From Planotetraspora kaengkrachanensis (GTDB lineage: Bacteria; Actinomycetota; Actinomycetes; Streptosporangiales; Streptosporangiaceae): DNA of 64,000 nucleotides. The notes under the pieces were generated by a model, which was given only the letters and a program-made list of their open reading frames with translations, ran no database searches and had not been told where the DNA came from. The DNA lies in the NCBI RefSeq assembly GCF_016862895.1, contig NZ_BONV01000024.1, positions 124,001-188,000 on the forward strand. The letters are read 5' to 3'. Numbering within the stretch: position 1 is the stretch's first letter; each line of letters begins with the position of its first letter. Positions 1 through 64,000 of this stretch are shown piece by piece. The position numbers were made by a program, and so were the translations under genes.

Positions 1-2414
1 TGCGCTGGTCCGACCGGATGGAGGATTTCCGCACGGAGGTCCTCGGCCTCGTCAAGGCCCAGACCGTGAAGAACACCGTCATCGTGCCCACGGGCTCCAA
101 GGGCGGGTTCGTCGTGAAGCGCCCGCCGGCGGGCGGCCGCGACGAGCAGCTGGCCGAGGGCATCGCGTGCTACCGCCAGTTCATCTCCGGCCTGCTCGAC
201 CTGACGGACAACCTCGTCGCCGGCGAGGTCGTCCCCCCGCCCGACGTCGTACGGCACGACGGCGACGACACCTACCTGGTGGTGGCCGCGGACAAGGGCA
301 CCGCGACGTTCTCCGACATCGCCAACGAGGTGTCCAAGGAGTACGCCTTCTGGCTCGGGGACGCGTTCGCCTCCGGCGGTTCGGTCGGCTACGACCACAA
401 GGCCATGGGCATCACCGCCAAGGGCGCCTGGGAGTCTGTGCGCTACCACTTCCGCACGACGGGCGTCGACGTCCAGACGACCGACTTCACCGTCGTCGGC
501 ATCGGCGACATGTCGGGCGACGTGTTCGGCAACGGCATGTTGTTGTCGGAGCACATCCGGCTGGTCGCCGCGTTCGACCACCGGCACGTGTTCGTCGACC
601 CCACGCCCGACGCCGCCCGCGGGTTCGCCGAGCGGAGCAGGCTCTTCGCGTTGCCGCGCAGCTCCTGGGCCGACTACGACCGGGCGCTCATCTCGGCAGG
701 TGGCGGCGTGTGGCCGCGGACCGCCAAGTCCGTTCCCGTGTCCCCGCAGATGCGGGCGGCGCTCGGCATTCCCGCCGGCGTCACCGCGCTCGCACCCAAC
801 GAGCTGATCAGCGCCATCCTCAAGGCCCCGGTGGACCTGCTCTGGAACGGCGGCATCGGCACCTACGTGAAGGCCACGTCTGAGAGCCACTCCGACGTGG
901 GGGACAAGGCCAACGACGCCCTGCGGGTCAACGGCGCCGACCTGCGCTGCAAGGTCGTGGGAGAGGGCGGGAACCTCGGCCTCACCCAGCTGGCGCGGAT
1001 CGAGTTCGCGCTGGGCGGCGGGCTGGTCAACACCGACTTCATCGACAACTCGGCCGGGGTGGACACCTCCGACCACGAGGTCAACATCAAGATCCTGCTG
1101 AACCAGGTCGTCCGCGACGGCGAGATGACCGACAAGCAGCGTAACCAGCTCTTCCTCGAGATGACCGACGAGGTGGGCGAGCTGGTGCTCGACGACAACT
1201 ACGCCCAGAACGTGGTGCTGGCCGCCTCGCGGGCTCAGGCGTCCTCGATGTTGCACATCCACGCCCGCTACCTGCGGCGCCTGGAGCGGGCGGGCGTGGT
1301 CGACCGGCAGCTGGAGTTCCTGCCGTCGGACAAGATGCTGGCCGAGCGCCGGCAGGCGGGCCTGGGGCTCACCGCGCCGGAGTTCGCGGTTCTGCTCGCC
1401 TACACCAAGCACGCGGTGGACGCCGAGCTGCTCGCCTCGGACATCCCCGACGACCCGTACCTGGCGTCGTGGCTCGTGTCCTACTTCCCCTCGGCCCTGC
1501 GGCAGCGTCTGCGCCCGTACATGGACTCCCACCCGCTGCGCCGGGAGATCATCACCACGCGCGTCGTGAACGACGTGGTCAACGCGGGCGGCACCAGCTT
1601 CGTGTTCCGCTTCGGGGAGGAGACCGGCGCCTCGACGGCCGACGTCGTCCGGGCGTACCTGGTGACCCGTGAGGTGTTCGACCTGGCCGCCTTCCGCCGC
1701 CAGGTGGAGTCGCTGGACAACAAGGTCGAGACCGCGACGCAGCTCGCGATGCTCTTCGAGGCCAGGAAGCTGTCCGAGCGCGGCACCCGCTGGCTGCTCG
1801 GCAACCGGCGGCCTCCGCTCGACCTCGCGTCGACCGCCAAGTCGCTCATCGAGGGCTCCAACGGCCTGGTTCCGCACCTTCCGAAGCTCCTGACCGGCCC
1901 CGACCTGGTGGCGTTCGAGGAGCGGAGGGACTCCTTCGTGGCCCGCGGCGTGCCGGACGACCTGGCCGAGCGGGTGGCCGCGATGGTGCCCGCGTACTCC
2001 ACGTTCGACCTGGTGGAGATCGCCTCGTTCACGGGGAGACCGGTGAACGAGGCGGCCGAGGTCTACTTCGACCTGGCCGACAGGCTCCAGCTCGCGCGGC
2101 TCAGGGAGCGGGTCATCCACCTGCCCCGGGACAGCAGGTGGAACTCGATGGCCAGGTCCGCGCTGCGGGACGACCTGTACGCGGCCCACGCCACGCTCAC
2201 CCGCGACGTGCTGATCCACAGCAAGCCCGGCCTGTCGCCCGAGGAGCGGCTGGCCAGCTGGTCGGAGGCGAACAACGCCGCCGTCGACCGGGCCAGGCAG
2301 ACGTTGTCGGAGATCTGGGAGAGCGACACCTTCGACCTCGCGACGCTCTCGGTGGCGCTGCGGGCCGTACGGACCCTGGTCGCGACGAGCAACCTGCCGC
2401 ACGCCGAGCCGTGA
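1..2414 (+). CDS. gdh: NAD-dependent glutamate dehydrogenase, large type (3' part; 5' end outside window)
   Basis: The reading frame is open from base 3, so the gene starts before the window; about 803 C-terminal residues are visible. It begins in the conserved RWSDR.EDFRTEVLGLVKAQ region of the large (about 180 kDa class) bacterial NAD-glutamate dehydrogenases, followed by the glycine-rich GSKGGFV segment, which belongs to the glutamate/cofactor-binding catalytic domain. The enzyme deaminates L-glutamate to 2-oxoglutarate with NAD+ and works mainly in amino-acid catabolism. The long helical C-terminal region typical of this class is present and ends normally at TGA 2412-2414. The ATG at position 18 is an internal methionine, not the start. 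The next gene converges on it with only 9 bp between the stop codons. Confidence 0.93.
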   Translation, partial: RWSDRMEDFRTEVLGLVKAQTVKNTVIVPTGSKGGFVVKRPPAGGRDEQLAEGIACYRQFISGLLDLTDNLVAGEVVPPPDVVRHDGDDTYLVVAADKGTATFSDIANEVSKEYAFWLGDAFASGGSVGYDHKAMGITAKGAWESVRYHFRTTGVDVQTTDFTVVGIGDMSGDVFGNGMLLSEHIRLVAAFDHRHVFVDPTPDAARGFAERSRLFALPRSSWADYDRALISAGGGVWPRTAKSVPVSPQMRAALGIPAGVTALAPNELISAILKAPVDLLWNGGIGTYVKATSESHSDVGDKANDALRVNGADLRCKVVGEGGNLGLTQLARIEFALGGGLVNTDFIDNSAGVDTSDHEVNIKILLNQVVRDGEMTDKQRNQLFLEMTDEVGELVLDDNYAQNVVLAASRAQASSMLHIHARYLRRLERAGVVDRQLEFLPSDKMLAERRQAGLGLTAPEFAVLLAYTKHAVDAELLASDIPDDPYLASWLVSYFPSALRQRLRPYMDSHPLRREIITTRVVNDVVNAGGTSFVFRFGEETGASTADVVRAYLVTREVFDLAAFRRQVESLDNKVETATQLAMLFEARKLSERGTRWLLGNRRPPLDLASTAKSLIEGSNGLVPHLPKLLTGPDLVAFEERRDSFVARGVPDDLAERVAAMVPAYSTFDLVEIASFTGRPVNEAAEVYFDLADRLQLARLRERVIHLPRDSRWNSMARSALRDDLYAAHATLTRDVLIHSKPGLSPEERLASWSEANNAAVDRARQTLSEIWESDTFDLATLSVALRAVRTLVATSNLPHAEP

Positions 2415-2423
2415 GGCGGGTGA

Positions 2424-3467
2424 TCAGGTGGCGGTTGCCCTGGTGACGACGCTGTCGTAGGCGATGACATGAGCGGGCGCGGTGGACGTCTTGGGCGGCA
2501 CCGCGCTCACGTACTGCTGGGTCTCCTCGATCCTGCGCTCTTTCCTGATGAACGGGTTCTTCAAAGTCCAGCGGGCCGCCGGGGGGATCAGCACCGGGCG
2601 GCCCTCGCTGCACTTGATCTCGGGCGTCCACGTCGAGGTGCGCGACAGCGTGTAGAAGACGAGGCCGCCCCCGCCGGCGGTGCGCAGGGCGAAGATCGGA
2701 TAGTTCGCGGCGATGGCGAAGATGGACTGGTAGTCCATGCAGTCCTTGTCCCTGGCCCTGTCCCGGTCGGCCGTGATCGCCGCCGCGAAGCCGGTCGTCT
2801 GCGGGCCTGGAGCGATCAGCCCTGAGGCGTAGCCCTCCTGTCCCTCCTCGGCGACCGTGGCGTGCAGGGGGCCCATCAGGTTGGGGCTGACCGCGATGCT
2901 CCCGTCCCGGGAGTCGAGCGCCGTCGCATAGCCCTCGGCGTCCGTGGCGATCGCCGGGGGCTCGTCGCCCGGGTAGATCAGGGACTCGAAGCTGTTCTGC
3001 CACCGGGAGGCCGCGTTCGGCCGCGTGAAGGCGAACACGGCCGTGCGGACGTCGCCCTTCGAGGTGCGGCGCTGGGCCGTCGCGGCGAACCACTGGGTGC
3101 CTGATCTCGCGGTCTGGCGGGGCACGAAGACCTTGGGCCGTGACCACGTGTAGCGCGGCGGTTCGGCGCCGGAGGAGTGGATCTGCGCCGCCGTGATCGG
3201 ACGCTGGGCGTCACGGGCGAGTGAGAGCGTCCACCTGTCCGCGCCCGCCACCCTGAGGACCTCGTCGGTGGCGAGGAACCCGTCGAACGCCTTCTCGGCG
3301 TCGGGGATCGTCACGGCCTGCGGCTCGGGGCTCGGGCTGGGCGCGGGGGCGCTCGACGTGGCCGCGGCGGGGCTCGCCGGCGGCGCCGGCGGCGCCGAGC
3401 GCGTGCAGGCGGCAGCCGTGCCGGCGAGCAGCGCCAGGGCGAGCGCACTCCGGACGACCCCGTTCAC
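2424..3467 (-). CDS. Secreted lipoprotein of unknown function
   Basis: A 347-residue protein read from GTG 3467, chosen because AGGAGG lies four bases upstream and because the first 21 residues form a short signal peptide ending in TAAAC, a plausible but weak lipobox with Cys21 as the lipidated residue. A Ser/Pro/Ala-rich linker (about residues 22-50) follows, as in cell-wall-tethered actinobacterial lipoproteins. The rest is a soluble domain with few cysteines that I do not recognise with certainty; a DUF8094-like family is possible but unverified. The open frame extends upstream of 3467, but that part overlaps the prfB promoter and is unlikely to be translated. The gene is convergent with glutamate dehydrogenase and divergent from prfB. 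Confidence 0.75.
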
Positions 3468-3549
3468 GCAGCCTCCTAGGACAAGGATCCACATGCTAGC
3501 CGAGGTGCGAGACCCGACGACGTCCTCCGTTCGCGTACCCTTTACAGAC

Positions 3550-4659
3550 GTGGCAGTCATCGATCCGGCCGAAGAGATCGGCGAGCTTACCGGCACCCTC
3601 AGGGGCATCCAGGACGTGCTCGACGTCGACGCCCTGCGCAAGCAGGTCGTCGATCTGGAGGCCCAGGCCGCCGCGCCCGATCTGTGGAACGACCCCGAGC
3701 AGGCGCAGAAGGTCACCAGCAAGCTGTCCCACCTGCAGAGTGAGATCAACCGCGTCGAGAGCCTGAGCCGCCGCCTGGACGACCTGCCGGTCCTGTTCGA
3801 ACTGGCGGCCGAGGAGGGCGACGAGGACGCGCTGGCCGAGGCCGAGAAGGAACTGGCCTCGCTCAAGTCCGACATCGGCGCGCTCGAGGTCCGGACCCTC
3901 CTGGCGGGCGAGTACGACTCGCGGGAGGCGCTCGTCACGATCAACTCCCAGGCCGGCGGCGTCGACGCGGCCGACTGGGCGCAGATGCTGATGCGCATGT
4001 ACCTGCGGTGGGCCGAGCGTCACGGGTACGGAACCGAGGTCTACGACACCTCCTACGCTGAAGAGGCCGGCATCAAGTCGGCCACCTTCGTGGTCAAGAC
4101 CCCCTACGCGTACGGCACGCTCCGGGGGGAGCACGGGACCCACCGCCTCGTGCGGATCAGCCCGTTCGACAACCAGGGCCGCCGCCAGACCTCCTTCGCC
4201 GGAGTGGACGTGGTCCCGGTCGTGGAGCAGACCGACCACATCGACATCAACGAGGACGACCTCCGCGTCGACGTCTACCGGTCGTCGGGTCCCGGCGGTC
4301 AGGGAGTGAACACGACCGACTCGGCCGTCCGGATCACCCACCTGCCGACCGGCATCGTGGTGTCCTGCCAGAACGAGCGGTCCCAGTTGCAGAACAGGGC
4401 CTCCGCGATGGCCGTCCTGTCCGCGAAGCTGCTGGAGCGCAAGCGCCAGGAGGAGGCGGCCGCGATGAACGAGTTGCGCGGCGAGAGCACCACCTCCTGG
4501 GGCACGCAGATCCGCAACTACGTGCTGCACCCGTACCAGATCGTCAAGGATCTGCGCTCCGGGGTCGAGGCGGGTAACCCGACCGCCGTCCTGGACGGCG
4601 ACCTCGACGAGTTCATCGAGGGCGAGATCCGGTGGATGCGCCGCCAGGAGGCGCACTGA
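3550..4659 (+). CDS. prfB: Peptide chain release factor 2
   Basis: The 369-residue product is RF2, which reads UAA and UGA stop codons and triggers peptidyl-tRNA hydrolysis on the ribosome. The stop-recognition tripeptide SPF is at residues 204-206 and the universal GGQ at 249-251, almost exactly the E. coli positions. GTG 3550 was chosen because it gives the usual family length and N-terminus. A TACCCT -10-like hexamer at 3536-3541 would put transcription at or next to the GTG, so the mRNA is probably leaderless. The frame is uninterrupted: the autoregulatory +1 frameshift site seen in many bacteria is absent. An ATG at 3493 is in frame but would add residues unlike the family. The gene starts the cell-division/trans-translation block. 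Confidence 0.95.
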
Positions 4660-4699
4660 TCGGGGGTCCTGAAGCACCCGCCGGCGTGGGTCGGCGGGT

Positions 4700-4888
4700 C
4701 TAGTACCCGCTGAGGTGGGACAGGGCCAGCAGCGCGACGGCGAGCACTATGGCCAGTGCGATGAGCACGGGCGAAAGGCCCATGAACCCGTGGTGGTGAA
4801 GCTTGGCGCGTCCTTCGCGGCAGACGGGGCACCGGCCCTCCACCACAGGGCCCGCGCAGGCCGCGCAGATCAGATGTTCGCAGCTCAT
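4700..4888 (-). CDS. Small zinc-ribbon membrane protein
   Basis: A 62-residue protein with two cysteine pairs, C8-x2-C11 and C20-x2-C23, plus C3, in the first 25 residues. This is the pattern of a small zinc ribbon. A single hydrophobic helix (about residues 38-57) follows and the tail is very short, so the cysteine part would face the cytosol or periplasm depending on topology. I do not recognise a characterised family. It lies in the 400-bp gap between prfB and ftsE on the opposite strand, convergent with prfB (40 bp between the stops). Its function is unknown. The regular cysteine spacing argues that it is a real gene rather than a chance open frame. Confidence 0.65.
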   Translation of the reverse strand: MSCEHLICAACAGPVVEGRCPVCREGRAKLHHHGFMGLSPVLIALAIVLAVALLALSHLSGY

Positions 4889-4937
4889 AGCACCATTACC
4901 ATCCCATGATCCAAGGCCTAATCGTTTTGTTTCCGTT

Positions 4938-4970
4938 ATGGACGTTCCATGCCAGTGTTACCCCTACACT
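4938..4970 (+). promoter_or_regulatory. Candidate promoter/operator upstream of ftsE
   Basis: A perfect short inverted repeat ATGGA-CGT-TCCAT (4938-4950) lies just upstream of TACACT (4965-4970), an actinobacterial -10-like hexamer. A second -10-like hexamer, TAGACT, is at 5038-5043, closer to the ftsE start. No convincing -35 is visible for either, so this is a weak call. Confidence 0.3.
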
Positions 4971-5062
4971 GAGGTACGGCCAACCGGAACGTCGATCGAA
5001 ACTTACGGTCGCCCTCCGTGTTGGATGTCCCGCCCCCTAGACTGGCTTGCCGTGATGCGCCC

Positions 5063-5752
5063 GTGATCCATTTCGATAATGTCAGCAAGGTCTACGCGAA
5101 CCAAAACCGGCCTGCCCTCGACCACGTGAGCGTGGACGTCGACAAGGGCGAGTTCGTGTTCCTCGTCGGTCCCTCCGGATCAGGGAAGTCCACCTTCCTT
5201 CGCCTGGTCCTCAAAGAGGAGCGGCCCAACTCCGGTGCGATCCATGTCGCCGGCAAGGATCTCTCCCGGCTGTCCAACTTCAAGGTTCCCCACCTGCGGC
5301 GCCGGATCGGATGCGTCTTCCAGGACTTCCGGCTGCTGCCCAACAAGAACGTCTACGAGAACGTGGCGTTCGCGCTCGAGGTCATCGGCAAGCCGCGGCG
5401 GTTCATCCGCAAGGTCGTGCCTGAGGTCATCGAACTGGTCGGCCTGGAGGGCAAGGCGCATCGCATGCCCGACGAGCTCTCCGGCGGCGAGCAGCAGCGC
5501 GTCGCGATGGCTCGGGCCTTCGTCAACCGACCCATGATCCTGCTGGCCGACGAGCCCACTGGAAACATCGACCCCGCGACGAGCATCGGCATCATGAAGG
5601 TGCTCGACCGCATCAACAGGACCGGCACCACCGTCCTCATGGCCACTCACGATGCCGCCATCGTCGACTCCATGCGCAAGCGCGTGGTGGAGCTGGAGGA
5701 CGGAAAGATCGTCCGCGACCAGTCGCGCGGCGTCTACGGTCAGGCGTATTAG
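5063..5752 (+). CDS. ftsE: Cell division ATP-binding protein FtsE
   Basis: A 229-residue ABC ATPase. Walker [10 protein letters not shown] is at 36-44, the Q-loop glutamine near 87, signature LSGGEQQR at 139-146 and Walker B ILLADEP at 159-165. FtsE pairs with membrane FtsX. ATP hydrolysis in the cytosol is transmitted through FtsX to peptidoglycan hydrolases outside the cell during division. GTG 5063 ([11 protein letters not shown]) was chosen because it matches the usual FtsE N-terminus; an in-frame ATG at 5018 would add 15 unrelated residues. TAGACT at 5038-5043 could be the -10 of a transcript with a very short leader. ftsX follows after 14 bp, the normal ftsEX operon. Confidence 0.96.
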
Positions 5753-5766
5753 GAGCTACTGGGAGC

Positions 5767-6666
5767 ATGCGGGCCAACTTCATCTTCTCCGAGGTCTGGA
5801 TCGGCCTTCGCCGTAACCTCACGATGACCATCGCCGTCATCGTGACCGTCGCGGTCGGCATGGCACTGCTCGGCATCGGGCTGATGATCAACTCTCAGGT
5901 CTCGTCCATGACCAGCTACTGGACCGACAAGGTCGAGCTGTCGGTCTTCCTGTGCAAGAAGGACGACGTCTTCCCGTCGTGCAAGAGCAAGCCCCCGCTG
6001 AACGACGAGCAGAAGGCGGCGCTGAAGCAGACGATCGCGGGCATGCCCGAGGTCGAGCGGGTCGACTTCGAGGACCAGGCCCAGGCGTACAAGAACTTCC
6101 AGGAGCAGCAGGGCAACAGCCTGCTGCTGTCGGTCGTGCAGCCCGACGACCTGCCGGAGTCCTTCCGGGTCAAGCTCAAGGACCCCAACAACGCCACCGC
6201 CGTGACGGAGAGCATCACGGGCCAGGCGGGCGTCTCCAACATCGTCAACCAGCGCCAGATCCTCGACACCTACTTCGGATTCCTGGGCAAGCTGAGGAAC
6301 ATGGCCCTGGGTGTGGCCATTTTGATGGTGTTCGCGGCGACGCTGCTGATCGGCAACACGGTCCGCCTGTCGGCCTACAACCGGCGACGGGAGACCGGCA
6401 TCATGCGGCTGGTCGGCGCCTCGAACATCTACATCCAGTTGCCGTTCGTGATGGAGGGTGTGATCGCGGGCCTCATCGGCGGCGTTTTCGCCGCGGTCCT
6501 GCTGATCGTCACCAAGATCTTGTTGTTCGAGGGCATCCAGACCTACATGGCCATCCCGCTCGGATGGAACACGGTCGCGGGTGTGATCACCTTCACCATG
6601 GCCGTCGGCGTGGTGATCTGTGTGCTCGCCTCGTTCATCACGCTCCGTCGCTACCTGCGCGTGTGA
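5767..6666 (+). CDS. ftsX: Cell division protein FtsX
   Basis: A 299-residue integral membrane partner of FtsE. It has a cytosolic N-terminus, a first membrane helix at about 20-42 and a large extracytoplasmic domain (about 44-175). Three further helices lie at about 178-200, 225-250 and 265-290 in the FtsX/MacB-type permease domain. C63 and C72 in the outer domain are placed to form a disulfide, as in other actinobacterial FtsX proteins. The outer domain recruits peptidoglycan hydrolases. The ATG at 5767 has AGGAG at 5752-5756 overlapping the ftsE stop, which fits translational coupling. smpB follows but has its own promoter. Confidence 0.95.
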   Translation: MRANFIFSEVWIGLRRNLTMTIAVIVTVAVGMALLGIGLMINSQVSSMTSYWTDKVELSVFLCKKDDVFPSCKSKPPLNDEQKAALKQTIAGMPEVERVDFEDQAQAYKNFQEQQGNSLLLSVVQPDDLPESFRVKLKDPNNATAVTESITGQAGVSNIVNQRQILDTYFGFLGKLRNMALGVAILMVFAATLLIGNTVRLSAYNRRRETGIMRLVGASNIYIQLPFVMEGVIAGLIGGVFAAVLLIVTKILLFEGIQTYMAIPLGWNTVAGVITFTMAVGVVICVLASFITLRRYLRV

Positions 6667-6735
6667 CCGGTGGGCGGTCTCCCGAGCGTGCGCGCACGTC
6701 GTTTCCGCCCCCCGCGTCAACGGTAGGCTCCCTGT

Positions 6736-7218
6736 ATGCCACGTGAGATCGGGCGAAAACTGATCGCCCAGAACAAGCGTGCCCGGCACGAGTACTTCAT
6801 CGAGGACACCTATGAGGCCGGGCTCGTGCTGACCGGCACCGAGGTGAAGTCGCTCCGCGCGGGCAAGGCCAACCTCACCGACGGTTACGCCTCGGTGGAG
6901 AACGGCGAGGCGTGGCTGATCAACGTGTACATCCCGGAATACAGCCAGGGCACGTGGACCAACCACGCCTCACGGCGCACCCGCAAGCTGCTGCTGCACG
7001 GCAAGGAGATCAGCAAGATCAGCGCCACGCTCAAGGAGCGGGGCCTGACACTGATCCCGCTCTCCATGTACTTCAAGGACGGGAAGGCCAAGATCGAAAT
7101 CGGCGTCGCCCGGGGTAAGAAGGACTACGACAAGCGGCAGACCCTGATGGAGAAGCAGGCGAACCGGGACATGGCGCGCGCCATGTCCAACGCGGTCCGC
7201 CGCAGGGGGGGCCGCTAG
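6736..7218 (+). CDS. smpB: SsrA-binding protein SmpB
   Basis: A 160-residue tmRNA-binding protein: the N-terminal oligonucleotide-binding fold contains the family stretch [14 protein letters not shown], and the basic C-terminal tail (KKDYDKR...R) is the part that enters the stalled ribosome. SmpB escorts tmRNA to ribosomes stalled on broken messages. Its RNA partner, ssrA, is encoded about 2.2 kb downstream. TAGGCT at 6724-6729 lies six bases before the ATG, so transcription should begin at the start codon (leaderless) and be independent of ftsEX. The following gene starts three bases after its stop. Confidence 0.96.
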
Positions 7219-7221
7219 GCC

Positions 7222-9108
7222 GTGTCCGTGCACGCGAGAGTCCTGCGCGCCGCGCTGGCGATCGGCCTGGTGACACCGATGCTCACCGGCTGCTTCGAGG
7301 AGCCGTCACCGCACGAGGCCGTCCGGGACTTCCTGGTCGGGTGGCAGACCGGCGACTACGCCGACGCCGCCAAGCGGGTCGACGGTGATCCGGCGACCGT
7401 GCGCGGCGCCCTGCAGAACTTCGAGGTGCAGCTCGACGCCGCCTCGATCCGGTTCTCGATGAAGGGCATCCAGCGCACCGGCGACGAGGCCAAGGCCGAG
7501 TTCCACGCCCAGGTCGACCTGGGGGAGAACAACCCCCTGTGGGAGTACGACGGCGCCCTGCCGCTGCATCTGGTGGACGGCGTGTGGAAGGTCCGCTGGT
7601 CGCCGAGCGTCATCCACCCCGATCTGCACGCGGGGCAGCGCCTCGCCGTCGCGACCGTGCCCGAGGGCCGCAAGCCCGTCCTCGACAACCAGGGCAACCC
7701 GCTGCAGGAGGAGACGAAGCTCTACGTGGCCGGGGTCTACCCCGCGAAGGTCAAGGACCCGGGCCGGCTGTGCGACCAGCTCTCGAAGATCACCGGCTTC
7801 GCCCAGGACCGGCTGCTCAGCCGGATCCTGTCCTCACCGCCGCAGGACTTCGTCCCGCTCGCGACCTTCGGCGGCACCAAGTACGCCAGCATCCAGGCCA
7901 AGCTGGCGGCGATCAAGGACCTCGTCATCCAGCCGGACACCCCGCCGGTCGCCCCGAAGTCGCCCGTCCAGATCGTGGGCCGGGTCGCCGCGATCACGCC
8001 GGAGGCCGAGCAGCAGCTCGGCGGGCCGCAGCGGGCGGGCGACACCGTGGGCAGGGACGGCCTCCAGAAGGCCTACCAGGACCAGCTGACCGGCTCGACG
8101 GAGACCCGCGTCATCATCCTGGACACCAAGACGTCACAGCAGGTCAAGGAGCTCAAGGCCTGGCCCGGGCGGAAGAACGACTCCGTCAGGACGACGATCG
8201 ACAGCCGCGTCCAGCAGGCCGGTGACGGCGCCGTGGCCGGTTCCCGGCCGGCAGCGTTGGTCGCCGTGAACGCGACCTCGGGCGAGATCCTCGCGGTCTC
8301 GACGAACCAGCTCAACCAGGAGAAGGACGCCCTCGCCGGCAAGTACCCGCCCGGCACGACGTTCTCGATCATCGCCTCCGACGCGCTCCTCGAGAAGGGT
8401 CTGTCCCCCAAGCAGCGGGTTCCCTGCAGCGCCGACCGGACGGTCGGCGGCACGCGCTTCGTCCAGCCAGGACTGCTGTCGCCCGCCACCCCCACGTTCT
8501 CCGGGGACTTCGCGCAGGGGTGCGTCACGGCGCTGGCCTCCCTGGCCCGGCGGGTCGACGGGAGCGCCCTCGCCGACAGCGCCACCCAGTTCGGCATCGG
8601 GGGAGACTGGGGCCTGCCGCTCAAGACGTTCACCGGTTCGGTTCCCGAGGCGACGACCGACGCGGCCGTGGCCAAGCTGATCGCCGGCACGAGCGTTCGC
8701 GTGAGTCCTCTGTCGATGGCGCTGGTCGCCGCGGCGGTCGACTCCGGCACCTGGCGGCCCCCCGTGCTCGTCACCTCGCCCTCCACGCCGGACGCCTCGG
8801 CCGAGGCGCCTCCCGCGGCCCCGACGCCGCCGAAGGCGCTCGACCCCGCCAGAGTCGAGTCGTTGCGCACTCTGATGCGGCTCGGCGTCACGCGCGGTAC
8901 CGCCTCGGCCGCCGCGGCCAGAGGGGGCGCCGTGCACGGCGTGGCCTCTGAGGTGACCCAGGTCGTGAAGAAGAAGCGCACCAACCTGTCGTGGTTCGTC
9001 GGCTGGCAGGGCGACGTGGCCGTCGCCGTGCTGTCCCACAGCGCCGACGCGACGACGTCGGCCGGCATCGCGGGGAACTTCTTCAAATACCTGCAGCCGC
9101 AGACCTGA
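7222..9108 (+). CDS. Lipoprotein related to class B penicillin-binding proteins, catalytic motifs missing
   Basis: A 628-residue lipoprotein from GTG 7222, three bases after the smpB stop. The signal peptide ends in LTGC (Cys24), a good lipobox. An NTF2-like domain of the MecA N-terminal type (about 28-145) follows, then a dimerisation-like region and a transpeptidase-like fold (about 330-625) that keeps the YPPG.TF....LLE stretch. The active-site SxxK is replaced by T379-T-F-S382. The SxN region is not recognisable, and the KTG triad expected before the conserved WFVG.QGD segment is absent. I therefore expect a non-acylating pseudo-transpeptidase, perhaps a scaffold or sensor of cell-wall synthesis. 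Such loss is known in other PBP-like proteins; its role here is inference. It forms an operon with smpB. Confidence 0.85.
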   Translation: MSVHARVLRAALAIGLVTPMLTGCFEEPSPHEAVRDFLVGWQTGDYADAAKRVDGDPATVRGALQNFEVQLDAASIRFSMKGIQRTGDEAKAEFHAQVDLGENNPLWEYDGALPLHLVDGVWKVRWSPSVIHPDLHAGQRLAVATVPEGRKPVLDNQGNPLQEETKLYVAGVYPAKVKDPGRLCDQLSKITGFAQDRLLSRILSSPPQDFVPLATFGGTKYASIQAKLAAIKDLVIQPDTPPVAPKSPVQIVGRVAAITPEAEQQLGGPQRAGDTVGRDGLQKAYQDQLTGSTETRVIILDTKTSQQVKELKAWPGRKNDSVRTTIDSRVQQAGDGAVAGSRPAALVAVNATSGEILAVSTNQLNQEKDALAGKYPPGTTFSIIASDALLEKGLSPKQRVPCSADRTVGGTRFVQPGLLSPATPTFSGDFAQGCVTALASLARRVDGSALADSATQFGIGGDWGLPLKTFTGSVPEATTDAAVAKLIAGTSVRVSPLSMALVAAAVDSGTWRPPVLVTSPSTPDASAEAPPAAPTPPKALDPARVESLRTLMRLGVTRGTASAAAARGGAVHGVASEVTQVVKKKRTNLSWFVGWQGDVAVAVLSHSADATTSAGIAGNFFKYLQPQT

Positions 9109-9267
9109 AAAACTTCCGCCCCAGAGGCAACCATCGAGCCCGTCTGTGGCGTCTTTCTCAGTGACTGGGCACCGCTTGGGGGGTTGCGGTCCCGGTCACC
9201 GTGATGAGATCAGGGCTCCATCTCGGGGGGAGCCCTTCCGTCCGGACCGGCTCGACCCTGCCGGTCG

Positions 9268-9303
9268 GCCCCCGGGGCGCGTGCTATGCCGCGTCCCGGG
9301 GGC
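9268..9303 (+). terminator. Strong GC hairpin after the PBP-like gene
   Basis: A 14-bp stem with one mismatch (9268-9281 with 9290-9303) and an 8-base loop lies 160 bp after the PBP-like stop and before ssrA. There is no T-tract, as is common for actinobacterial terminators. The rest of 9109-9400 shows only possible ssrA promoter elements (TAGGGT 9352-9357 as a -10). Confidence 0.6.
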
Positions 9304-9400
9304 TTCGCCGTCCCGGCAGGAATCTGGTTCGCGCCGCGAGTGTTGAGAATGTAGGGTTCATTTTCTCGGCTCCTGGAGCCGGGGGATTGACAACTCAACA

Positions 9401-9784
9401 GGGGGTGACCGGTTTCGACTTCGGCATTGCAAGGCAAGGGAAGCGGGCCGAGGACTGCGGACATAACCTCGTTAACACTGTGACCGCAAACCAATAAGTG
9501 CCAATAACATGCGCACTGAGGTCGGCCAGGACTCCCTGGCTCTCGCCGCCTAAGCAGCGAGTGACCTCTGTCAGCCCGGGAGCGCCTCCGGCCCGGATCT
9601 GACATCGCTAGGAGGCTCAACCGACCGACCCGGTCACGGGGTCGAGCGGGAAACCAAACAGTGACTGAGCCCGTCGGCGACTCGCCTGTGAGATCACCGG
9701 GGCTGAGAAAAGCGTAAACAGGCTGCGCCCGGAGAAGCCTCGTCTTGGTGTTGAAGGACGCGGGTTCGATTCCCGCCACCTCCA
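9401..9784 (+). ncRNA. ssrA: Transfer-messenger RNA (tmRNA)
   Basis: The 5' end GGGGGTG pairs with CACCTCC at the 3' end to form the tRNA-like acceptor stem. The 5' segment GGTTTCGACTTCG is the conserved tmRNA D-region, and the 3' end carries the T-arm with GGTTCGATTCC. No CCA is encoded; it would be added after processing, following the discriminator A9784. The tag reading frame runs from GCC 9500 to TAA 9551-9553 and encodes ANNMRTEVGQDSLALAA, ending in the protease-targeting ALAA. tmRNA with SmpB (encoded at 6736) rescues stalled ribosomes and tags the incomplete protein for degradation. The resume codon was chosen from the frame of the ALAA-stop; the exact first codon is inferred. Confidence 0.94.
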
Positions 9785-9816
9785 CGTGCGCGTCCGTGAG
9801 ACGCGTGGATCGCCGT

Positions 9817-9868
9817 AAGGGCGGTCGGTTTCGGCGATTTACCGCCGGATCGGCCGCCCTTGATTGTT
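9817..9868 (+). terminator. Terminator downstream of ssrA
   Basis: An 11-bp stem (9817-9827 with 9851-9861, one G-T pair) with a 23-base loop is followed by TGATTGTTT, a weak T-rich tail. It lies 33 bases after the tmRNA 3' end and is well placed to end its transcript. Confidence 0.65.
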
Positions 9869-9959
9869 TCTGGGATCCCGTCCCCTCGTGCGCGGTGAGG
9901 TTCCGGTCCCTGGCTAGAGTCGCTGTGGTGGTCCGCGGACGGAAGGAGACCGGGCGGCT

Positions 9960-10559
9960 GTGGACGAACGGGTGCGAGGCGGGACGGTTCCCGGCGACAG
10001 GGCGGGAGGCCGGCCGCGGGTCCTCGTGCGACGCGCGCTTCCCACAGAGCCCGCGGTGCGGGGCTCGGCGTCCCTGTTCATGACCGAGGCCGGGCGGCAG
10101 GGCATCCGGGCCGACCGGCGCATGGTGTACGTGGGACCTGAGCCCGCCTCCGAGCACGTCGCCCTCGCCCTGCGCGTCGAGCCCGGAGCCGAGGTCCTGG
10201 CCCGGCGCAAGATGATGCTGGCCGACGACGTGCCCGTCCGTGTCGCGACGAGTTACTTCCGGCTGGACCTCTTCGGCGGCACCCCGCTCTGCGACCCCGG
10301 GTTCGTACGGCCGAGCCTGCAGGCGGGGATCGAGGCGCTCGGGCACCGGTTCGGCCGGGCCGAGGAGCAGCTGACGGCCCGCCCGCCCACGGAGGCCGAG
10401 GCCGCCGTCCTGGAGCTCGACCCGGGTGAATGGGTCGTGCAGATCGTGCGAGCGGGGTATTCGGCCGAGGACGTGCCCATCCACGTGCTGGAGACCGTCT
10501 GCGCCGCGTCCCGCCACGTCTTCCCGATCGTCCAGGTGGCAGGCGCCGACGAGTTCTGA
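9960..10559 (+). CDS. UTRA-domain protein without a DNA-binding domain
   Basis: A 199-residue protein from GTG 9960, with GGAAGGAG at 9941-9948 as ribosome site and TAGAGT at 9915-9920 as a likely -10. From about residue 40 onward it matches the UTRA effector-binding domain of HutC-type GntR regulators: an RxMxxADDxPV..ATSYF core and a C-terminal AGYSAEDVPIHVLETV strand. The roughly 70-residue winged helix that normally precedes UTRA is missing; in its place is a short basic segment. It is either a stand-alone ligand sensor or the remnant of a GntR regulator. The upstream DNA up to the tmRNA terminator shows no helix-turn-helix coding in any frame. It is convergent with adenosine deaminase. 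Confidence 0.7.
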   Translation: MDERVRGGTVPGDRAGGRPRVLVRRALPTEPAVRGSASLFMTEAGRQGIRADRRMVYVGPEPASEHVALALRVEPGAEVLARRKMMLADDVPVRVATSYFRLDLFGGTPLCDPGFVRPSLQAGIEALGHRFGRAEEQLTARPPTEAEAAVLELDPGEWVVQIVRAGYSAEDVPIHVLETVCAASRHVFPIVQVAGADEF

Positions 10560-10578
10560 CCTCTCCGGTCGGGTCTCC

Positions 10579-11598
10579 TCAGCCGACGTACGCGTCGATC
10601 TCGGCGAGCAGGGCGGACTTGCCCTCGGCTCCGAGGAAGGAGGCCCGGACGGCGGACCGCGCCAGGTCGGCGATCCCGTTCCGGTCGAGGCCGAGCAGTT
10701 CGGCGGCGACCGCGTACTCCTGGTTGAGGGTCGTGCCGAACATCGGCGGGTCGTCGGAGTTGATCGTGATGGGGACTCCCGCCTTGACCAGCTCCGGCAG
10801 GGGGTGCTCGGCCATGGTGGGCACGACGCGGGTGCGGATGTTGGAGGTCGGGCAGACCTCGAGGGTGATGCCGTGGGTCACCAGGTGCTCCAGCAGGGCG
10901 GGGTCCTCCACGCTGTGCACACCGTGGCCGATCCGCTCGGCGCCAAGGTCGCGGATGGAGTCCCAGACCGTCTGTGCGCCGGTGCTCTCGCCCGCGTGCG
11001 GCACGGAGTGCAGGCCGGCGGCCCTGGCGGCGGAGAAGTGCGGGACGAACTGGCCGCGGGGCACGCCGATCTCCGGGCCGCCGAGGCCGAAGGAGATCAG
11101 CCCGTCGGGCCGCTGGTCGAGGGCGACGGACAACGTGCGGTCGGCGCCGGCGACGCCCGACTCCCCGGGAACGTCGAAGCACCAGCGCAGCACCGTGCCG
11201 AAGTCGGCCTCCACCCTCTTGCGCGCGTCCTCGATGACCTCGCAGAACTCGGCGTCCGCGAAGCCGCGCAGCAGATGCGTGTACGGGGTGACGGTGAGCT
11301 CGGCGTAACGCACCCGCTGCTCGGACAGGTCGCGGCCGACCCCGTGGATCAGGGCCCAGAGGTCGTCCGGCTCCCGGATGAGGTCCACGACGGCCAGATA
11401 GATCTCGATGAAGTGGGCGAAGTCGCGGAAGTCGAAGAACGACTCCAGCAGGGCGGGGTCGGCGGGAACGGGCGTCGACCCCTCGTGGCGCGCGGCCAGC
11501 TCGGCGACGATCCTCGGGGAGGCGGCGCCGACGTGGTGGACGTGCAGTTCGACCTTGGGCAGCCCGGCGATGAACTCGGTGATTTCAGGGGTGAGCAC
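10579..11598 (-). CDS. add: Adenosine deaminase
   Basis: A 339-residue amidohydrolase that hydrolyses adenosine (and deoxyadenosine) to inosine and ammonia in purine salvage. The metal-binding HVH pair is at residues 19-21, followed by the HAGES segment, the IGHGV histidine and the NSDDP aspartates, in the right order for the zinc-dependent ADA fold. The N-terminal LPKVELHVHHVGAASPRI is the variant seen in actinobacterial ADA rather than the E. coli HLDGS form. The length is normal. It stands alone, convergent with the UTRA gene (19 bp between stops) and in the same direction as the HtrA gene upstream of it. Confidence 0.92.
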   Translation of the reverse strand: MLTPEITEFIAGLPKVELHVHHVGAASPRIVAELAARHEGSTPVPADPALLESFFDFRDFAHFIEIYLAVVDLIREPDDLWALIHGVGRDLSEQRVRYAELTVTPYTHLLRGFADAEFCEVIEDARKRVEADFGTVLRWCFDVPGESGVAGADRTLSVALDQRPDGLISFGLGGPEIGVPRGQFVPHFSAARAAGLHSVPHAGESTGAQTVWDSIRDLGAERIGHGVHSVEDPALLEHLVTHGITLEVCPTSNIRTRVVPTMAEHPLPELVKAGVPITINSDDPPMFGTTLNQEYAVAAELLGLDRNGIADLARSAVRASFLGAEGKSALLAEIDAYVG

Positions 11599-11683
11599 GG
11601 CACGACCGTAACAAGGGCGTCGGGCCCATCACCAAGCGAAATCGGCGTTTCTCGCACTATTTTGTCAGGATTGTCCGGTCAAG

Positions 11684-12760
11684 CTAGCCGCTGGCCGGCA
11701 GCTCGCTGAGCTCGACCGTGACGGTGGTGGTCCGGCCGGTGGGGTGGAGGAGCTGGACCTTGACCCGGTTGCCCGGCTTCTGCGTGGCGAGCACCTGGGA
11801 CAGGGCGTTCGAGGTCGGCGTGGGAATGCCGTTGATGCTGACGATCACGTCGCCCGGCTTGATTCCGGCCTTCGTCGCCCCGCTGCCCGGCGTCACCGCG
11901 CCCACCACCGCCCCGATCGGGTTCCCGGCGGTGTCGACGGCCGTGCCCACGCGGACGCCCAGGGCGGCGCGGCGGCTGTTTATGACCCGGCCGTACTTGA
12001 TGATCTGCCCCGCGACGTCGGTGGCGGTGTCGCTCGGGATGGCGAAACCGATGCCGGGCGCCGCCCCCTGTTCGGGGTCGACCGCCGACAACGTCGGGAT
12101 GCCGATCACCTGCCCGGACAGGTCGACGAGCGCCCCTCCGCTGTTGCCCGGGTTGATGGGTGCCGACGTCTGGATGGCGTTGGTGATCGTGGCTCCCGGG
12201 GTGCCTTGCGGTCCCCGGCCGGACACCGTACGCCCGAGGGCGGACACGATGCCCTGGGTCACGCTGCCGGAGAAGCCCAGGGGGTTGCCCATGGCGAGCA
12301 CGATCTGGCCGACCTGAAGCTGCGCCGAGCGGCCGAAGGACGCCGGGGTGAGCCCACGGGCGTCCTCGACTCTGATCATCGCCAGGTCGCCGGCGCGGAA
12401 TGTGTTGACGAGGGTGGCCTTCCTCGGCTGCCCGCCGCTCGCGAGCGTGACCTGGAACTCCCGGGCCGTGCCCACGACATGGGCGTTCGTCACGATGTGG
12501 CCCATCGTGTCGTACACGATCCCGGAGCCGAGCCCCTGATCCGTGGTGATCTGGACGATGGACGGGAGGACCTTCTTGATGACCTGCTCGAGGGCGCTCT
12601 CGAGCGCGACCGCCTCGGGAGCGCCCGTCGGAGGTACGGACGTGGCGGTCGACCGTGCGGCGGGAGCGGTTCCCAGGTTGTCCGTGACGCCCCCGCAGGA
12701 GGAGATCGCGATCATGGCCAGCGCCGCCACGACGCGGGCGGCCCCCCGTGAGAAATCCAT
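11684..12760 (-). CDS. HtrA/DegP-type serine protease lipoprotein with PDZ domain
   Basis: A 358-residue S1C-family protease. The signal peptide ends in ISSC (Cys22), a lipobox, so the enzyme should be anchored outside the membrane. The trypsin-like domain carries the triad H94 (VTNAHVV), D125 (AGDLAMI) and S207 (PGNSGGAL). A PDZ domain (about 265-350) contains the carboxylate-binding-type GVRVG and GIKPGDVIVSING segments. HtrA proteins degrade or refold damaged secreted proteins. The gene is divergent from the acyl-CoA dehydrogenase gene across about 200 bp. Nothing looks truncated. Confidence 0.93.
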   Translation of the reverse strand: MDFSRGAARVVAALAMIAISSCGGVTDNLGTAPAARSTATSVPPTGAPEAVALESALEQVIKKVLPSIVQITTDQGLGSGIVYDTMGHIVTNAHVVGTAREFQVTLASGGQPRKATLVNTFRAGDLAMIRVEDARGLTPASFGRSAQLQVGQIVLAMGNPLGFSGSVTQGIVSALGRTVSGRGPQGTPGATITNAIQTSAPINPGNSGGALVDLSGQVIGIPTLSAVDPEQGAAPGIGFAIPSDTATDVAGQIIKYGRVINSRRAALGVRVGTAVDTAGNPIGAVVGAVTPGSGATKAGIKPGDVIVSINGIPTPTSNALSQVLATQKPGNRVKVQLLHPTGRTTTVTVELSELPASG

Positions 12761-12913
12761 GGTCCCTGTCTATCCGTGCAGGGGACGGGGATCCACGCAA
12801 CGCGCCAGCGGCGGATGCGGCGGTGACCAGGCCCGTTCCATTGAGAGGGCATTCGGCGAAGATCGCCGGAAGGCGGCTGAAGCGTGATGAAAGGACCGGC
12901 CTAGCCCGCGAAC

Positions 12914-12938
12914 CTAGTTCTAGAATATGGTTCTATAA
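12914..12938 (+). promoter_or_regulatory. Promoter with overlapping palindromes upstream of acyl-CoA dehydrogenase
   Basis: TAGAATATGGTTCTA (12921-12935) is an inverted repeat (TAGAA / TTCTA) resembling a KstR-type box with one extra base in the centre. TTCTAGAA (12918-12925) is a perfect palindrome overlapping it, and GTTCTAnAA occurs twice 13 bp apart (12917, 12930). TAGAAT at 12921-12926 can serve as a -10. A TetR-family operator controlling lipid or steroid oxidation is the likely reading. Confidence 0.5.
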
Positions 12939-12961
12939 GGGTCTAGTGGTGGAGGAATCAC

Positions 12962-15169
12962 ATGGCGATCGGGCTGAGCGAGGAGCACGAGGCGCTCCGC
13001 GAGTCGGTGGCGGGATGGGCCGAGCGGAACATTCCCGTCGAGGTGGTCCGCGGCGCCGTCGGCGAACTGAACGGCTCGGGCGCCGAGGAGCGGCCGGCCT
13101 TCTGGTCGGGTCTCGCCGACCAGGGCCTGCTCGGACTGCACATCCCCGAGGAGCACGGAGGTTCCGGCTACGGCCTGCTCGAGGCCGGCGTCGTGATCGA
13201 GACGCTGTCCGAGCGGGTGGCGCCCGGGCCACTGGTGCCGACCATCCTGGCGAGCGCGGCGATCCTCGCGTCCAGCGGCAAGGCGCACGCCGAACTGCTT
13301 CCCGGCCTCGCGGACGGCTCGCTGACCGGCGCGGTCGCGCTGGGAGGTGCCTTGACGGGGGTGCGCGAGGGGGGCACGCTGACGATCAGCGGCGCCGCCG
13401 AGCCCGTCCTCGGGGCCGCTCTCGCCGACGTGCTCGTCCTGCCGGTCTCGACGGACCTCGGTGAGGAATGGGTGGCGATCGACGCCGCGCAGGCGACGAT
13501 CACCCCGGTAAAGCCGCTCGACCTCACGCGCGGTGTCGCGAAGGTCGCGGTCGAGGCGCTGGCCGTACCGGAGGAGCGGATCCTCGACGGGCTCGAAGGC
13601 CCCGACGTGCTGAACCTCGCGGCGGTCGTCCTCGGCGCCGACGCGATCGGCGTCGCGGCGTGGTGCGTGGCGGCCGCGGCCGACTACGCGAAGGTGCGGG
13701 TCCAGTTCGGCCGGCCGATCGGGCAGTTCCAGGGCGTCAAGCACAAGCTCTCCCGGATGCTCGTCGCGCTTGAGCAGGCCAGGGCGACCGTCTGGGACGC
13801 CACGAGGGCGACCGGGGACGAACTCGCCTACGCCGCGGCGATCGCCGGGGTGACGGCTCCCGACGCGGCGGTCCAGTGCGCCAGGGACGCCATCCAGATC
13901 TTCGGCGGCATCGGCTACACCTTCGAGCACGAGGCGCACCTCTACTACCGGCGGGCGCTCACGGTCCGGGCGCTGCTCGGGTCGTCGGCGGACTGGGCCG
14001 AGACCGTCGCCTCGCTCGCGCTGGACGGTGTGACGCGCGAGATGGAGATCGACCTCCCCGAGGAGGCCGAGGCGCTGCGGGCCGACATCCGCGCCGAACT
14101 GGCGGAGATCGCGGCGCTCGAGGGCGTCGAGCAGAAGCGGGCGCTGGCAGCCGCCGGTTTCGTCATGCCGCACCTGCCGAAGCCGTGGGGCCGCAACGCC
14201 ACGCCGCTGGAGCAGGTGCTCATCCACCAGGAGATCCGAGCAGCCAAGATCAAGCTGCCACAGATGATCATCGGTGCGTGGGTGGTCCCCTCCATCGTGT
14301 CCTACGGCACGCCGGAGCAGCAGGAGCGGTTCCTGCCCAAGACGCTGAGCGGCGAGACGATCTGGTGCCAGTTGTTCTCTGAGCCCGGCGCGGGCTCCGA
14401 CCTCGCCTCACTGCAGATGAAGGCCGAGAAGGTCGAGGGCGGCTGGAAGCTCAACGGCCAGAAGATCTGGACGTCGGTCGCCCACGTCGCCGAATGGGGC
14501 ATCTGCATCGCCCGGTCGGACGGCTCCAAGCCCAAGCACGACGGCATCACCTACTTCCTCGTCGACATGAAGGGGCCGGGGGTCACCGTCCGGCCGCTGA
14601 CCGAGATGACGGGGGAGAACCTGTTCAACGAGGTCTTCCTCGACGACGTCTTCGTGCCGGACGACCTCGTGGTCGGCAACGTCGACGAAGGCTGGAAGGT
14701 GGCGCGCAACACGCTCTCCAACGAGCGCGTGTCGCTGTCGGCAGGTTCCGGCGGCACCGGCGCCTCGGTGCCCGACCTGGTCGGGCTGGTGGGCAGGCTC
14801 GGCCGGGAACTGACGCAGGTGGAGAGGGGCCGACTGGCCACCGTGGTGTGCGAGGGACACTCGATCAACGCGCTGTCCCTGCGCGTGACGCTCAAGCAGC
14901 TCGCGGGCGCGGAGCCCGGCGCCGACGCCTCGGTGCGCAAGCTGCTGTCCACCTCGCACGCGCAGCACGTGTCGGAGACGGCCGTCGACCTGCTCGGGGC
15001 CGGAGCGGTCATCGCGGCCGACTGGAAGCTCGGCGACGCCGGCTACTGGAACCGGGCCGTACTGGCCACCCGTGCGATGACGATCTACGGCGGGACGACC
15101 GAGGTGCAGCTCAACATCATCGGCGAGCGCATGCTGGGCCTGCCGCGCGACCCCGAGCCCGGCAAATAG
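12962..15169 (+). CDS. Tandem-fused acyl-CoA dehydrogenase (two ACAD units)
   Basis: A 735-residue protein made of two acyl-CoA dehydrogenase-like halves: residues 1 to about 345 (ending in the FGGIGYTFEHEAHLYYRRA segment) and about 365-735 (ending in YGGTTEVQLNIIGERMLGLPR). This double layout is known in actinobacterial FadE proteins of the FadE34/FadE6/FadE22 kind, some of which act on steroid side chains. It oxidises an acyl-CoA to the 2-enoyl-CoA using FAD and electron-transferring flavoprotein. The second half keeps the standard substrate and FAD regions better than the first. GGAGG at 12951-12955 serves the ATG. The substrate cannot be read from sequence; the operator-like palindromes upstream resemble those of steroid-catabolic genes. 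Confidence 0.88.
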   Translation: MAIGLSEEHEALRESVAGWAERNIPVEVVRGAVGELNGSGAEERPAFWSGLADQGLLGLHIPEEHGGSGYGLLEAGVVIETLSERVAPGPLVPTILASAAILASSGKAHAELLPGLADGSLTGAVALGGALTGVREGGTLTISGAAEPVLGAALADVLVLPVSTDLGEEWVAIDAAQATITPVKPLDLTRGVAKVAVEALAVPEERILDGLEGPDVLNLAAVVLGADAIGVAAWCVAAAADYAKVRVQFGRPIGQFQGVKHKLSRMLVALEQARATVWDATRATGDELAYAAAIAGVTAPDAAVQCARDAIQIFGGIGYTFEHEAHLYYRRALTVRALLGSSADWAETVASLALDGVTREMEIDLPEEAEALRADIRAELAEIAALEGVEQKRALAAAGFVMPHLPKPWGRNATPLEQVLIHQEIRAAKIKLPQMIIGAWVVPSIVSYGTPEQQERFLPKTLSGETIWCQLFSEPGAGSDLASLQMKAEKVEGGWKLNGQKIWTSVAHVAEWGICIARSDGSKPKHDGITYFLVDMKGPGVTVRPLTEMTGENLFNEVFLDDVFVPDDLVVGNVDEGWKVARNTLSNERVSLSAGSGGTGASVPDLVGLVGRLGRELTQVERGRLATVVCEGHSINALSLRVTLKQLAGAEPGADASVRKLLSTSHAQHVSETAVDLLGAGAVIAADWKLGDAGYWNRAVLATRAMTIYGGTTEVQLNIIGERMLGLPRDPEPGK

Positions 15170-15173
15170 TCTC

Positions 15174-15218
15174 GGCGGCCACGCGGCCGGGCTTCCCTCT
15201 TCCGGCCGCGTGACCGCC
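15174..15218 (+). terminator. 17-bp hairpin terminator after acyl-CoA dehydrogenase
   Basis: A stem of 17 bp with one mismatch (15174-15190 with 15202-15218) and an 11-base loop starts 4 bases after the stop codon. No T-tract is present. Confidence 0.75.
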
Positions 15219-15271
15219 GTGATAAGTCCGTCATGGCCTGTTCTGAAGGGATGAGCCCTAGCCTGTACGGC

Positions 15272-16873
15272 ATGCGGCCGTCCTCCAGTTTCGTGCGCAT
15301 CGCACCGGCCGCACTGGGGCTCGTCCTCGGCCTGCTCGCCCTGGGGCCGGCGCTCGGGCCGGGCTTCACGCTGCGCTACGACATGGTGTTCGTGCCCGGC
15401 CCGGTGTGGGGGTCGCACGGCGGCGGATTTCCCAGGGCGGTGCCGAGCGACCAGGTGGTCGCGCTCTTGTCGGCGATCCTTCCCGGGCAGATCGTGCAGA
15501 AGGTCCTCCTGGTGGGGATCTTCGTGCTGGCCGCCGCGGGGGCGGCGGCGCTCGTCCCCGCGGACAGGACGGCGGACAGGACGGCGGACGGGACGGCGGA
15601 CACGGCGGGCAGGACGGCCGCCCGCCTCGCGGCCGCCGCGTTCTACGCCTGGAACGCCTATCTGGCCCAACGATTGTTGCTGGGGCAGTGGGCGCTGCTC
15701 CTCGGCTTCGCGGGCCTTCCGTGGGCCGTGCGGGCGGCGGCCCGGGGCGGAGTGCTCCGCCTGGCCGCCGCACTGCTCCCGGCCGCCGTCGGGGGCTTCC
15801 AGGCGATGCTCGTGACCGCCGTGGCCGTGCTGCCGGTGGCGGTGTGGCGCACCGCGGACGGATGGCGGGCCCGGGCCCGAGCGCTCGCAGAGAGCGTGGC
15901 CACGATGGCGGTGCTCGGCCTGCCGTGGCTGGTGCCCGCCCTGCGCTCGGACGCGGTCGCCGATCCGGCCGGGGTCGCGGCGTTCGCGCCCAGAGCCGAC
16001 GGGCCGTTCGGGACGCTGGGCAGCCTGCTCTCGCTGGGCGGCATCTGGAACGCCGAGGCCGGGGTCCCTGGGCAGGGCTCCTGGGGGACGGCCACCGTCC
16101 GCCTCGCACTGACCGCCGTCGCCCTCGTCACGTTCGTACGGCAGGCTCGAAGCCGGTTGGAGGAGCGCGAGCCGTACGCCCGCGGTCTCGCGGTCGGCGC
16201 GGCTGCCGGGCTGGTCGTCGCGTGCACGGGGGCGTTCGCCCCGGGGGTCCTCCAGTGGCTGATGGGGGTGTGGCCGGGTTTCGGGCCCTTCCGTGACGGC
16301 CAGCTGTACATCGCCCCGTTCGCCCTGGTGCTGGCCGTCGGGTTCGCCGCGGCGGTGGCCTGGCTGGACCGGGCCGTGCTCGGCCGGTTCGCCGTCGCGG
16401 CGGTCGCCGTGCCCGTGCTCGTCCTGCCGACCTTCGCCCTGGGGGCCTTCGGGAGGCTCGGTTCGGCCGAGTATCCGGACGGGTGGCGGGCCGTACAGGC
16501 GATCGTCAACCGGGATCCGGCGCCCGGCGCGCTGGTGACGCTGCCCTGGGGGGCCTACCGGGCGTTCGGCTGGAACGGCGGCCGGGTGGTGCTCGACCCG
16601 GCGACCAAGGCGTTCGCGCGACGGGTCGTGTGGGACGACGCGCTGGTGGTGGGTCTTCCCGGCGGCGGGCGTATCCGGGTGGCCTCGGAGGATCCGCTGA
16701 ACCGCAGAATCGGGGCCGTGGTCGCCGGCGGAGGTCCGTTGACCACGGCGTTCGCCGCCGAAGGGGTGCGTTATGTCCTGGTGGAAGGACAAAACCAGAA
16801 CGCGTTCCTATCTCGCCTACCTGGAGCGATTCCCGTCTGGCGGGACGGCGAACTGCTCTTGATGCGGTTGTGA
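15272..16873 (+). CDS. Polytopic membrane protein, probable GT-C-like envelope protein
   Basis: A 533-residue protein with about ten hydrophobic helices and a C-terminal extracytoplasmic part (about 410-533). ATG 15272 was preferred over the upstream in-frame ATG 15233: TAGCCT (15259-15264) ends seven bases before it, consistent with a leaderless message. The first loop holds an aspartate (LRYDMVFVPG), as in GT-C enzymes, but I see no clear catalytic signature. The protein sits beside an AftD-like arabinofuranosyltransferase and a GT4 enzyme, so a role in surface polysaccharide assembly is likely. The substrate is unknown. The low-complexity repeat ADRTADRTADGTADTAGRT near residue 95 is an unusual cytosolic loop. 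Confidence 0.7.
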   Translation: MRPSSSFVRIAPAALGLVLGLLALGPALGPGFTLRYDMVFVPGPVWGSHGGGFPRAVPSDQVVALLSAILPGQIVQKVLLVGIFVLAAAGAAALVPADRTADRTADGTADTAGRTAARLAAAAFYAWNAYLAQRLLLGQWALLLGFAGLPWAVRAAARGGVLRLAAALLPAAVGGFQAMLVTAVAVLPVAVWRTADGWRARARALAESVATMAVLGLPWLVPALRSDAVADPAGVAAFAPRADGPFGTLGSLLSLGGIWNAEAGVPGQGSWGTATVRLALTAVALVTFVRQARSRLEEREPYARGLAVGAAAGLVVACTGAFAPGVLQWLMGVWPGFGPFRDGQLYIAPFALVLAVGFAAAVAWLDRAVLGRFAVAAVAVPVLVLPTFALGAFGRLGSAEYPDGWRAVQAIVNRDPAPGALVTLPWGAYRAFGWNGGRVVLDPATKAFARRVVWDDALVVGLPGGGRIRVASEDPLNRRIGAVVAGGGPLTTAFAAEGVRYVLVEGQNQNAFLSRLPGAIPVWRDGELLLMRL

Positions 16874-17012
16874 GCCGGTTCCCACCATTTTTGTGTGCAA
16901 TACCCGTGAGTAACGTTTTTCATCACGGTTTGACGAATGCTATGGATTATGACCTGGATCACGTTCTAGTCTCGGCCCACTGCGGATTCCGCACGTGGAG
17001 GGAGAAGCATTC

Positions 17013-17144
17013 GTGTTGAAAGTGCTGGCCGCTTTGGTGATCGGGGCCGTACTCGCCGGCCTCGCCTCGGTGGCGGTGGTCAACGTGGCTTCGCCCGCCC
17101 CGGCCCCGCCGAACAAGCCTCTTTACAACTACGGCGGCAGGTGA
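17013..17144 (+). CDS. Very small membrane/secreted protein, DUF2613-like
   Basis: A 43-residue protein from GTG 17013 with GGAGGGAG at 16997-17004 as ribosome site. It has one hydrophobic helix (about residues 3-27), a Pro/Ala-rich stretch and the ending PLYNYGGR. Small actinobacterial proteins of the DUF2613 family have this layout (single helix, then a short tail ending in a YG.R-like motif). I recall such genes near arabinosyltransferase genes, but that memory is unverified. It may be a subunit or regulator of the glycan machinery. It is below the size usually predicted by automatic gene finding and is easily missed. Confidence 0.65.
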   Translation: MLKVLAALVIGAVLAGLASVAVVNVASPAPAPPNKPLYNYGGR

Positions 17145-17182
17145 GCCGGCGGGCTCTCCTTCCCCGGTGGCCGTCCTACTGA

Positions 17183-17217
17183 GGAGCGGCCTGCCTGACG
17201 GGCCGTGCCGCCGCTCC
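17183..17217 (+). terminator. Hairpin after the small membrane protein gene
   Basis: An 8-bp perfect stem (17183-17190 with 17210-17217) with a 19-base loop lies 39 bases after the stop. The remaining bases up to 17421 contain no further gene that I can support. Confidence 0.5.
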
Positions 17218-17421
17218 GGCGGCGGTGACGGCGCGGACAGCCGATGAGTCACCGGCGGACGGACCCGGTCGTGCCGGGTCCTCATTCCGCCATGCCCGGA
17301 TCCGGGTCTCCGTCGCCGCTCGCCGTCCCGTTCCCCGTCCTTTCCAGTGTCCTTTCCAGCGTCCCTGCGACCCGCGACCGCGTCGGGATCGCCACGCGAG
17401 GTGTCACCCGAAGGAGTGGTA

Positions 17422-18684
17422 GTGGTCGCACAGGAGGCGAACGCGAAGCCCGGGGGGCGCGCCTCGTCTCCGCCGCAATCGGACCGGCCTCACCTGACCG
17501 AGGGCCCGTCCGCGTCCGCGCCCTCACTCCGCGGCGTGCGCGTCGCCCTGCTGAACTTCCGCGAGCCGTGCCAGTCCGTCGCCGGCGGCGCGGAGGAGTA
17601 CGCCTGGCAGGTCTCCACCCATCTCGTCGGCCAGGGCGCGCAGGTGCACTTCGCGACGAGCAGGGAGCCCGGGCAGCCGCGCTCTGAGCGCAGGGACGGC
17701 GTCGAGGTGCGGAGGATGGGCAACCGGTACCTCGTCTACCTGCTCGTCCCGCTGTGGCTGCTGACCAGGCGCAGGCGCTTCGACCTGGTCATCGACTGCA
17801 TGAACGGCATCCCGTTCTTCGCCCCCGTCGTGGTGTCGCGCCGGACTCGGGTGATCTCGCTCATCCACCACGTGCACGACCGCCAGTTCTACGCGTTCTT
17901 CTCCCGCCGCATCGCGCGCATCGGATGCTTCATCGAGGGGCCGGTCGCCCGGCTGGTCTACCGCCGCTGCCGCACCGTCACCGTGTCGGAGTCTTCGGCG
18001 GCCGAGTTGCGCGAACGGCTGCGCTGGCTGGCGCCGATCGAGATCGTCCCGAACGGCAGCCCGGTGGCGCGGCCCATCGCCGTCCGCGAGGGGGTCGCCG
18101 GCGACCCGGTCATCGTCTACCTCGGCCGGTTGGTCGGCCACAAGCGCGTGGAACGGGTGGTCACGCTGGCGGCCGACCTGGCGGGCGACTGGCCGGGCCT
18201 GCACGTCCACGTCGTCGGGCGCGGTCCCGAGTCCGGCCCGCTCGCGGCGCGCGCGAACGAGCCGGACGTGGCAGGGCGGGTGCACCTGCGCGGCTTCCTC
18301 TCCGAAGCCGACAAGAACGCCGTGCTCAGCGGCGCGCGCCTCAACGTCACCGCGTCCGAGTTCGAGGGCTGGGGGCTGACCGTCATCGAGGCCGCGGCGC
18401 TGGGAGTGCCCACGGTGGCCTACGACGTGGCCGGTCTGCGCGACTCGGTGCGGCACGGCGTCACCGGCTGGCTGGTACGCGAAGGAGAGACCCTCGCGGA
18501 CGTCGTCAGGCTCGCGCTGAAGGAGCTCGAAGACCCCCGCAGGCGGGCGCGGATGGGAGCGGCATGCCGGATGTGGGCGCGTGAGTTCACGTGGGGGAAG
18601 ACCGGCGCTAGCATGACTGAACTAATTGCCACAGAGCTGGATATATGCGGCTCTGTTCCCCCCTCCCGCGGAGCGGCTCAGTGA
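17422..18684 (+). CDS. GT4-family glycosyltransferase
   Basis: A 420-residue cytosolic GT-B fold enzyme. Start GTG 17422 was chosen for AAGGAG at 17411-17416; the open frame extends further upstream with no family similarity. The N-terminal domain begins RVALLNFREPCQSVAGGAEEYAW, the acceptor-side glycine-rich loop of GT4. The C-terminal half contains the donor-site EX7E motif in EFEGWGLTVIEAAALG (near residue 315). It transfers a sugar from an activated donor, probably in building a lipid-linked surface glycan, since the next gene is an AftD-like arabinofuranosyltransferase whose GTG overlaps its stop by four bases. Confidence 0.9.
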   Translation: MVAQEANAKPGGRASSPPQSDRPHLTEGPSASAPSLRGVRVALLNFREPCQSVAGGAEEYAWQVSTHLVGQGAQVHFATSREPGQPRSERRDGVEVRRMGNRYLVYLLVPLWLLTRRRRFDLVIDCMNGIPFFAPVVVSRRTRVISLIHHVHDRQFYAFFSRRIARIGCFIEGPVARLVYRRCRTVTVSESSAAELRERLRWLAPIEIVPNGSPVARPIAVREGVAGDPVIVYLGRLVGHKRVERVVTLAADLAGDWPGLHVHVVGRGPESGPLAARANEPDVAGRVHLRGFLSEADKNAVLSGARLNVTASEFEGWGLTVIEAAALGVPTVAYDVAGLRDSVRHGVTGWLVREGETLADVVRLALKELEDPRRRARMGAACRMWAREFTWGKTGASMTELIATELDICGSVPPSRGAAQ

Positions 18685-21600
18685 CGGTTGCCAACTGGAT
18701 CGGCCAGCTGGCGCCCGAGGAGGCGGATTCGTACGCCGAGCGGTTCCGGCACCGGCTGCGGCTGCTCGCCGGATGCCTGCTCCTCGGCGCGATCGCGTTC
18801 AACACGGCGACCGAGAAGCTCATCGCCGAGACCAAGCTCGACATGGCGGTCGACCCGCTGCGCTTCCTCGGCCGCGCGCTCCACCTGTGGGACGACGACT
18901 ACTTCGGCCACCTGCAGAACCAGGCCTACGGCTACCTGTTCCCGATGGGGCCCTTCTACGCGCTGTGGCTCAAGCTCGACATGCCCGCGTGGAACGTCCA
19001 GCGCCTGTGGATGTCGTTCGTGCTCTGCGCCGCCTTCCTCGGAGTGGTGCAACTCGCCCGGGCACTGCGGATCGGCACGCCCAACACGCGCATCCTCGCC
19101 GGTCTCGCGTACGCGCTGGCGCCGCACGCCCAGGCGCTGATCGGAATCAACTCCTCCGAGTTCCTGCCCAGCGCCATGATGCCGTGGATCCTGCTTCCAC
19201 TGGTCCGGGGCGCGGAGGGCACGACGGGACCACGCCGGGCGGCCGCGCTGTCCGCGATCGCGTTCCTGCTCTGCGGCGGAGTCAACGCCACGGCGGAACT
19301 CGCCGTCCTCGTCGCGCCCGCCGTCTATCTGCTGACCCGGGCTCGGGGACCGCTGCGCCGCCGGCTGATGGCGTGGTGGTGCGTCCTGATCGCGGCGGTG
19401 TCGTTCTGGTGGGCGGTCCCGCTGCTCGTCATGGGCCGCTACGTCTTCTCATTCCTCCCCTTCATCGAGAACGCCACCGCGACGACCGGAGTGACGTCGC
19501 TGACCAACGTGCTGCGCGGCACCTCCAGCTGGCTGGCGTTCCTGTCGGTGGACGGCCGGCCGTGGATGGCGGGGGCCTACCAGCAGGCCTTCAGCCCGTG
19601 GCTGATCGTGGTCACCGTCCTGCTCGCGGGGTTCGGGCTGGCGGGGCTCGCCCTGCGGAGCCTGCCGGAACGCTCCTTCCTGCTCATCACGCTGCTCGTG
19701 GGCGTGGCGATCGTGGCGGCCGGCCACGCGAGCGCCATCGCGAACCCCCTGAACGACGCCGTCGTGCATGCGCTCGACGGGCCGCTCGCGGCGTTCCGCA
19801 ACCTCCACAAGTTCGACGCGCTGATCCGGCTGCCCGTCGTTCTCGGGCTGGCCGGACTGCTCTGCCTGGTCAAGCCCCGCGCCCGGCTGCCGCTGACGGC
19901 CGCGGGCGCCGCCATGGTCGCCGCGACCTGCGTGCCGATCGTCGCGGAGGGGCTCGCGCCCTCCGGGTCGTTCACGGAGATCCCCGGCTACTGGAAGCAG
20001 GCGACCACGTGGCTGGACGAGAACGCCGGCGACCAGATGGTCCTGGCCGTTCCCGGCTCCAAGCGCGGCGAGTACCAGTGGGGGCGTCCACTGGACGAGC
20101 CCATGCAGCCGCTGCTCACGGCGCGCTGGGCGACGCACACCATCGTCCCCTGGGGGTCGGCGGGATCCAGCAGGCTGATGGCGGCCATCGACGACCGCTT
20201 CGCGTCGGGACAGGGCTCGGCGGGGCTCACCGAGACGCTCCGCCGGATCGGGGTCGGCTACCTGGTCGTGCGCAACGACCTCGACCGCCGCACCATCGGC
20301 ACGGCCTGGCCGGCGCGCGTCCATCAGGCCATCGAGGACTCGCCAGGAATCACGCTGGTCAAGCAGTTCGGCCCGGGCGTCGGGGACAGACGGAGCACCA
20401 TCGCGTCAGGCTGGCTCGACCAGCCGTACACCGCCCTGGAGATCTACCGGGTGGAGAAGGCCGCTCCACAGGTCGGCACGGTGCCGGTGGCGGGCGCCCT
20501 GCGGGTGGGAGGAGCCCCCGAGGCCCTTCTCGACCTGGCGGAGCAGGGCCTGCTGTCCGACGACCGGCCCGTCATCCTCGGCGACGATCCCGGCGCCTCG
20601 GCGATCCCGGCGTACGACACCGTCGTCACCGACACGCTGAGGAAGACCGACGTCGAGCTGAGCGACCTGAGGCAGGTCGCGGGCGCCACCCTCACCCCCG
20701 GCGAGACCGCGTCGGGCCCCGACCTCACCGATCCCGCCTGGGAGCGTTTCCAGTCGACGGCCCAGTTGCTGGAGATCGCCGGTGTGCGCGCGTCGTCGTC
20801 GGAGGCGGACGCCACCGCGATGCCGAACTCCCGCGATCCCGGGCGCCAGCCCTTCGCGGCCGTCGACGGAGACAGGCGGACCGGCTGGCGGTCCGCCGGG
20901 TGGAAGGGTCCCGTGGGCGAATGGCTCGAGGTGACGCTCACCAAGCCCACTGACGTCCCCTCGGTGACGCTCGCGCTGGACCAGGCGTACATCGGGCCGC
21001 CGCCCTCGCAGGTCGCGGTCGAGACCGACACGGGAACCCTGCTCCAGTCCGTCACGGCGACCGCGGAGCCGCAACGCCTCGCCGCGCCGCCGGGGCCGAC
21101 CACGCGGGTGCGCATCCGGATCACGAAGCTCGCCTACGAGCCCAAGACGAAGCTGGGCAGCCGGGTCGGGATCACCGAACTCACGATCCCCGGGGTGAGT
21201 CCCGGCCGGACCATCGTCGTCCCGCAGGCGCCCGGCGACTCCCGCGGCGAGGCGGTCGTCTCCTTCAGCAGGAACGGGGACGTGCCCGCCTGCATGCGCG
21301 GGTCGTACGTCTGGGCCTGCTCGGCCGGGCTCGAGATCCAGGGCGAGGACGCCTACGGCTTCAACCGGGCCTACGACTCCCAGGGCTCGGGAGAGCGGAC
21401 CCTCAGCGGTCAGGCCGTGCTCACCTCCCGTTCCGAGGTCGAGCGGGTCACCTCGCTGCCCGGCGAGCCGCTCGCCGTCACCTCGTCCTCGACGTACACC
21501 GACGACCCGGCGACCATCGCGAGGTCCGCCTTCGACGGCGATCCCGCGACGGTCTGGTACGCCGACCCGCTCGACCGCGCGCCCACGCTCGACGTCACGC

Positions 21601-22886
21601 TTGCCCGCCCGGTCACCCTCTCCCGGATCAAGGTCGTGTTCCCCGACTCCTCCATCGGGCCCCCTCCGGTGCGGCTGACCCTGCGGGGCGACGGCGGCAC
21701 GCGTGAGGGCTGGGTCGGCCGTGACGGCTGGATCGAGTTCCCCCCGATGAAGACGGGCAAGCTCTCGATCGTGTTCACCGCGTCCAGTTCGCGGCCGATC
21801 GAGGTGAACGACGTCACGATCCCCGGCGTGCAACCCCTTGGGGCGCTCAGCGGCTACCCGTTGCGGCTGCCCTGCGGCTACGGTCCCACGTTGTCGGTCG
21901 ACGGCGCTCCGGTGCACACGAGGATCGTCGACGGGACGCTCGCCGACGTCCTCGCCGGAAGGCCGCTCAGTTATGAGGCCTGCGAGAACTTCAACGTGCT
22001 GCCGGGGCAGACCCGTCTGTCCGCGTCGCCGCAGGACCCGTACCGGATCCGGACGGCCGTCATCCGCCGGCCGGGCGCGGTGGCGCCGCAGCCGACGGTG
22101 ATCCAGCCGGTGGACGTCAAGGAGTGGACGGGCTGGGAGCGCCGGGTCGAGGTCGACGCGACGGCGGCCAGTTACCTGGTCGTCAACGAGAACTTCAACG
22201 ACGGATGGCACGCCTCCGTGGCCGGGCGCGAACTCGCTCCGGCGCGGCTCGACGGGTGGCGGCAGGCGTGGATCGTGCCCGCGGGCACGACCGGGACCGT
22301 GACCATGAGCTACCGGCCGGACGGCGTCTACCGCGCGGGCCTGGCGGCAGGTGCGGCGCTGGTCCTGCTCGTCGTGGCCGCCGCCGCGGTTCCCGTCCGG
22401 CGCCGCGCCGCGCATCCGCCGGCCGGCCCCAGGGGGATGCGGGTCAAGTGGCTGTGGCCGTTCGTGCCGCTCTACGGGTTCTGGATCGGCGGCCTCACGG
22501 GGCTCGCGGTGCTGAGCGCCCTGTTCGCGGGGACAGTGTTGTTCCGTCGGGTCTCCGCGGGTGAGCACGCCCGGCGGGGGACCGTCGTCGTGGCCGTTTC
22601 ACGCGCGATCTCATCCGCCCCCGCCGCGCTGGCCTCGCTCGCCTTGGCCGGGCTGAGCCTGGCGGTGGGCACGGCGCTGCTGCGCGCGGAGAGCACGGCA
22701 TGGGGGGAGCCGCTGAGCGACCTCGTGCCGCAGTTGCTCTGCCTTCCGCTCCTCGCCCGCCTGCTGGCCAACGTGCCCGACGACCCCGCCGGAGTGCGGG
22801 CGCCGCGGGTCCCCGAGCCGGACGGGCAGGTGCCGCAGGCGGCGTCGGCGGCCGGCAGGGACACCCACCTTTCTGGAGTGCCGTGA
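18681..22886 (+). CDS. aftD: AftD-like alpha-(1->3)-arabinofuranosyltransferase
   Basis: A giant 1401-residue GT-C enzyme. About eleven membrane helices occupy residues 25-420, with the acidic loop WDDDYFGH near residue 70 as the expected catalytic site. A long extracytoplasmic region follows and contains two discoidin (F5/8 type C-like) carbohydrate-binding domains, about 715-845 and 940-1055. Four to five more helices close the protein (about 1215-1365). This layout is that of mycobacterial AftD (DUF3367), which adds arabinofuranose from a polyprenyl-phosphate donor to surface arabinan. GTG 18681 overlaps the previous stop (GTGA), implying translational coupling. The donor would come from the DprE1/DprE2/UbiA genes 10-15 kb downstream. 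Confidence 0.88.
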   Translation: MTVANWIGQLAPEEADSYAERFRHRLRLLAGCLLLGAIAFNTATEKLIAETKLDMAVDPLRFLGRALHLWDDDYFGHLQNQAYGYLFPMGPFYALWLKLDMPAWNVQRLWMSFVLCAAFLGVVQLARALRIGTPNTRILAGLAYALAPHAQALIGINSSEFLPSAMMPWILLPLVRGAEGTTGPRRAAALSAIAFLLCGGVNATAELAVLVAPAVYLLTRARGPLRRRLMAWWCVLIAAVSFWWAVPLLVMGRYVFSFLPFIENATATTGVTSLTNVLRGTSSWLAFLSVDGRPWMAGAYQQAFSPWLIVVTVLLAGFGLAGLALRSLPERSFLLITLLVGVAIVAAGHASAIANPLNDAVVHALDGPLAAFRNLHKFDALIRLPVVLGLAGLLCLVKPRARLPLTAAGAAMVAATCVPIVAEGLAPSGSFTEIPGYWKQATTWLDENAGDQMVLAVPGSKRGEYQWGRPLDEPMQPLLTARWATHTIVPWGSAGSSRLMAAIDDRFASGQGSAGLTETLRRIGVGYLVVRNDLDRRTIGTAWPARVHQAIEDSPGITLVKQFGPGVGDRRSTIASGWLDQPYTALEIYRVEKAAPQVGTVPVAGALRVGGAPEALLDLAEQGLLSDDRPVILGDDPGASAIPAYDTVVTDTLRKTDVELSDLRQVAGATLTPGETASGPDLTDPAWERFQSTAQLLEIAGVRASSSEADATAMPNSRDPGRQPFAAVDGDRRTGWRSAGWKGPVGEWLEVTLTKPTDVPSVTLALDQAYIGPPPSQVAVETDTGTLLQSVTATAEPQRLAAPPGPTTRVRIRITKLAYEPKTKLGSRVGITELTIPGVSPGRTIVVPQAPGDSRGEAVVSFSRNGDVPACMRGSYVWACSAGLEIQGEDAYGFNRAYDSQGSGERTLSGQAVLTSRSEVERVTSLPGEPLAVTSSSTYTDDPATIARSAFDGDPATVWYADPLDRAPTLDVTLARPVTLSRIKVVFPDSSIGPPPVRLTLRGDGGTREGWVGRDGWIEFPPMKTGKLSIVFTASSSRPIEVNDVTIPGVQPLGALSGYPLRLPCGYGPTLSVDGAPVHTRIVDGTLADVLAGRPLSYEACENFNVLPGQTRLSASPQDPYRIRTAVIRRPGAVAPQPTVIQPVDVKEWTGWERRVEVDATAASYLVVNENFNDGWHASVAGRELAPARLDGWRQAWIVPAGTTGTVTMSYRPDGVYRAGLAAGAALVLLVVAAAAVPVRRRAAHPPAGPRGMRVKWLWPFVPLYGFWIGGLTGLAVLSALFAGTVLFRRVSAGEHARRGTVVVAVSRAISSAPAALASLALAGLSLAVGTALLRAESTAWGEPLSDLVPQLLCLPLLARLLANVPDDPAGVRAPRVPEPDGQVPQAASAAGRDTHLSGVP

Positions 22887-24751
22887 CCAAGGTGATCTCG
22901 GACGTCCCGCCGCGGCCCGAGCCGCCGCGGATCCGCATCACGCTCCCCGCGGAGACGGTGGCACTGTTGTCGGCCTGGGGCGCGTTCGTCCGGCGCAACG
23001 GCGTCACGCTGGCCGCGCTCCTCCTGCTCGTCCTCCAGCTGTGGTGGCGGGCCGAGGTCGTGAGCCTGGCGTACTTCAAGGAGGACGACTTCGAGTTCGC
23101 CGCGCGGGCGGTCGAGAGCCCACTCTCGTGGGACTACCTGACCCGCGTCCACTATGGGCAGTTCATGCCGGTCGGATTCGCCCTGGCCTGGTTCGTCACG
23201 CGGCTCGCGCCGTACAGCTGGGGGTTGGCGGCGGGCAGCACGCTGATCCTGTTCACGGTCTCCGGCCTCGCCGTGTTCCGGATGTTGCTCGTGTTGTTCG
23301 GGCGCAGACGGGCGATTTTGGTCCCGCTCGCCGTCTACCTGTTCGCGCCGTTCACCGTGCCCGCTCTCACCTGGTGGTCGGCGGCGCTCAACCTCGTGCC
23401 GCTGCTGATCGCGATCCCCATGGCGATCATCAGTCATGTGCTCCATCTGCGTGACGGCCGTCTCCTTCACGCGGTGGCGGCGACGGCGTGGCTCGTCGTC
23501 GCCCTGTGCTCCTTCCTGAAGGCGGCGGCGCTGCCGCTGCTGTTGTTCGCGCTGACGCTCGCGTACTTCTCGGACGGCGGCGGCGTGCGGGGCGTGCTGC
23601 GCAGGCACGCGGGACTGTGGGCCACGTACGCGGCCGTCGTCGTGGCATACGTGGTCGGCTACCTGGTGGCCGGCAGGGACACCGCCGACATGAGCGGATG
23701 GCCGACACCGGCCGAAGGGCTCGGCTTCATCAAGAAGCTGCTCCTCGACACCTTCCTCGGCACGACGCTCGGCGGTCCGTGGAAGTGGTTCTCCGGGCCC
23801 GACCGGGCCGTCGCCAGCCCGCCCGCCCTGCTCGTCGGCCTCGCGGCGGTCGTGGCCCTCGCCCTGCTGGTGGTCACCGCCCGCTACCGCCGGCGCGCCC
23901 TGCGGGCCTGGGGCCTGCTGCTCGGCTACCTGGTGGTGGCCGACATCGTGCCGACGTACTACGGGCGCGTCCACATTCTCGGGGCCTTCCACGGCATGGA
24001 GACGCGGTACATCGTCGACGCGGCCCCTGTGCTGGCGCTCGTCGTGGGAGCGGCCATCCTGCCGCTCGCCGGCGAGGACCGCCCCTATCGCGCGCGGCCG
24101 CCCAGAGACCTGGTGACCGGTGCCGGCGGGCTTCTGCTCGGCGGCTTCCTCGTGGGCTCGCTCGCGTCGGTCAGCGTCCTGTCCGGGTATCTCGGCAACG
24201 ACAGGGCGCACGCCTATCTCACGACCGCCGCCGCCTCGCTGCGCTCGGCCCCGCCGGACGCCGTCATTCTGGACCGCCGGGCCCCCGGGGACGTGATCTC
24301 CGCGGCGTACGGCGAGTACGCCATGACCTCCCGCGTGCTCGCCCCGCTGGCGACGCCCGCGCAACGCGAGCGGATGCGCGACCCGGCGCCGTCGACCAAC
24401 GCCATGGTCGTCGACGACCAGGGGCGTCTGCGTGCGGCCGACGGGTCGGGGGAGCGGACCGCCGCGCCCGGCGGCTGTTATCCCGTGGCCGGGGCCGGGG
24501 TGGAGATCCCGCTGCCGCAGGTGCCGCAGGCGGGGGCCGTGGTCCGGATCGGCTACTCCTCGGCCGCGAGTGCCCGGGCCGTCCTCTACCTCGGCGACAG
24601 GAGACACGACGTGACGATCGGGCAGGGGCTGGGCCGGATCCTCTTCGTGGCCCCGGCGAACCTGCAGAAGGTCCTCGTGTCCGGCCTGCCCATGGGCGCG
24701 CAGATCTGCTTCGGGGACGTCGCCGTCGGCGACGCGGTGCCGGCGTCGTGA
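22883..24751 (+). CDS. GT-C-like polytopic membrane protein, paralogue 1
   Basis: A 622-residue membrane protein whose GTG overlaps the aftD-like stop by four bases. After a first helix (about 40-62) comes an acidic pair D68-D69 in AYFKEDDFEF, the place where GT-C glycosyltransferases carry their catalytic aspartates. Some ten further helices follow, then an extracytoplasmic C-terminal domain containing RMRDPAPS....VDDQGRL and a GGCYP motif. Three other genes in this window (26517, 41902, 43736) share the same plan and motifs. A transferase using a polyprenyl-phosphate sugar donor is the best guess, but no member is known to me as characterised. The following DUF3068 gene is also coupled by a GTGA overlap. 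Confidence 0.75.
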   Translation: MTKVISDVPPRPEPPRIRITLPAETVALLSAWGAFVRRNGVTLAALLLLVLQLWWRAEVVSLAYFKEDDFEFAARAVESPLSWDYLTRVHYGQFMPVGFALAWFVTRLAPYSWGLAAGSTLILFTVSGLAVFRMLLVLFGRRRAILVPLAVYLFAPFTVPALTWWSAALNLVPLLIAIPMAIISHVLHLRDGRLLHAVAATAWLVVALCSFLKAAALPLLLFALTLAYFSDGGGVRGVLRRHAGLWATYAAVVVAYVVGYLVAGRDTADMSGWPTPAEGLGFIKKLLLDTFLGTTLGGPWKWFSGPDRAVASPPALLVGLAAVVALALLVVTARYRRRALRAWGLLLGYLVVADIVPTYYGRVHILGAFHGMETRYIVDAAPVLALVVGAAILPLAGEDRPYRARPPRDLVTGAGGLLLGGFLVGSLASVSVLSGYLGNDRAHAYLTTAAASLRSAPPDAVILDRRAPGDVISAAYGEYAMTSRVLAPLATPAQRERMRDPAPSTNAMVVDDQGRLRAADGSGERTAAPGGCYPVAGAGVEIPLPQVPQAGAVVRIGYSSAASARAVLYLGDRRHDVTIGQGLGRILFVAPANLQKVLVSGLPMGAQICFGDVAVGDAVPAS

Positions 24752-25773
24752 CCGCCGCCCCCGGCCGCCGGGCCTCCGTTTCCGATCGTGCTTCCCTGCG
24801 CCGCGCGGCCGCTCTCGCCCTGGCCGGGGCGGGCGCGTTCCTGCTCACCCTCGTCCCGCTGCTGCGCGGCTTCGTGCACGACAGGGTCATCCGGGTGCCG
24901 CTCGATCACTCGTCGACCAGCCGCCTGTCCGCCGCCTCGGCCACCTACTTCGACACCGCCGCGATGCGGACCCGAACCGGACCTGTCGTGCTCACCCGCG
25001 CGCTGAACGGGGACGCCGGGGCGGGCGACGACGAGCACGCCGTCTGGCTCGAGTCGAGCTCACTCGACACCGAGGACGGCGACCGCATCGACTACCACGA
25101 GCGCAAGGTCGCCTTCGACCGGCGCACCGGTGCGATCGTGAACTGCTGCGGCGAGTACGTCGACGACGATCCCACGGCACGCCAGTCCGGCCTGGCGTTC
25201 CGCTGGCCGTTCGGAGCGCGGAAGCAGGACTACGCGTACTTCGACACCCAGGTGAAGCGGACGCTGCCGATGGCGTACGACGGGGAGGAGTCCGTGGACG
25301 GGGTCACGACCTACCGGTACAGGCAGCACGTGCCGGCGACGAAGGTCGAGGACGTCGCGATCCGCATCCCGGGGAAGACGCTGGGCCTGGCGGGGAACCG
25401 GACCTTCACCGTGACCAGGTGGGCCCAGACGGAGCGTACGGTCTGGGTGGAGCCCGTGAGCGGCGTGCCCGTCAAGTCCGAGGAGAGGCGGCGGGAGACC
25501 TTCCGCACGGCCGACGGGGTGGAACGGCTGACCGTGCTGTCGGCCGACCTACGGACACCGGCGAACGAGATCGCCCTCAACGAGGCCGAGGCGCAGGCGT
25601 ACGCAACGTGGAGCAGATGGCTGCGCACGATCCTGCCGATCGGCGCGGCGGGCTCCGGGGTGCTGCTCATCGGCGCGGGGCTCTGGGCGTCTCGCCGGCG
25701 GCCGCGGCCCCGCTCAGCGCCTGCGCAGGACGAGCAGCAGGTTCCACGTGGCGACCTCGCGAATCCCCGGTAG
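24748..25773 (+). CDS. DUF3068 (PorA-family-like) membrane-anchored protein, copy 1
   Basis: A 341-residue protein with an N-terminal helix (about 20-42), a large extracytoplasmic beta-rich domain and a C-terminal helix (about 303-325), the DUF3068 layout. It keeps the NCCGEYV motif, the YFDTQVK and WVEPVSGVPVKSEE segments and a TADGVERLTVL strand, all of which recur in the second copy at 31147. Automatic annotations call this family porin PorA, but the two-anchor topology does not look like an outer-membrane pore. Its role is unknown, and its position with GT-C genes suggests envelope glycan work. The last 60 bp overlap the end of the convergent methyltransferase gene. Confidence 0.8.
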   Translation: MTAAPGRRASVSDRASLRRAAALALAGAGAFLLTLVPLLRGFVHDRVIRVPLDHSSTSRLSAASATYFDTAAMRTRTGPVVLTRALNGDAGAGDDEHAVWLESSSLDTEDGDRIDYHERKVAFDRRTGAIVNCCGEYVDDDPTARQSGLAFRWPFGARKQDYAYFDTQVKRTLPMAYDGEESVDGVTTYRYRQHVPATKVEDVAIRIPGKTLGLAGNRTFTVTRWAQTERTVWVEPVSGVPVKSEERRRETFRTADGVERLTVLSADLRTPANEIALNEAEAQAYATWSRWLRTILPIGAAGSGVLLIGAGLWASRRRPRPRSAPAQDEQQVPRGDLANPR

Positions 25774-26454
25774 GAGCGTGACATGCCGCGCCCAGCGAGG
25801 GTGGTAGCGAGGGATCGCGTCGAGCACCTCGGCACTCGTCTGGCGTCGCGCCCATTTCAGCATCCGAGCCACCGACACGGCGTACATGCTCTCGCCGTAG
25901 ACGTTCTTGGGCGGCCTGCCGTACCGGCGTTCGTAACGCCGGGCCGCACGGTGGCCGCCGAGGTAGTGCCAGGGCGAGGTCTCGTGGCCGCCCCAGGGCG
26001 ACAGCCACGCCGTGTACGACAGGTAGACGAGCCCGCCCGGCCGGGTCACCCTGACGAGCTCGTCGGCCATGGTCAGGGGGTCGGGCACGTGCTCGAGCAC
26101 GTTGGAGGAGAAGCACACGTCGACGGAGCCGGTCCGCAGCGGGATCTCCAGCGCGCTGCCCAGGAGGGCGCCTTCCGGCATGACGCCGTCACGCGCGCGC
26201 ATCTCGCCGGCGTCGCAGTCCACGCAGACGGTGCGGGCGCCGGCGGCGCGCAGCGCCTCGGCGAAGTAGCCGGGCCCGCCGCCGATGTCGGCCACCAGGG
26301 CGCCGTCCAGATCGGCGTAGGCGGACAGCTGGGCCACGGTGTCCCTGGCCAGCATGCCGTAGAAGAAGCTCGGATCGCTCTGCTCCAGGCGGAAGGCGCC
26401 GAGCAGGCGGACCGACCGCGCGAGGTCCGCGCGGAACGCCTCGGGGGTCTCCAT
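25714..26454 (-). CDS. Class I SAM-dependent methyltransferase
   Basis: A 246-residue methyltransferase with motif I VADIGGGPGYF (residues 54-64), the acidic residue ending strand 2 (VCVDCD), the post-I SALEIPLRTGSVDVCFSSNVLEHV region and WHYLGG further on. It transfers a methyl group from S-adenosylmethionine; the neighbouring genes suggest a sugar or lipid-linked glycan as acceptor, which is inference. ATG 26454 was chosen because TAGGCT (minus strand, 26467-26462) ends seven bases before it, so the message is probably leaderless. It is convergent and overlapping with the DUF3068 gene and divergent from GT-C paralogue 2 across a 62-bp promoter region containing a KstR-like box. Confidence 0.87.
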   Translation of the reverse strand: METPEAFRADLARSVRLLGAFRLEQSDPSFFYGMLARDTVAQLSAYADLDGALVADIGGGPGYFAEALRAAGARTVCVDCDAGEMRARDGVMPEGALLGSALEIPLRTGSVDVCFSSNVLEHVPDPLTMADELVRVTRPGGLVYLSYTAWLSPWGGHETSPWHYLGGHRAARRYERRYGRPPKNVYGESMYAVSVARMLKWARRQTSAEVLDAIPRYHPRWARHVTLLPGIREVATWNLLLVLRRR

Positions 26455-26477
26455 CCGGCGGAGCCTAACACGGTATA

Positions 26478-26491
26478 TAGAACACGTTGCA
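26478..26491. promoter_or_regulatory. KstR-like box in a divergent promoter
   Basis: TAGAACACGTTGCA fits the pattern TAGAAC-N2-GTTnnA of KstR-type TetR operators. It sits where the -35 of the methyltransferase promoter should be and just upstream of GT-C paralogue 2. An almost identical site (TAGAAC-GC-GTTGCA) occurs at 40625-40638 in front of the flavin oxidoreductase. Binding by KstR is inference. Confidence 0.5.
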
Positions 26492-26516
26492 TGCGCGATG
26501 CGGTGGAGGGACGACC

Positions 26517-28364
26517 GTGACGGAGACCGAGATCGAGGACGTGCGCCGGCCGGGAACGATCCGGATCCGCCTCGCCGCCCCGCGGCCCGACCGGCTGACG
26601 CTGGCGGCCCTCGCACTGATCGCCGTGTCGCTGGTCTTCAAGGCCCACGTGCTTTCCCGGTCCTACTTCATCGAGGACGACTTCCTGTTCGTCGGAGACG
26701 CCCACGAGCACGGCCTCACGTGGGACTACCTCATGCGGGTGCACAAGGGGCATCTCATGCCGGGCGCCCTCCTGCTGGTCTGGGTGGTGTCGCGGGCGGC
26801 CGCCTATAACTGGTTCCTGGTCTCCTCTGTGATGCTCGCCCTGCAGGCCGCGGCGTCGGCGGGGATGCTGGTGCTGCTGCGCCGCCTCTTCGGCGGGCGG
26901 ACGGCGATCCTGATCCCGCTGGCCGTCTACGTCTTCGCGCCGCTCACCGTGCCGGCGCTGAGCTGGTGGTCGGCGGCGCTGAACGCCGTGCCGCTGCAGG
27001 TGGCGATCGTCTTCTCGCTGGCCGCCCATGTTCGGTTCGCGCAGACAGGGGAGACCCGCCACGCCTGGCGGGGGCTGTACTGGGCCGTGTTCGGCATGGC
27101 GTTCTCCACCAAGGGCGTCTTCCTGCCGTTCGTGACGTTCGCCGTCGTCACGGCATATCTCGGCGCGGACGGCGGCTGGGTGCGGTCGATGATGCGGGAG
27201 GTGCGGACGCACACCCGGATCTGGCTGACCTACGCGGGGGTCCTCGCGGCCTACGCCGTGCTGTACCTCGCACAGCAGGGGACGGCCGGCGACGAGGGGG
27301 CGGGGGCGCCCAAGGCGGACGTCACGGCCGGGCTGCTCGGATGGATGCTGGGCAAGACGTTCCCCACCGGAGTCATCGGGGGCCCGCTCAACTGGGGAGG
27401 TCTGGCCGGGACCGGGGGGCTCGCCGATCCTTCGGTCCCCCTCGTGGTCGCGTCCTGGCTCACGATCGCCGTCGTGGTCGCGCTCACCTGCGTTCACCGC
27501 AGGCACGCCTGGCGGGCCTGGCTGATCGCGGCGGCCTTCGTCGTCGTCGCCGACGCCCTGCCGACCGTGCTCGCGCGCGGGCGGTACACCGCGCTCGTGG
27601 GCACAGAGACCCGCTATGTGGCCGACGCGGCCCTCATCGTGGCGATCTGCCTCGCGCTGGCCTTCCTGCCGGTCCGGGGCGAGGAACGCGCGTCGCGCCG
27701 GCCGTACCCCGACGTCATGCCGCTGGCGGCGGCGCTCGCGACGTTCGTCGTGGTCGGCATGTCGATCGCGTCCATCACGTCGTACGGCAGGACGCTCGTG
27801 ACGGGCGACAGGATCCACGCCTACCTGGACACCGCGCGGGCCTCGCTCGCCGCGGCCCCCGCCGGAGCGCAGATCTACCCCCGGCCGGTGCCGGACTACG
27901 TGGTGCTGCCGTGGAACGGAGAGCGGCGGCTGACCTCGCGCGTCCTCACCCCGCTCGCCGGCGAGGGACTGCGCCAGAGGATGCGCGACCCCGAGCCGAC
28001 GGGCACGCCGTACGTCATCGACGACACGGGCAGGCTCGTGCCTGTGCAGGGGATCTACGGCTATCTCGACGGCCCCGAGGGCGGTGGGTGCTACCGGCCG
28101 AGGGAGGGCACCATATCGTTCCCCGTCGAGTCGCTGGGCGGCCCGGAGGCGGTCGGGTGGCTGAAGTACACCAGTGAGCTACCCGTCACGGTCGACGTGT
28201 CGCTCGGCTCGGTCTCCATCCGCCTGGACCTGCCGGCGAGCCCGCAGGAGCGGGAGATGTACTTCCCCCATCCCGGTGTGGGGCAGGGCCTGCGCGTCAC
28301 CGTGCCCGACGGCCTCTGCTTGAGGGCCGTGGCGTTCGGCGCGGTCGTCCCTGCCCCTAGCTAG
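26517..28364 (+). CDS. GT-C-like polytopic membrane protein, paralogue 2
   Basis: A 615-residue homologue of the gene at 22883: acidic pair D54-D55 in SYFIEDDFLF after the first helix, WDYLMRVHKGHLMPG, the AYNWFLVSS helix, and a C-terminal outer domain with RMRDPEPT....DDTGRL and GGGCY. GTG 26517 has GGTGGAGGG at 26502-26510. It starts a separate transcription unit, divergent from the methyltransferase. The 3' end overlaps the TetR gene by eight bases on the opposite strand. The role is presumably sugar transfer at the outer face of the membrane, with unknown substrate. Confidence 0.75.
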   Translation: MTETEIEDVRRPGTIRIRLAAPRPDRLTLAALALIAVSLVFKAHVLSRSYFIEDDFLFVGDAHEHGLTWDYLMRVHKGHLMPGALLLVWVVSRAAAYNWFLVSSVMLALQAAASAGMLVLLRRLFGGRTAILIPLAVYVFAPLTVPALSWWSAALNAVPLQVAIVFSLAAHVRFAQTGETRHAWRGLYWAVFGMAFSTKGVFLPFVTFAVVTAYLGADGGWVRSMMREVRTHTRIWLTYAGVLAAYAVLYLAQQGTAGDEGAGAPKADVTAGLLGWMLGKTFPTGVIGGPLNWGGLAGTGGLADPSVPLVVASWLTIAVVVALTCVHRRHAWRAWLIAAAFVVVADALPTVLARGRYTALVGTETRYVADAALIVAICLALAFLPVRGEERASRRPYPDVMPLAAALATFVVVGMSIASITSYGRTLVTGDRIHAYLDTARASLAAAPAGAQIYPRPVPDYVVLPWNGERRLTSRVLTPLAGEGLRQRMRDPEPTGTPYVIDDTGRLVPVQGIYGYLDGPEGGGCYRPREGTISFPVESLGGPEAVGWLKYTSELPVTVDVSLGSVSIRLDLPASPQEREMYFPHPGVGQGLRVTVPDGLCLRAVAFGAVVPAPS

Positions 28365-28953
28365 CCGGGGCCGTCTGGGAGATCACGAGTTCGACCAGCG
28401 CGCGGGCGGCGGCGGCCGGCTGTTCGTCGGGCCGGGAGGCCGCGGTGACGGCGGCGCCGTCTATCAGCAGCATCAGCTGGACGCCCGCCGTGACCGGGTC
28501 GGGGTGCCCGGCGGCGCGCAGCTCGGCCTCCAGCAGCGCGCGCAGGCGCCGCTTGTGGGCGCGGATCACGTCATGCGCCGGATGCGCCGGATCGGCGAGC
28601 GAAAGGTCGGCGTTGACGAAGGGGCAGCCCCGGTATCCGGGCGCGTCCGGCACCGTCTCGAGGTGGGCGAACAGTGCCCGCAGCCGAGTGCGCGGATCGT
28701 CTCCACCGGAGGCCAGGGCATCGGAGTATCCCTGCTCGGTGCGCTCGGAGGCCTCCCTGAGCACCTCGGCGACGAGGCCGTCCTTACCGCCGAAGTGCTG
28801 GTAGAGCGATCGCCTGGCGACGTCGGCCGAGGTGAGGATGGCGTCGATCCCGACGTGCGCGCCTTCGCGGTAGGTAAGCGTGCCGGCGGCGCGCAGCAGA
28901 CGCTCGCGCGGGCCCTCGCCCCGGGCGGCCTTCTGGGTCTTCGTCGTGTCCAC
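28357..28953 (-). CDS. TetR-family transcriptional regulator
   Basis: A 198-residue repressor with an N-terminal helix-turn-helix (RERLLRAAGTLTYREGAHVGIDAILTSADVARRSLYQHFGGKDGL, about residues 16-58) and a ligand-binding C-terminal domain. GTG 28953 was chosen because the minus-strand -10 TATAGT (28965-28960) ends six bases before it, giving a leaderless transcript; the longer open frame from 28971 would start inside the promoter. Palindromes at 28964-28979 and 28993-29004 flank and overlap both divergent promoters, so it most likely represses itself and the SDR gene at 29031. The inducer is unknown. Related regulators often control reductases that detoxify small molecules. Confidence 0.88.
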   Translation of the reverse strand: MDTTKTQKAARGEGPRERLLRAAGTLTYREGAHVGIDAILTSADVARRSLYQHFGGKDGLVAEVLREASERTEQGYSDALASGGDDPRTRLRALFAHLETVPDAPGYRGCPFVNADLSLADPAHPAHDVIRAHKRRLRALLEAELRAAGHPDPVTAGVQLMLLIDGAAVTAASRPDEQPAAAARALVELVISQTAPAS

Positions 28954-28956
28954 GAC

Positions 28957-29004
28957 TTGACTATAGACCACTCGGTCTATCTATAGTGAATCGACCGATC
29001 GGTC
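28957..29004. promoter_or_regulatory. Divergent TetR/SDR promoter with two operators
   Basis: For the SDR gene, TTGACT (28957-28962) and TATAGT (28982-28987) are separated by 19 bp. Operator 1 is TAGACC-N4-GGTCTA (28964-28979), lying in that spacer and over the -10 of the TetR gene. Operator 2 is the perfect palindrome GACCGATCGGTC (28993-29004), over the SDR transcription start. The arms GACC/GGTC are shared, so one protein should bind both. Confidence 0.75.
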
Positions 29005-29030
29005 TACTTTGTGAACGAGGGGAACGGACA

Positions 29031-29735
29031 ATGCAGATCAAGGGAGCGGCGGCTCTGGTCACCGGTGCCAACCGCGGAATCGGGCGGGCCTTCGCGCTGG
29101 CCCTGCTCGAGCACGGCGCGGCGAAGGTATACGCCGGATCGCGGGACCCGGAGGCCGTGAAGGACGCCGGCCTGATCCCGGTGCGGCTCGACGTCACCGA
29201 CCAGGACCAGGTCGCGGCCGCGGCGGAACTCGCCGGTGACGTCACGATTGTGATCAACAATGCGGGCGTCACCGGCGGCACGGGACTGCTCGACGGATCG
29301 TTCGACGGCGCGCGGCACGAGATGGAGGTCAACTACCTCGGCACCTGGGCGGTCTCCCGGGCGTTCGCGCCGGTGCTCGCCCGCAACGGGGGCGGGGCCC
29401 TGGTGAACATGCTCTCTCTGGTCTCGTGGCGCGCGATGCCTCTGGCGCCCGGATACGCGGCGGCCAAGTCGGCCCAGTGGTCGCTGACCAACGCACTGCG
29501 CGTCGGGCTGGCGGAGCAGGGGACGCTGGTGGTCGGGGTGCATTCCGGCTACGTCGACACTGATCTCAGCGCGTGGACGACGGCCCCGAAGATCGCGCCG
29601 GAGGACGTCGCGGAGCAGACCATGCAGGCCCTGCTCGAGGGGAGTCAGGAGGTGCTGGCCGACGAGGTGAGCCGCTCGGTCCGGGCCTCGCTGTCGGGCC
29701 CGCTGGAGGGGACCTACGGAGCGGAGATCTTTTAG
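29031..29735 (+). CDS. Short-chain dehydrogenase/reductase
   Basis: A 234-residue classical SDR. The cofactor loop TGANRGIG is at 11-18, NNAG at 77-80 and the catalytic Tyr142-x3-Lys146 (GYAAAK), with Ser129 or Ser132 upstream as partner. It oxidises or reduces an alcohol/carbonyl with NAD(P)(H). ATG 29031 has GAGGGGAA upstream; an in-frame ATG at 28986 lies within the -10 region and is not credible. It is probably repressed by the divergent TetR protein through the operators at 28964-29004. Its last four bases overlap the end of the convergent acyltransferase gene. Confidence 0.88.
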   Translation: MQIKGAAALVTGANRGIGRAFALALLEHGAAKVYAGSRDPEAVKDAGLIPVRLDVTDQDQVAAAAELAGDVTIVINNAGVTGGTGLLDGSFDGARHEMEVNYLGTWAVSRAFAPVLARNGGGALVNMLSLVSWRAMPLAPGYAAAKSAQWSLTNALRVGLAEQGTLVVGVHSGYVDTDLSAWTTAPKIAPEDVAEQTMQALLEGSQEVLADEVSRSVRASLSGPLEGTYGAEIF

Positions 29736-31015
29736 GGGGCGGGCTGGAGGGCGGCCTCCGTCGCGGGATCCGGCCGGGGAGTCACGTAGTGGATCAGCCG
29801 GCGGGCGGGCTCCTCGACGTACCGGTAGGTCAGGTGCGCCAGCAGGAGGGTGAGCCCGGCCACGGGGACGAAGTTGAGGACCAGGTCGCCCGTCCACGTC
29901 TTCTGACCGGTGAAGTCCCGCCACAGGTAGAGCACGACGAACTGCCACAGGAAGACGCTGTAGGACACCCGGCCCAGATAGCTCATGACGCGGCCGCCCA
30001 GCACGGATCCGGCGAGGCCGCCACGATCCGGCTGGAGGGCCGCGGGGGCCACGAGGCAGAACGCCACCGTCGTGTAGAGGGCCTGCTCCACCAGGCCTGC
30101 CCACATCCCGTCGATGCCGACGAACCGGGCGCCGGTCACCGGGGTGGCCGCGATCACGTACGCCAAGCCCGCGACCAGCCACAACGAACCCGTGGACGAG
30201 TGGACGGCGCGGCTGAAGCGCTGCGGCCCCTCGGCTCCGGTCCTCGCCCACGCGGCGACGACGGCGAGCATCATGCCGGGGACGAAGAACGTCCACGATC
30301 GCGGCAGCCAGATGTTCATCCAAGGCCGGTAGTCGGGGTGGAACTCGAAGACCGTGTACACGTAGGACAGGGCGCCGAAGGCGGCGAGACCGATGAGCAG
30401 CCGCTTCGCCCGGACGTCCACCGGCGCGCCGCCTCGGGTCGCGAAGGCGCGCAGTGCGGCGGCCATGATGGGGAGCGTGAGGTAGAACGCGACCTCGACC
30501 GAGAGGCTCCACATCTGACCGAGGCCCTGCGGCCCCAGGCCGTACCACCAGTGGTCGATGTCGTAGTTGTGGAGCAGGAGCAGCATCTCGGTCCACGTCC
30601 ACAGGTCGCTGCGGTGGCCGTCCGCCCACAGCAGCAGGGCCACGACGACGACCAGCCAGTACGCCGGCATGATCCGGAGCAGGCGCTTCCACAGGTAGGT
30701 CCTGGTGTCGGGATCGGGGGAGCCCTCCAGCACCGACCGCGCCCACGGCCGGTACAGCAGCAGGCCGGAGAGCGTGAAGAAGATCGGCACCCCCACCTCG
30801 CCACGCGCGAGGATGCCGCCGATGAATCCCTCCCGCAGCGCGGTGCCGGTCTCGATCGACACGTGGAAGAGGAGGACGCCGAACGCGGCGACGGCGCGCA
30901 GTCCGTCCAGGGACGCCTGCCGCCCGCCGGTGGCCGCCAGGCGGGGGGAGACGGGACGGGGGTTCTCCGTTCGCGGGGAGCCCGCCGGTATCTCGCTAGA
31001 ACCTGTTTCGGTCAC
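29732..31015 (-). CDS. Acyltransferase 3 family membrane protein
   Basis: A 427-residue protein with about ten to eleven membrane helices, the OafA/YrhL-type acyltransferase-3 fold. The family signature SLDGLRAVAAFGVLLFHVS (about residues 35-53) includes the conserved histidine, and RRLLRIMPAYWL-type residues follow after the second helix. Such proteins transfer acetyl or other acyl groups to sugars of surface polysaccharides or antibiotics at the membrane. It lies between the two glycan gene groups, so O-acylation of the surface glycan is plausible. GTG 31015 has only a weak ribosome site; a start further in cannot be excluded. Confidence 0.87.
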   Translation of the reverse strand: MTETGSSEIPAGSPRTENPRPVSPRLAATGGRQASLDGLRAVAAFGVLLFHVSIETGTALREGFIGGILARGEVGVPIFFTLSGLLLYRPWARSVLEGSPDPDTRTYLWKRLLRIMPAYWLVVVVALLLWADGHRSDLWTWTEMLLLLHNYDIDHWWYGLGPQGLGQMWSLSVEVAFYLTLPIMAAALRAFATRGGAPVDVRAKRLLIGLAAFGALSYVYTVFEFHPDYRPWMNIWLPRSWTFFVPGMMLAVVAAWARTGAEGPQRFSRAVHSSTGSLWLVAGLAYVIAATPVTGARFVGIDGMWAGLVEQALYTTVAFCLVAPAALQPDRGGLAGSVLGGRVMSYLGRVSYSVFLWQFVVLYLWRDFTGQKTWTGDLVLNFVPVAGLTLLLAHLTYRYVEEPARRLIHYVTPRPDPATEAALQPAP

Positions 31016-31083
31016 TTTTCAGCATCCCTGGTGACGTGGGTCACGTGCGCGACTAACATAACGCGGAATAGAAACCTGTTTCA
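30997..31083. promoter_or_regulatory. Two KstR-like palindromes between acyltransferase and DUF3068 copy 2
   Basis: TAGAACCTGTTTCG (30997-31010) lies in the first codons of the acyltransferase gene as called. TAGAAACCTGTTTCA (31069-31083), with perfect GAAAC-CT-GTTTC arms, lies 64 bp before the DUF3068 start. Both contain AAC-CT-GTT. The binding protein is unknown; the resemblance to KstR-type boxes is partial. Confidence 0.4.
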
Positions 31084-31146
31084 GTACATAACGCCACAAT
31101 TTCAAATCCCCCCACCCCCCATTGCGGGATGCCCCAGGAGGAGCGA

Positions 31147-32106
31147 ATGCGCCGCGCCACCGGAGTTGTTCTGCTAGCCGTCGGGGCGTTCCTTGTCGTA
31201 CTGGCTCCGCTGTTGAGATTCCAGGTGGCGGGCAAGGTCATCAAGGCCCCGTCCGACCAGTACTCCATCTCGAAGCTCTCCGCGGACAACGCGCAGTACT
31301 TCAGCCAGCAGGACCTGAAGGTCCTCACCGGCACCCTCGACATCACCGTCACGACTCGGGGCGACGTGGCGGAGTCCAAGGACGACCGCGTCGTGTGGGA
31401 CCAGTTCACCGCCGTCAACGACGTGACCAACGGCCGTCAGTCGATCTCGCTGTCGGAGTTCCGCAGCGCGTTCAACGCGTACAACGGCACCGGGGTCAAC
31501 TGCTGCGGCGTGAGCGTGGACAAGCAGCCGGTCCAGTTGCAGGGCCAGATCTTCCTGTTCCCCTTCGGCGTGGAGAAGAAGACGTACAAGGTCTTCGACA
31601 CCTCCACACGCAAGGCCTGGGACGCGGGTTTCGTCGGCGAGGACACCGTCGACGGGCTCAAGGTCTACAAGTTCCAGATGAAGATCGAGCCCACCGTCGT
31701 CCAGACGCTCACCGCGCCCGCGTCGGTGCTGGGCATGACCGACCCGGGCGACGTCCAGGTCGACCGCGTCTACGACGGCGTCGTCACCTACTGGGTGGAG
31801 CCCACGACGGGCGCGCCGGTCAAGCAGGAGCAGCAGCGTCACGAGGTGCTCAAGACCGCCGACGGCGTCGAGCGGATGCCCGCGCTGATCGCCACGGCGT
31901 CGTTCACCCCGCAGACCACCGCCGAACTGGTCAAGACCGCCAGGGAAAGCATGGACCAGATCTCGCTCATCAAGACGATCCTTCCGCTGCTGTCTCTCGT
32001 CATCGGGCTCATCCTCGCCATCTCGGGAGTCGTGCTCCTGCGCGCCCCCTCCTCCGCGGCGTCCAAGGACGAGCCGGCGACGGCGTCCGCGGCCGACGCG
32101 GAGTAA
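31147..32106 (+). CDS. DUF3068 (PorA-family-like) membrane-anchored protein, copy 2
   Basis: A 319-residue paralogue of the protein at 24748 with the same layout: N-terminal helix (about 7-27), outer domain with NCCGVSVD, FPFGVEKKTYKVFDT, TYWVEPTTGAPVKQEQ and KTADGVERMPAL, then a C-terminal helix (about 280-302). ATG 31147 follows AGGAG (31136-31140). It heads a run of same-direction glycan genes (UbiA-type synthase, dprE1, dprE2), and this repeated association of DUF3068 with pentose-lipid genes supports an envelope role. No catalytic residues are evident. Confidence 0.8.
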   Translation: MRRATGVVLLAVGAFLVVLAPLLRFQVAGKVIKAPSDQYSISKLSADNAQYFSQQDLKVLTGTLDITVTTRGDVAESKDDRVVWDQFTAVNDVTNGRQSISLSEFRSAFNAYNGTGVNCCGVSVDKQPVQLQGQIFLFPFGVEKKTYKVFDTSTRKAWDAGFVGEDTVDGLKVYKFQMKIEPTVVQTLTAPASVLGMTDPGDVQVDRVYDGVVTYWVEPTTGAPVKQEQQRHEVLKTADGVERMPALIATASFTPQTTAELVKTARESMDQISLIKTILPLLSLVIGLILAISGVVLLRAPSSAASKDEPATASAADAE

Positions 32107-32157
32107 GACACGGACGCGCGGACCGACCCCGGTCGTGACGCGAGCGGGACGGCGGCG

Positions 32158-33087
32158 ATGAGCTCAGAAGGCACGGCTCTCCGCTCGCCGGTGGACGATC
32201 CACCGGCGAGCGCGAGCTCCGCGCGTGCGGTGGCGGCGGGGTTGTTCCGTGCCTGCCGTCCCCGCCAGTGGCTCAAGAACGCCCTCGTCTTCGCCGCCCC
32301 GGCGGCCGCGGGCGTGCTCACGACGGGCGCGGGAATGCGCGGCTCGCTCGTCGCGTTCGCGGCGTTCTGCCTGACGGCGAGCGGAACGTACCTCTTCAAT
32401 GACTCCGCCGACGTGGACGCCGATCGGAGGCACCCGCGCAAGCGTTCGCGGCCGATCGCCTCCGGCGTGGTGTCCGTACGGCTCGCGCGTGTCACCGGCG
32501 GAGTCCTGATCCCCGCCGGTCTGCTCGTCGCCTGGGCCGGCGGCTGGGAGCTCGCCGCGGTCGTGGCCGCCTACGTCGCGCTGACGTCCTCCTACACGTT
32601 CTGGCTCAAGCGGCAGCCGGTGGTGGACCTGGTCGCCGTCGCAGGCTGCCACGTGATCCGGGCCTACGCGGGCGCGGTCGCGGTGGCCGTGCCCGTGACG
32701 AGCTGGTTCCTCGTCGTCATCTCGCTCGGCTCGCTCCTGCTCGTGGCGGGCAAGAGGGAGGCGGAGCTGCGCGCCCAGGGCGGGAACGGCACCCGGGCCA
32801 CGTTGGTGACGTACACGGTCGCCTATCTCGGGCACGTCCGGGTCATGGCGTCGGGCGCGATGATCGTCACCTACTGCCTGTGGGCGCTGCAGGAGCACGA
32901 GGGCCTCGCCCGCGCGCCGTACGCCGTGAGCATCGTCCCGTTCGTCCTCGTCGTGCTGCGGCACGCCCTGCTCGTGGATCGGGGCGTGGGTGAGGAACCG
33001 GAGGAACTCGCCCTGCGGGACCGCCCGCTGCAGGTCTTCATCGGGCTGTTGCTGCTGCCTCTGGCCGTGGGCGTCTATCTGACTTGA
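32158..33087 (+). CDS. ubiA: UbiA-family polyprenyl-phosphate phosphoribosyltransferase (DPPR-synthase-like)
   Basis: A 309-residue membrane prenyl-transferase-fold enzyme with about eight to nine helices. RPRQWLKN (residues 34-41) and the first aspartate motif N81-D82-x2-D85-x3-D89 followed by RRHPRKRSRPIASG are typical of decaprenyl-phosphate 5-phosphoribosyltransferase (mycobacterial Rv3806c). That enzyme makes polyprenyl-phosphoryl-phosphoribose, the step before DprE1/DprE2. The stop TGA (33085-33087) coincides with the end of the IS that follows, so the native C-terminus may have been changed by a few residues. The gene is cut off from dprE1 by the insertion element. Confidence 0.88.
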   Translation: MSSEGTALRSPVDDPPASASSARAVAAGLFRACRPRQWLKNALVFAAPAAAGVLTTGAGMRGSLVAFAAFCLTASGTYLFNDSADVDADRRHPRKRSRPIASGVVSVRLARVTGGVLIPAGLLVAWAGGWELAAVVAAYVALTSSYTFWLKRQPVVDLVAVAGCHVIRAYAGAVAVAVPVTSWFLVVISLGSLLLVAGKREAELRAQGGNGTRATLVTYTVAYLGHVRVMASGAMIVTYCLWALQEHEGLARAPYAVSIVPFVLVVLRHALLVDRGVGEEPEELALRDRPLQVFIGLLLLPLAVGVYLT

Positions 33088-34430
33088 CATCCTCCTCCGC
33101 CTAAGGCCGGAGGATTCCAACCCGTTCTTGCGCTAGGAGGAGAAGAGTTGGGGTTCGCGCTTCACAGACCGGGCAGCCCCGAAGTCTCCACGCGCTGCCA
33201 CCGCATGCCCTGCGGCGGTGCCTGCGATGTTGCGTGCGGCGTTCACATCGGCGTTGGCCTGGTGCCCGCAAGCCGTACACGAAAAGACCGCTTGGCTCTC
33301 GCGGTTCTCAGAGGCGCGGTACTTGCAGGCGTTGCAGGTTTGCGATGTGCCCGCCGCAGGAACGCGCACGACGCGCCCCGGTGCCTTGTGATCCAGCCGT
33401 TCCACCAGGGCGCCCCATCCGCTGGCCAAGATGCCCCGGTTCAGCCCGGCTTTTTGTCGGACGTTCTTGCCGGGTTGGTCGATGGTGCCCTTGGCGGACC
33501 TGACCATGCCCCCGATCTTCAGATCCTCTACGCCGATCACGTCGAACCTGCGGGCAAGATCCGTCGAGATCTTCTCCACCCAGTCCTTACGTCGGTCCGT
33601 GTGGCGGGCCTGAAGGCGCGCGATTGCCAGCTTCAGCTTCGCCCTGCGATTGGAGCCCAGCTTGGCGCGGGCCAGCTTGCGCTTCAGCCGCACCAGCCGC
33701 TACGATTCGCCCGGAGTCGAACTTTTCACGGTGAGCAACTCGCCTGTCGACAGGGCGGCCGACACGGCCACGCCACGATCCACACCGACGACCTCGCCGT
33801 TGCCGGGTCCAGGGATCGGCTCCGGGATCGCGGTGAAGGCGACATGCCAACGCCCGGATCGGTCCCGCTTCACCCGCAACGACTTCACCCCGCCAGGCAC
33901 CCGGCGGGACCAGCGGAACCGCACCCAGCTCACTTTGGCGATACGCACCTCACCCACGTTGCGCGACAGGCGCCGCACATCCTCAGGCGTGACCGCGACG
34001 ATACGGAAGCCCTCTTCGACACCGCGACGACGAAACCTCGGCCGGCTCGCCGGATTGCCCGAGTTGAAGAAGTTCGACATCGCCTGGGCATAGTCCCGCA
34101 GTGCCTGCTGCTGAACGATGATGCTTCCAGCCCGCAGCCACGCGAACTCGGCCCGCGCTTCGGTGAGCTGGCGGCACTGTTCGACGAACCGTGGGGCACT
34201 CCTACGGCCCGGCCGCCAATCGCGGCCCTGCTCGACTGCCAGGTTGTAGACGAACCGGGCATGCCCGCAATGCAACAACAGCCCAGCCTCCTGGGCGGGT
34301 GTGGGCTGCAAACGGTAGCGGGCCATGACCGGAAACCTAGCGGGCACCACCGACGAAACGTGTGCGGTACCGTGTCGCGTCCTCCTCGCCCTGAAAGACG
34401 GGGTTTCCGCGCTCCAGACGACCTGGTGAC
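33088..34430 (-). mobile_element. IS200/IS605-group (IS1341-like) element carrying only tnpB
   Basis: A single tnpB-type gene (33133-34326, minus strand) is bounded by structures typical of this group. Beyond its 3' end is a hairpin CCTCCG...CGGAGG (33094-33113) set in GGATTCC/GACATCCTCC sequence. Beyond its 5' end is an imperfect GCCCTGAAAGACGGGG hairpin (about 34388-34403). There is no tnpA transposase and there are no terminal inverted repeats or visible target duplication, as expected for the group. The ends given are estimates to within about 10-20 bp. The 3' end of tnpB plus the right-end hairpin should encode an omega RNA whose guide would read into the ubiA 3' end. Confidence 0.75.
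33133..34326 (-). pseudogene. tnpB: tnpB (OrfB) RNA-guided nuclease gene interrupted by an in-frame TAG
   Basis: Read from ATG 34326, the frame is open for 208 codons, meets TAG at 33702-33700 and continues in the same frame to 33133, for about 397 codons in all, the normal TnpB size. The three RuvC acidic residues are present: D183 (GVDRGV), E267 (IGVEDLKIGG) and D360 (ANADVNAARN). A zinc ribbon CNAC...CTAC (about 331-352) is also present. Only one base change, for example CAG or GAG to TAG, separates it from an intact gene. The nonsense codon falls between the first and second catalytic residues, so neither fragment should be active unless the stop is read through. TnpB normally cuts DNA using the element's omega RNA. 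Confidence 0.85.
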
Positions 34431-34439
34431 CATCCTGCG

Positions 34440-35792
34440 GTGAACTCTCCTGACATGACACTCCTGACGGGGTGGGGACGCACGGCCCCCACACCCGCCC
34501 TGCTGTCGCGCCCGCGATCGGCGGAGGAGGCCGCCGGACTCCTGCGTACGGCGACCCGGCGCGGGGTCGTCGCGCGCGGGCTCGGCCGTTCGTACGGCGA
34601 CGCAGCCCAGAACTCGGGCGGGCTGGTGCTCGACTGCACCGCTCTCGCCCCGTCGTGGGCGCACGACCCCGCGACCGGGCTGGTGACGGCGTCGGCGGGG
34701 ATGAGCCTGCACGACCTGATGACCGAGCTCGTGCCGCGTGGCTGGTTCGTCCCGGTGACGCCGGGCACGCGCCACGTCACCGTGGGCGGAGCCGTCGCCG
34801 CGGACGTCCACGGCAAGAACCATCACGTCGACTCCTCGTTCGGCGCACATGTGCGGTCGCTGAGCCTGCTCACCGCGGACGGATCGTTGCGGGTGCTCAC
34901 TCCCGCCGACGAGCTGTTCTGGGCCACGGTCGGCGGCATGGGACTGACCGGCGTCGTCGTGGAGGCGACGTTCGCGTGCATTCCGGTGGAGACCTCACGC
35001 ATGCGGGTCGACGTCGAACGCACCCGCGACCTCGACGAGACCCTCGAGGTGATGACCGCGACCGACGACCGGTACCGCTACACGGTCGCCTGGATCGACC
35101 TGCTCGCCCGGGGCGGTCGCATGGGCCGCAGCGTGCTCACGCGCGGCGACCACGCCGCCAGGGACGACCTTCCCGCGCGCATGCGGCGCGACCCTCTCGC
35201 GTTCGCGCCGCGGCCCCGCCTGTCCGCGCCGCCGTGGGCGCCGCCGGGCCTGCTCAACCGGGCGACGGTCGGCGCGTTCAACGCCGCCTGGTACGGCAAG
35301 GCGCCGGCCGCCAGGCGTGGGCTCGTCCAGGGGATCGCGCCGTTCTTCCACCCGCTGGACGGCGTGGCCCACTGGAACCGCATGTACGGCTCCCGCGGAT
35401 TCGTGCAGTACCAGTTCGTCGTGCCGTTCGGAGCGGAGGGGACGCTGCGCCGCGTGGTCGAGCGCCTCTCGAACGAGGGCGTGGTGTCCTTCCTCACCGT
35501 GCTCAAGAGGTTCGGACAGGGGACGCCGGGGATGTTGTCCTTCCCCATGCCGGGCTGGACGCTCGCGCTCGACATCCCGGTGGGACAACGCGGCCTGGCC
35601 GGGATGCTGAACCTGTTCGACGAGTGGGTGGCCGCCGCGGGCGGCAGGCTGTACCTGGCCAAGGACTCCCGGATGCCGGCCGCCATGATGGCCGGGACCT
35701 ACCCCCGCCTGGACGAGTGGCGGGCGATCCGTGACCACGCCGACCCGGATGGCGTGTTCCGCTCCGACCTCGCGAGAAGGTTGTGCCTATGA
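34440..35792 (+). CDS. dprE1: Decaprenylphosphoryl-beta-D-ribose 2-oxidase (DprE1-like)
   Basis: A 450-residue FAD oxidoreductase. The FAD-binding loop ARGLGRSYGDAAQNSGG (about 45-61), the DVHGKNHH segment (about 123-130) and the C-terminal AKDSR lysine region match DprE1. That enzyme oxidises polyprenyl-phosphoryl-ribose to the 2-keto form, the first half of epimerisation to the arabinose donor. At the position of the benzothiazinone-reactive cysteine of mycobacterial DprE1 (WNICVDFP) this protein has WTLALDIP, so Ala376 replaces Cys. GTG 34440 was taken as start; ATG 34455 is an equally possible start. dprE2 follows 10 bp later. The IS upstream separates it from the UbiA-type gene and perhaps from its original promoter. 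Confidence 0.92.
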   Translation: MNSPDMTLLTGWGRTAPTPALLSRPRSAEEAAGLLRTATRRGVVARGLGRSYGDAAQNSGGLVLDCTALAPSWAHDPATGLVTASAGMSLHDLMTELVPRGWFVPVTPGTRHVTVGGAVAADVHGKNHHVDSSFGAHVRSLSLLTADGSLRVLTPADELFWATVGGMGLTGVVVEATFACIPVETSRMRVDVERTRDLDETLEVMTATDDRYRYTVAWIDLLARGGRMGRSVLTRGDHAARDDLPARMRRDPLAFAPRPRLSAPPWAPPGLLNRATVGAFNAAWYGKAPAARRGLVQGIAPFFHPLDGVAHWNRMYGSRGFVQYQFVVPFGAEGTLRRVVERLSNEGVVSFLTVLKRFGQGTPGMLSFPMPGWTLALDIPVGQRGLAGMLNLFDEWVAAAGGRLYLAKDSRMPAAMMAGTYPRLDEWRAIRDHADPDGVFRSDLARRLCL

Positions 35793-35802
35793 GGGGGAGG
35801 CC

Positions 35803-36552
35803 ATGAAGAACGCCCTGGGTTCCGTCGACACCGTCCTGCTTCTCGGCGGCCGTAGCGAGATCGGTCTCGCGATCGTCGATCGCCTGGTCAGGGGTGGTGC
35901 GCGACGCGTGATGCTGGCCGCGCGCGGCGGGACGGCACCCGTGGAGCACCTGGAGAAGCTGGGCGCGCAGGTGCGGCTGGCCGACTTTGACGCCGCCCGC
36001 CCGGAGACGCACGAGGCGCTGATCGAGCACGCGGTCGCCGAGTTGGGAGATCTCGACGTCGTGATCCCGGCCTTCGGGGTGCTCGGCCGCCAGGCCGTCT
36101 ACGACGCCGATCCCATCGCCGCCGCGCGCGACGTCGCGGTCAACTTCGGCGGGCACGTCTCGATCGGACTGGCCGCCGCGCGGCGACTGCGGGAGCAGGG
36201 CCACGGCACGCTCGTCGTGTTGTCGTCCGTCGCCGGCGTGCGCGTCCGCAAGGCCAACTTCGTGTACGGCTCGGCCAAGGCGGGCCTGGACGGTTTCGCC
36301 CAGGGGCTCGCCGACTCGCTCCACGGCTGCGGTGCCCGGGTGGTGGTCGTCCGGCCCGGTTTCGTCATCGGGCGCATGACCGAGGGCATGACCCCGGCTC
36401 CGATGTCGGTGACGGTGGACGAGGTGGCCGACGCGGTCGTCGACGGGCTGCGGTCAGGGCGGCGCACGGTGTGGGTGCCGGGCAGGTTGCGCCCGGTGTT
36501 CGCGGTCATGCGCGTGCTGCCCCAGTGGGTGTGGCGGCGGCTGCCGCGCTGA
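35803..36552 (+). CDS. dprE2: Decaprenylphosphoryl-2-keto-ribose reductase (DprE2-like SDR)
   Basis: A 249-residue short-chain reductase with GGRSEIG as cofactor loop (15-21) and the catalytic Y155-x3-K159. It is preceded closely by dprE1 and has the SDR length and C-terminal VWRRLPR tail usual in DprE2. It uses NADH to reduce the 2-keto intermediate to polyprenyl-phosphoryl-arabinose, the donor for AftD-type enzymes. ATG 35803 has GAGGGGGAGG directly upstream; the open frame reaching back to 35731 lies inside dprE1. It is convergent with the protease gene, with a CCCGG-TCTCC-CCGGG hairpin (36561-36575) between. Confidence 0.92.
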   Translation: MKNALGSVDTVLLLGGRSEIGLAIVDRLVRGGARRVMLAARGGTAPVEHLEKLGAQVRLADFDAARPETHEALIEHAVAELGDLDVVIPAFGVLGRQAVYDADPIAAARDVAVNFGGHVSIGLAAARRLREQGHGTLVVLSSVAGVRVRKANFVYGSAKAGLDGFAQGLADSLHGCGARVVVVRPGFVIGRMTEGMTPAPMSVTVDEVADAVVDGLRSGRRTVWVPGRLRPVFAVMRVLPQWVWRRLPR

Positions 36553-36579
36553 CCTGTGTGCCCGGTCTCCCCGGGACGG

Positions 36580-37737
36580 TCAGCCGGTGACGAGGGTGAG
36601 GCCGTAGGTCGACAGGATCTCGTTGACGGGCTGGAAGTAGGTCGTGCCGCCGGAGGTGCAGTTGCCCGAGCCGCCGGAGGTGACGCCCTGGGCCTGGCTG
36701 CCGGAGATGAAGGAGCCGCCGGAGTCGCCGGGTTCCGCGCAGACGTTGGTGCGGGTCACTCTGGAGACGGTGCCCTGGGAGTAGGTCACGCTGGTGTTGA
36801 GCTGCTGGACGGTGCCGCAGTGCCAGCCGGTGGTGGAGCCGGATCGGCAGATCGAGGCGCCGACGACGGCGACGGTGGAGCCGCTGACGGTGACGTTGCC
36901 GCCGCTGCCGCTGCCCACGTAGGGGACGGGGGTCCACTTGCTGTTGACGGCGACCCAGGAGTAGTCGTTCCCCGGGAAGGACGAGCCCTGGAAGGTCCCC
37001 TGCGCGGCCCGGTTGTAGCCGGTCGTCGAGTTGCCCGCGCCCGCGCAGTGGCCCGCGCTCACGAAGCCGTTGGTGGTGCCGCGGGTGACGGAGAAGCCGA
37101 CGGAGCACCGCGAGGACCCGTTGATGTAGTACGCGTCCCCGCCGCGCAGGTCGAGGTAGGTCCGCGGCCGTTCGTCCGACCTCTCCACGTGGACGAGAGA
37201 GGTGTCGGCGCCGCTCCTGGAGACGAACGTGTCGGCCTCCGCGGGCTGCGACGTCAGGACGACGACGCGGTTGCCGCGGACGTCGACGTACCAGACGGGG
37301 ACGCCGAGGGGGGCGGTGGACGAGTGCCGGTCCAGTGCCTCCTTGCTCGCGGTCAACTCCGCGAGGCTGTGCCTGACGACCTGGGGCGTCGCGCCCGACT
37401 CGGTGATGGCCGCGCTCTCGGAGGCGTCCGTCGTCGCCACGACGAACGTCTCGGACGCCGGCCCGGTGACCCACGAGCCTCCGTAGTTGTCGCCGAGCCT
37501 GTCGCGCAGGACCGCTTCGGACGCGCTCGCGCGCGTCTCGTTGCGCAGCCGGGTCTTGGCCTGGTCGGCGGTGAGGCCGAGGTCGTGCTGGATCGCGTCG
37601 AGCACCGCCTGCGAGGGGAGCGCCTCCGTCGTCTCTGGCGTGGGGTCCGCGACGGCGGGTGCGGTGATCAGGGCGCTGACGGCCACGATGCCGATCACCA
37701 GGGCTGAGCTCCCGGTCGCCGTACGCATGCGGAGCAT
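36580..37737 (-). CDS. Secreted chymotrypsin-like serine protease with propeptide (streptogrisin type), copy 1
   Basis: A 385-residue preproenzyme. A signal peptide (about 1-30, AVA-D), a long propeptide (about 31-195) and a mature S1 domain starting near residue 198 carry the triad H230 (SAGHC), D258 (NDYSWV) and S339 (GDSGGS). Cysteine pairs C211/C231, C297/C307 and C333/C362 fit the streptogrisin disulfides. The propeptide probably folds the mature domain and is removed autocatalytically. It digests extracellular protein. The mature part is nearly identical to that of the neighbouring protease at 37878, and the final 321 bp are identical at DNA level. Confidence 0.93.
   Translation of the reverse strand: MLRMRTATGSSALVIGIVAVSALITAPAVADPTPETTEALPSQAVLDAIQHDLGLTADQAKTRLRNETRASASEAVLRDRLGDNYGGSWVTGPASETFVVATTDASESAAITESGATPQVVRHSLAELTASKEALDRHSSTAPLGVPVWYVDVRGNRVVVLTSQPAEADTFVSRSGADTSLVHVERSDERPRTYLDLRGGDAYYINGSSRCSVGFSVTRGTTNGFVSAGHCAGAGNSTTGYNRAAQGTFQGSSFPGNDYSWVAVNSKWTPVPYVGSGSGGNVTVSGSTVAVVGASICRSGSTTGWHCGTVQQLNTSVTYSQGTVSRVTRTNVCAEPGDSGGSFISGSQAQGVTSGGSGNCTSGGTTYFQPVNEILSTYGLTLVTG
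36590..36910. repeat. 321-bp tract identical to 38212-38532
   Basis: Base-for-base comparison with 38212-38532 (offset 1622) shows no difference over 321 bp, covering the C-terminal third of the mature protease domain in both genes. Similarity continues with scattered changes to about 37130. Signal and propeptide regions are far more divergent. The pattern points to recent gene conversion or unequal exchange between tandem copies. Confidence 0.9.
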
Positions 37738-37816
37738 GGTCTCTCCTCGTCTCGTCGCCGTTCACGGGCCGGGGGAGCGGTGCCGAATCTACCTGCGGAT
37801 GATCTGCGAGACACGG

Positions 37817-37848
37817 AGGCGCCGCCGTACGCGTGTACGGCGGCGCCT
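37817..37848 (-). terminator. Perfect 14-bp hairpin after protease copy 2
   Basis: AGGCGCCGCCGTAC (37817-37830) and its exact complement (37835-37848) enclose a GCGT loop, 30 bases after the stop of the protease gene at 37878. It separates the two protease genes transcriptionally. Confidence 0.8.
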
Positions 37849-37877
37849 GTCGTCTGCTGCGGGTGCCGGGGTTCGAA

Positions 37878-39362
37878 CTACGGCCTGGTGACGCCCAGGG
37901 AGTAGGAGCCGGATCCGCTGTAGGCGTGGACGCGGTAGCGGTACTGGCCGGCGGTGCCGGTGTAGGTGACGGTCTCGTCAGGGCCGGGCGAGGTGCCCTG
38001 GGCGACGTTGACCCACGCGGAGCCGTTCCACTTCTGCAGGTAGAGGTCGAAGTCGACCCCGGTGGGACCGTCGAGGCAGCCGCGGTGCACGCCGGTGACG
38101 GTCGTCGTGTAGTAGGAGCCGTTCGGCTGGTAGGCGCTGGCGCCGCTGCTCAGGCTGCCGGTGTAGGTGGACTGGTAGCCGGAGCACGTGCCGCCGCCGC
38201 CTCCGGACGTCACGAGGGTGAGGCCGTAGGTCGACAGGATCTCGTTGACGGGCTGGAAGTAGGTCGTGCCGCCGGAGGTGCAGTTGCCCGAGCCGCCGGA
38301 GGTGACGCCCTGGGCCTGGCTGCCGGAGATGAAGGAGCCGCCGGAGTCGCCGGGTTCCGCGCAGACGTTGGTGCGGGTCACTCTGGAGACGGTGCCCTGG
38401 GAGTAGGTCACGCTGGTGTTGAGCTGCTGGACGGTGCCGCAGTGCCAGCCGGTGGTGGAGCCGGATCGGCAGATCGAGGCGCCGACGACGGCGACGGTGG
38501 AGCCGCTGACGGTGACGTTGCCGCCGCTGCCGTTGTTGACGTAGGGGACGGGGGTCCAGTTGCTGTTGACGGCGACCCAGGAGTAGTCGTTCCCGGGGAA
38601 GGACGAGCCCTGGAAGGTGCCCTGGGAGACCTGGTTGTAGCCGGTCGTCGTGTTGCCGGCCCGGCCGCAGTGGCCTGCGCTCACGAAGCCGTTGGTGGTG
38701 CCGCGGGTGATGGCGAAGCCGACGGAGCACCGCGAGGACCCGTTGATGTAGTACGCGTCGCCGCCGCGCACGTTGTAGTACGTGCGGGGCTGCTCGGTGG
38801 AGAGCTGGACGCTCACGAGAGACCTGTTCACGCCGCTGGCGGCGATGAACGTTTCGGCCTGGGCGGGCTGCGAGGTCAGGACGACGACGCGGTTGCTGCG
38901 GACGTCGACGTACCAGACGGGCGCGGTCCTGGGCGCGGCGGCGGCTCTGCGGTCCAGCGCGTCCTTGGCGGCGTTCAGCGTGGTGAGGCTGTGGTCGACC
39001 TTCTTCGCCTGAACGCCCGACGCGGTGATGGAGGAGATCTTGGAGGCGTCCGTCGTGGCGACCACGAGGGTGGACGCGGTGTCGCCCGTGACCCACGAAC
39101 CGGCGTACGAGTCGCTCAGGTCCGCGCGGATCCTGGACTCGGTCGCGCCGGCGCGCGCTTCGTTGACCAGCCGGACCTCGGCCTGGTCGGTGCTGAGGTC
39201 GAGGTCGCGGGTCATGGCCTCGAGCATGGCGGGCGGAGGTTTGACGGCGGAGATCACGGGAGCTGCGCCGGGGTTGGGCGCGGCGGCCGCGGGTGAGGCC
39301 ATCGCGGTGATGGCGCCGATGACCAGAGCGCATGCGGCGGTGACCGTGCGTCTGCGGAGCAT
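37878..39362 (-). CDS. Secreted chymotrypsin-like serine protease with propeptide and extra C-terminal domain, copy 2
   Basis: A 494-residue relative of the neighbouring protease: signal peptide (about 1-28), propeptide (about 29-196), S1 domain with H231, D259 and S340, then a Gly-rich linker (about 386-391). A roughly 100-residue C-terminal domain (CSGYQSTYTGSLSSG ... YRYRVHAYSGSGSYSLGVTRP) resembles the bacterial pre-peptidase C-terminal (PPC) beta-sandwich. Such domains aid secretion or substrate binding and are often removed. Copy 1 lacks it and stops just where the linker would begin. Each gene appears to have its own promoter, with a perfect hairpin between them. Confidence 0.92.
   Translation of the reverse strand: MLRRRTVTAACALVIGAITAMASPAAAAPNPGAAPVISAVKPPPAMLEAMTRDLDLSTDQAEVRLVNEARAGATESRIRADLSDSYAGSWVTGDTASTLVVATTDASKISSITASGVQAKKVDHSLTTLNAAKDALDRRAAAAPRTAPVWYVDVRSNRVVVLTSQPAQAETFIAASGVNRSLVSVQLSTEQPRTYYNVRGGDAYYINGSSRCSVGFAITRGTTNGFVSAGHCGRAGNTTTGYNQVSQGTFQGSSFPGNDYSWVAVNSNWTPVPYVNNGSGGNVTVSGSTVAVVGASICRSGSTTGWHCGTVQQLNTSVTYSQGTVSRVTRTNVCAEPGDSGGSFISGSQAQGVTSGGSGNCTSGGTTYFQPVNEILSTYGLTLVTSGGGGGTCSGYQSTYTGSLSSGASAYQPNGSYYTTTVTGVHRGCLDGPTGVDFDLYLQKWNGSAWVNVAQGTSPGPDETVTYTGTAGQYRYRVHAYSGSGSYSLGVTRP
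38212..38532. repeat. 321-bp tract identical to 36590-36910
   Basis: Second member of the identical pair described at 36590; it lies in the same part of the mature protease domain. Confidence 0.9.
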
Positions 39363-39450
39363 TTGGCTCTCCTCGGGTGGTTGGGGGGTGCCGCCAAAGT
39401 AACCGAGCCGTAGCCGCGTGTGGATCTATCAGATGACCCCTACCGCCGAA

Positions 39451-40410
39451 TTATGGAACGGCCCTGAACCGGGGATGGGCGATGAGCCAGTCCGCGTAAC
39501 GACGGCTCCGCCGCACGGTGTCGGCGTGCGCGGCCCGCGCGTGGTGGACGACCGAGGGCGAGACCCGCGCGGCGACGGAGTCGTCGTGCCAGCCGAGCAG
39601 GTGACGCCAGCGCAGCGGCGTGCCGACCAGCGGCATCATCACGAGACCGGCCGTCAGCTGGAAGGTGGCCTGGCAGAGGGCGACGGTCTTCCCCACGCCC
39701 ACGAGGTGCAGGCACGTGGCGGCGTCGGTCTCGTAGATGGACAGGGGGACGAAGCCCGCCCGCGCGCAGGCTGCGGCGAAGCAGTCGGCGAAACATCCGT
39801 CGCCCGGCGCGGCCGTCCAGCACTCGCCGGCGAGCCGGGACAACTCCAGTTCGTCTTCTTCCGCGAGCGGATGGTCCTCCGCCAGCAGGACGAAGACGGG
39901 GTCGGCGGCGACCGTGCTCCAGCTCATCCCCTCGGCCTGCGGCGGCGGGCTGTCGCCACAAGTCCCGACCAGGGCGAAGTCGAGCCTGCCCGAGGTGACG
40001 AGGCCGGTCAGCTCCCCCGCCGACCACGAGGTGCGCGTGGTCACGGGGGTCGTGGGATACGCGGAGGTCAGCCGTTCGACGAGCCCTCCGAGAATCGGCC
40101 CGTGTGTGGCTCCGATGCGATATCCGGGGAGGTCCTCGGACGTGTTGGCGAACCGCACCGCGTCCTCCTGGAGTTCGCGCACGGCGGGCAGCAGCACCCG
40201 CGCGCGCGACAGCACCATCTCGCCGAGCGGCGTCGGACGTGCGCCGTTGCGGTCACGCTCGAAGAGGGGACCGCCGAGTGTGCGCTCGATCCGTTTGAGC
40301 TGTGCGGTCAGGGACGGCTGGGCCAGGCCGAGCCGGGTGGCGGCCTTGGTGACGCTGCCGGACTCGGCGACCGCTCGCACGATCTTGAGGTGGCGGAGCT
40401 CCAGATCCAT
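39451..40410 (-). CDS. LysR-family transcriptional regulator
   Basis: A 319-residue regulator. The N-terminal winged helix-turn-helix (residues 1-62) includes GSVTKAATRLGLAQPSLTAQLKRIE, and the C-terminal part (about 92-305) is the periplasmic-binding-protein-like effector domain. It has an unusual number of cysteines in the second half (CGDS, CWT, CFADCFAAACARAG). LysR regulators usually act on a divergent neighbour; here the next gene on the other strand is the flavin oxidoreductase at 40670, 260 bp away. Its own upstream region has no clear T-N11-A palindrome, so the target is uncertain. Confidence 0.9.
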   Translation of the reverse strand: MDLELRHLKIVRAVAESGSVTKAATRLGLAQPSLTAQLKRIERTLGGPLFERDRNGARPTPLGEMVLSRARVLLPAVRELQEDAVRFANTSEDLPGYRIGATHGPILGGLVERLTSAYPTTPVTTRTSWSAGELTGLVTSGRLDFALVGTCGDSPPPQAEGMSWSTVAADPVFVLLAEDHPLAEEDELELSRLAGECWTAAPGDGCFADCFAAACARAGFVPLSIYETDAATCLHLVGVGKTVALCQATFQLTAGLVMMPLVGTPLRWRHLLGWHDDSVAARVSPSVVHHARAAHADTVRRSRRYADWLIAHPRFRAVP

Positions 40411-40544
40411 ACCGGGAAACTACGACCGCAGTGGTATGCCCGCAATCCTGTTTTGTCACGAAATCTGACTCAAATTCGTCGGGTATTCAGCCGTTGAACC
40501 GGCTGGTCGGCCGTGTATTCGAGCCCAGGTCCGAAGCCATTGTT

Positions 40545-40663
40545 TGAAACGTGTTCCTGTTGACTGGTCATCGTGGTGATCCGCTGTGGTTACCGGGTGG
40601 TAGGACCGGCGGAAATCGACATGGTAGAACGCGTTGCAGTTTCGCTTCGTCCGGTCGTACAGT
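40545..40663. promoter_or_regulatory. Promoter and KstR-like boxes before the flavin oxidoreductase
   Basis: TTGCAG (40634-40639) and TACAGT (40658-40663), 18 bp apart, make a good promoter whose start would fall on the ATG at 40670. TAGAACGCGTTGCA (40625-40638) covers the -35 and nearly equals the site at 26478. TGAAACGTGTTCCT (40545-40558) is a second AAC-N2-GTT site 80 bp upstream. The placement fits repression by a KstR-type TetR protein. Confidence 0.55.
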
Positions 40664-40669
40664 CGAGGC

Positions 40670-41782
40670 ATGCGGACCCGTGTCACCGACATGTTCGGCA
40701 TCGAGTTGCCGATCTTCGCTTTCAGTCACTGCCGGGACGTCGTCGCCGCGGTCAGCCGCGCCGGCGGCATGGGAGTGCTTGGCGCCCTCGCCTACACGCC
40801 GGAAGAGCTCGAGGTCGAGCTCGCCTGGATCGACGAACACGTCGGCGGCAGGCCGTACGGCGTGGACGTGGTCATGCCGGCCTCCTACGCCGGCTCCGAC
40901 CTCGGCCTCGACTCTCCGGCGGACCTGCTCGCCCGGCTACAGGGGATGATCACGCCGGAGCACCGGGCCTTCGTCGAGGACCTGCTCGCCAAGCACAACG
41001 TGCCGGAGCTGACCGGGGCCGACCCCGGGAAGGTGCTGCTCGGCTGGACGGACGCGACCGCGCGGCCGCAGGTCGAGGTGGCGCTGCGACACCCCATCGC
41101 GCTGCTGGCCAACGCCCTGGGCCCGCCGCCGGCCGACGTGGTCGAGCTCGCCCACGCGAAGGGCGTCAAGGTGGCCGCGCTCGCCTCCACTCCGCGTCAC
41201 GCGATCAAGCAGGTCGAGGTGGGCGTCGACGTCATCGTGGCGCAGGGCACCGAGGCCGGCGGGCACACCGGCGAGATCTCCACGATGGTGCTGATCCCCC
41301 AGGTCGTCGACGCGGTCGACGTGCCCGTCCTGGCCGCGGGCGGCATCGGCGGCGGCCGACAGATGGCCGCCGGCATGGCGCTCGGAGCCGACGGCGTGTG
41401 GACCGGGTCCATCTGGCTCACCGTGGAGGAGGCCGACACCCCGGAGATGGCCAGGAAGCGCATCCTGGAGGCCACCTCGCGGGACACCGTCCGGTCGCGA
41501 AGCTGGACCGGCAAGCCCGCCCGGCTGCTCAAGAACGAGTGGACCGACGCATGGGAGTCCGCGGACTCGCCGGGGACGCTGCCGATGCCGCTGCAGTACA
41601 TGCTGGTCTCGCCCGCGCTGCGCCGGATCGGCAACTCCGACGCGGCGGAGCTCGCGACCTTCCCCGCGGGGCAGATCATCGGCGCGATGAACCAGGTCAA
41701 GCCGGCCCGGCAGGTCGTCTTCGAGATGGTCGAGGAGTACATCGAGGCGATGGAGCGCCTCGACCGCATCACGGCGGACTGA
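40670..41782 (+). CDS. NAD(P)H-dependent flavin oxidoreductase / nitronate monooxygenase family
   Basis: A 370-residue TIM-barrel FMN enzyme of the nitronate monooxygenase (2-nitropropane dioxygenase) family. QGTEAGGHTGE (near residues 195-205) and VLAAGGIGGGRQMAAGMALGADGVWTGSIWL form the FMN phosphate and substrate sites. The start MRTRVTDMFGIELPIFAFSHCRD resembles mycobacterial Rv1533-type proteins. Members oxidise nitronates or act as NAD(P)H-dependent reductases in lipid and steroid breakdown (for example IpdC); which applies here is open. ATG 40670 lies where transcription should start (leaderless). A KstR-like box over the -35 supports a link with lipid catabolism. Confidence 0.85.
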   Translation: MRTRVTDMFGIELPIFAFSHCRDVVAAVSRAGGMGVLGALAYTPEELEVELAWIDEHVGGRPYGVDVVMPASYAGSDLGLDSPADLLARLQGMITPEHRAFVEDLLAKHNVPELTGADPGKVLLGWTDATARPQVEVALRHPIALLANALGPPPADVVELAHAKGVKVAALASTPRHAIKQVEVGVDVIVAQGTEAGGHTGEISTMVLIPQVVDAVDVPVLAAGGIGGGRQMAAGMALGADGVWTGSIWLTVEEADTPEMARKRILEATSRDTVRSRSWTGKPARLLKNEWTDAWESADSPGTLPMPLQYMLVSPALRRIGNSDAAELATFPAGQIIGAMNQVKPARQVVFEMVEEYIEAMERLDRITAD

Positions 41783-41858
41783 CCGTCCCCGCTCCGGCCC
41801 GGCGTGCGGCGCCAAACGTTATCCCCGTGTGCTCGCCCATGAGCGCCGAAGTCGACTA

Positions 41859-41876
41859 AATCGTCTTTGGACGATT
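41859..41876. terminator. Short perfect hairpin between flavin oxidoreductase and GT-C paralogue 3
   Basis: AATCGTC-TTTG-GACGATT, followed by ATT, could end the flavin oxidoreductase transcript (76 bases after its stop). It could also be a control site for the gene starting at 41902. Confidence 0.5.
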
Positions 41877-41901
41877 ATTCGGTGCGACGGGTGGGAGTCA
41901 C

Positions 41902-43728
41902 GTGGCGACCTCGAAGCAGGCCGCGGGTGGGGGAGAGGTCGTCGTGGAGCTCGCGCTCCCCTCCTGGATGGGCGCGGGCCTCCTACGGCGTCACGCGCTC
42001 AGCCTGGTCGCGGCGGCGCTCGTCGCGGTCCAGCTGGTGTGGAAGGGCGTGCTGCTCGGCCGGAGCTTCTTCTGGGGCGACGACTACGCCTACATCGTCC
42101 GGGCCATGGAGCACCCCTTCAACTGGGACTACCTCACGTCGTTGTACGGCCCGAAGCTGCTCCCCGTCGGGTTCGCCGTCGTCTGGGGCGTCTCCCGCGC
42201 GGACGTGTACAACTGGGTCCTCGCCGCGTCGGTGCTGCTGGTCCTGCAGGTCGCCGCGTCGTTCGCGGTCTACCGGCTGCTCCGCGTGCTGTTCGGGCCG
42301 CGCCCCGCGATCCTGGTCCCCTTCGGGCTGTATCTCTTCACGCCGCTCACCGTGCCCGCGCTGCTGTGGTGGGCGGCCGGGCTCGAGGCCGTCCCCCTCC
42401 AGCTCACGCTCGCGCTCGCCCTCACCTCGCACGTCCTCTACCTGCGCAGCGGGCGCATGCGCCACGTCGCGGCCGCGGCCTTCTGGTTCCTCATGGCACT
42501 GGGGTCGTTCTTCCTCAAGGCCGCCGGCGCCTTCCCCATCCTGGCCCTGGTGGTGACGGCGGGATACTTCGGCGGCGTGCGAACGACGCTGGTCCGCCAC
42601 CTGAGGGCGTGGCTGGTCTACGCCGCGGTGCTCGCCGCCTGCGCCGTGTTCTTCGCGCTCGGGCTCGACACGTCGGACCAGCCCGTCGGGTTCCCCTCCT
42701 TCTCTGAGACGGCCGCCTTCGCCGGCACCCTGCTCGGCAAGGTGTTCCCCGCACTCGCCCTGGGCGGTCCGATCGACTGGTACGGCGGCCTGGCCGTACC
42801 GCCTGACCTGCTGCTGACGTCGTCGTGGCTGGTCTTCGCCGTGCTCATCGTGGTGACCCTGCGCTGCCGCAGAGCCGCCGGCTGGGCGTGGGCGGGCCTG
42901 GTCGTCTACCTGGTCGTCGTCGACTTCGTGCCGGTCGTGCTCGGCCGCGGCCACTACTCCTCGCAGGCCCTCGAACCGCGCTACCTCGCCGACACCGCTC
43001 TCGCGCTCGCGCTGTGCCTCGCGCTCGCCACGCTCCCGGTGCGGGACGAGCGGGAGCCGTACAGGCGGGTGTTCCCCGCGGGCAGGGCGGCGGCCGCCGC
43101 AGGCGTGTTCGCGGGAGCCTGCCTGCTGCTGTCGGTCGTCTCCGTTGAGCGCTTCACGTCGGGCTTCGAGGCCAGGGCGGACCGTGACCGGAACTATCTG
43201 GCGACCGCCCAGCGCACTCTCGCGACGCTTCCGCCGGGCACCCAGCTCTATCCGCACGCGCTCCCCGACGACGTGGTGTTCTACGGGTTCGGGGAGGCCA
43301 ACCTCAGCTCGCACGTGCTCGGCCCGCTCGCGCCGCCCGACGTCCGGGCGATGATGCGCGACCCGCAGCCGTCGGTCGATCCCAAGGTTCTGGACGAAGA
43401 CGGGAACCTGGCGGCCATGCGGCCCTTCGGCGGCCAGGCGCGGGCGCCTGGAGGCGGATGCTTTCCGCGCATGGGCAGCACCATGACGATCCCGATCGCC
43501 ACCAAGGGCGACTACGCCCTCGCCGGGTTCTCCTACCTTCACGCGTCCGGCGGCCCGGCGACCGTGCTGATGGGGTCCACGAGGGTCGACGTGACGCTTC
43601 CCGCCGGCGATCACGTGATGTATTTCATGACGCGCGCGAAGGGCACGGAGATGCAGGTCACCACGGCGCAGGACCTCTGCGTCACGGGCGGGGTCGTCGG
43701 CGTCGCCGTGCCGCCCACGGAAGGCTGA
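41902..43728 (+). CDS. GT-C-like polytopic membrane protein, paralogue 3
   Basis: A 608-residue member of the same family as 22883 and 26517. The acidic pair D60-D61 is in SFFWGDDYAY after the first helix, followed by WDYLTSLYGPKLLPVGF, VYNWVLAAS, FTPLTVPALLWWAAGLEAVPLQL, and an outer C-terminal domain with MMRDPQPS....DEDGNL and GGGCFP. It starts at GTG 41902 and is followed after 7 bp by paralogue 4, so the two are one transcription unit. Sugar transfer from a lipid-phosphate donor is inferred from the topology and acidic loop; no substrate can be assigned. Confidence 0.75.
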   Translation: MATSKQAAGGGEVVVELALPSWMGAGLLRRHALSLVAAALVAVQLVWKGVLLGRSFFWGDDYAYIVRAMEHPFNWDYLTSLYGPKLLPVGFAVVWGVSRADVYNWVLAASVLLVLQVAASFAVYRLLRVLFGPRPAILVPFGLYLFTPLTVPALLWWAAGLEAVPLQLTLALALTSHVLYLRSGRMRHVAAAAFWFLMALGSFFLKAAGAFPILALVVTAGYFGGVRTTLVRHLRAWLVYAAVLAACAVFFALGLDTSDQPVGFPSFSETAAFAGTLLGKVFPALALGGPIDWYGGLAVPPDLLLTSSWLVFAVLIVVTLRCRRAAGWAWAGLVVYLVVVDFVPVVLGRGHYSSQALEPRYLADTALALALCLALATLPVRDEREPYRRVFPAGRAAAAAGVFAGACLLLSVVSVERFTSGFEARADRDRNYLATAQRTLATLPPGTQLYPHALPDDVVFYGFGEANLSSHVLGPLAPPDVRAMMRDPQPSVDPKVLDEDGNLAAMRPFGGQARAPGGGCFPRMGSTMTIPIATKGDYALAGFSYLHASGGPATVLMGSTRVDVTLPAGDHVMYFMTRAKGTEMQVTTAQDLCVTGGVVGVAVPPTEG

Positions 43729-43735
43729 GGCCCCA

Positions 43736-45565
43736 GTGTCACCGAGGATCGCGCCGCCGACGTGGCGGCACGGCAACAGGATCGCCGCCGTGGCCTGGGC
43801 GATGATCGCCCTTTCCGTCCTCTGCCAGGTGATCGCGCTGCGCGCCACCTGGTACAGCGTCGACGACTTCCGCTTCGTGGCCCTCGCCACCGAGGGCGCG
43901 CCCGGCTGGTCCTACCTGACCCAGCCGGTGTACGGCCAGCTCATGCCCGGAGGCCTGCTCCTGACCTGGGTCCTCACCTGGGCCGCCGGATACAACTGGG
44001 TGCTGACCTGGTCTGTGATGCTTCTTCTGCAGGTCGGTGCGTACGTCTTCGTCCTGCGCACGCTGCGGCTGCTGTTCGGCGACAGGCCGGCGATCCTGGC
44101 GCCGCTGGCCTTGTACCTGTTCACGCCGCTGACGGTGCCCTCTGCCGCCTGGTACTCGGCGGCCATGCTCAGCATCCCCCTCCAGCTCGCCGTGGCGGGC
44201 GCGCTGTACGCCCATGTCCGGCAGCTTCGCGAGGGGACCCTCCGGCCGGGCCTGTGCGCGCTGGCCTGGACGGCCTTCGGGCTGCTCTTCTTCGTCAAGG
44301 CGGCCGTCATCCCGCTGCTGCTCGTCGTGGTGACGGTGGTCGCCGCCCCGATTCTCGTCCCGGGGGTTCGCGGCGTCCGCGACGCTCTCCGCCTGCTCCT
44401 GCGGCGGCGGGTGCTCCTGGTCCTGCACGGCCTGCTGCTCGCCGGGTACGGCACGCTCTACCTCGTCACCGGTGCCACGGCCAGCTCGTACGTGCCCGTG
44501 GGCGTCGAACGCGGCATCGGGCTGCTGCCGTACGCCGGGCGGCTGATCGGCGCGACGTTCTTCACCGGCGCGATCGGCGGCCCCGCCGCCTGGCAGCCGG
44601 GCGCGGGCCACTTCGCCAACGCCTCGCCACCGGCCGCGCTCGTGGTCGTCGCCGGAATCGTCTGGGCGTTCGCCTTCGTGGCGAGCATGATCTTCCGCCG
44701 GGGCGCGTGGCGGGCCTGGCTCGTCCTGCTGACCTGGCTGCTGGTGGCCGACACGCTGTTCACCTGGCTGGGCCGCGCCACCGCGTGGTCCGGCTGGGAG
44801 ATGCGGTACGTCGCGGATGCCGCTCCGGTGGCGGCCGTGTGTCTCGCCCTCGCCTTCCTCCCCGTCCGCGACCTGGCGGAGAACGGCCATCGGACCTACC
44901 TGATCAGGCCGCCGTCCGGGCCCGCCGTCAAGGCGGCGGCCGGAGCGCTCGGGGGCGTGATGGCCGCGCTGTCGCTCCTGTCGACCAGCTCGTTCGGCGG
45001 GCTGATCGACACCACCGAGCAGCGGGCGTACATCGGCAACGCGGCCCGCTCCCTCGCCGCCGCGCCCGCCGGCACCGTCATCTTCCCGAGTGACGTGCCG
45101 CTGGAGATGCCGATCCCGGCGACGGGCCTCACCGATCTCACCTCGCGCGTGCTCGCGCCCGTTGCCCCGGTGTGGGCCGTAGAGAGCATGCGCGCCCCTC
45201 GGCCGTCCATGGATCCCCGCGTCTTCGACGACAAGGGCCACCTGGTCAAGATGACGATCAAGGGCGGACTGCTCGGACCTCCCGCGGGCCTGCCGTGCTT
45301 CCCGGCGACCGGCGACGTGGTCGATCTTCCGCTGAGCACGGACGGCGGGCCGCTGACCGTCGCGGGCATCGGCTACGCCGCGCTGGGCGACACGGCGGCG
45401 ACCGCGACGGTGGACGGGCGGCCGCTGACGCTGCCGATGAAGAGAGGGGACGGCGTCGTGTACTTCCCCGTCCGCTCCGCCGTCCGCTCCCTGCCGCTCT
45501 CCGTGAACGGGGGCATCTGCGTGAAGGCCGTCGCCGTGGGCGACCCCGCACCGTCGCCGTCGTGA
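43736..45565 (+). CDS. GT-C-like polytopic membrane protein, paralogue 4
   Basis: A 609-residue paralogue with the acidic pair D43-D44 (TWYSVDDFRF), then WSYLTQPVYGQLMPG, GYNWVLTWS and FTPLTVPSAAWYSAAM. The outer domain has SMRAPRPSMDPRVFDDKGHL and PCFP, so the arginine-rich motif is slightly changed (RAP for RDP) relative to the others. GTG 43736 lies 7 bp after paralogue 3. The pair sits apart from the main glycan locus but has the same family signature, suggesting duplication and specialisation for different linkages. Confidence 0.75.
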   Translation: MSPRIAPPTWRHGNRIAAVAWAMIALSVLCQVIALRATWYSVDDFRFVALATEGAPGWSYLTQPVYGQLMPGGLLLTWVLTWAAGYNWVLTWSVMLLLQVGAYVFVLRTLRLLFGDRPAILAPLALYLFTPLTVPSAAWYSAAMLSIPLQLAVAGALYAHVRQLREGTLRPGLCALAWTAFGLLFFVKAAVIPLLLVVVTVVAAPILVPGVRGVRDALRLLLRRRVLLVLHGLLLAGYGTLYLVTGATASSYVPVGVERGIGLLPYAGRLIGATFFTGAIGGPAAWQPGAGHFANASPPAALVVVAGIVWAFAFVASMIFRRGAWRAWLVLLTWLLVADTLFTWLGRATAWSGWEMRYVADAAPVAAVCLALAFLPVRDLAENGHRTYLIRPPSGPAVKAAAGALGGVMAALSLLSTSSFGGLIDTTEQRAYIGNAARSLAAAPAGTVIFPSDVPLEMPIPATGLTDLTSRVLAPVAPVWAVESMRAPRPSMDPRVFDDKGHLVKMTIKGGLLGPPAGLPCFPATGDVVDLPLSTDGGPLTVAGIGYAALGDTAATATVDGRPLTLPMKRGDGVVYFPVRSAVRSLPLSVNGGICVKAVAVGDPAPSPS

Positions 45566-45566
45566 T

Positions 45567-45584
45567 CCGCGCCTCGCGGCGCGG
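45567..45584 (+). terminator. Hairpin after GT-C paralogue 4
   Basis: CCGCGCC-TCGC-GGCGCGG begins one base after the stop codon; 7-bp perfect stem, no T-tract. Confidence 0.5.
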
Positions 45585-45758
45585 GTGAGGGCGGTGCCGG
45601 GTCCACCAGGCCCGTGATGATGGAATGCAAGCTGACCATTCGGGCGGCGGACGGGGGCTGGGGAGATGGGCGACAGGACGCCGGCGGCCGGCGACGCGGA
45701 GAGCGGGCGGCGGGGGACGGCCGTGAGCGGCGCGGAGGGCGGACACCGGAGGGCGGCG

Positions 45759-46913
45759 GTGAACGCCCCGCCCATCCTCGGCAACGTGCCGGGCGCCTAC
45801 GCGCTGGGCGTCTTCCGTGACCGGCATCCGGCCCTCATCCGTCAGGTCAGGGATGCCCTGCCGTACTCGCCCGACCGGCTCGCGGCGCTCGACCGGCTGC
45901 TCGAGGAGGCCATCGCCGACACGATGCAGCCTCTGGAAGCCTCGGCCCACGACTTCGCGACCTGGCTGACCTGGGGACGCGCCTACCTTCGCGGGCGGTG
46001 GACGGACGCCCCGTTCCTGTGGTCGGAGAGCTTCTTCTACCGCAGGGTGCTCGAGGCAACGGGGTACTTCGCGGACGGGCCGTGGCGGGGCGTCGACCCG
46101 TTCGAGCCGTTCAAGCAGGCCGAGCTCGCGGGATCGGTCGTCGACGAGGAACTCGCGAGCCTCGACGGCGTCGCCTCTTCGCCCCAGGCGGAGAAGGAGA
46201 CGGCGCTGCTTCTCGCCTCCCTGTGGGGGAACCGCGCCGACCTCACCTTCCAGATCACCGGAGAGCTCGGCGACGACCGGTCGGCCGACCTCGTCGCCGA
46301 CGACAGCGCGCTGCTGTGGTCGCTGGTTCACGACGGACCGCCCGGCAGGATCGTCTTCGTCGCCGACAACGCCGGCCGGGAACTGCTGCCCGACCTGGCC
46401 CTGATCGACCATCTCCTCGCCCGGCGACTGGCCGCCGAGGTCGTCCTGCACGTCAAGCCGCAGCCCTACTTCGTGTCCGACGCCACGCCCGCGGACGTCC
46501 TCGCCGGGCTGCGGCGCCTGGCCGGAGCGCCGGGCGAGGCGGGCAAGGTCGGGGTGCGTCTCCGGCAGGCCCTGAGGTCGGGGCGTCTCGTGTTGCGCAC
46601 CCACCCGTTCGCGTGCGCGCCGCTGCCCTACAGCGACATGCCGGACAGCCTGCGGGACGACTTCGCCTCCGCGTCGCTGACCATCACCAAGGGCGACCTC
46701 AACTACCGCAGGCTCGTCGGCGACAGGATGTGGCCGACGGACATCCCGTTCGCCGAGGTCACCGCGTACTTCCCCGGGCCCGTGGTCGCGTTGCGCACGC
46801 TCAAGTCCGACGTCCTCGTGGGCGTCTCACCGGACGTGACCGACGCGCTGGACGCCACGGGGGAGCGGTGGCGCACGACGGGCACCCGGGCGCTGATCCA
46901 GGGCCGGGCCTGA
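45759..46913 (+). CDS. DUF89 / ARMT1-like metal-dependent phosphatase
   Basis: A 384-residue protein with the DUF89 signatures: IVFVADNAGRELLPDLALID (near residue 205) with the DN metal ligands, KGDLNYRRLVGD (about 313-324) and the upstream LLASLWGNRADL segment. DUF89 enzymes are metal-dependent phosphatases that remove damaged or excess phosphometabolites; human ARMT1 and yeast YMR027W are relatives. GTG 45759 was preferred for GGAGGG five bases upstream and because the family starts close to PP.L.N.PG; an ATG at 45666 would add 31 low-complexity residues. It is convergent with the enoyl-CoA hydratase (7 bp between stops). Confidence 0.85.
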   Translation: MNAPPILGNVPGAYALGVFRDRHPALIRQVRDALPYSPDRLAALDRLLEEAIADTMQPLEASAHDFATWLTWGRAYLRGRWTDAPFLWSESFFYRRVLEATGYFADGPWRGVDPFEPFKQAELAGSVVDEELASLDGVASSPQAEKETALLLASLWGNRADLTFQITGELGDDRSADLVADDSALLWSLVHDGPPGRIVFVADNAGRELLPDLALIDHLLARRLAAEVVLHVKPQPYFVSDATPADVLAGLRRLAGAPGEAGKVGVRLRQALRSGRLVLRTHPFACAPLPYSDMPDSLRDDFASASLTITKGDLNYRRLVGDRMWPTDIPFAEVTAYFPGPVVALRTLKSDVLVGVSPDVTDALDATGERWRTTGTRALIQGRA

Positions 46914-46920
46914 CTGCGGC

Positions 46921-47736
46921 CTACTCGCCCCGGTAGACGGCCGGGCGCTTCTCACGGAACGCGAGCGACCCCTCCTTGGCGTCCTGCGATCCGATGACCG
47001 GCCACCCGATCGCGTCCGACACCTTGAGGGCCTCCTCCTCCGCCATGCCGAGGGTCTCGCGGTAGGTCCGCAGGATCGCCTGCACGGCCAGCGGACCGCA
47101 CGCCGCGACCTGCTCGGCCGTCTCACGGGCGGCCGCGAGTGCCTGGCCGTCCGGCACGACCCGGTTGACCAGGCCCATCGACAGCGCCTCCTGCGCGGTG
47201 ATCGCCCGCCCGGTCAGCAGCACGTCCATCGCGAACGCGTACGGGATCTGGCGCGGCAGCCGTACGGCGCTGCCGCCCATCGGGAACAGCGCCCGCCGGG
47301 CCTCGAACAGGCCGAGCGTCGCCGACTCGGCGACGATCCGCAGGTCGGTGCCGACGAGCAGCTCCGTGCCGCCGGCCACCGCGTACCCCTCCACCGCGCA
47401 GATGATCGGCTTGGTGGGCAGGGCCCCGCTGCCGCGCAGCAGGCCCTTCCAGTGGACGTCGGGGATCTCCTGGGCGCGCTGGAGGACGCGCGGGTCGCCG
47501 GAGGGTGTGCCCATGGCCTTGAGGTCGGCGCCCGCGCAGAACGTCCCGTTCGCGCCCGTCAGGATGCCCACGCGCACCTCCGGCTCGGCGGAGATGTAGG
47601 CCCACGCGTCGGCGAGGCCGACCAGCATGTCCATGGAGAGGGCGTTCCTGGCCTCGGGGCGGTCCATCGTGACGACGACGACGTGGCCGTCGCGCTCGAC
47701 GCGGCAGTGCGGCGTGCTGATTGACAGGAGCTCCAT
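46921..47736 (-). CDS. echA19: Enoyl-CoA hydratase, EchA19-like
   Basis: A 271-residue crotonase-fold enzyme. The oxyanion-hole region FCAGADLKAM (residues 66-75) and AGGTELLVGTD carry the two catalytic glutamates, E125 and E145 (LFEARRALFP), so it should hydrate trans-2-enoyl-CoA. The stretch PMGGSAVRLPRQIPYAFAMDVLLTGR and the ending DAKEGSLAFREKRPAVY resemble mycobacterial EchA19, a steroid side-chain hydratase. It is divergent from an acyl-CoA synthetase gene, with a large palindrome (47801-47824) between them. The genes downstream on the other strand complete a steroid side-chain set. Confidence 0.88.
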   Translation of the reverse strand: MELLSISTPHCRVERDGHVVVVTMDRPEARNALSMDMLVGLADAWAYISAEPEVRVGILTGANGTFCAGADLKAMGTPSGDPRVLQRAQEIPDVHWKGLLRGSGALPTKPIICAVEGYAVAGGTELLVGTDLRIVAESATLGLFEARRALFPMGGSAVRLPRQIPYAFAMDVLLTGRAITAQEALSMGLVNRVVPDGQALAAARETAEQVAACGPLAVQAILRTYRETLGMAEEEALKVSDAIGWPVIGSQDAKEGSLAFREKRPAVYRGE

Positions 47737-47800
47737 GGAGACTCTCCCAAATTGATCAAGCGATTGCTCGGCGAGGGTTGGCCGGGTTAGTGTGCGTCTA

Positions 47801-47824
47801 CGAACTAGAACAGATTCTTGTTCG
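47801..47824. promoter_or_regulatory. 24-bp palindrome between echA19-like gene and acyl-CoA synthetase
   Basis: CGAACTAGAA and TTCTTGTTCG flank a CAGA centre; nine of the ten arm positions are complementary. It includes TAGAAC and, read another way, AACAGATTCTTGTT, which is close to the KstR2 consensus AnCAAGnnCTTGnT (8 of 10 fixed bases). It is the best operator candidate for the catabolic cluster on both sides. Confidence 0.65.
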
Positions 47825-47922
47825 TAACCCCCCAGTAATGCCAGGGCTTGTTGATAGAACGAGAACGTGCTTCACTGCGGCGATCCGGGGGAAGTCAGTA
47901 CGCACCGGACAAGGGAGTTCCC

Positions 47923-49464
47923 ATGGGCTCGCTGGGTTTCTGGAGGCTTGCGCAGGCGGATCCGGGGTGGATCGCCGCGATCGATCCCGACGGCGCCGAG
48001 TACACGGCCGGGGAGTTGCTGTCCCGGGCCAACCGGCTGGTTCACGGACTGCGCGCCCTCGGACTGAAGGCCGGGGACGGCGTCTGCGGCCTCATGCCCA
48101 ACGGGGTGGACGGGCTCACGCTGTACCTGGCGGCGTTGCAGGCGGGCTGGTACTACACGCCGGTCAACTGGCACCTGACGGGTCCCGAGATCGCCTACAT
48201 CCTGGCCGACAGTGAGGCCAAGGCGTTCTTCGCCCACGAGCGGTACGCCGCCGAGGCCGTCAGGGCCGCCGAGGAGATCGAGCCCGGGCGCCGGTTCTCG
48301 TTCGGGACGATCGACGGCTTCCGGCCGGTGGCGGACCTGACCGAGGGGCAGCCGGACTCCATGCCCGAGGACCGTACGGCCGGCGCGGCGATGCACTACA
48401 CGTCGGGCACGACGGGCCGCCCCAAGGGCGTCAGACGGGGGCTGACCGGGCTGGATCCTGACGACTCCGCGGAGCTCATGACGGGTCTGCTGACCTTGTT
48501 CGGTGTGACACCCGGCCGTCCCAACGCCCACCTGGTCACCTCGCCGAACTACCACACCGCCGTGACGCAGTTCGGCGGCACGGCCCTGCACATGGGCCAC
48601 ACGCTCGTCTACATGGACAAGTGGGACGCCGAGGAGACGCTGCGGCTGTGCGAGAAGTACGGCGTGACCAACTCGCACATGGTCCCGACGCACTTCAAGC
48701 GCCTGCTCGCGCTGCCCGACGAGGTGAAGTCGCGGTACGACCTGTCCTCGCTGCGGTGGATGATCCACGCGGCCGCCCCCTGTCCCGTCCCGGTCAAGTG
48801 GGCGATGTTCGAGTGGTGGGGCGACTGCGTATACGAGTACTACGCGGCCACGGAGGGCGGCGGCACCCTCGCGACCCCGGACGGCTGGAAGAAGCACCCG
48901 GGCACGGTCGGCACGGCCTGGCCGATCAGCGAACTGCTCATCGTGGACGACGACCACGAGCCCGTTCCCGTGGGGACCCCCGGCACGATCTACATGAAGA
49001 TGGGGATGGCCTTCGAGTACAAGGGCGATCCCGAGAAGACCGCCGCGAACAGGCTCAGGGACTACTTCACCGTCGGGGACATCGGTTATCTCAACGAAGA
49101 GGGCTACCTGTTCCTGTGCGACCGCAAGGCCGACATGATCATCTCGGGTGGGACCAACATCTATCCGGCCGAGATCGAGAACGAGCTGATGGTCCATCCC
49201 AAGGTCGCCGACGTCGCCGTCTTCGGCATCCCCGACGACGAGTGGGGCGAGCAGATCAAGGCGGTCGTCGAGCCCATGCCCGGCAACGACCCCGGACCCG
49301 AGCTCGCAGCGGAGATCCTCGGCTCGCTCGAAGGCCGGCTGTCGCGGATGAAGTGGCCGAAGACCGTCGACTTCATCGAGGACATGCCGCGCGAACCGAA
49401 CGGCAAGCTCCTCAAGCGCAAACTCCGTGACCCGTACTGGGAGGGCCGTGACCGTGCCATCTGA
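47923..49464 (+). CDS. Acyl-CoA synthetase (FadD family)
   Basis: A 513-residue adenylate-forming enzyme that activates a carboxylic acid to its CoA thioester with ATP. The P-loop YTSGTTGRPKG is at 159-169, YYAATEGG is the A5 motif and DYFTVGDIGYLNEEGYLFLCDRKADMI is the hinge. The C-terminal catalytic lysine is in PNGKLLKRKL. ATG 47923 has AAGGGAG at 47911-47917. The gene overlaps the next by 17 bp. Its place beside an EchA19-like hydratase and SCP2-type thiolases suggests a steroid or other branched side-chain acid as substrate (inference). Confidence 0.9.
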   Translation: MGSLGFWRLAQADPGWIAAIDPDGAEYTAGELLSRANRLVHGLRALGLKAGDGVCGLMPNGVDGLTLYLAALQAGWYYTPVNWHLTGPEIAYILADSEAKAFFAHERYAAEAVRAAEEIEPGRRFSFGTIDGFRPVADLTEGQPDSMPEDRTAGAAMHYTSGTTGRPKGVRRGLTGLDPDDSAELMTGLLTLFGVTPGRPNAHLVTSPNYHTAVTQFGGTALHMGHTLVYMDKWDAEETLRLCEKYGVTNSHMVPTHFKRLLALPDEVKSRYDLSSLRWMIHAAAPCPVPVKWAMFEWWGDCVYEYYAATEGGGTLATPDGWKKHPGTVGTAWPISELLIVDDDHEPVPVGTPGTIYMKMGMAFEYKGDPEKTAANRLRDYFTVGDIGYLNEEGYLFLCDRKADMIISGGTNIYPAEIENELMVHPKVADVAVFGIPDDEWGEQIKAVVEPMPGNDPGPELAAEILGSLEGRLSRMKWPKTVDFIEDMPREPNGKLLKRKLRDPYWEGRDRAI

Positions 49465-50356
49465 ACCGCTGGTCGCCGAGCACGCGCTCGAGTTCCCCGG
49501 TGGATACACGCGGACGACGGGGCCGGTGATCGGGCGCTTCCTCACGGAGCTCCGCGACGGCCGCGTCGTCGGGGTGCGCACCACCGAGGGCCGGGTGCTC
49601 GTGCCGCCGCTGGAGTACGAACCGGAGACGGGGGAGCCGGTGACCGGCGAGTTCGTCGAGGTCGGCCCGGCCGGAACCGTGATGAGCTGGGCCTGGGTCG
49701 ACGCGCCCAGGAAGGACCATCCGCTGGACCGGCCGTTCGCCTGGGCGCTGATCAAGCTGGACGGCGCCGACACGGCGCTCGTCCACGCGGTCGGCGCCGA
49801 CGGGGCCAAGGCGATGCACCCGGGACTGCGCGTCCGTCCCCGGTGGAAGCCGGTGGCCGACCGCATCGGCCACATAACCGATATTTCGTGCTTCGTTCCG
49901 GAAGTCACGGCGATCGTCTCGCCCATCCGCACCGAGTACCGCGTACGGCCGGGCCGGTCGCTCGGCCGGTTCCTCGAGGGCGTCAGGGACGGCGTCTTCC
50001 TCGGCGGTCGCTGCACCCGCTGCGACAAGGTCTACGTGCCCTTCCGGACCTCGTGCCCCGAGTGCGGCTCGACGATCTCCGAAGAGGTAGAGCTGCCCGA
50101 CACCGGCACGGTGACGACCTTCGCGATCAACAACCTCCCCGACCCGCGGGCACCCGAGGTGCCGTTCGTGTCGGCCTACATCCTGCTCGACGGGGCGGAC
50201 GTCCCGATGATCGCGCTGATGGGCGACGTGCCCGTGCGCGAGGTGCGGCAGGGCATGCGCGTCAGGGCCGTCTGGGCGCCGCCGGAGGAACGCACGCTGT
50301 CGATGGCCAACATCCGATGGTTCGCCCCCACGGGCGAGCCGGACGTCGAGCTGTGA
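49448..50356 (+). CDS. Double OB-fold DUF35 protein with zinc ribbon (Rv3521-like)
   Basis: A 302-residue protein, matching the length of mycobacterial Rv3521 (about 303). Two OB-fold units are visible, about 1-145 and 165-300. Only the second carries the rubredoxin-like zinc ribbon C189-x2-C192 ... C203-x2-C206. DUF35 proteins bind SCP2-type thiolases/aldolases and complete their active complex, as ChsH2 does for Ltp2. The next two genes are such thiolases, so this is the likely partner. GTG 49448 overlaps the acyl-CoA synthetase end; GTG 49454 is also possible. Confidence 0.87.
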   Translation: MTVPSEPLVAEHALEFPGGYTRTTGPVIGRFLTELRDGRVVGVRTTEGRVLVPPLEYEPETGEPVTGEFVEVGPAGTVMSWAWVDAPRKDHPLDRPFAWALIKLDGADTALVHAVGADGAKAMHPGLRVRPRWKPVADRIGHITDISCFVPEVTAIVSPIRTEYRVRPGRSLGRFLEGVRDGVFLGGRCTRCDKVYVPFRTSCPECGSTISEEVELPDTGTVTTFAINNLPDPRAPEVPFVSAYILLDGADVPMIALMGDVPVREVRQGMRVRAVWAPPEERTLSMANIRWFAPTGEPDVEL

Positions 50357-50369
50357 GGGGAGGAGCCGC

Positions 50370-51389
50370 ATGCGTGAGGTGGCGGTCATCGCGTTCGCCC
50401 AGACCCGGCACACCGACCACGACGAGGGACTGATCGACTTCGAGCTGATCCATCCGGTGATCCAGGAGGTCAAGGAACGGACCGGCCTGTCGAGGTTCGG
50501 GTTCACCTGCTCGGGAAGCTGCGACTACCTGGCCGGTGCGCCGTTCTCCTTCGTCTCCGCGCTGGACTCCCTCGGAGCCTGGCCGCCGATCTCGGAGAGC
50601 CACGTCGAGATGGACGCCGCGTGGGCCCTGTACGAAGCGTGGGTGCGGCTCCAGCACGGAGACGTGGACTCGGCGCTGGTCTACGGCTTCGGCAAGACGT
50701 CCATGGGCGACCTCAGGGAGATCATGACCCTGCAGCTCGACCCGTACTATCTGGCGCCGCTCGGTCTCGACCAGGTCTCCTTCGCCGCCCTGCAGGCGAA
50801 CGCGTACGGCGCCGGCCGGGCCGAACTCGACGAGATCGTACGGCGCAGCCGCGCGGACGGCCGGAGCAATCCCCACGCCCTCGACCTCGACGACCCCGCC
50901 GGGGATGAGTTCGAGGTAGCGCCGCTCAGGCCGTACGACGTGGCGCCGATCACCGACGGCGCCGCCGCGATCGTGCTGGCCGCGGGCGACCTCGCCAGGG
51001 AGCTGGCGGAACGTCCCGCCTGGATCATGGGCATCGCCCACCGGATCGAGCCCCACTACCTCGGCATGCGCGACCTCAGGCGCTCGCCGTCCACGGAGGC
51101 CGCCGGCCGGGCGGCGGGGGTCGGCAAGGGCCCGGTCGACGTCGCGGAGCTGCACGCCCAGTTCAGCCATGAGGAGCTCATCCTCCGCGAGGCGCTCGAG
51201 TTGCCGGCGGGCACGGTGGTCAACCCCTCGGGCGGAGCGCTGGCGGCCAACCCCGTCATGGCGACCGGGCTGATCCGCATCGGCGAGGCCGCGTCGCGGA
51301 TCCTCGACGGCGGCGCGGGCCGCACCGTCGCCCACGCCACGTCGGGGCCCTGTCTCCAGCACAACCTCGTCACCGTCCTGGAGGCGTGA
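50370..51389 (+). CDS. ltp4: SCP2-type thiolase, Ltp4-like
   Basis: A 339-residue thiolase-fold lipid-transfer-type protein. FTCSGSCDYLAG (residues 45-56) holds C47 and C51 in the region of the nucleophile loop, and the C-terminal half has VDVAELHAQFSHEELIL and the NPSGGALAANP glycine loop. In mycobacteria the Ltp4-Rv3521 pair lies in the KstR regulon for cholesterol side-chain breakdown. It would act with the OB-fold protein encoded 13 bp upstream. GAGGGGAGGAG precedes the ATG. Confidence 0.87.
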   Translation: MREVAVIAFAQTRHTDHDEGLIDFELIHPVIQEVKERTGLSRFGFTCSGSCDYLAGAPFSFVSALDSLGAWPPISESHVEMDAAWALYEAWVRLQHGDVDSALVYGFGKTSMGDLREIMTLQLDPYYLAPLGLDQVSFAALQANAYGAGRAELDEIVRRSRADGRSNPHALDLDDPAGDEFEVAPLRPYDVAPITDGAAAIVLAAGDLARELAERPAWIMGIAHRIEPHYLGMRDLRRSPSTEAAGRAAGVGKGPVDVAELHAQFSHEELILREALELPAGTVVNPSGGALAANPVMATGLIRIGEAASRILDGGAGRTVAHATSGPCLQHNLVTVLEA

Positions 51390-51432
51390 GCCCCCATGCC
51401 CCCCATGCCCCCGCCACCCCCCACCCCCTGCC

Positions 51433-51550
51433 GTGATCATGCACAGGTTCGTGATCAGGGCCGCCCACCTGCGAAAACCCCCGGCGTGATCATGCACAAG
51501 TTCGTGGATTCACGCCCCGAGCTGGGAAGTCGTCGATCGTGATCATGCAA
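51433..51550 (+). repeat. 53-bp-period intergenic repeat, array A (three forward units)
   Basis: GTGATCATGCAC begins at 51433 and 51486, and the variant ending AA at 51539: two exact 53-bp steps. Each core is followed by RGTTCG and preceded by a degenerate GCGAAnnC-type segment, so the whole 53 bp is a diverged repeat. The array fills the 174-bp gap between the two thiolase genes and ends 13 bp before the second one's GTG. No ORF or hairpin RNA explains it. Confidence 0.88.
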
Positions 51551-51563
51551 TCGAGGTGCTGTC

Positions 51564-52712
51564 GTGGGTAACCGTTGTGCCGTGATCGGCGTCGGCCAGA
51601 CTCGCTATCAGACCAAGCGGCGGGACGTCTCCATCGCCGGCCTGGTCAGGGAGGCCGCCCTCCGCGCGCTCGAGGACGCGGGGCTGACCTTCAAGGACAT
51701 CGACGCCGTCGTCATCGGCAAGGCCCCCGACCTGTTCGAGGGCGTGATGATGCCCGAGGCGTACCTCGCGGACGCGCTGGGCGCCGCGGGCAAACCGATG
51801 ACGCGCGTCCACACGGCTGGGTCGGTCGGCGGGTCGACGGCGCTGGTCGGCGCGTCGCTGATCCAGGGCGGCGTGCACGACCGCGTGCTGGTGGTCGCCT
51901 TCGAGAAGCAGTCGGAGTCGAACGCCACCTGGGCGCTGTCCACGCACCTGCCGTTCAGCGCCTCACTCGTCGTCGGCGCGGGCGGATACTTCGCGCCGCA
52001 CATCCGCGAGTACATGCGCAGGTCGGGCGCGCCCGACCACATCGGCACGCTGGTCGCGGTCAAGGACCGGCAGAACGCCCTGAAGAACCCCTACGCCCAC
52101 CTGAAGATCCCCGGCATCAACCGGCAAATGGTCGAGTCGACGCCGATGTTGTGGGAGCCGATCCGTTACCTGGAGACCTGCCCGTCGTCGGACGGCGCGT
52201 GCGCGATGGTGCTCGCCTCCGAGGACAAGGTGACCGGGACGCCCGCCTGGGTGCACGGCACCGCCATGCGGTCCGAGCCGATGGCGCGGGCCGATCGCGA
52301 CACGGTGAGCCCGCAGGCGGGCAAGGACTGCGCGGCCGACGTCTACCGCCAGGCCGGCATCACCGATCCGCGCAGGGAGATCGACGTCGCTGAGGTGTAC
52401 GTGCCCTTCTCCTGGTACGAGCCGATGTGGCTGGAGAACCTCGGCTTCGCCGCCGAGGGCGAGGGATGGAAGGTCACCGAGGCCGGCAGCACGGCGCTCG
52501 ACGGCGACATCCCGTGGAACGCCTCAGGCGGAGTGCTCTCCTCCAACCCCATCGGCGCCTCCGGCCTGATCCGGTTCGCGGAGGCGGCGCAGCAGGTGAG
52601 AGGCATGGCCGGTGAACATCAGGTCGACGGCGCCCGCACGGCGCTCGGCCACGCCTACGGCGGAGGGGCGCAATTCTTCGCCATGTGGATCGTCGGAGCG
52701 CACAAACCCTGA
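51564..52712 (+). CDS. ltp3: SCP2-type thiolase/aldolase, Ltp3-like
   Basis: A 382-residue thiolase-fold protein, close in length to mycobacterial Ltp3 (394). The region that carries the acyl-accepting cysteine in true thiolases (A-C-A/S-G) reads TAGSVGGST (84-92), without cysteine. It therefore cannot work as a normal thiolase but may be a retro-aldolase like Ltp2. IDVAEVYVPFSWYEPM and the C-terminal NASGGVLSSNPIGASGLIRFAE glycine loop are conserved. GTG 51564 follows array A. It belongs to the same run as the OB-fold protein, its likely partner. Confidence 0.87.
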   Translation: MGNRCAVIGVGQTRYQTKRRDVSIAGLVREAALRALEDAGLTFKDIDAVVIGKAPDLFEGVMMPEAYLADALGAAGKPMTRVHTAGSVGGSTALVGASLIQGGVHDRVLVVAFEKQSESNATWALSTHLPFSASLVVGAGGYFAPHIREYMRRSGAPDHIGTLVAVKDRQNALKNPYAHLKIPGINRQMVESTPMLWEPIRYLETCPSSDGACAMVLASEDKVTGTPAWVHGTAMRSEPMARADRDTVSPQAGKDCAADVYRQAGITDPRREIDVAEVYVPFSWYEPMWLENLGFAAEGEGWKVTEAGSTALDGDIPWNASGGVLSSNPIGASGLIRFAEAAQQVRGMAGEHQVDGARTALGHAYGGGAQFFAMWIVGAHKP

Positions 52713-52745
52713 TCGGTCAGACCCCCGGGAGAGAGGTCAACTCGT

Positions 52746-54335
52746 ATGGAGTTCAACCACGCCGACCTTTTCGAAGGGTTCGCGGACACGATCGGGGACC
52801 GGGTGGCCGTCGTCTGCGGCGACGCCCGTATGACGTATGCCGAACTCGACGCGCAGGCCAACCGGCTCGCCCACCACCTGGCAGCCCAGGGCGTACGGAG
52901 CGGGCAGCACGTCGGGATCCAGCTCTACAACGGGCTGGAGTACATCACCGCTCTGCTCGCCGCGCTGAAGATCCGGGCCGTGCCCGTCAACGTGAACTAC
53001 CGCTACGTCGAGGCGGAACTCGTCTACCTCTACCGCGACTCCGACATCGTGGCGCTGCTGTTCGACGTCGAGTTCGACGGCCGGGTCGCCGCCGCCGCAC
53101 AAGAGGCGCCGGCGTTGCGCCACCTCGTCGCCGTCGGCGGCGACTCCGCCGTCCCCGGCGCCGTGCCGTACGGCGAGGCGCTGGAAGCGCAACCGGCGAC
53201 GAGGGGCTTCGAACCGCGGACCGGCGAGGACATCTACATCATCTACACCGGCGGGACCACCGGCATGCCCAAGGGCGTGATGTGGCGGGTCGAGGACCTG
53301 TTCATGGCGTTCGGCGGCGGCAACCCGTACGGCCCGCCGCTGGAGACGCCGGAGGCGGTCGTCGAGCAGGCGCGCAACGCCGGCCCGATCGTCATGATGG
53401 CAGCGCCGCCGCTCATGCACGGCGCGGCGCAGATGGGGACGTTCCTGTGCTGGTGCATGGGCTCGACCATGGTCTACGTCCGCAAGTTCGATCCGGTCGC
53501 GGTGCTGCGGGCGATCGAACGCGAGAAGGTGCTGAGCATCAACATCACCGGCGACGCGATGGCGCGACCGCTGGCCGAGGAGATCGCCACCGGGGCGTAC
53601 GACCTGTCGTCGCTCGCCGTCGTCAGCTCGACCGGGGCGATCCTCAGCGGCACGGTCCGGGCGCGGCTCCAGGAACTGCTTCCCAACACGATGATCATGG
53701 ACAGTTTCGGTTCGACGGAGTCCGGCTACACCGCGTCCGGGGTCGCCGGCTCGTCTCCGGAGGCCGGTCTGAAGTACCAGCCCAAGGCCGATGCGGGCAT
53801 CGCCGTACTGGACGAGAAGCTCAGGCCCGTCGACCCGGGCTCGGGAGTCATGGGAATGGTCGCGAGGTCGGGGCGCATCGCCTTCGGCTACTACAACGAC
53901 CCGGACAAGACCGCGCGCACCTTCGTGACCGACGGCGACGGCGTCAAATGGCTGCTGTCGGGCGACATGGCCATGGTGGAGGAGGACGGGACGATCCAGA
54001 TCTTCGGCCGGGGCTCGCAGTGCATCAACACCGGCGGGGAGAAGGTCTTCCCCGAGGAGGTCGAGGCGGTGCTGAAGGGTCATCCTTCGGTGTTCGACGC
54101 CGTCGTCACCGGCATTCCGGACGACCGCTGGGGATCGCGGGTGGCGGCCGTGGTCCAGCCGTACGAGGGGACCGCTCCTACGTGGGAGGAGCTGGACGCC
54201 CACTGCCGCGGTTTGTTGTCGGGGTACAAGGTCCCGCGTACCTATGCGTTCGTGGAGGAGGTGCTCCGGTCGCCGGCGGGTAAAGCCGACTACCGATGGG
54301 CCAAGCAGGTGGCCCAATCAGCCGCCTCAACGTGA
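52746..54335 (+). CDS. fadD19: Acyl-CoA synthetase, FadD19-like
   Basis: A 529-residue adenylate-forming enzyme with P-loop YTGGTTGMPKG at 167-177, a MWRVEDLFMA segment like that of FadD17/FadD19 steroid side-chain synthetases, FGSTESGYTASG (A5) and DGTIQIFGRGSQCINTGGEKVFPEEVE. The catalytic lysine near the C-terminus is in SPAGKADYRWAK. It would activate the C26 or a shortened steroid side-chain acid as CoA ester before dehydrogenation, hydration and retro-aldol cleavage by the neighbouring enzymes. ATG 52746 lies 33 bp after the Ltp3-like gene, so it is the last gene of that operon. Repeat array B begins 17 bp after its stop. Confidence 0.9.
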   Translation: MEFNHADLFEGFADTIGDRVAVVCGDARMTYAELDAQANRLAHHLAAQGVRSGQHVGIQLYNGLEYITALLAALKIRAVPVNVNYRYVEAELVYLYRDSDIVALLFDVEFDGRVAAAAQEAPALRHLVAVGGDSAVPGAVPYGEALEAQPATRGFEPRTGEDIYIIYTGGTTGMPKGVMWRVEDLFMAFGGGNPYGPPLETPEAVVEQARNAGPIVMMAAPPLMHGAAQMGTFLCWCMGSTMVYVRKFDPVAVLRAIEREKVLSINITGDAMARPLAEEIATGAYDLSSLAVVSSTGAILSGTVRARLQELLPNTMIMDSFGSTESGYTASGVAGSSPEAGLKYQPKADAGIAVLDEKLRPVDPGSGVMGMVARSGRIAFGYYNDPDKTARTFVTDGDGVKWLLSGDMAMVEEDGTIQIFGRGSQCINTGGEKVFPEEVEAVLKGHPSVFDAVVTGIPDDRWGSRVAAVVQPYEGTAPTWEELDAHCRGLLSGYKVPRTYAFVEEVLRSPAGKADYRWAKQVAQSAAST

Positions 54336-54352
54336 CGCCCCACCCTCTGGGT

Positions 54353-54786
54353 GTGATCACGCACAGCCCCCAACCCCGCGCGTGATCATGCACAGGTTCG
54401 GCCGCATGGTCACTGACCAGTGAAACCTCGTGGCGTGATCATGCACGGGTTCGGTCACATGGTCACTAACCAGCGGAATCGCGTTTCGTGATCATGCGCG
54501 GTTTCGTGAATATGTGGCCCGGCCTGGGGTTTCGCCGTTCGTGATCATGCAGTGGTCGACGCGCATGATCACGACAAGGAAAAACCCAGGTCGTACGGCC
54601 GATCGGCGAGTCTGTGCATGATCACGCCCGGGGGCGGCGCAGGTCATGGCTGCACTGGCCGAACCCGTGCATGATCACGCACAGGGGGTGGCGCAGGTCG
54701 CGAGGGCTTTCCCCGAGCCTGTGCATGATCACGCGGGGTTGGGGGCCGTGCATGATCACCCCCATCGAAGGTGTGCGCACGATCAC
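54353..54786. repeat. 53-bp-period intergenic repeat, array B (forward then inverted units)
   Basis: Forward cores GTGATCAyGCrC start at 54353, 54382, 54435, 54488 and 54541; the last four are exactly 53 bp apart. Inverted cores GyGCAyGATCAC start at 54561, 54614, 54667 (53 bp steps), 54721 (54), 54748 and 54775 (27 each). The orientation flips near 54555. The array fills the whole 456-bp space between two convergent genes. Chance ORFs here translate to repeated MHDHA peptides and are not genes. Confidence 0.9.
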
Positions 54787-54791
54787 GCCCA

Positions 54792-55424
54792 TCAGGCGGC
54801 TTCGGAGGTGAGGGCGGCCACGGCGCCGAGGCCCAGGTAGACTACGCCGCTGCCCACGTCCAGGCGCCGCCGGGCACGGGCCGACCGGCGCAGCCTCCCG
54901 GCCAGGGCCGACGACAGCAGGGCGTAACCGCCGTCGCTGACCATGCCGAGCACGATCCAGATGAGCCCCAGCACCACGATCTGCGACGCCACGGGTCCCC
55001 GCGACGGGTCGGCGAACTGCGGCAGGAAGGCCAGGAAGAAGATCGCCGTCTTCGGGTTGAGCACGTTGACGACGAACCCCTCACCGAACAGCCGCGACCG
55101 GGACGCCCGTCGCATCTCGAACGGATCCTCGTCAACGGAGCGTTTGATCAGTTTGCGGACCCCGAGATAGACCAGATAAGCCGCACCCAGGTACTTCACG
55201 ATGGCGAACGCCGTCGCGGACGCCGCGAGCAGGGCGCTGATCCCGAGGGCGGCCGCGGTCACGTGCACCACCGAGCCGGCGTGCACTCCGAGCACGGATA
55301 CCAGCCCCGCCGCGCGGCCTTGGGCGACGCTGCGGGTCACGATGTAGACCACCGCGGGACCCGGCACCAGGAGAAGGGCGAGGGTCGCGGCTGCGAACAG
55401 GGCGAGCGTCGTCATGGGTGGCAT
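54792..55424 (-). CDS. LysE/RhtB-family exporter
   Basis: A 210-residue membrane protein with six hydrophobic helices. The N-terminal LLVPGPAVVYIVTRSVAQGRAAGL and the central GEGFVVNVLNPKTAIFFLAFLPQF match the LysE/RhtB amino-acid and metabolite exporter family. It probably exports an amino acid or related small molecule. Its 3' end abuts array B. The nearest neighbours upstream are a LysR regulator and a threonine dehydratase, so an amino-acid connection (threonine or homoserine, as for RhtB/RhtC) is plausible but not shown. Confidence 0.9.
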   Translation of the reverse strand: MPPMTTLALFAAATLALLLVPGPAVVYIVTRSVAQGRAAGLVSVLGVHAGSVVHVTAAALGISALLAASATAFAIVKYLGAAYLVYLGVRKLIKRSVDEDPFEMRRASRSRLFGEGFVVNVLNPKTAIFFLAFLPQFADPSRGPVASQIVVLGLIWIVLGMVSDGGYALLSSALAGRLRRSARARRRLDVGSGVVYLGLGAVAALTSEAA

Positions 55425-55481
55425 GTTCGTGATGGTACGAAGTGACCCCCCGCCGGGGCATCCCTATTTCCAGCCGCTCCC

Positions 55482-55553
55482 GCAGCCAAGCCGTACGCAG
55501 CCAAGCCGCCCACGCGGCCACCCCGTCCCGGCCGCCCACGTGCAGCCAAGCCG
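55482..55553. repeat. Three short direct repeats GCAGCCAAGCCG
   Basis: Copies at 55482, 55497 and 55542 (steps 15 and 45) lie in the 179-bp gap between the LysE exporter and the LysR gene. Nothing else is recognisable in that gap. Confidence 0.6.
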
Positions 55554-55603
55554 CCGCGCGGGCACCCGGCCGCGCAGAAACCCGCGCCGGTGAGCGCTCC
55601 GCT

Positions 55604-56482
55604 TCAGCCGTCCGCGAGGGCGGCGAGCAGCGCCGCCGTCGCCGGCGGATCCGGCGGTTCGCCGTACGTCGCCGCGAACACCCGCCGCGTCGACGCGGGG
55701 ATCTCGCTCACCTGGACGCCGGGATGCCGATGCGCCGACAACGCGAGTCGCGGCAGGACGGCCACGCCCAGACCCGCGGCCACCATGGCCTGCACCGCCA
55801 CGTAGTCGTCCGTGGTGAACGAGATGCGCGGCTCGAACCCGGAGCCGGAGCACAGGTCGAGCAGATGGGCGCGGCACCGGTCGCAGCCCGCGATCCAGCG
55901 GGACTCGGCGTGATCCCGCAGCGACCCGGACGGCGATCCGCCGGGTGTGACGAGGAGGCTCGGTTCGTCGAGAAGCGGTGTGATCCGAAGGCCGTCGACG
56001 TCCGGACCTCCGTGAGGAACGCCCGCCTGGCCGTACTGGAAGACCACCGCCACGTCCACGTCGCCGGCCCGCAACATGCGCAGCGCCTCGGGTGGTTCGG
56101 CCTCGGCCAGGCGCAGGTCCAGCCCCGGGTGGTCGTGCGCGAGCCGTACCGCGGCCTCGGGGACGAGGGTCCCGAGTGCGGACGGGAAGGCGGCCAGCCG
56201 CACCCGGCCTGCGCGCAGCCCGACGTGGGCCGCCAGCTCGGCCGAGGCGGACTCGATCCGCCCGAGGATCTCGGCGGCCCGTTCCGCCAGCAGCCGGCCC
56301 GCCTCGGTGAGCCGGATGCCGCGGCCCGCCCGCTGGACGAGCTTCGCGCCGGTCTCCGCCTCCAGCCGGGAGAGGTGGTGGCTGACCGAGGGCTGCGTGT
56401 AATTGAGCTCCCTTGCCGCCGCGGTGACCGACCCGGTTTTCGATATGGCGAGCAGCACCCGCAGCCGTACGACGTCGAGCAT
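55604..56482 (-). CDS. LysR-family regulator, divergent from threonine dehydratase
   Basis: A 292-residue LysR protein with N-terminal helix-turn-helix GSVTAAARELNYTQPSVSHHLSRLEAE (about 17-43) and effector domain (about 88-285). A LysR-type palindrome lies 12 bp upstream of its start in the divergent promoter. It therefore probably regulates itself and the dehydratase gene at 56538, with an amino acid as likely effector. The C-x2-C pair in CDRCRAHLLDLC (about 195) is unusual for the family and could respond to redox state. Confidence 0.9.
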   Translation of the reverse strand: MLDVVRLRVLLAISKTGSVTAAARELNYTQPSVSHHLSRLEAETGAKLVQRAGRGIRLTEAGRLLAERAAEILGRIESASAELAAHVGLRAGRVRLAAFPSALGTLVPEAAVRLAHDHPGLDLRLAEAEPPEALRMLRAGDVDVAVVFQYGQAGVPHGGPDVDGLRITPLLDEPSLLVTPGGSPSGSLRDHAESRWIAGCDRCRAHLLDLCSGSGFEPRISFTTDDYVAVQAMVAAGLGVAVLPRLALSAHRHPGVQVSEIPASTRRVFAATYGEPPDPPATAALLAALADG

Positions 56483-56493
56483 GCGCGCAATTT

Positions 56494-56516
56494 ATCAACG
56501 TCTTCTATCGGTTGAT
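56494..56516. promoter_or_regulatory. LysR-type operator (T-N11-A palindrome)
   Basis: ATCAAC-N11-GTTGAT is a perfect six-base inverted repeat with the 11-bp spacing typical of LysR binding sites. It is centred in the 55-bp gap between the LysR gene and the dehydratase gene. Confidence 0.8.
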
Positions 56517-56537
56517 GAGAAGACTTCAGTTGGACCT

Positions 56538-57515
56538 ATGCCACGGAGGAGGGCCACGCTGGAGTCCGTGACAGACATCCGTGATGTGCTCGAGGCCAGG
56601 CGGCTGATCGCCGGGCACCTGCCCGAGACGCCCATGTGGTCCTATCCGGTTCTCGACGCGATCGTGGGGGCACGCGTCCACGTCAAACACGAAAACGTGC
56701 AGCCGACGGGCGCCTTCAAGGTACGCGGCGGCATCAACCTGCTGGCCCGGATGCCCGATCGGGGACGGGGCGTCGTCGCGTACTCCACGGGCAACCACGC
56801 GCAGTCGGTGGCCTACGCCGCCCGGCTGTACGGCGTCGCCTGCTCGATCGTGATGCCGGAGAACCCCAATCCGGCCAAGGTCGCGGCCGTCGAGGCGCTC
56901 GGGGCGACGGTGACCGTCGCGGGCGCGACCATGGTCGAGGCGGCCGACCACGCTCGGGCGATGTCCGACGACCAGGGCAGACGCCTGATCAGCCCGGCCG
57001 ACGAGCCGGACATCATCGCCGGGGTGGCCACGCTCTACCTCGAGATGCTGGCGGCGCGGCCCGGTCTGGACGCCGTCTTCGTCCCCGTCGGCAGCGGCAC
57101 GGGCGCGGCCGCCGCGTGTCTCGTCGCCGATGCGCTCGCACCCCGCTGCCGGGTGATCGCCGTGCAGTCGGCCTCCGCGCCGGCCGCGCACGACTCCTGG
57201 GCGTCGAAGGAGCTCGTCACCCGCCCGTGCGAGACCGTCGTGGACGGCCTGGCGACCGGTTCCGCCTTCGAGACGCCCCAGGCGGTCATGCGGGACGGGT
57301 TGTCCGATTTCCTGCTGGTCGGCGACGACGACATCCGGCGGGCCCAGCGGATGCTCCTCACGCAGGCGCACACGCTGGCCGAGGGTGCCGGAGCCGCGGC
57401 GCTTGCCGGGCTGCTCGCCGTACGTGAGGAGTTCGCCGGTCGGGAGGTGGCCGTGGTCTGCACGGGGGCGAACGCAGGACCGGCCGAACTCGAGCGACTG
57501 CTGGCCGCCGCCTGA
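56538..57515 (+). CDS. Threonine/serine dehydratase (PLP-dependent)
   Basis: A 325-residue fold-type II PLP enzyme. The Schiff-base lysine is K61 in PTGAFKVRGG, the asparagine loop is STGNHAQS, and the phosphate-binding loop is VPVGSGTGAA (about 184-193). It lacks the C-terminal ACT-like regulatory domain of biosynthetic IlvA, so it resembles catabolic threonine dehydratase or serine racemase. It converts threonine to 2-oxobutyrate and ammonia, or serine to pyruvate. ATG 56538 and GTG 56568 are both possible starts, neither with a strong ribosome site. It is controlled in all likelihood by the divergent LysR protein. Confidence 0.87.
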   Translation: MPRRRATLESVTDIRDVLEARRLIAGHLPETPMWSYPVLDAIVGARVHVKHENVQPTGAFKVRGGINLLARMPDRGRGVVAYSTGNHAQSVAYAARLYGVACSIVMPENPNPAKVAAVEALGATVTVAGATMVEAADHARAMSDDQGRRLISPADEPDIIAGVATLYLEMLAARPGLDAVFVPVGSGTGAAAACLVADALAPRCRVIAVQSASAPAAHDSWASKELVTRPCETVVDGLATGSAFETPQAVMRDGLSDFLLVGDDDIRRAQRMLLTQAHTLAEGAGAAALAGLLAVREEFAGREVAVVCTGANAGPAELERLLAAA

Positions 57516-57525
57516 GCGGGGGAGG

Positions 57526-58329
57526 TCAGGAGGCCCGGCCGAGATCCCGGCGGGCGGCCTCCTCGACCTCGTGCAGGCTCTGCCGAGTCAGCTCCAGTTC
57601 GGAGACGAGGTCGTCCAGGTCGCGCCGCCCGTCGTCGGCCGAGGAGGCGGCGGTCATCGCCGACACCTCGACCGCCCGCGCGACCAGCCCCTCGAGGTCG
57701 ATCGCGCCGGACTCGAGCCTGGACAACACCCGTGCCCGGGTCGCCGACAAACGGTCGTGGATCTGTTGTTGCGACTTCAGCGACGCGATCGACCTGTCCA
57801 GGTCACCCGTTACGTCGCCCGCCATGTCTCCCTCAATGTCGCCCGCCACGTCGTCCCCTATGTCGGCCGGTGCCGACGCGCGGGCCCGCTCGAGCCGTGC
57901 CAGCTCCTCCCGCAGGAAGGCGGGGTCGAAGCGGCCGAGCGCCGCGCCGGTGACGGACGCCTGCCCGGCCAGCCGCCGCAACGTCGCGACCGTGTCGTCC
58001 ACCTGAGGGCGCATGGACGCGATCCGGTCGAGCAGGATCCGGCCCCGCATCGAGGCCGCCAGGTCGCCGAAGCCGCTCGCCGCACGCTCCGCACGGCGCA
58101 ACCACGCCTCCTCCGGGCTGCCCGCCGCGACCGGCGGCTCCTCCGGCCCGGTACGGCTCTCGCCCCCGGTCGACTGCCAGGCCGACGCGAACGACTTGAC
58201 CAGCCACACGGTGACGCCCACGACGGCGGCCCCGGCCGGGTGCACGTCGACGGCCCACGCCGCGCCGCCCGCGGTGGCGCCCAGGAGCAGTCCCCAGGGA
58301 TCGCGCAGTTCCTCGCTGAAGCGGGACAA
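57526..58329 (-). CDS. Membrane-associated coiled-coil protein, partner of the VWA gene
   Basis: A 267-residue protein with one or two hydrophobic segments near the N-terminus (about 12-48) and a long helical, acidic/basic alternating remainder with coiled-coil character. A short GDxx-repeat stretch (GDDVAGDIEGDMAGDVTGD, about 152-170) is embedded in it. I do not recognise a family beyond uncharacterised actinobacterial proteins next to VWA/substrate-binding genes. It follows the VWA gene after 15 bp and is surely co-transcribed. It could assemble around that membrane-anchored protein (phage-shock or toxic-anion-resistance-like helices are possible), but this is inference. Confidence 0.7.
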   Translation of the reverse strand: MSRFSEELRDPWGLLLGATAGGAAWAVDVHPAGAAVVGVTVWLVKSFASAWQSTGGESRTGPEEPPVAAGSPEEAWLRRAERAASGFGDLAASMRGRILLDRIASMRPQVDDTVATLRRLAGQASVTGAALGRFDPAFLREELARLERARASAPADIGDDVAGDIEGDMAGDVTGDLDRSIASLKSQQQIHDRLSATRARVLSRLESGAIDLEGLVARAVEVSAMTAASSADDGRRDLDDLVSELELTRQSLHEVEEAARRDLGRAS

Positions 58330-58344
58330 GGGGGGCTCCCGGGC

Positions 58345-60213
58345 TCAGAAGTTGGAGATCACGGCCGTGAACACCCGATCGATGCTTCCCGGTTCACGTG
58401 AGTCGTAGGCGGCGGCGTCGGTGGTCTGCGAAATCCGCTTGAGGACGTCCAGGTCGGCGTCCGCGCCGTACGCGATCGTGAACAGGCGGACGGTGTCCTG
58501 TCCTGCCTCCGTGTCCAGGTCGGGGAGGAGGTCGTCGAGGGAGATCGAGTTGTTGTCCTCGTTCTTGCCGTCGGTGAGCAGGACGACCGCGTTGATCGTG
58601 TCGTCGCTCCGCCGGCTCATCACGTTCTGGTAGGACGCAAGGGCGGTGTCGTGCAGGCCCGTGCCGCCGTTGGGGATCAGGTCGCCGATGCGGTCCGTCA
58701 GCTCGTTTTCGGCGATCTTCTTCAACGGGACCAGTTCGCGGTAGTCCTTGGCGCCGTCCTGGTTGAGGGAGAACGTCCACAGGCCGACCTTGTCGTTGGG
58801 CCCGAACTGCGAAAGCGCGTTGATCGCGGCCTGCTTGGCCAGGTCGAGCTTGCTCTTACCGGTGTCGGGGACGTCCGCGCCCATGGAGCCGGACGTGTCG
58901 ACGACCATCAGGACGTTGGCCGGCTTGCGCAGTTCGCCCCAGCTCTTGAGGATCTCGTCGAGCACCGCGGGAGCCGGGACGCTCAGCGTGGTGGCGGGCT
59001 GCGCGGGGTCGAGCCCGTTCTCCGCGGTGATCAGGTCGCCCGCCTTCCCGTCGAACGACCGGAAGGCGTATTTCGCGAACTCACGCCCGCCCTCGGACCG
59101 CAGGTACGTGAGGAAGTCGTCCGCCGTCGCCTTTTTGGCCGGGTCGAGCCCGGCCAGTTCGGCGTACGGATGGTCGGACAAGAGCGTGCCCTCGGAGGGA
59201 TAGATGGCCACGAGCGGGATCTTCGGCTTGGCGTGCTGCCCCAGGGTCTTCGGGTCACCCGACGGGTTGCCCTGGTTGTAGTCCCAGACCGACTTCTCCT
59301 CGATGGTCACGGCCGAGATGTACGACATCGCCGTGCCGGAGTCGTCCGCGCGCTGAAGATTCGACAGGAAGGTGAGGGAGATGTCGCCGTAGTGGACGAT
59401 CGACCGTTCCATGCCGCTGATGAACTTCCGTGTCTTCGCGTTCGCGACATCCTGCTTCGTCAGGTCTCCCGACAGCCCCGTGGCGGCGAAGTAGGCGCCG
59501 ATCGTGGCGTTCAGCCCGGACGTCGAGTAGTTCGGGTTCGTCTTGCCGAGGCGGAAGGGACCCCATTCCGGATGCCCGTACTTCGCCCAGCCCTTCGGGT
59601 CGTTGGCCAGATCGAGGATCTGTGTCCAGCCGATCTTCTTCGACGGCCATCCCAGCGCGTCGGCCATCGGCTCGGGCATGGCGATGACCAGGGGCGACGT
59701 CGCGATGGTGGGGTTGTCCGCCGGTACCGGGCTGGGGCGGTCGGTGCCCGCGACCCGCTGCTGGAGCAGGCTGACCCAGCCCGCGCTCGCGGGGGTCCAC
59801 ACGTCCGGCTTCAGGCCGTCCCTGCGGGTGTCCCAGCCGCGTGCGAGCGCCTGCATCGCGTCGCCGGACGCCTTGGAGGTCACGACCACCTCGGCGCAGC
59901 GCCCGCCGGCCTCGCGGGCGTTGTACGCGTCGGCGATCGTGCTCAGGACCGCCGCCTTCTCGCTCGAGGCCACGACGTTCAGCGTGACGCCGTCTCCGCC
60001 GCAGGCCGTCCGTCCGGTGCTCGAGCCCTCCGAACCCGATGAGCCTCCCGAACTCGCCGAGCCTCCGGCGTCCGTGCCGCTGAAGAGGACCCGCAGGCCG
60101 ACGATGAGAGCGCCGGCCACGATGATCGCGATGATGAAGGAAGCGGGGCCGCGGCGGCGCTTCTGTGCTGGGGGGTACACGCGTCCTCCATGGGGAGACG
60201 GGAGTGCAGGCAC
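58345..60213 (-). CDS. Membrane-anchored substrate-binding-like plus VWA-domain protein
   Basis: A 622-residue fusion. A membrane anchor (about 24-45) and Ser/Gly linker are followed by a type II periplasmic-binding-protein-like domain (about 72-400). That domain contains VTSKASGDAMQALARGW, KPDVWTPAS and the STSGLNATIGAYF segment of extracellular solute-binding proteins. A von Willebrand A domain (about 425-620) has the MIDAS motif DTSGSMG near 438, with the threonine in GGTGLHD and TDGKN completing the metal site. VWA domains bind protein partners through a divalent cation. It may sense a ligand outside the cell and relay it to the coiled-coil protein encoded downstream. Its upstream region is occupied by repeat array C. 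Confidence 0.85.
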   Translation of the reverse strand: MPALPSPHGGRVYPPAQKRRRGPASFIIAIIVAGALIVGLRVLFSGTDAGGSASSGGSSGSEGSSTGRTACGGDGVTLNVVASSEKAAVLSTIADAYNAREAGGRCAEVVVTSKASGDAMQALARGWDTRRDGLKPDVWTPASAGWVSLLQQRVAGTDRPSPVPADNPTIATSPLVIAMPEPMADALGWPSKKIGWTQILDLANDPKGWAKYGHPEWGPFRLGKTNPNYSTSGLNATIGAYFAATGLSGDLTKQDVANAKTRKFISGMERSIVHYGDISLTFLSNLQRADDSGTAMSYISAVTIEEKSVWDYNQGNPSGDPKTLGQHAKPKIPLVAIYPSEGTLLSDHPYAELAGLDPAKKATADDFLTYLRSEGGREFAKYAFRSFDGKAGDLITAENGLDPAQPATTLSVPAPAVLDEILKSWGELRKPANVLMVVDTSGSMGADVPDTGKSKLDLAKQAAINALSQFGPNDKVGLWTFSLNQDGAKDYRELVPLKKIAENELTDRIGDLIPNGGTGLHDTALASYQNVMSRRSDDTINAVVLLTDGKNEDNNSISLDDLLPDLDTEAGQDTVRLFTIAYGADADLDVLKRISQTTDAAAYDSREPGSIDRVFTAVISNF

Positions 60214-60285
60214 TTATCACGACGTATCGCGACCCACGTTAGTTTCCGAGCATCTCGTCCAGCTAGCGCACAAACGACCCTTGCC

Positions 60286-60655
60286 GTGATCATGCACGGA
60301 TTCGGTACGGGGGCTATTGAGCTGCGGCTTCGCCAACCGTGATCATGCACAACCTCGGAGAGTTAGCCCCTGACCTGCCCGTACGTCCATCGTGATCATG
60401 CACGAGTCGATCGCGTGGCAAGCGCGAAGGATGCATGATCGCGGAGAGCGAATCGCCTGGTCGGGGCCAGTCTCGGAGAAGCTGCGCATGATCACGAAAG
60501 TTGTTCGCGCTGGTGAGGGCATGGGTTCTCGAATCCGTGCATGATCACGGGCGGTGTTGCCGCAGGTGCGGTGCCGTTGTTCCCGTACCTGTGCATGATC
60601 ACGGCCGGGGGCGTCGCAGGTGGGACGCCCTCCGGCCGAGGGGGTGCATGATCAC
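60286..60655. repeat. 53-bp-period intergenic repeat, array C (forward then inverted units)
   Basis: Forward cores GTGATCATGCAC start at 60286, 60339 and 60392 (exact 53-bp steps). Inverted cores start at 60431 (ATGCATGATCGC), 60484, 60537 (53-bp steps), 60591 (54) and 60644 (53). As in array B the orientation flips once, near 60415. The array lies between the start of the VWA gene and the end of the M20 peptidase gene, both on the minus strand. Confidence 0.9.
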
Positions 60656-60758
60656 CCCAAGGTTCTGCTCACCCCAAGGTTCTGCTCACCCCCGGGGTTC
60701 TGTTCACCCCCGGGGTTCTGTTCGCCCTGGGGTTCTGTTCACCCCAAAGGTTGAGGTC
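60654..60758. repeat. Tandem 17-18-bp repeat adjoining array C
   Basis: Six consecutive units: ACCCCAAGGTTCTGCTC (60654 and 60671), ACCCCCGGGGTTCTGTTC (60688 and 60706), GCCCTGGGGTTCTGTTC (60724) and a diverged last unit from 60741. The tract ends at the stop codon of the peptidase gene (60757-60759). It starts inside the last inverted core of array C. Confidence 0.9.
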
Positions 60759-62097
60759 AGGGGTGGGTGTAGGTGGACAGGAAGAGGGCTTCGGCGGTGA
60801 TGATGCGGCGGAGTTCGCCGAGGATCACTCGCTCGTTCGGGGCGTGGATGGAGGCGTCCTCGTCCTCGACCCCGTAGAGCAGGATCTCCGCCTGCGGGTG
60901 CAGGGTGGCCAGCTTCGCGACCAGCGGGATCGACCCGCCCTGGCCGACCTCGCGCGGCGCGCGGCCGAAGGCGTGCTCCATCGCCTTCTCGATCGCCGCC
61001 CGCGCCGGACCGCCCTCGGACGCGCGGAAGCCGGAGCCGGTGACCGTGTCGTCGAACGACACCTGGACGCCCCAGGGCGCGTTCTCCGCGAGGAAGGCGG
61101 ACACGGTCTTCAGCGCCGTCGCGGCGTCGCCCGACGGAGGGATGCGGATCGTGACGCGGGCCCGCGCCACAGCCTGGACCGCGTTGATCGCGCCGGACAC
61201 GCTGGGCACGTCGAGCCCCGTCACAGTGATGGCGTACGACGCCCAGACCCGGTCGGCGATCGATCCGGAGCCGACAAGCGAGACGCCGTCGAGAACGCCC
61301 GCCGTCGCCCGGAACTCCTTCTCCGAGGAGCTCTCGCCGGGGAAGACGCCCCGCTCCAGGCCGGGCACCCGGACGTCGCCGTTGTCGTCGTGCATGGCGG
61401 TCAGCATGCGCATCAGCGCGGACAGGGCGTCCGGGGCCGCGCCGCCGAACGACCCACTGTGTACGGCGTCGCCGAGTGACCGCACCTCGACCGTGAACGC
61501 GGCCATGCCGCGCAGCATGGTCGTCAGCGCCGGGTCGCCCACCTTCGGGTTGCCGACATCGCCGATGACCATGGCGTCGGCGTGCACCAGTTCTGGACGG
61601 GCCTCCACGAGCGACTCGAGTCGTTCGCCGGCGTACTCCTCCTGACCCTCGACGATGACCTTCAGGCCGACGGGGAAGTCGCCCTGGAAGACGCGCAACG
61701 CCGCGATGTGGGCGATCAGGCCGCCCTTGTCGTCGGCGGCGCCCCTGCCGTACATCGCGTCGCCGATCACGGTCGGCTCGAACGGCGGGGTACGCCACAG
61801 GGCGACGTCGCCGGAGGGCTGCACGTCGTAGTGGGCGTACAGCAGCACGGTCGGGGCGCCGGGCGGTGCGGGGGCCGTGGCGTAGACGGCGGGGAAGCTG
61901 CCCTCGACGGGGATCAGTTCGACGTGCGGGAGGCCCACCGAACGCAGCAGGTCCGCGACGGCCGCCGCGGCCTCGTGGACCGGCGCCTCCGGATGACCGG
62001 GGAACGCGACGGACGGGATCGACACGAGCTTCGTGAGGTCCTCGATCGCCTGCGGCATTCCCGCCTCGACGGCTCCTTCGATCTCCGCAGGTGTCAC
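60757..62097 (-). CDS. M20-family metallopeptidase (dipeptidase)
   Basis: A 446-residue zinc aminopeptidase/dipeptidase. YAHYDVQP holds the first metal histidine (H89), YGRGAADDKGG the bridging aspartate (122/123) and GQEEYAG the catalytic glutamate pair. The dimerisation domain and a final histidine in SIHAPNER complete the set. It cleaves short peptides such as Xaa-Xaa dipeptides in the cytosol. GTG 62097 was chosen for a GGAG eight bases upstream; the longer frame to 62217 is low in similarity. The stop codon is directly followed by the 17-18-bp tandem repeats. Confidence 0.9.
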   Translation of the reverse strand: MTPAEIEGAVEAGMPQAIEDLTKLVSIPSVAFPGHPEAPVHEAAAAVADLLRSVGLPHVELIPVEGSFPAVYATAPAPPGAPTVLLYAHYDVQPSGDVALWRTPPFEPTVIGDAMYGRGAADDKGGLIAHIAALRVFQGDFPVGLKVIVEGQEEYAGERLESLVEARPELVHADAMVIGDVGNPKVGDPALTTMLRGMAAFTVEVRSLGDAVHSGSFGGAAPDALSALMRMLTAMHDDNGDVRVPGLERGVFPGESSSEKEFRATAGVLDGVSLVGSGSIADRVWASYAITVTGLDVPSVSGAINAVQAVARARVTIRIPPSGDAATALKTVSAFLAENAPWGVQVSFDDTVTGSGFRASEGGPARAAIEKAMEHAFGRAPREVGQGGSIPLVAKLATLHPQAEILLYGVEDEDASIHAPNERVILGELRRIITAEALFLSTYTHP

Positions 62098-62278
62098 GGC
62101 GATTTCTCCAGAATGTAGTGATTTAGGGCCTGCTGGGCCGTTGGGTCTGCCCATTGCACCACATCCGCAGGTCGGGGGCCGCCGCGCAGGCGGCTGGATC
62201 GGAGAATCAAGGCTCACGGATTTCGTTGTGGTTACATGTCGATATCGCGGATTCCGAACTTCTTGGATACTGCAACCA

Positions 62279-62322
62279 CGTAATCACTTGGCAAAATCGG
62301 ATTACGACATGCACACTGTGCA
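62279..62322. promoter_or_regulatory. Two inverted repeats upstream of the aminotransferase
   Basis: CGTAATC-N14-GATTACG (62279-62306) is followed at 62310-62322 by the palindrome TGCACA-C-TGTGCA, 30 bp before the ATG at 62352. They are likely regulator sites for the aminotransferase/alanine dehydrogenase unit. The rest of the 254-bp gap has no recognisable gene. Confidence 0.55.
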
Positions 62323-62351
62323 CAGCACCTATCGCCTGAGGGAAGGTTGCG

Positions 62352-63725
62352 ATGACGCGCCCGGACGTTCTCAAAGCCGCACAAGACAACCTGTGGATGC
62401 ATTTCACCCGGCATGACGGCGCGGAACCGCCGATGATCGTGAAGGGCGAGGGCGCCTACGTCTACGACATCCACGGCAAGCGCTACCTGGACGGGCTCGC
62501 CGGCCTGTTCGTCGTCCAGGTCGGCCACGGCCGCGACGAGATCGCGGAGGCGGCCGCCAAACAGGCGAAGGAGCTGGCCTTCTTCCCACTCTGGTCGTAC
62601 GTCCATCCCAAGGCCGCCGAGTTGGCGGCCAGAATCGCGGAGCTCACCCCAGGCGACCTGAACCGGGTCTTCTTCACGACCGGCGGAGGCGAGGCCGTCG
62701 AGTCGGCCTGGAAGCTCGCCAAGCAGTACTTCAAGACCCAGGGCAAGCCCCTCAAGACCAAGGTGATCAGCCGTTCGATCGCCTACCACGGAACCCCCCA
62801 CGGCGCTCTCTCCCTCACCGGCATCCCCAGCCTCAAGCAGGTCTTCGAACCGCTGGTCCCCGGCGCCCTGAAGGTCCCCAACACCAACCTCTACCGAGCC
62901 GACGAGATCTCCGGCTTCCCCGGCTTCGACAAGGACCCCGAGGCGTTCGGCCGCTGGGCCGCCGACCAGGTCGGCAAGGCCATCGAGATGGAGGGCGCGG
63001 ACACCGTCGCCGCCGTCTTCGTCGAGCCGGTGCAGAACGCCGGCGGCTGTTTCCCCCCGCCCCCCGGATACTTCCAGCGGCTGCGCGAGATCTGCGACGA
63101 GAACGACGTGCTGCTCGTCTCGGACGAGGTCATCTGCGCCTTCGGCCGCCTCGGCACGATGTTCGGCGGCCAGAAGTTCGACTACGTGCCCGACATCATC
63201 ACCTGCGCCAAGGGCCTGACCAGCGGATACGCCCCCATCGGCGCCATGATCGCCTCCGAGCGGCTGTTCGAGCCGTTCAAGCACGGCGACGAGATGTTCG
63301 CCCACGGCTACACGTTCGGCGGCCACCCGGTGTCCGCGGCCGTGGCACTCGCCAACCTCGACATCTTCGAGCGTGAGGACCTGCTCGGCCACGTCACGAC
63401 CAACGAGCCGGTCTTCCGCGCCACCCTCGAGAAGCTCCTCGACCTGCCGATCGTCGGCGACGTCCGGGGCTCGGGCTACTTCTACGGAATCGAGCTCGTC
63501 AAGGACAAGTCGACCAAGCAGACCTTCGACGACGAGGAGTGCGAGCGGCTGCTGCGCGGATTCCTGTCCAAGGCCCTGTTCGAGGCGGGCCTGTACTGCC
63601 GGGCCGACGACCGCGGCGACCCCGTGGTGCAGCTCGCTCCGCCGCTCATCTGCGGCCCCAAGGAGTTCGACGAGATCGAGTCGATCCTCCGGTCCGTCCT
63701 CACCGAGGCCTGGGCCCGTATCTGA
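62352..63725 (+). CDS. Class III (omega) aminotransferase
   Basis: A 457-residue PLP aminotransferase. The cofactor lysine is K287 in TCAKGLTSGYAPIGA, preceded by VSDEVICAFGRLG. FFTTGGGEAVESAWKLAK is the phosphate-binding region and YHGTPHGALSLTG follows it. The family includes beta-alanine/taurine/omega-amino-acid:pyruvate aminotransferases. These move an amino group from an amine or omega-amino acid to pyruvate, producing alanine. The next gene is alanine dehydrogenase, which recycles alanine to pyruvate and ammonia, a sensible pair for using amines as nitrogen source. GAGGGAAGG precedes the ATG. Confidence 0.92.
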   Translation: MTRPDVLKAAQDNLWMHFTRHDGAEPPMIVKGEGAYVYDIHGKRYLDGLAGLFVVQVGHGRDEIAEAAAKQAKELAFFPLWSYVHPKAAELAARIAELTPGDLNRVFFTTGGGEAVESAWKLAKQYFKTQGKPLKTKVISRSIAYHGTPHGALSLTGIPSLKQVFEPLVPGALKVPNTNLYRADEISGFPGFDKDPEAFGRWAADQVGKAIEMEGADTVAAVFVEPVQNAGGCFPPPPGYFQRLREICDENDVLLVSDEVICAFGRLGTMFGGQKFDYVPDIITCAKGLTSGYAPIGAMIASERLFEPFKHGDEMFAHGYTFGGHPVSAAVALANLDIFEREDLLGHVTTNEPVFRATLEKLLDLPIVGDVRGSGYFYGIELVKDKSTKQTFDDEECERLLRGFLSKALFEAGLYCRADDRGDPVVQLAPPLICGPKEFDEIESILRSVLTEAWARI

Positions 63726-63732
63726 CCGAAAA

Positions 63733-63769
63733 ACTCGGTACGGCCCGGCGCCGCCTGGCCGTACCGAGT
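63733..63769 (+). terminator. Perfect 13-bp hairpin between aminotransferase and ald
   Basis: ACTCGGTACGGCC (63733-63745) pairs exactly with 63757-63769 around an 11-base loop, starting 8 bases after the stop codon and ending 21 bases before the ald ATG. It could end or attenuate transcription, or stabilise the upstream mRNA end. Confidence 0.7.
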
Positions 63770-63790
63770 ACGCCTGAAAGGATTCATCCC

Positions 63791-64000
63791 ATGAAGATCG
63801 GCGTTCCTGCCGAGGTCAAGAACCACGAGTACCGCGTCGCCGCCACTCCGGCGGGCGTGCACGAACTCGTCCGTCACGGACACGACGTCCACGTCCAGCG
63901 TGGTGCGGGTCTGGGATCGCACATCACGGACGAGGAGTACCTCGCGGTCGGTGCCAAGATCCTCGACACGGCCGACGCGGTCTGGGGCGAGTCCGAGATG
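63791..64000 (+). CDS. ald: Alanine dehydrogenase (5' part; continues beyond window)
   Basis: The first 70 codons are visible from ATG 63791, with GAAAGGA eight bases upstream. MKIGVPAEVKNHEYRVA.TPAGV.ELV..GH and VQRGAG.GS.ITDEEY are the characteristic start of alanine dehydrogenase. The enzyme interconverts L-alanine and pyruvate plus ammonia with NAD. It would consume the alanine formed by the upstream aminotransferase. The catalytic lysine and histidine lie beyond the visible part or near its end, so integrity cannot be judged. Confidence 0.93.
   Translation, partial: MKIGVPAEVKNHEYRVAATPAGVHELVRHGHDVHVQRGAGLGSHITDEEYLAVGAKILDTADAVWGESEM

Follow-up and report, generated by a model that had tools for sequence, protein, structure and literature searches.

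Short repeats scattered through the intergenic gaps of bacterial chromosomes belong to several described systems. REP/BIME and REPIN repeats are associated with RAYT transposases; they comprise many short intergenic units, occur as inverted pairs and clusters, and lie mostly in unidirectional and convergent gaps close to gene 3' ends (PMC3733652). That paper lists GTAG repeats in Proteobacteria, Cyanobacteria, Chloroflexi and the PVC group, and the word Actinobacteria was not found in its text; three Actinomycetota genomes for which a 2025 survey tool counts REPs (PMC12306157) do not include Planotetraspora. DNA uptake sequences (DUS) of Neisseriaceae combine an invariant core with lineage dialects, are present in many copies, are common inside genes and form inverted pairs at terminators (PMC3630211). 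MIRU-VNTR repeats of mycobacteria are 40-100-bp repeats in intergenic gaps of actinobacteria, with 41 locations in one genome, and at one locus a long repeat-filled gap in some species corresponds to a gap of a few bases in others (PMC2734929). A unit length of 53 bp is common among MIRUs, and the repeats are direct only, as far as we are aware. In addition, a Streptomyces coelicolor fragment bound by ArgR in band shifts (SCO5864) has an assigned ARG box that holds the exact 12-mer considered here (PMC5839063, Table 1).

In this study, a family of intergenic repeats in the soil actinobacterium Planotetraspora kaengkrachanensis (Streptosporangiaceae) was investigated, starting from a window of 64,000 nucleotides (contig NZ_BONV01000024.1, positions 124,001 to 188,000). 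The initial annotation had described at least 22 copies of a 12-bp core, or its reverse complement, at three intergenic sites with a period of 53 bp. This observation was confirmed. With up to 2 mismatches allowed, 22 cores lie at the three sites (51433-51550, 54353-54786 and 60286-60655), not counting one match at 54671 that overlaps another on the opposite strand. The whole window has 30 matches against 3.8 +/- 1.9 in shuffled sequences, and 0 of 100 shuffles reached 30. Twelve same-strand steps, rather than the 13 claimed initially, are exactly 53 bp; two are 54 bp and three are 27-29 bp, as claimed, and the two remaining steps (20 and 39 bp) are the centres where + cores turn to - cores. 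The flanking motifs described initially, a following RGGTTCGG and a preceding CTGCGRAnTCGCC-like stretch, were also right. It had not been stressed that the two arms of an array face each other, nor that the first site has one arm only. The features of the window are as follows:

50370..51389 (+): flanking gene left of array 1, thiolase-like on visual inspection
51433..51550 (+): array 1, a single + arm of three cores (51433, 51486, 51539), steps 53/53, between two + strand genes
51564..52712 (+): flanking gene right of array 1, thiolase-like on visual inspection; start uncertain (51564 or 51582)
52746..54335 (+): flanking gene left of array 2, AMP-dependent synthetase-like on visual inspection
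54353..54552 (+): array 2, + arm of five cores (54353, 54382, 54435, 54488, 54541), steps 29/53/53/53, starting 17 bp after the stop of the left gene
54435..54487 (+): example of one full 53-bp unit, with core at 1-12, extension at 13-20 and second block (CTAACCAGCG here, consensus CYGACCTGCG) at 32-41
54553..54560 (no strand): centre of array 2, 8 bp between facing cores
54561..54786 (-): array 2, - arm of six cores (54561, 54614, 54667, 54721, 54748, 54775), steps 53/53/54/27/27, ending 5 bp before the stop of the - strand gene
54792..55424 (-): flanking gene right of array 2, convergent, LysE-like exporter on visual inspection
58345..60213 (-): flanking gene left of array 3, with the array at its 5' side; start uncertain (60213 or 60180)
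60286..60403 (+): array 3, + arm of three cores (60286, 60339, 60392), steps 53/53
60404..60430 (no strand): centre of array 3, 27 bp between facing cores
60431..60655 (-): array 3, - arm of five cores (60431, 60484, 60537, 60591, 60644), steps 53/53/54/53
60757..62217 (-): flanking gene right of array 3, M20 peptidase-like on visual inspection; start uncertain

A genome-wide scan was then performed. An absence of excess 53-bp spacing or of intergenic location, or identity with a catalogued family, had been named in advance as grounds for rejecting the observation. None of these occurred in the sequences and texts that were searched. The own genome (G000; 8.77 Mb) has 652 exact copies of GTGATCATGCAC and 0 copies of the reversed control. 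In 464 kb of this genome, 70 of 70 exact cores and 24 of 26 one-mismatch cores were intergenic, defined as not more than 30 bp inside a called gene. Among same-strand steps up to 70 bp, 48 of 54 in 400 kb of contig C1 are exactly 53 bp, as are 98 of 104 steps at Planotetraspora mira loci and 119 of 127 at Planotetraspora silvatica loci. Neighbours of opposite strand face each other 35 times and turn away once over the five Planotetraspora sets. Arrays are in excess between convergent genes, occupying 7 of 67 convergent gaps against 10 of 310 others in G000 (p = 0.018), and 9 of 46 against 13 of 299 in another genome, G093 (p = 0.0008), where 2 of 58 cores in 400 kb were genic. The absence of arrays from 66 divergent gaps in G000 (p = 0.052) looked like avoidance of promoters, but 10 of 52 arrays at P. 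mira, P. silvatica and P. phitsanulokensis loci lie between divergent genes, and this claim was therefore dropped.

Each unit is composite and comprises the core, an extension (RGGTTCG) and a second block (CYGACCTGCG), amounting to about 52 bits. The consensus of 308 distinct units is GTGATCATGCACAGGTTCGgg.a.a.gccc.CtGACCTGCgc..AC.Cc...C. A ten-base periodicity of information within the unit was not outstanding and is not claimed. Among these units the strongest co-variation is between neighbouring positions, and none of the 30 strongest pairs joins the extension with the second block, although the two blocks look complementary; an RNA stem within the unit is thus not supported. Weak distant pairs, such as 36-47, 31-49 and 15-47, are in that list and are unexplained. 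Inner spacers fold close to shuffled sequences (mean z -0.4), and the fold z-scores of 35 centres and 44 arm ends do not differ from those of 120 of 302 inner spacers (p = 0.19 and 0.15, respectively), although some centres hold strong hairpins.

Comparison with the sister species was used to examine how the arrays change. At three to five orthologous arrays per species pair, cores are 98.5-100% identical, whereas spacers fall to 33-79% and flanks are 84-96.5% identical. Spacer identity among G000 and the sister species G003 and G004 was reached by 0 of 2000 random-unit pairings in each of the three pairs, so these units are inherited in place. One sister species, G001, has 691 copies spelled GTGATCATGCAG...TTCG; this GTGATCATGCAGnnnTTCG spelling occurs 8, 7, 4 and 6 times in G000, G003, G002 and G004, respectively, which suggests that something in trans reads the extension. 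However, spacer identity between G001 and the others is at the random level, and the spelling difference may reflect replacement of units rather than in-place selection. G002 (P. phitsanulokensis) has lost or nearly lost the arrays at three of three loci where both flanks were aligned, retaining 18 bp without a core, or one + and one - core, so single arrays are dispensable.

The 10-bp core GTGATCATGC recurs in other genera and in three other families with other extensions and spacings. Facing pairs were found in 36 of 250 genomes of the family, and tandem cores at gaps of 10-40 bp in 6 of 394 genomes of the class. Among other genomes carrying the core, G054 has 41-bp arrays with core and second block, G101 has 53/52-bp arrays, G225 and G159 have 53-bp steps, and G053 and G131 have alternating pairs. 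The array-rich genomes are G000, G001, G003, G004, G101, G028, G054, G093 and G341; no phylogenetic profile of protein families over these genomes against array-free relatives was made. The other families have irregular spacing (22-49 bp in the listed matches, with a search pattern that allowed 20-50 bp) and, on visual inspection, no second block. Single sites in sparse genera (after gcvH, panB and one small gene, named on visual inspection) did not point to a binding-protein gene, although the perfect-match search that found them is biased to conserved cores.

We tentatively favour the reading that the arrays are clusters of recognition sites for a trans-acting, sequence-specific DNA-binding protein that co-evolves with its sites, though our confidence falls short of even and the protein was not found. 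In this view, each 53-bp unit offers a near-palindromic core (GTGATCATGC), a lineage-specific extension and a second block, so that one complex, or two proteins, would contact the DNA at fixed positions about five helical turns apart, and rows of units would form two facing arms that close on a centre, often in the gaps after gene ends. The bound protein may build a nucleoprotein block that insulates neighbouring, often convergent, transcription units or marks chromosome domains. Our data demonstrate the copy number, spacing, arm geometry, intergenic position, conservation of the core at orthologous arrays, species-wide spelling difference and recurrence of the core across families; that the reader is a protein, that it acts on double-stranded DNA and that it insulates are inferences, binding was not tested and silencing was not shown. 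The occurrence of arrays between divergent genes fits insulation of convergent genes poorly, and arms lie 3' of a co-oriented gene in only 72 of 110 cases. The initial interpretation, which proposed regularly spaced protein-binding sites on one face of the helix (for chromosome organisation, silencing or anti-silencing) or a spreading selfish repeat, was partly supported. Regularly spaced binding sites remain the best supported reading, given the per-site conservation of the core, the fixed spacing, the composite two-block unit, the lack of any sign of pairing covariation between the two blocks and the species-wide spelling difference, and the helical argument holds for 53 bp and roughly for the 41-bp arrays of G054, but the irregular spacing in other families indicates that phasing is not a general feature. 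A passively decaying selfish repeat, such as a MITE or insertion-sequence remnant, is contradicted, because its parts should decay alike whereas cores stay intact while spacers drift.

Three other explanations are less likely than this reading but remain rivals. Uptake-sequence-like drive, in which a DNA-uptake or transfer receptor prefers kin DNA by the core plus extension and recombination keeps copies intact, would account for the conserved core, the hundreds of copies, the inverted pairs in intergenic gaps and a species with a different dialect in most copies, since dialects would follow the receptor as in Neisseriaceae. It is considered unlikely, because 0 of 70 exact cores in 464 kb lie in genes, where DUS are common, and because we found no description of strict 53-bp composite units and long arrays for DUS in PMC3630211; competence genes were not examined and uptake in transformation was not measured. 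A REP/BIME- or MITE-like mobile family, spread in lineage-specific versions by a recombinase that reads GTGATCATGC and left by selection only in intergenic copies, is equally unlikely. The patchy distribution with variable copy number, the lineage-specific inner sequences, the position near gene 3' ends and the alternating pairs in G053 and G131 agree with it, and the arrays share with REP/BIME repeats the intergenic position and the excess between convergent genes. In contrast, the Y1 transposase (PF01797) is absent from G000, G002, G003 and G004 and was found in 2 of 13 genomes tested, G001 and G130, so a RAYT/REPIN origin was rejected for four of the five Planotetraspora species; the unit consensus has neither a GTAG/CGTC-tagged hairpin nor a covarying stem, and cores are preserved while spacers decay. 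No target duplication was seen by eye at the three G002 loci that lack a full array, but these are probably deletions and the observation does not decide whether insertion took place. Transposon bracketing was also considered; a few arms about 1-2.2 kb apart enclose ordinary genes, and no transposase was recognised by eye.

An RNA-level 3'-end signal, namely a terminator or 3'-UTR element read in the transcript, is the least likely of the three. The 72 arms that follow a co-oriented gene begin at a median of 15 bp after the stop, and in 18 of these 72 the first core itself supplies the TGA stop, but 38 of 110 arms are not in sense at a 3' end. Inner-stem pairing of facing pairs was mixed on few hairpins per group: above the re-dealt control in seven sparse hairpins of groups g37/g100 (0 of 500 re-deals reach it), below the control in ten facing pairs of G101 (499 of 500 re-deals reach it), and in between elsewhere. 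The arrays between divergent genes, the lack of pairing covariation between the two blocks among the 30 strongest pairs and the ordinary folding of the centres also weigh against this reading. A search of window positions 51300-60800 against Rfam returned no match above the gathering score, the best being 22.4 bits against a gathering score of 50. ArgR was examined as a candidate reader and rejected as a dedicated one. The core has one TGCAT-type half rather than two such half-sites as at argC, and array cores score 8.9 on average (range 0.1-17.6) on our matrix, against 17.0-19.3 for the best argC-region boxes of three Planotetraspora genomes; single cores reach 17.6 in context, and weak binding thus remains possible. 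ArgR is present in 6 of 6 genomes tested, all chosen among array-bearing genomes, and its presence alone says nothing about the patchy arrays.

The initial annotation knew of no described element with these features. Searches of the open-access literature for the 12-mer, and for the 10-mer in both directions, showed no paper on a repeat family in the titles and abstract openings listed, and searches on intergenic repeats, MIRU, REPs, BIMEs and DUS listed none that names this repeat. The arrays differ from REP/BIME repeats in their strict 53-bp composite units in facing arms, and from DUS in their phased arrays with a second motif and the lack of exact genic copies in 464 kb. Relative to MIRUs, with which no sequence comparison was made, the present repeats have facing arms, hundreds of units and a conserved core with diverged spacers. 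It is possible, though doubtful on present evidence, that they represent a previously undescribed class of chromosomal addressing element of Actinomycetes, in which a 10-bp word kept across families is read by a dedicated protein whose second specificity, the extension, drifts so that each lineage writes its own dialect genome-wide; in some Streptosporangiaceae the word would be built into facing, helically phased arrays that organise or insulate the chromosome between genes.

The sites are abundant and precisely defined. If they are uptake words or a new mobile repeat, that too would be new for this class as far as our searches reach. If a protein reads them, it is a large unrecognised chromosome or gene-boundary system of Actinomycetes, and the dialect difference between sister species would give a natural experiment in how a regulator and hundreds of its sites change together.

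In the window, 22 cores (up to 2 mismatches, with one overlapping opposite-strand match at 54671 not counted) were found at the three intergenic sites named in the initial annotation, and 30 matches were found in total against a shuffle mean of 3.8 (0 of 100 shuffles reached 30). Of the steps between neighbours within an arm, 12 were 53 bp, two were 54 bp and three were 27–29 bp by our count, whereas the initial annotation had given 13 steps of 53 bp. Apart from this difference, the observation of a 12-bp core recurring at a 53-bp period was confirmed. At two of the three sites, + cores were followed by − cores, so that two arms face each other. A second, unrelated tandem repeat (17 bp, TCACCCCAAGGTTCTGT, 5.8 copies) begins directly at the outer end of the third array (window 60652–60752).

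The core was then searched at genome scale, as the initial annotation had proposed for checking its claim. The window lies in contig C24 of an 8.77-Mb genome (P. kaengkrachanensis, G000), which holds 652 exact 12-mers (320 forward and 332 reverse) and no copy of the reversed control. In a search of 100 genomes, the five genomes of the genus had 165–698 copies; of the other 95, G053 (Actinomadura sp. HBU206391) had 31, G054 had 37 and the remaining 93 had 0 to 7. Five species of Planotetraspora are named in PMC11431748, and the genomes of the other four are referred to here as G001 (P. thailandica, a name that is inferred), G002 (P. phitsanulokensis), G003 (P. mira) and G004 (P. silvatica). A non-exhaustive scan of named genomes returned mainly P. 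mira, P. silvatica, P. phitsanulokensis and P. thailandica, plus scattered single matches in other phyla.

An absence of excess 53-bp spacing had been stated in advance as an outcome that would refute the observation, and this was not what we found. Among same-strand steps up to 70 bp, exactly 53 bp was found in 48 of 54 in 400 kb of contig C1 of G000, 11 of 14 in the window (exact 10-bp cores only), 98 of 104 in P. mira loci, 119 of 127 in P. silvatica loci and 8 of 9 in P. phitsanulokensis loci; the last three sets were loci drawn by the search pattern and are therefore array-centred. Over these five sets, neighbours of opposite strand within 170 bp face each other 35 times and turn away once. 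In G053, the same core is laid out as alternating + and − pairs, often about 60 and 28 bp apart, in a REPIN-like layout (loci L173, L177 and L179).

Intergenic location, the other property on which the claim had been made to depend, was examined in 464 kb of G000 (C1 plus window) with genes called in this study. A core was counted as genic if it lay more than 30 bp inside a called gene; 70 of 70 exact cores and 24 of 26 one-mismatch cores were intergenic. Cores occupied 7 of 67 convergent, 10 of 244 tandem and 0 of 66 divergent gaps, with p = 0.018 for the convergent excess and p = 0.052 for the divergent lack. In array-centred loci of three sister species, the split was 17 convergent, 25 tandem and 10 divergent of 52, so divergent gaps are not excluded. 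Of 110 arms with both neighbours called (13 edge cases were dropped), 72 follow a co-oriented gene at a median of 15 bp after its stop, and in 18 of these 72 the TGA inside the first core is the stop codon. The other 38 lie at the 5′ side of a gene, at a median of 129 bp. Facing arms about 1–2.2 kb apart enclose ordinary genes at loci L060, L086, L126, L205 and L206 (a translation-GTPase-like gene in L060, by visual inspection), which could matter for mobilisation or insulation.

The 308 distinct full units gave the consensus GTGATCATGCACAGGTTCGgg.a.a.gccc.CtGACCTGCgc..AC.Cc...C, which holds about 52 bits over a 70% GC background. The strongest mutual information was between neighbouring positions. 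Weaker distant pairs were detected (36–47, 31–49 and 15–47), but none of the 30 strongest pairs links the extension with the second block, although the two look complementary. This argues against an RNA stem in the unit and for direct reading of DNA.

To examine conservation at orthologous arrays, G000, G003 and G004 were aligned at five loci (three on C1 and two in the window), and G001 was added at the three loci for which a G001 locus with both flanks was obtained. Core identity was 98.5–100% in all six species pairs, whereas identity was 33–79% in spacers and 84–96.5% in flanks. Spacer identity among G000, G003 and G004 (20, 22 and 25 units) was reached by 0 of 2000 random-unit pairings in each pair; between G001 and the others (12, 9 and 11 units), it was reached by 1579, 552 and 180 of 2000. 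Cores were aligned by MAFFT, which favours matching cores, but the rows of intact cores seen in each species do not depend on that alignment. Thus, arrays are old and inherited in place in three species, and the cores are under selection or drive.

On most flanks, G002 is the closest to G000, although at C1:34005 the right flank of G003 and G004 is closer. The following was observed in G002:
C1:34005: 18 bp between the aligned flanks and no core.
C1:281979: one + and one − core.
Window 54353: one + and one − core.
C1:28555: flank matches in opposite orientation 37 bp apart; this locus was not analysed, nor was window 60286 in G002.
At C1:281979 in G004 and G003 (loci L297 and L298), the gene seems by visual inspection to run on to the TGA of the first core, while G002, with only one core pair left, stops earlier. 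G002 still holds 231 exact 12-mers. Since G001, the most diverged by flank identity, has arrays at its three aligned loci, loss in G002 is the simpler reading.

A dialect difference was detected within the genus. GTGATCATGCAGnnnTTCG occurs 691 times in G001 and 8, 7, 4 and 6 times in G000, G003, G002 and G004, respectively, while GTGATCATGCAC occurs 165 times in G001 and 231–698 times in the others. Either a reader changed its preference and hundreds of sites followed, or units were replaced in bulk, and the random-unit pairings do not separate these two possibilities. In nine aligned G001 units, the core and TTCG are kept and the second block is recognisable.

Beyond the genus, facing pairs of the 10-bp core GTGATCATGC (gap 4–34) occur in 36 of 250 genomes of the family, in 15 of 68 genera. 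G101, a genome of another genus, has 21 steps of 53 and 9 of 52 among 35; the genomes G225/G159 have 3 of 3 at 53; and G054 has 15 of 16 at 41, with the second block in the opposite sense by visual inspection. Some genomes with a single facing pair hold it at the same gene end, namely, after gcvH in the five genomes of group g6 with a match (loci L271–L275), and after panB in three of the four loci examined in group g52 (among them L185–L187); these gene names were assigned by visual inspection. In the class, 6 of 394 genomes have cores in tandem at 10–40 bp gaps: G093 (146 matches), G341 (94), G091 (32), G000 (29), G488 (20) and G400 (13); apart from G000, they belong to three other families. 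Extensions differ by lineage (AATCCCGCCACC in G093, ACGTTCGCCCC in G400 and AGATCCTGG in G341), and the listed spacings there vary from 22 to 49 bp. In 400 kb of G093, 56 of 58 cores are intergenic and convergent gaps are enriched (9 of 46 against 13 of 299, p = 0.0008), with 2 of 47 divergent gaps occupied.

Candidates for the factor that reads the cores were also examined, and the reader was not identified. The Y1 transposase family is missing in four of five Planotetraspora genomes and present in 2 of 13 genomes tested. One published lead is ArgR, which binds an S. coelicolor fragment whose assigned ARG box holds the exact 12-mer (PMC5839063), and ArgR is present in 6 of 6 genomes tested. 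On a matrix built from 31 of the 44 boxes in the table of that study, the best argC-region boxes scored 17.0–19.3 in three Planotetraspora genomes, 12.4 in G101, 17.1 in G093 and 19.8 in G400, whereas 74 array cores scored 8.9 on average, with a range of 0.1–17.6. We therefore reject ArgR as the dedicated reader, though weak binding is possible. Cores sit just 3′ of argR in G000, G002 and G101 (L338:4301–4363, L340:11120–11235 and L343:5644–5653), but no exact core lies in the G001 stretch examined around argR; this is possibly an old shared position.

Identity with a catalogued repeat family had likewise been named as grounds for refutation, and none was found in the sources searched. REP/BIME repeats share intergenic position, inverted pairs and 3′ preference (PMC3733652) but differ in unit structure and transposase. 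DUS share core plus dialect and inverted pairs (PMC3630211) but are common in genes. MIRUs share repeats in intergenic gaps of actinobacteria (PMC2734929). A search of window 51300–60800 against Rfam returned nothing above threshold. The interpretation in the initial annotation, which suggested regularly spaced protein-binding sites or a spreading selfish repeat, was partly supported. Our analysis establishes a real, conserved repeat system that is undescribed in the literature searched; because its function is not shown, we place it within the broad group of dispersed intergenic repeats. A lineage-dialect addressing system with a dedicated protein is not excluded.
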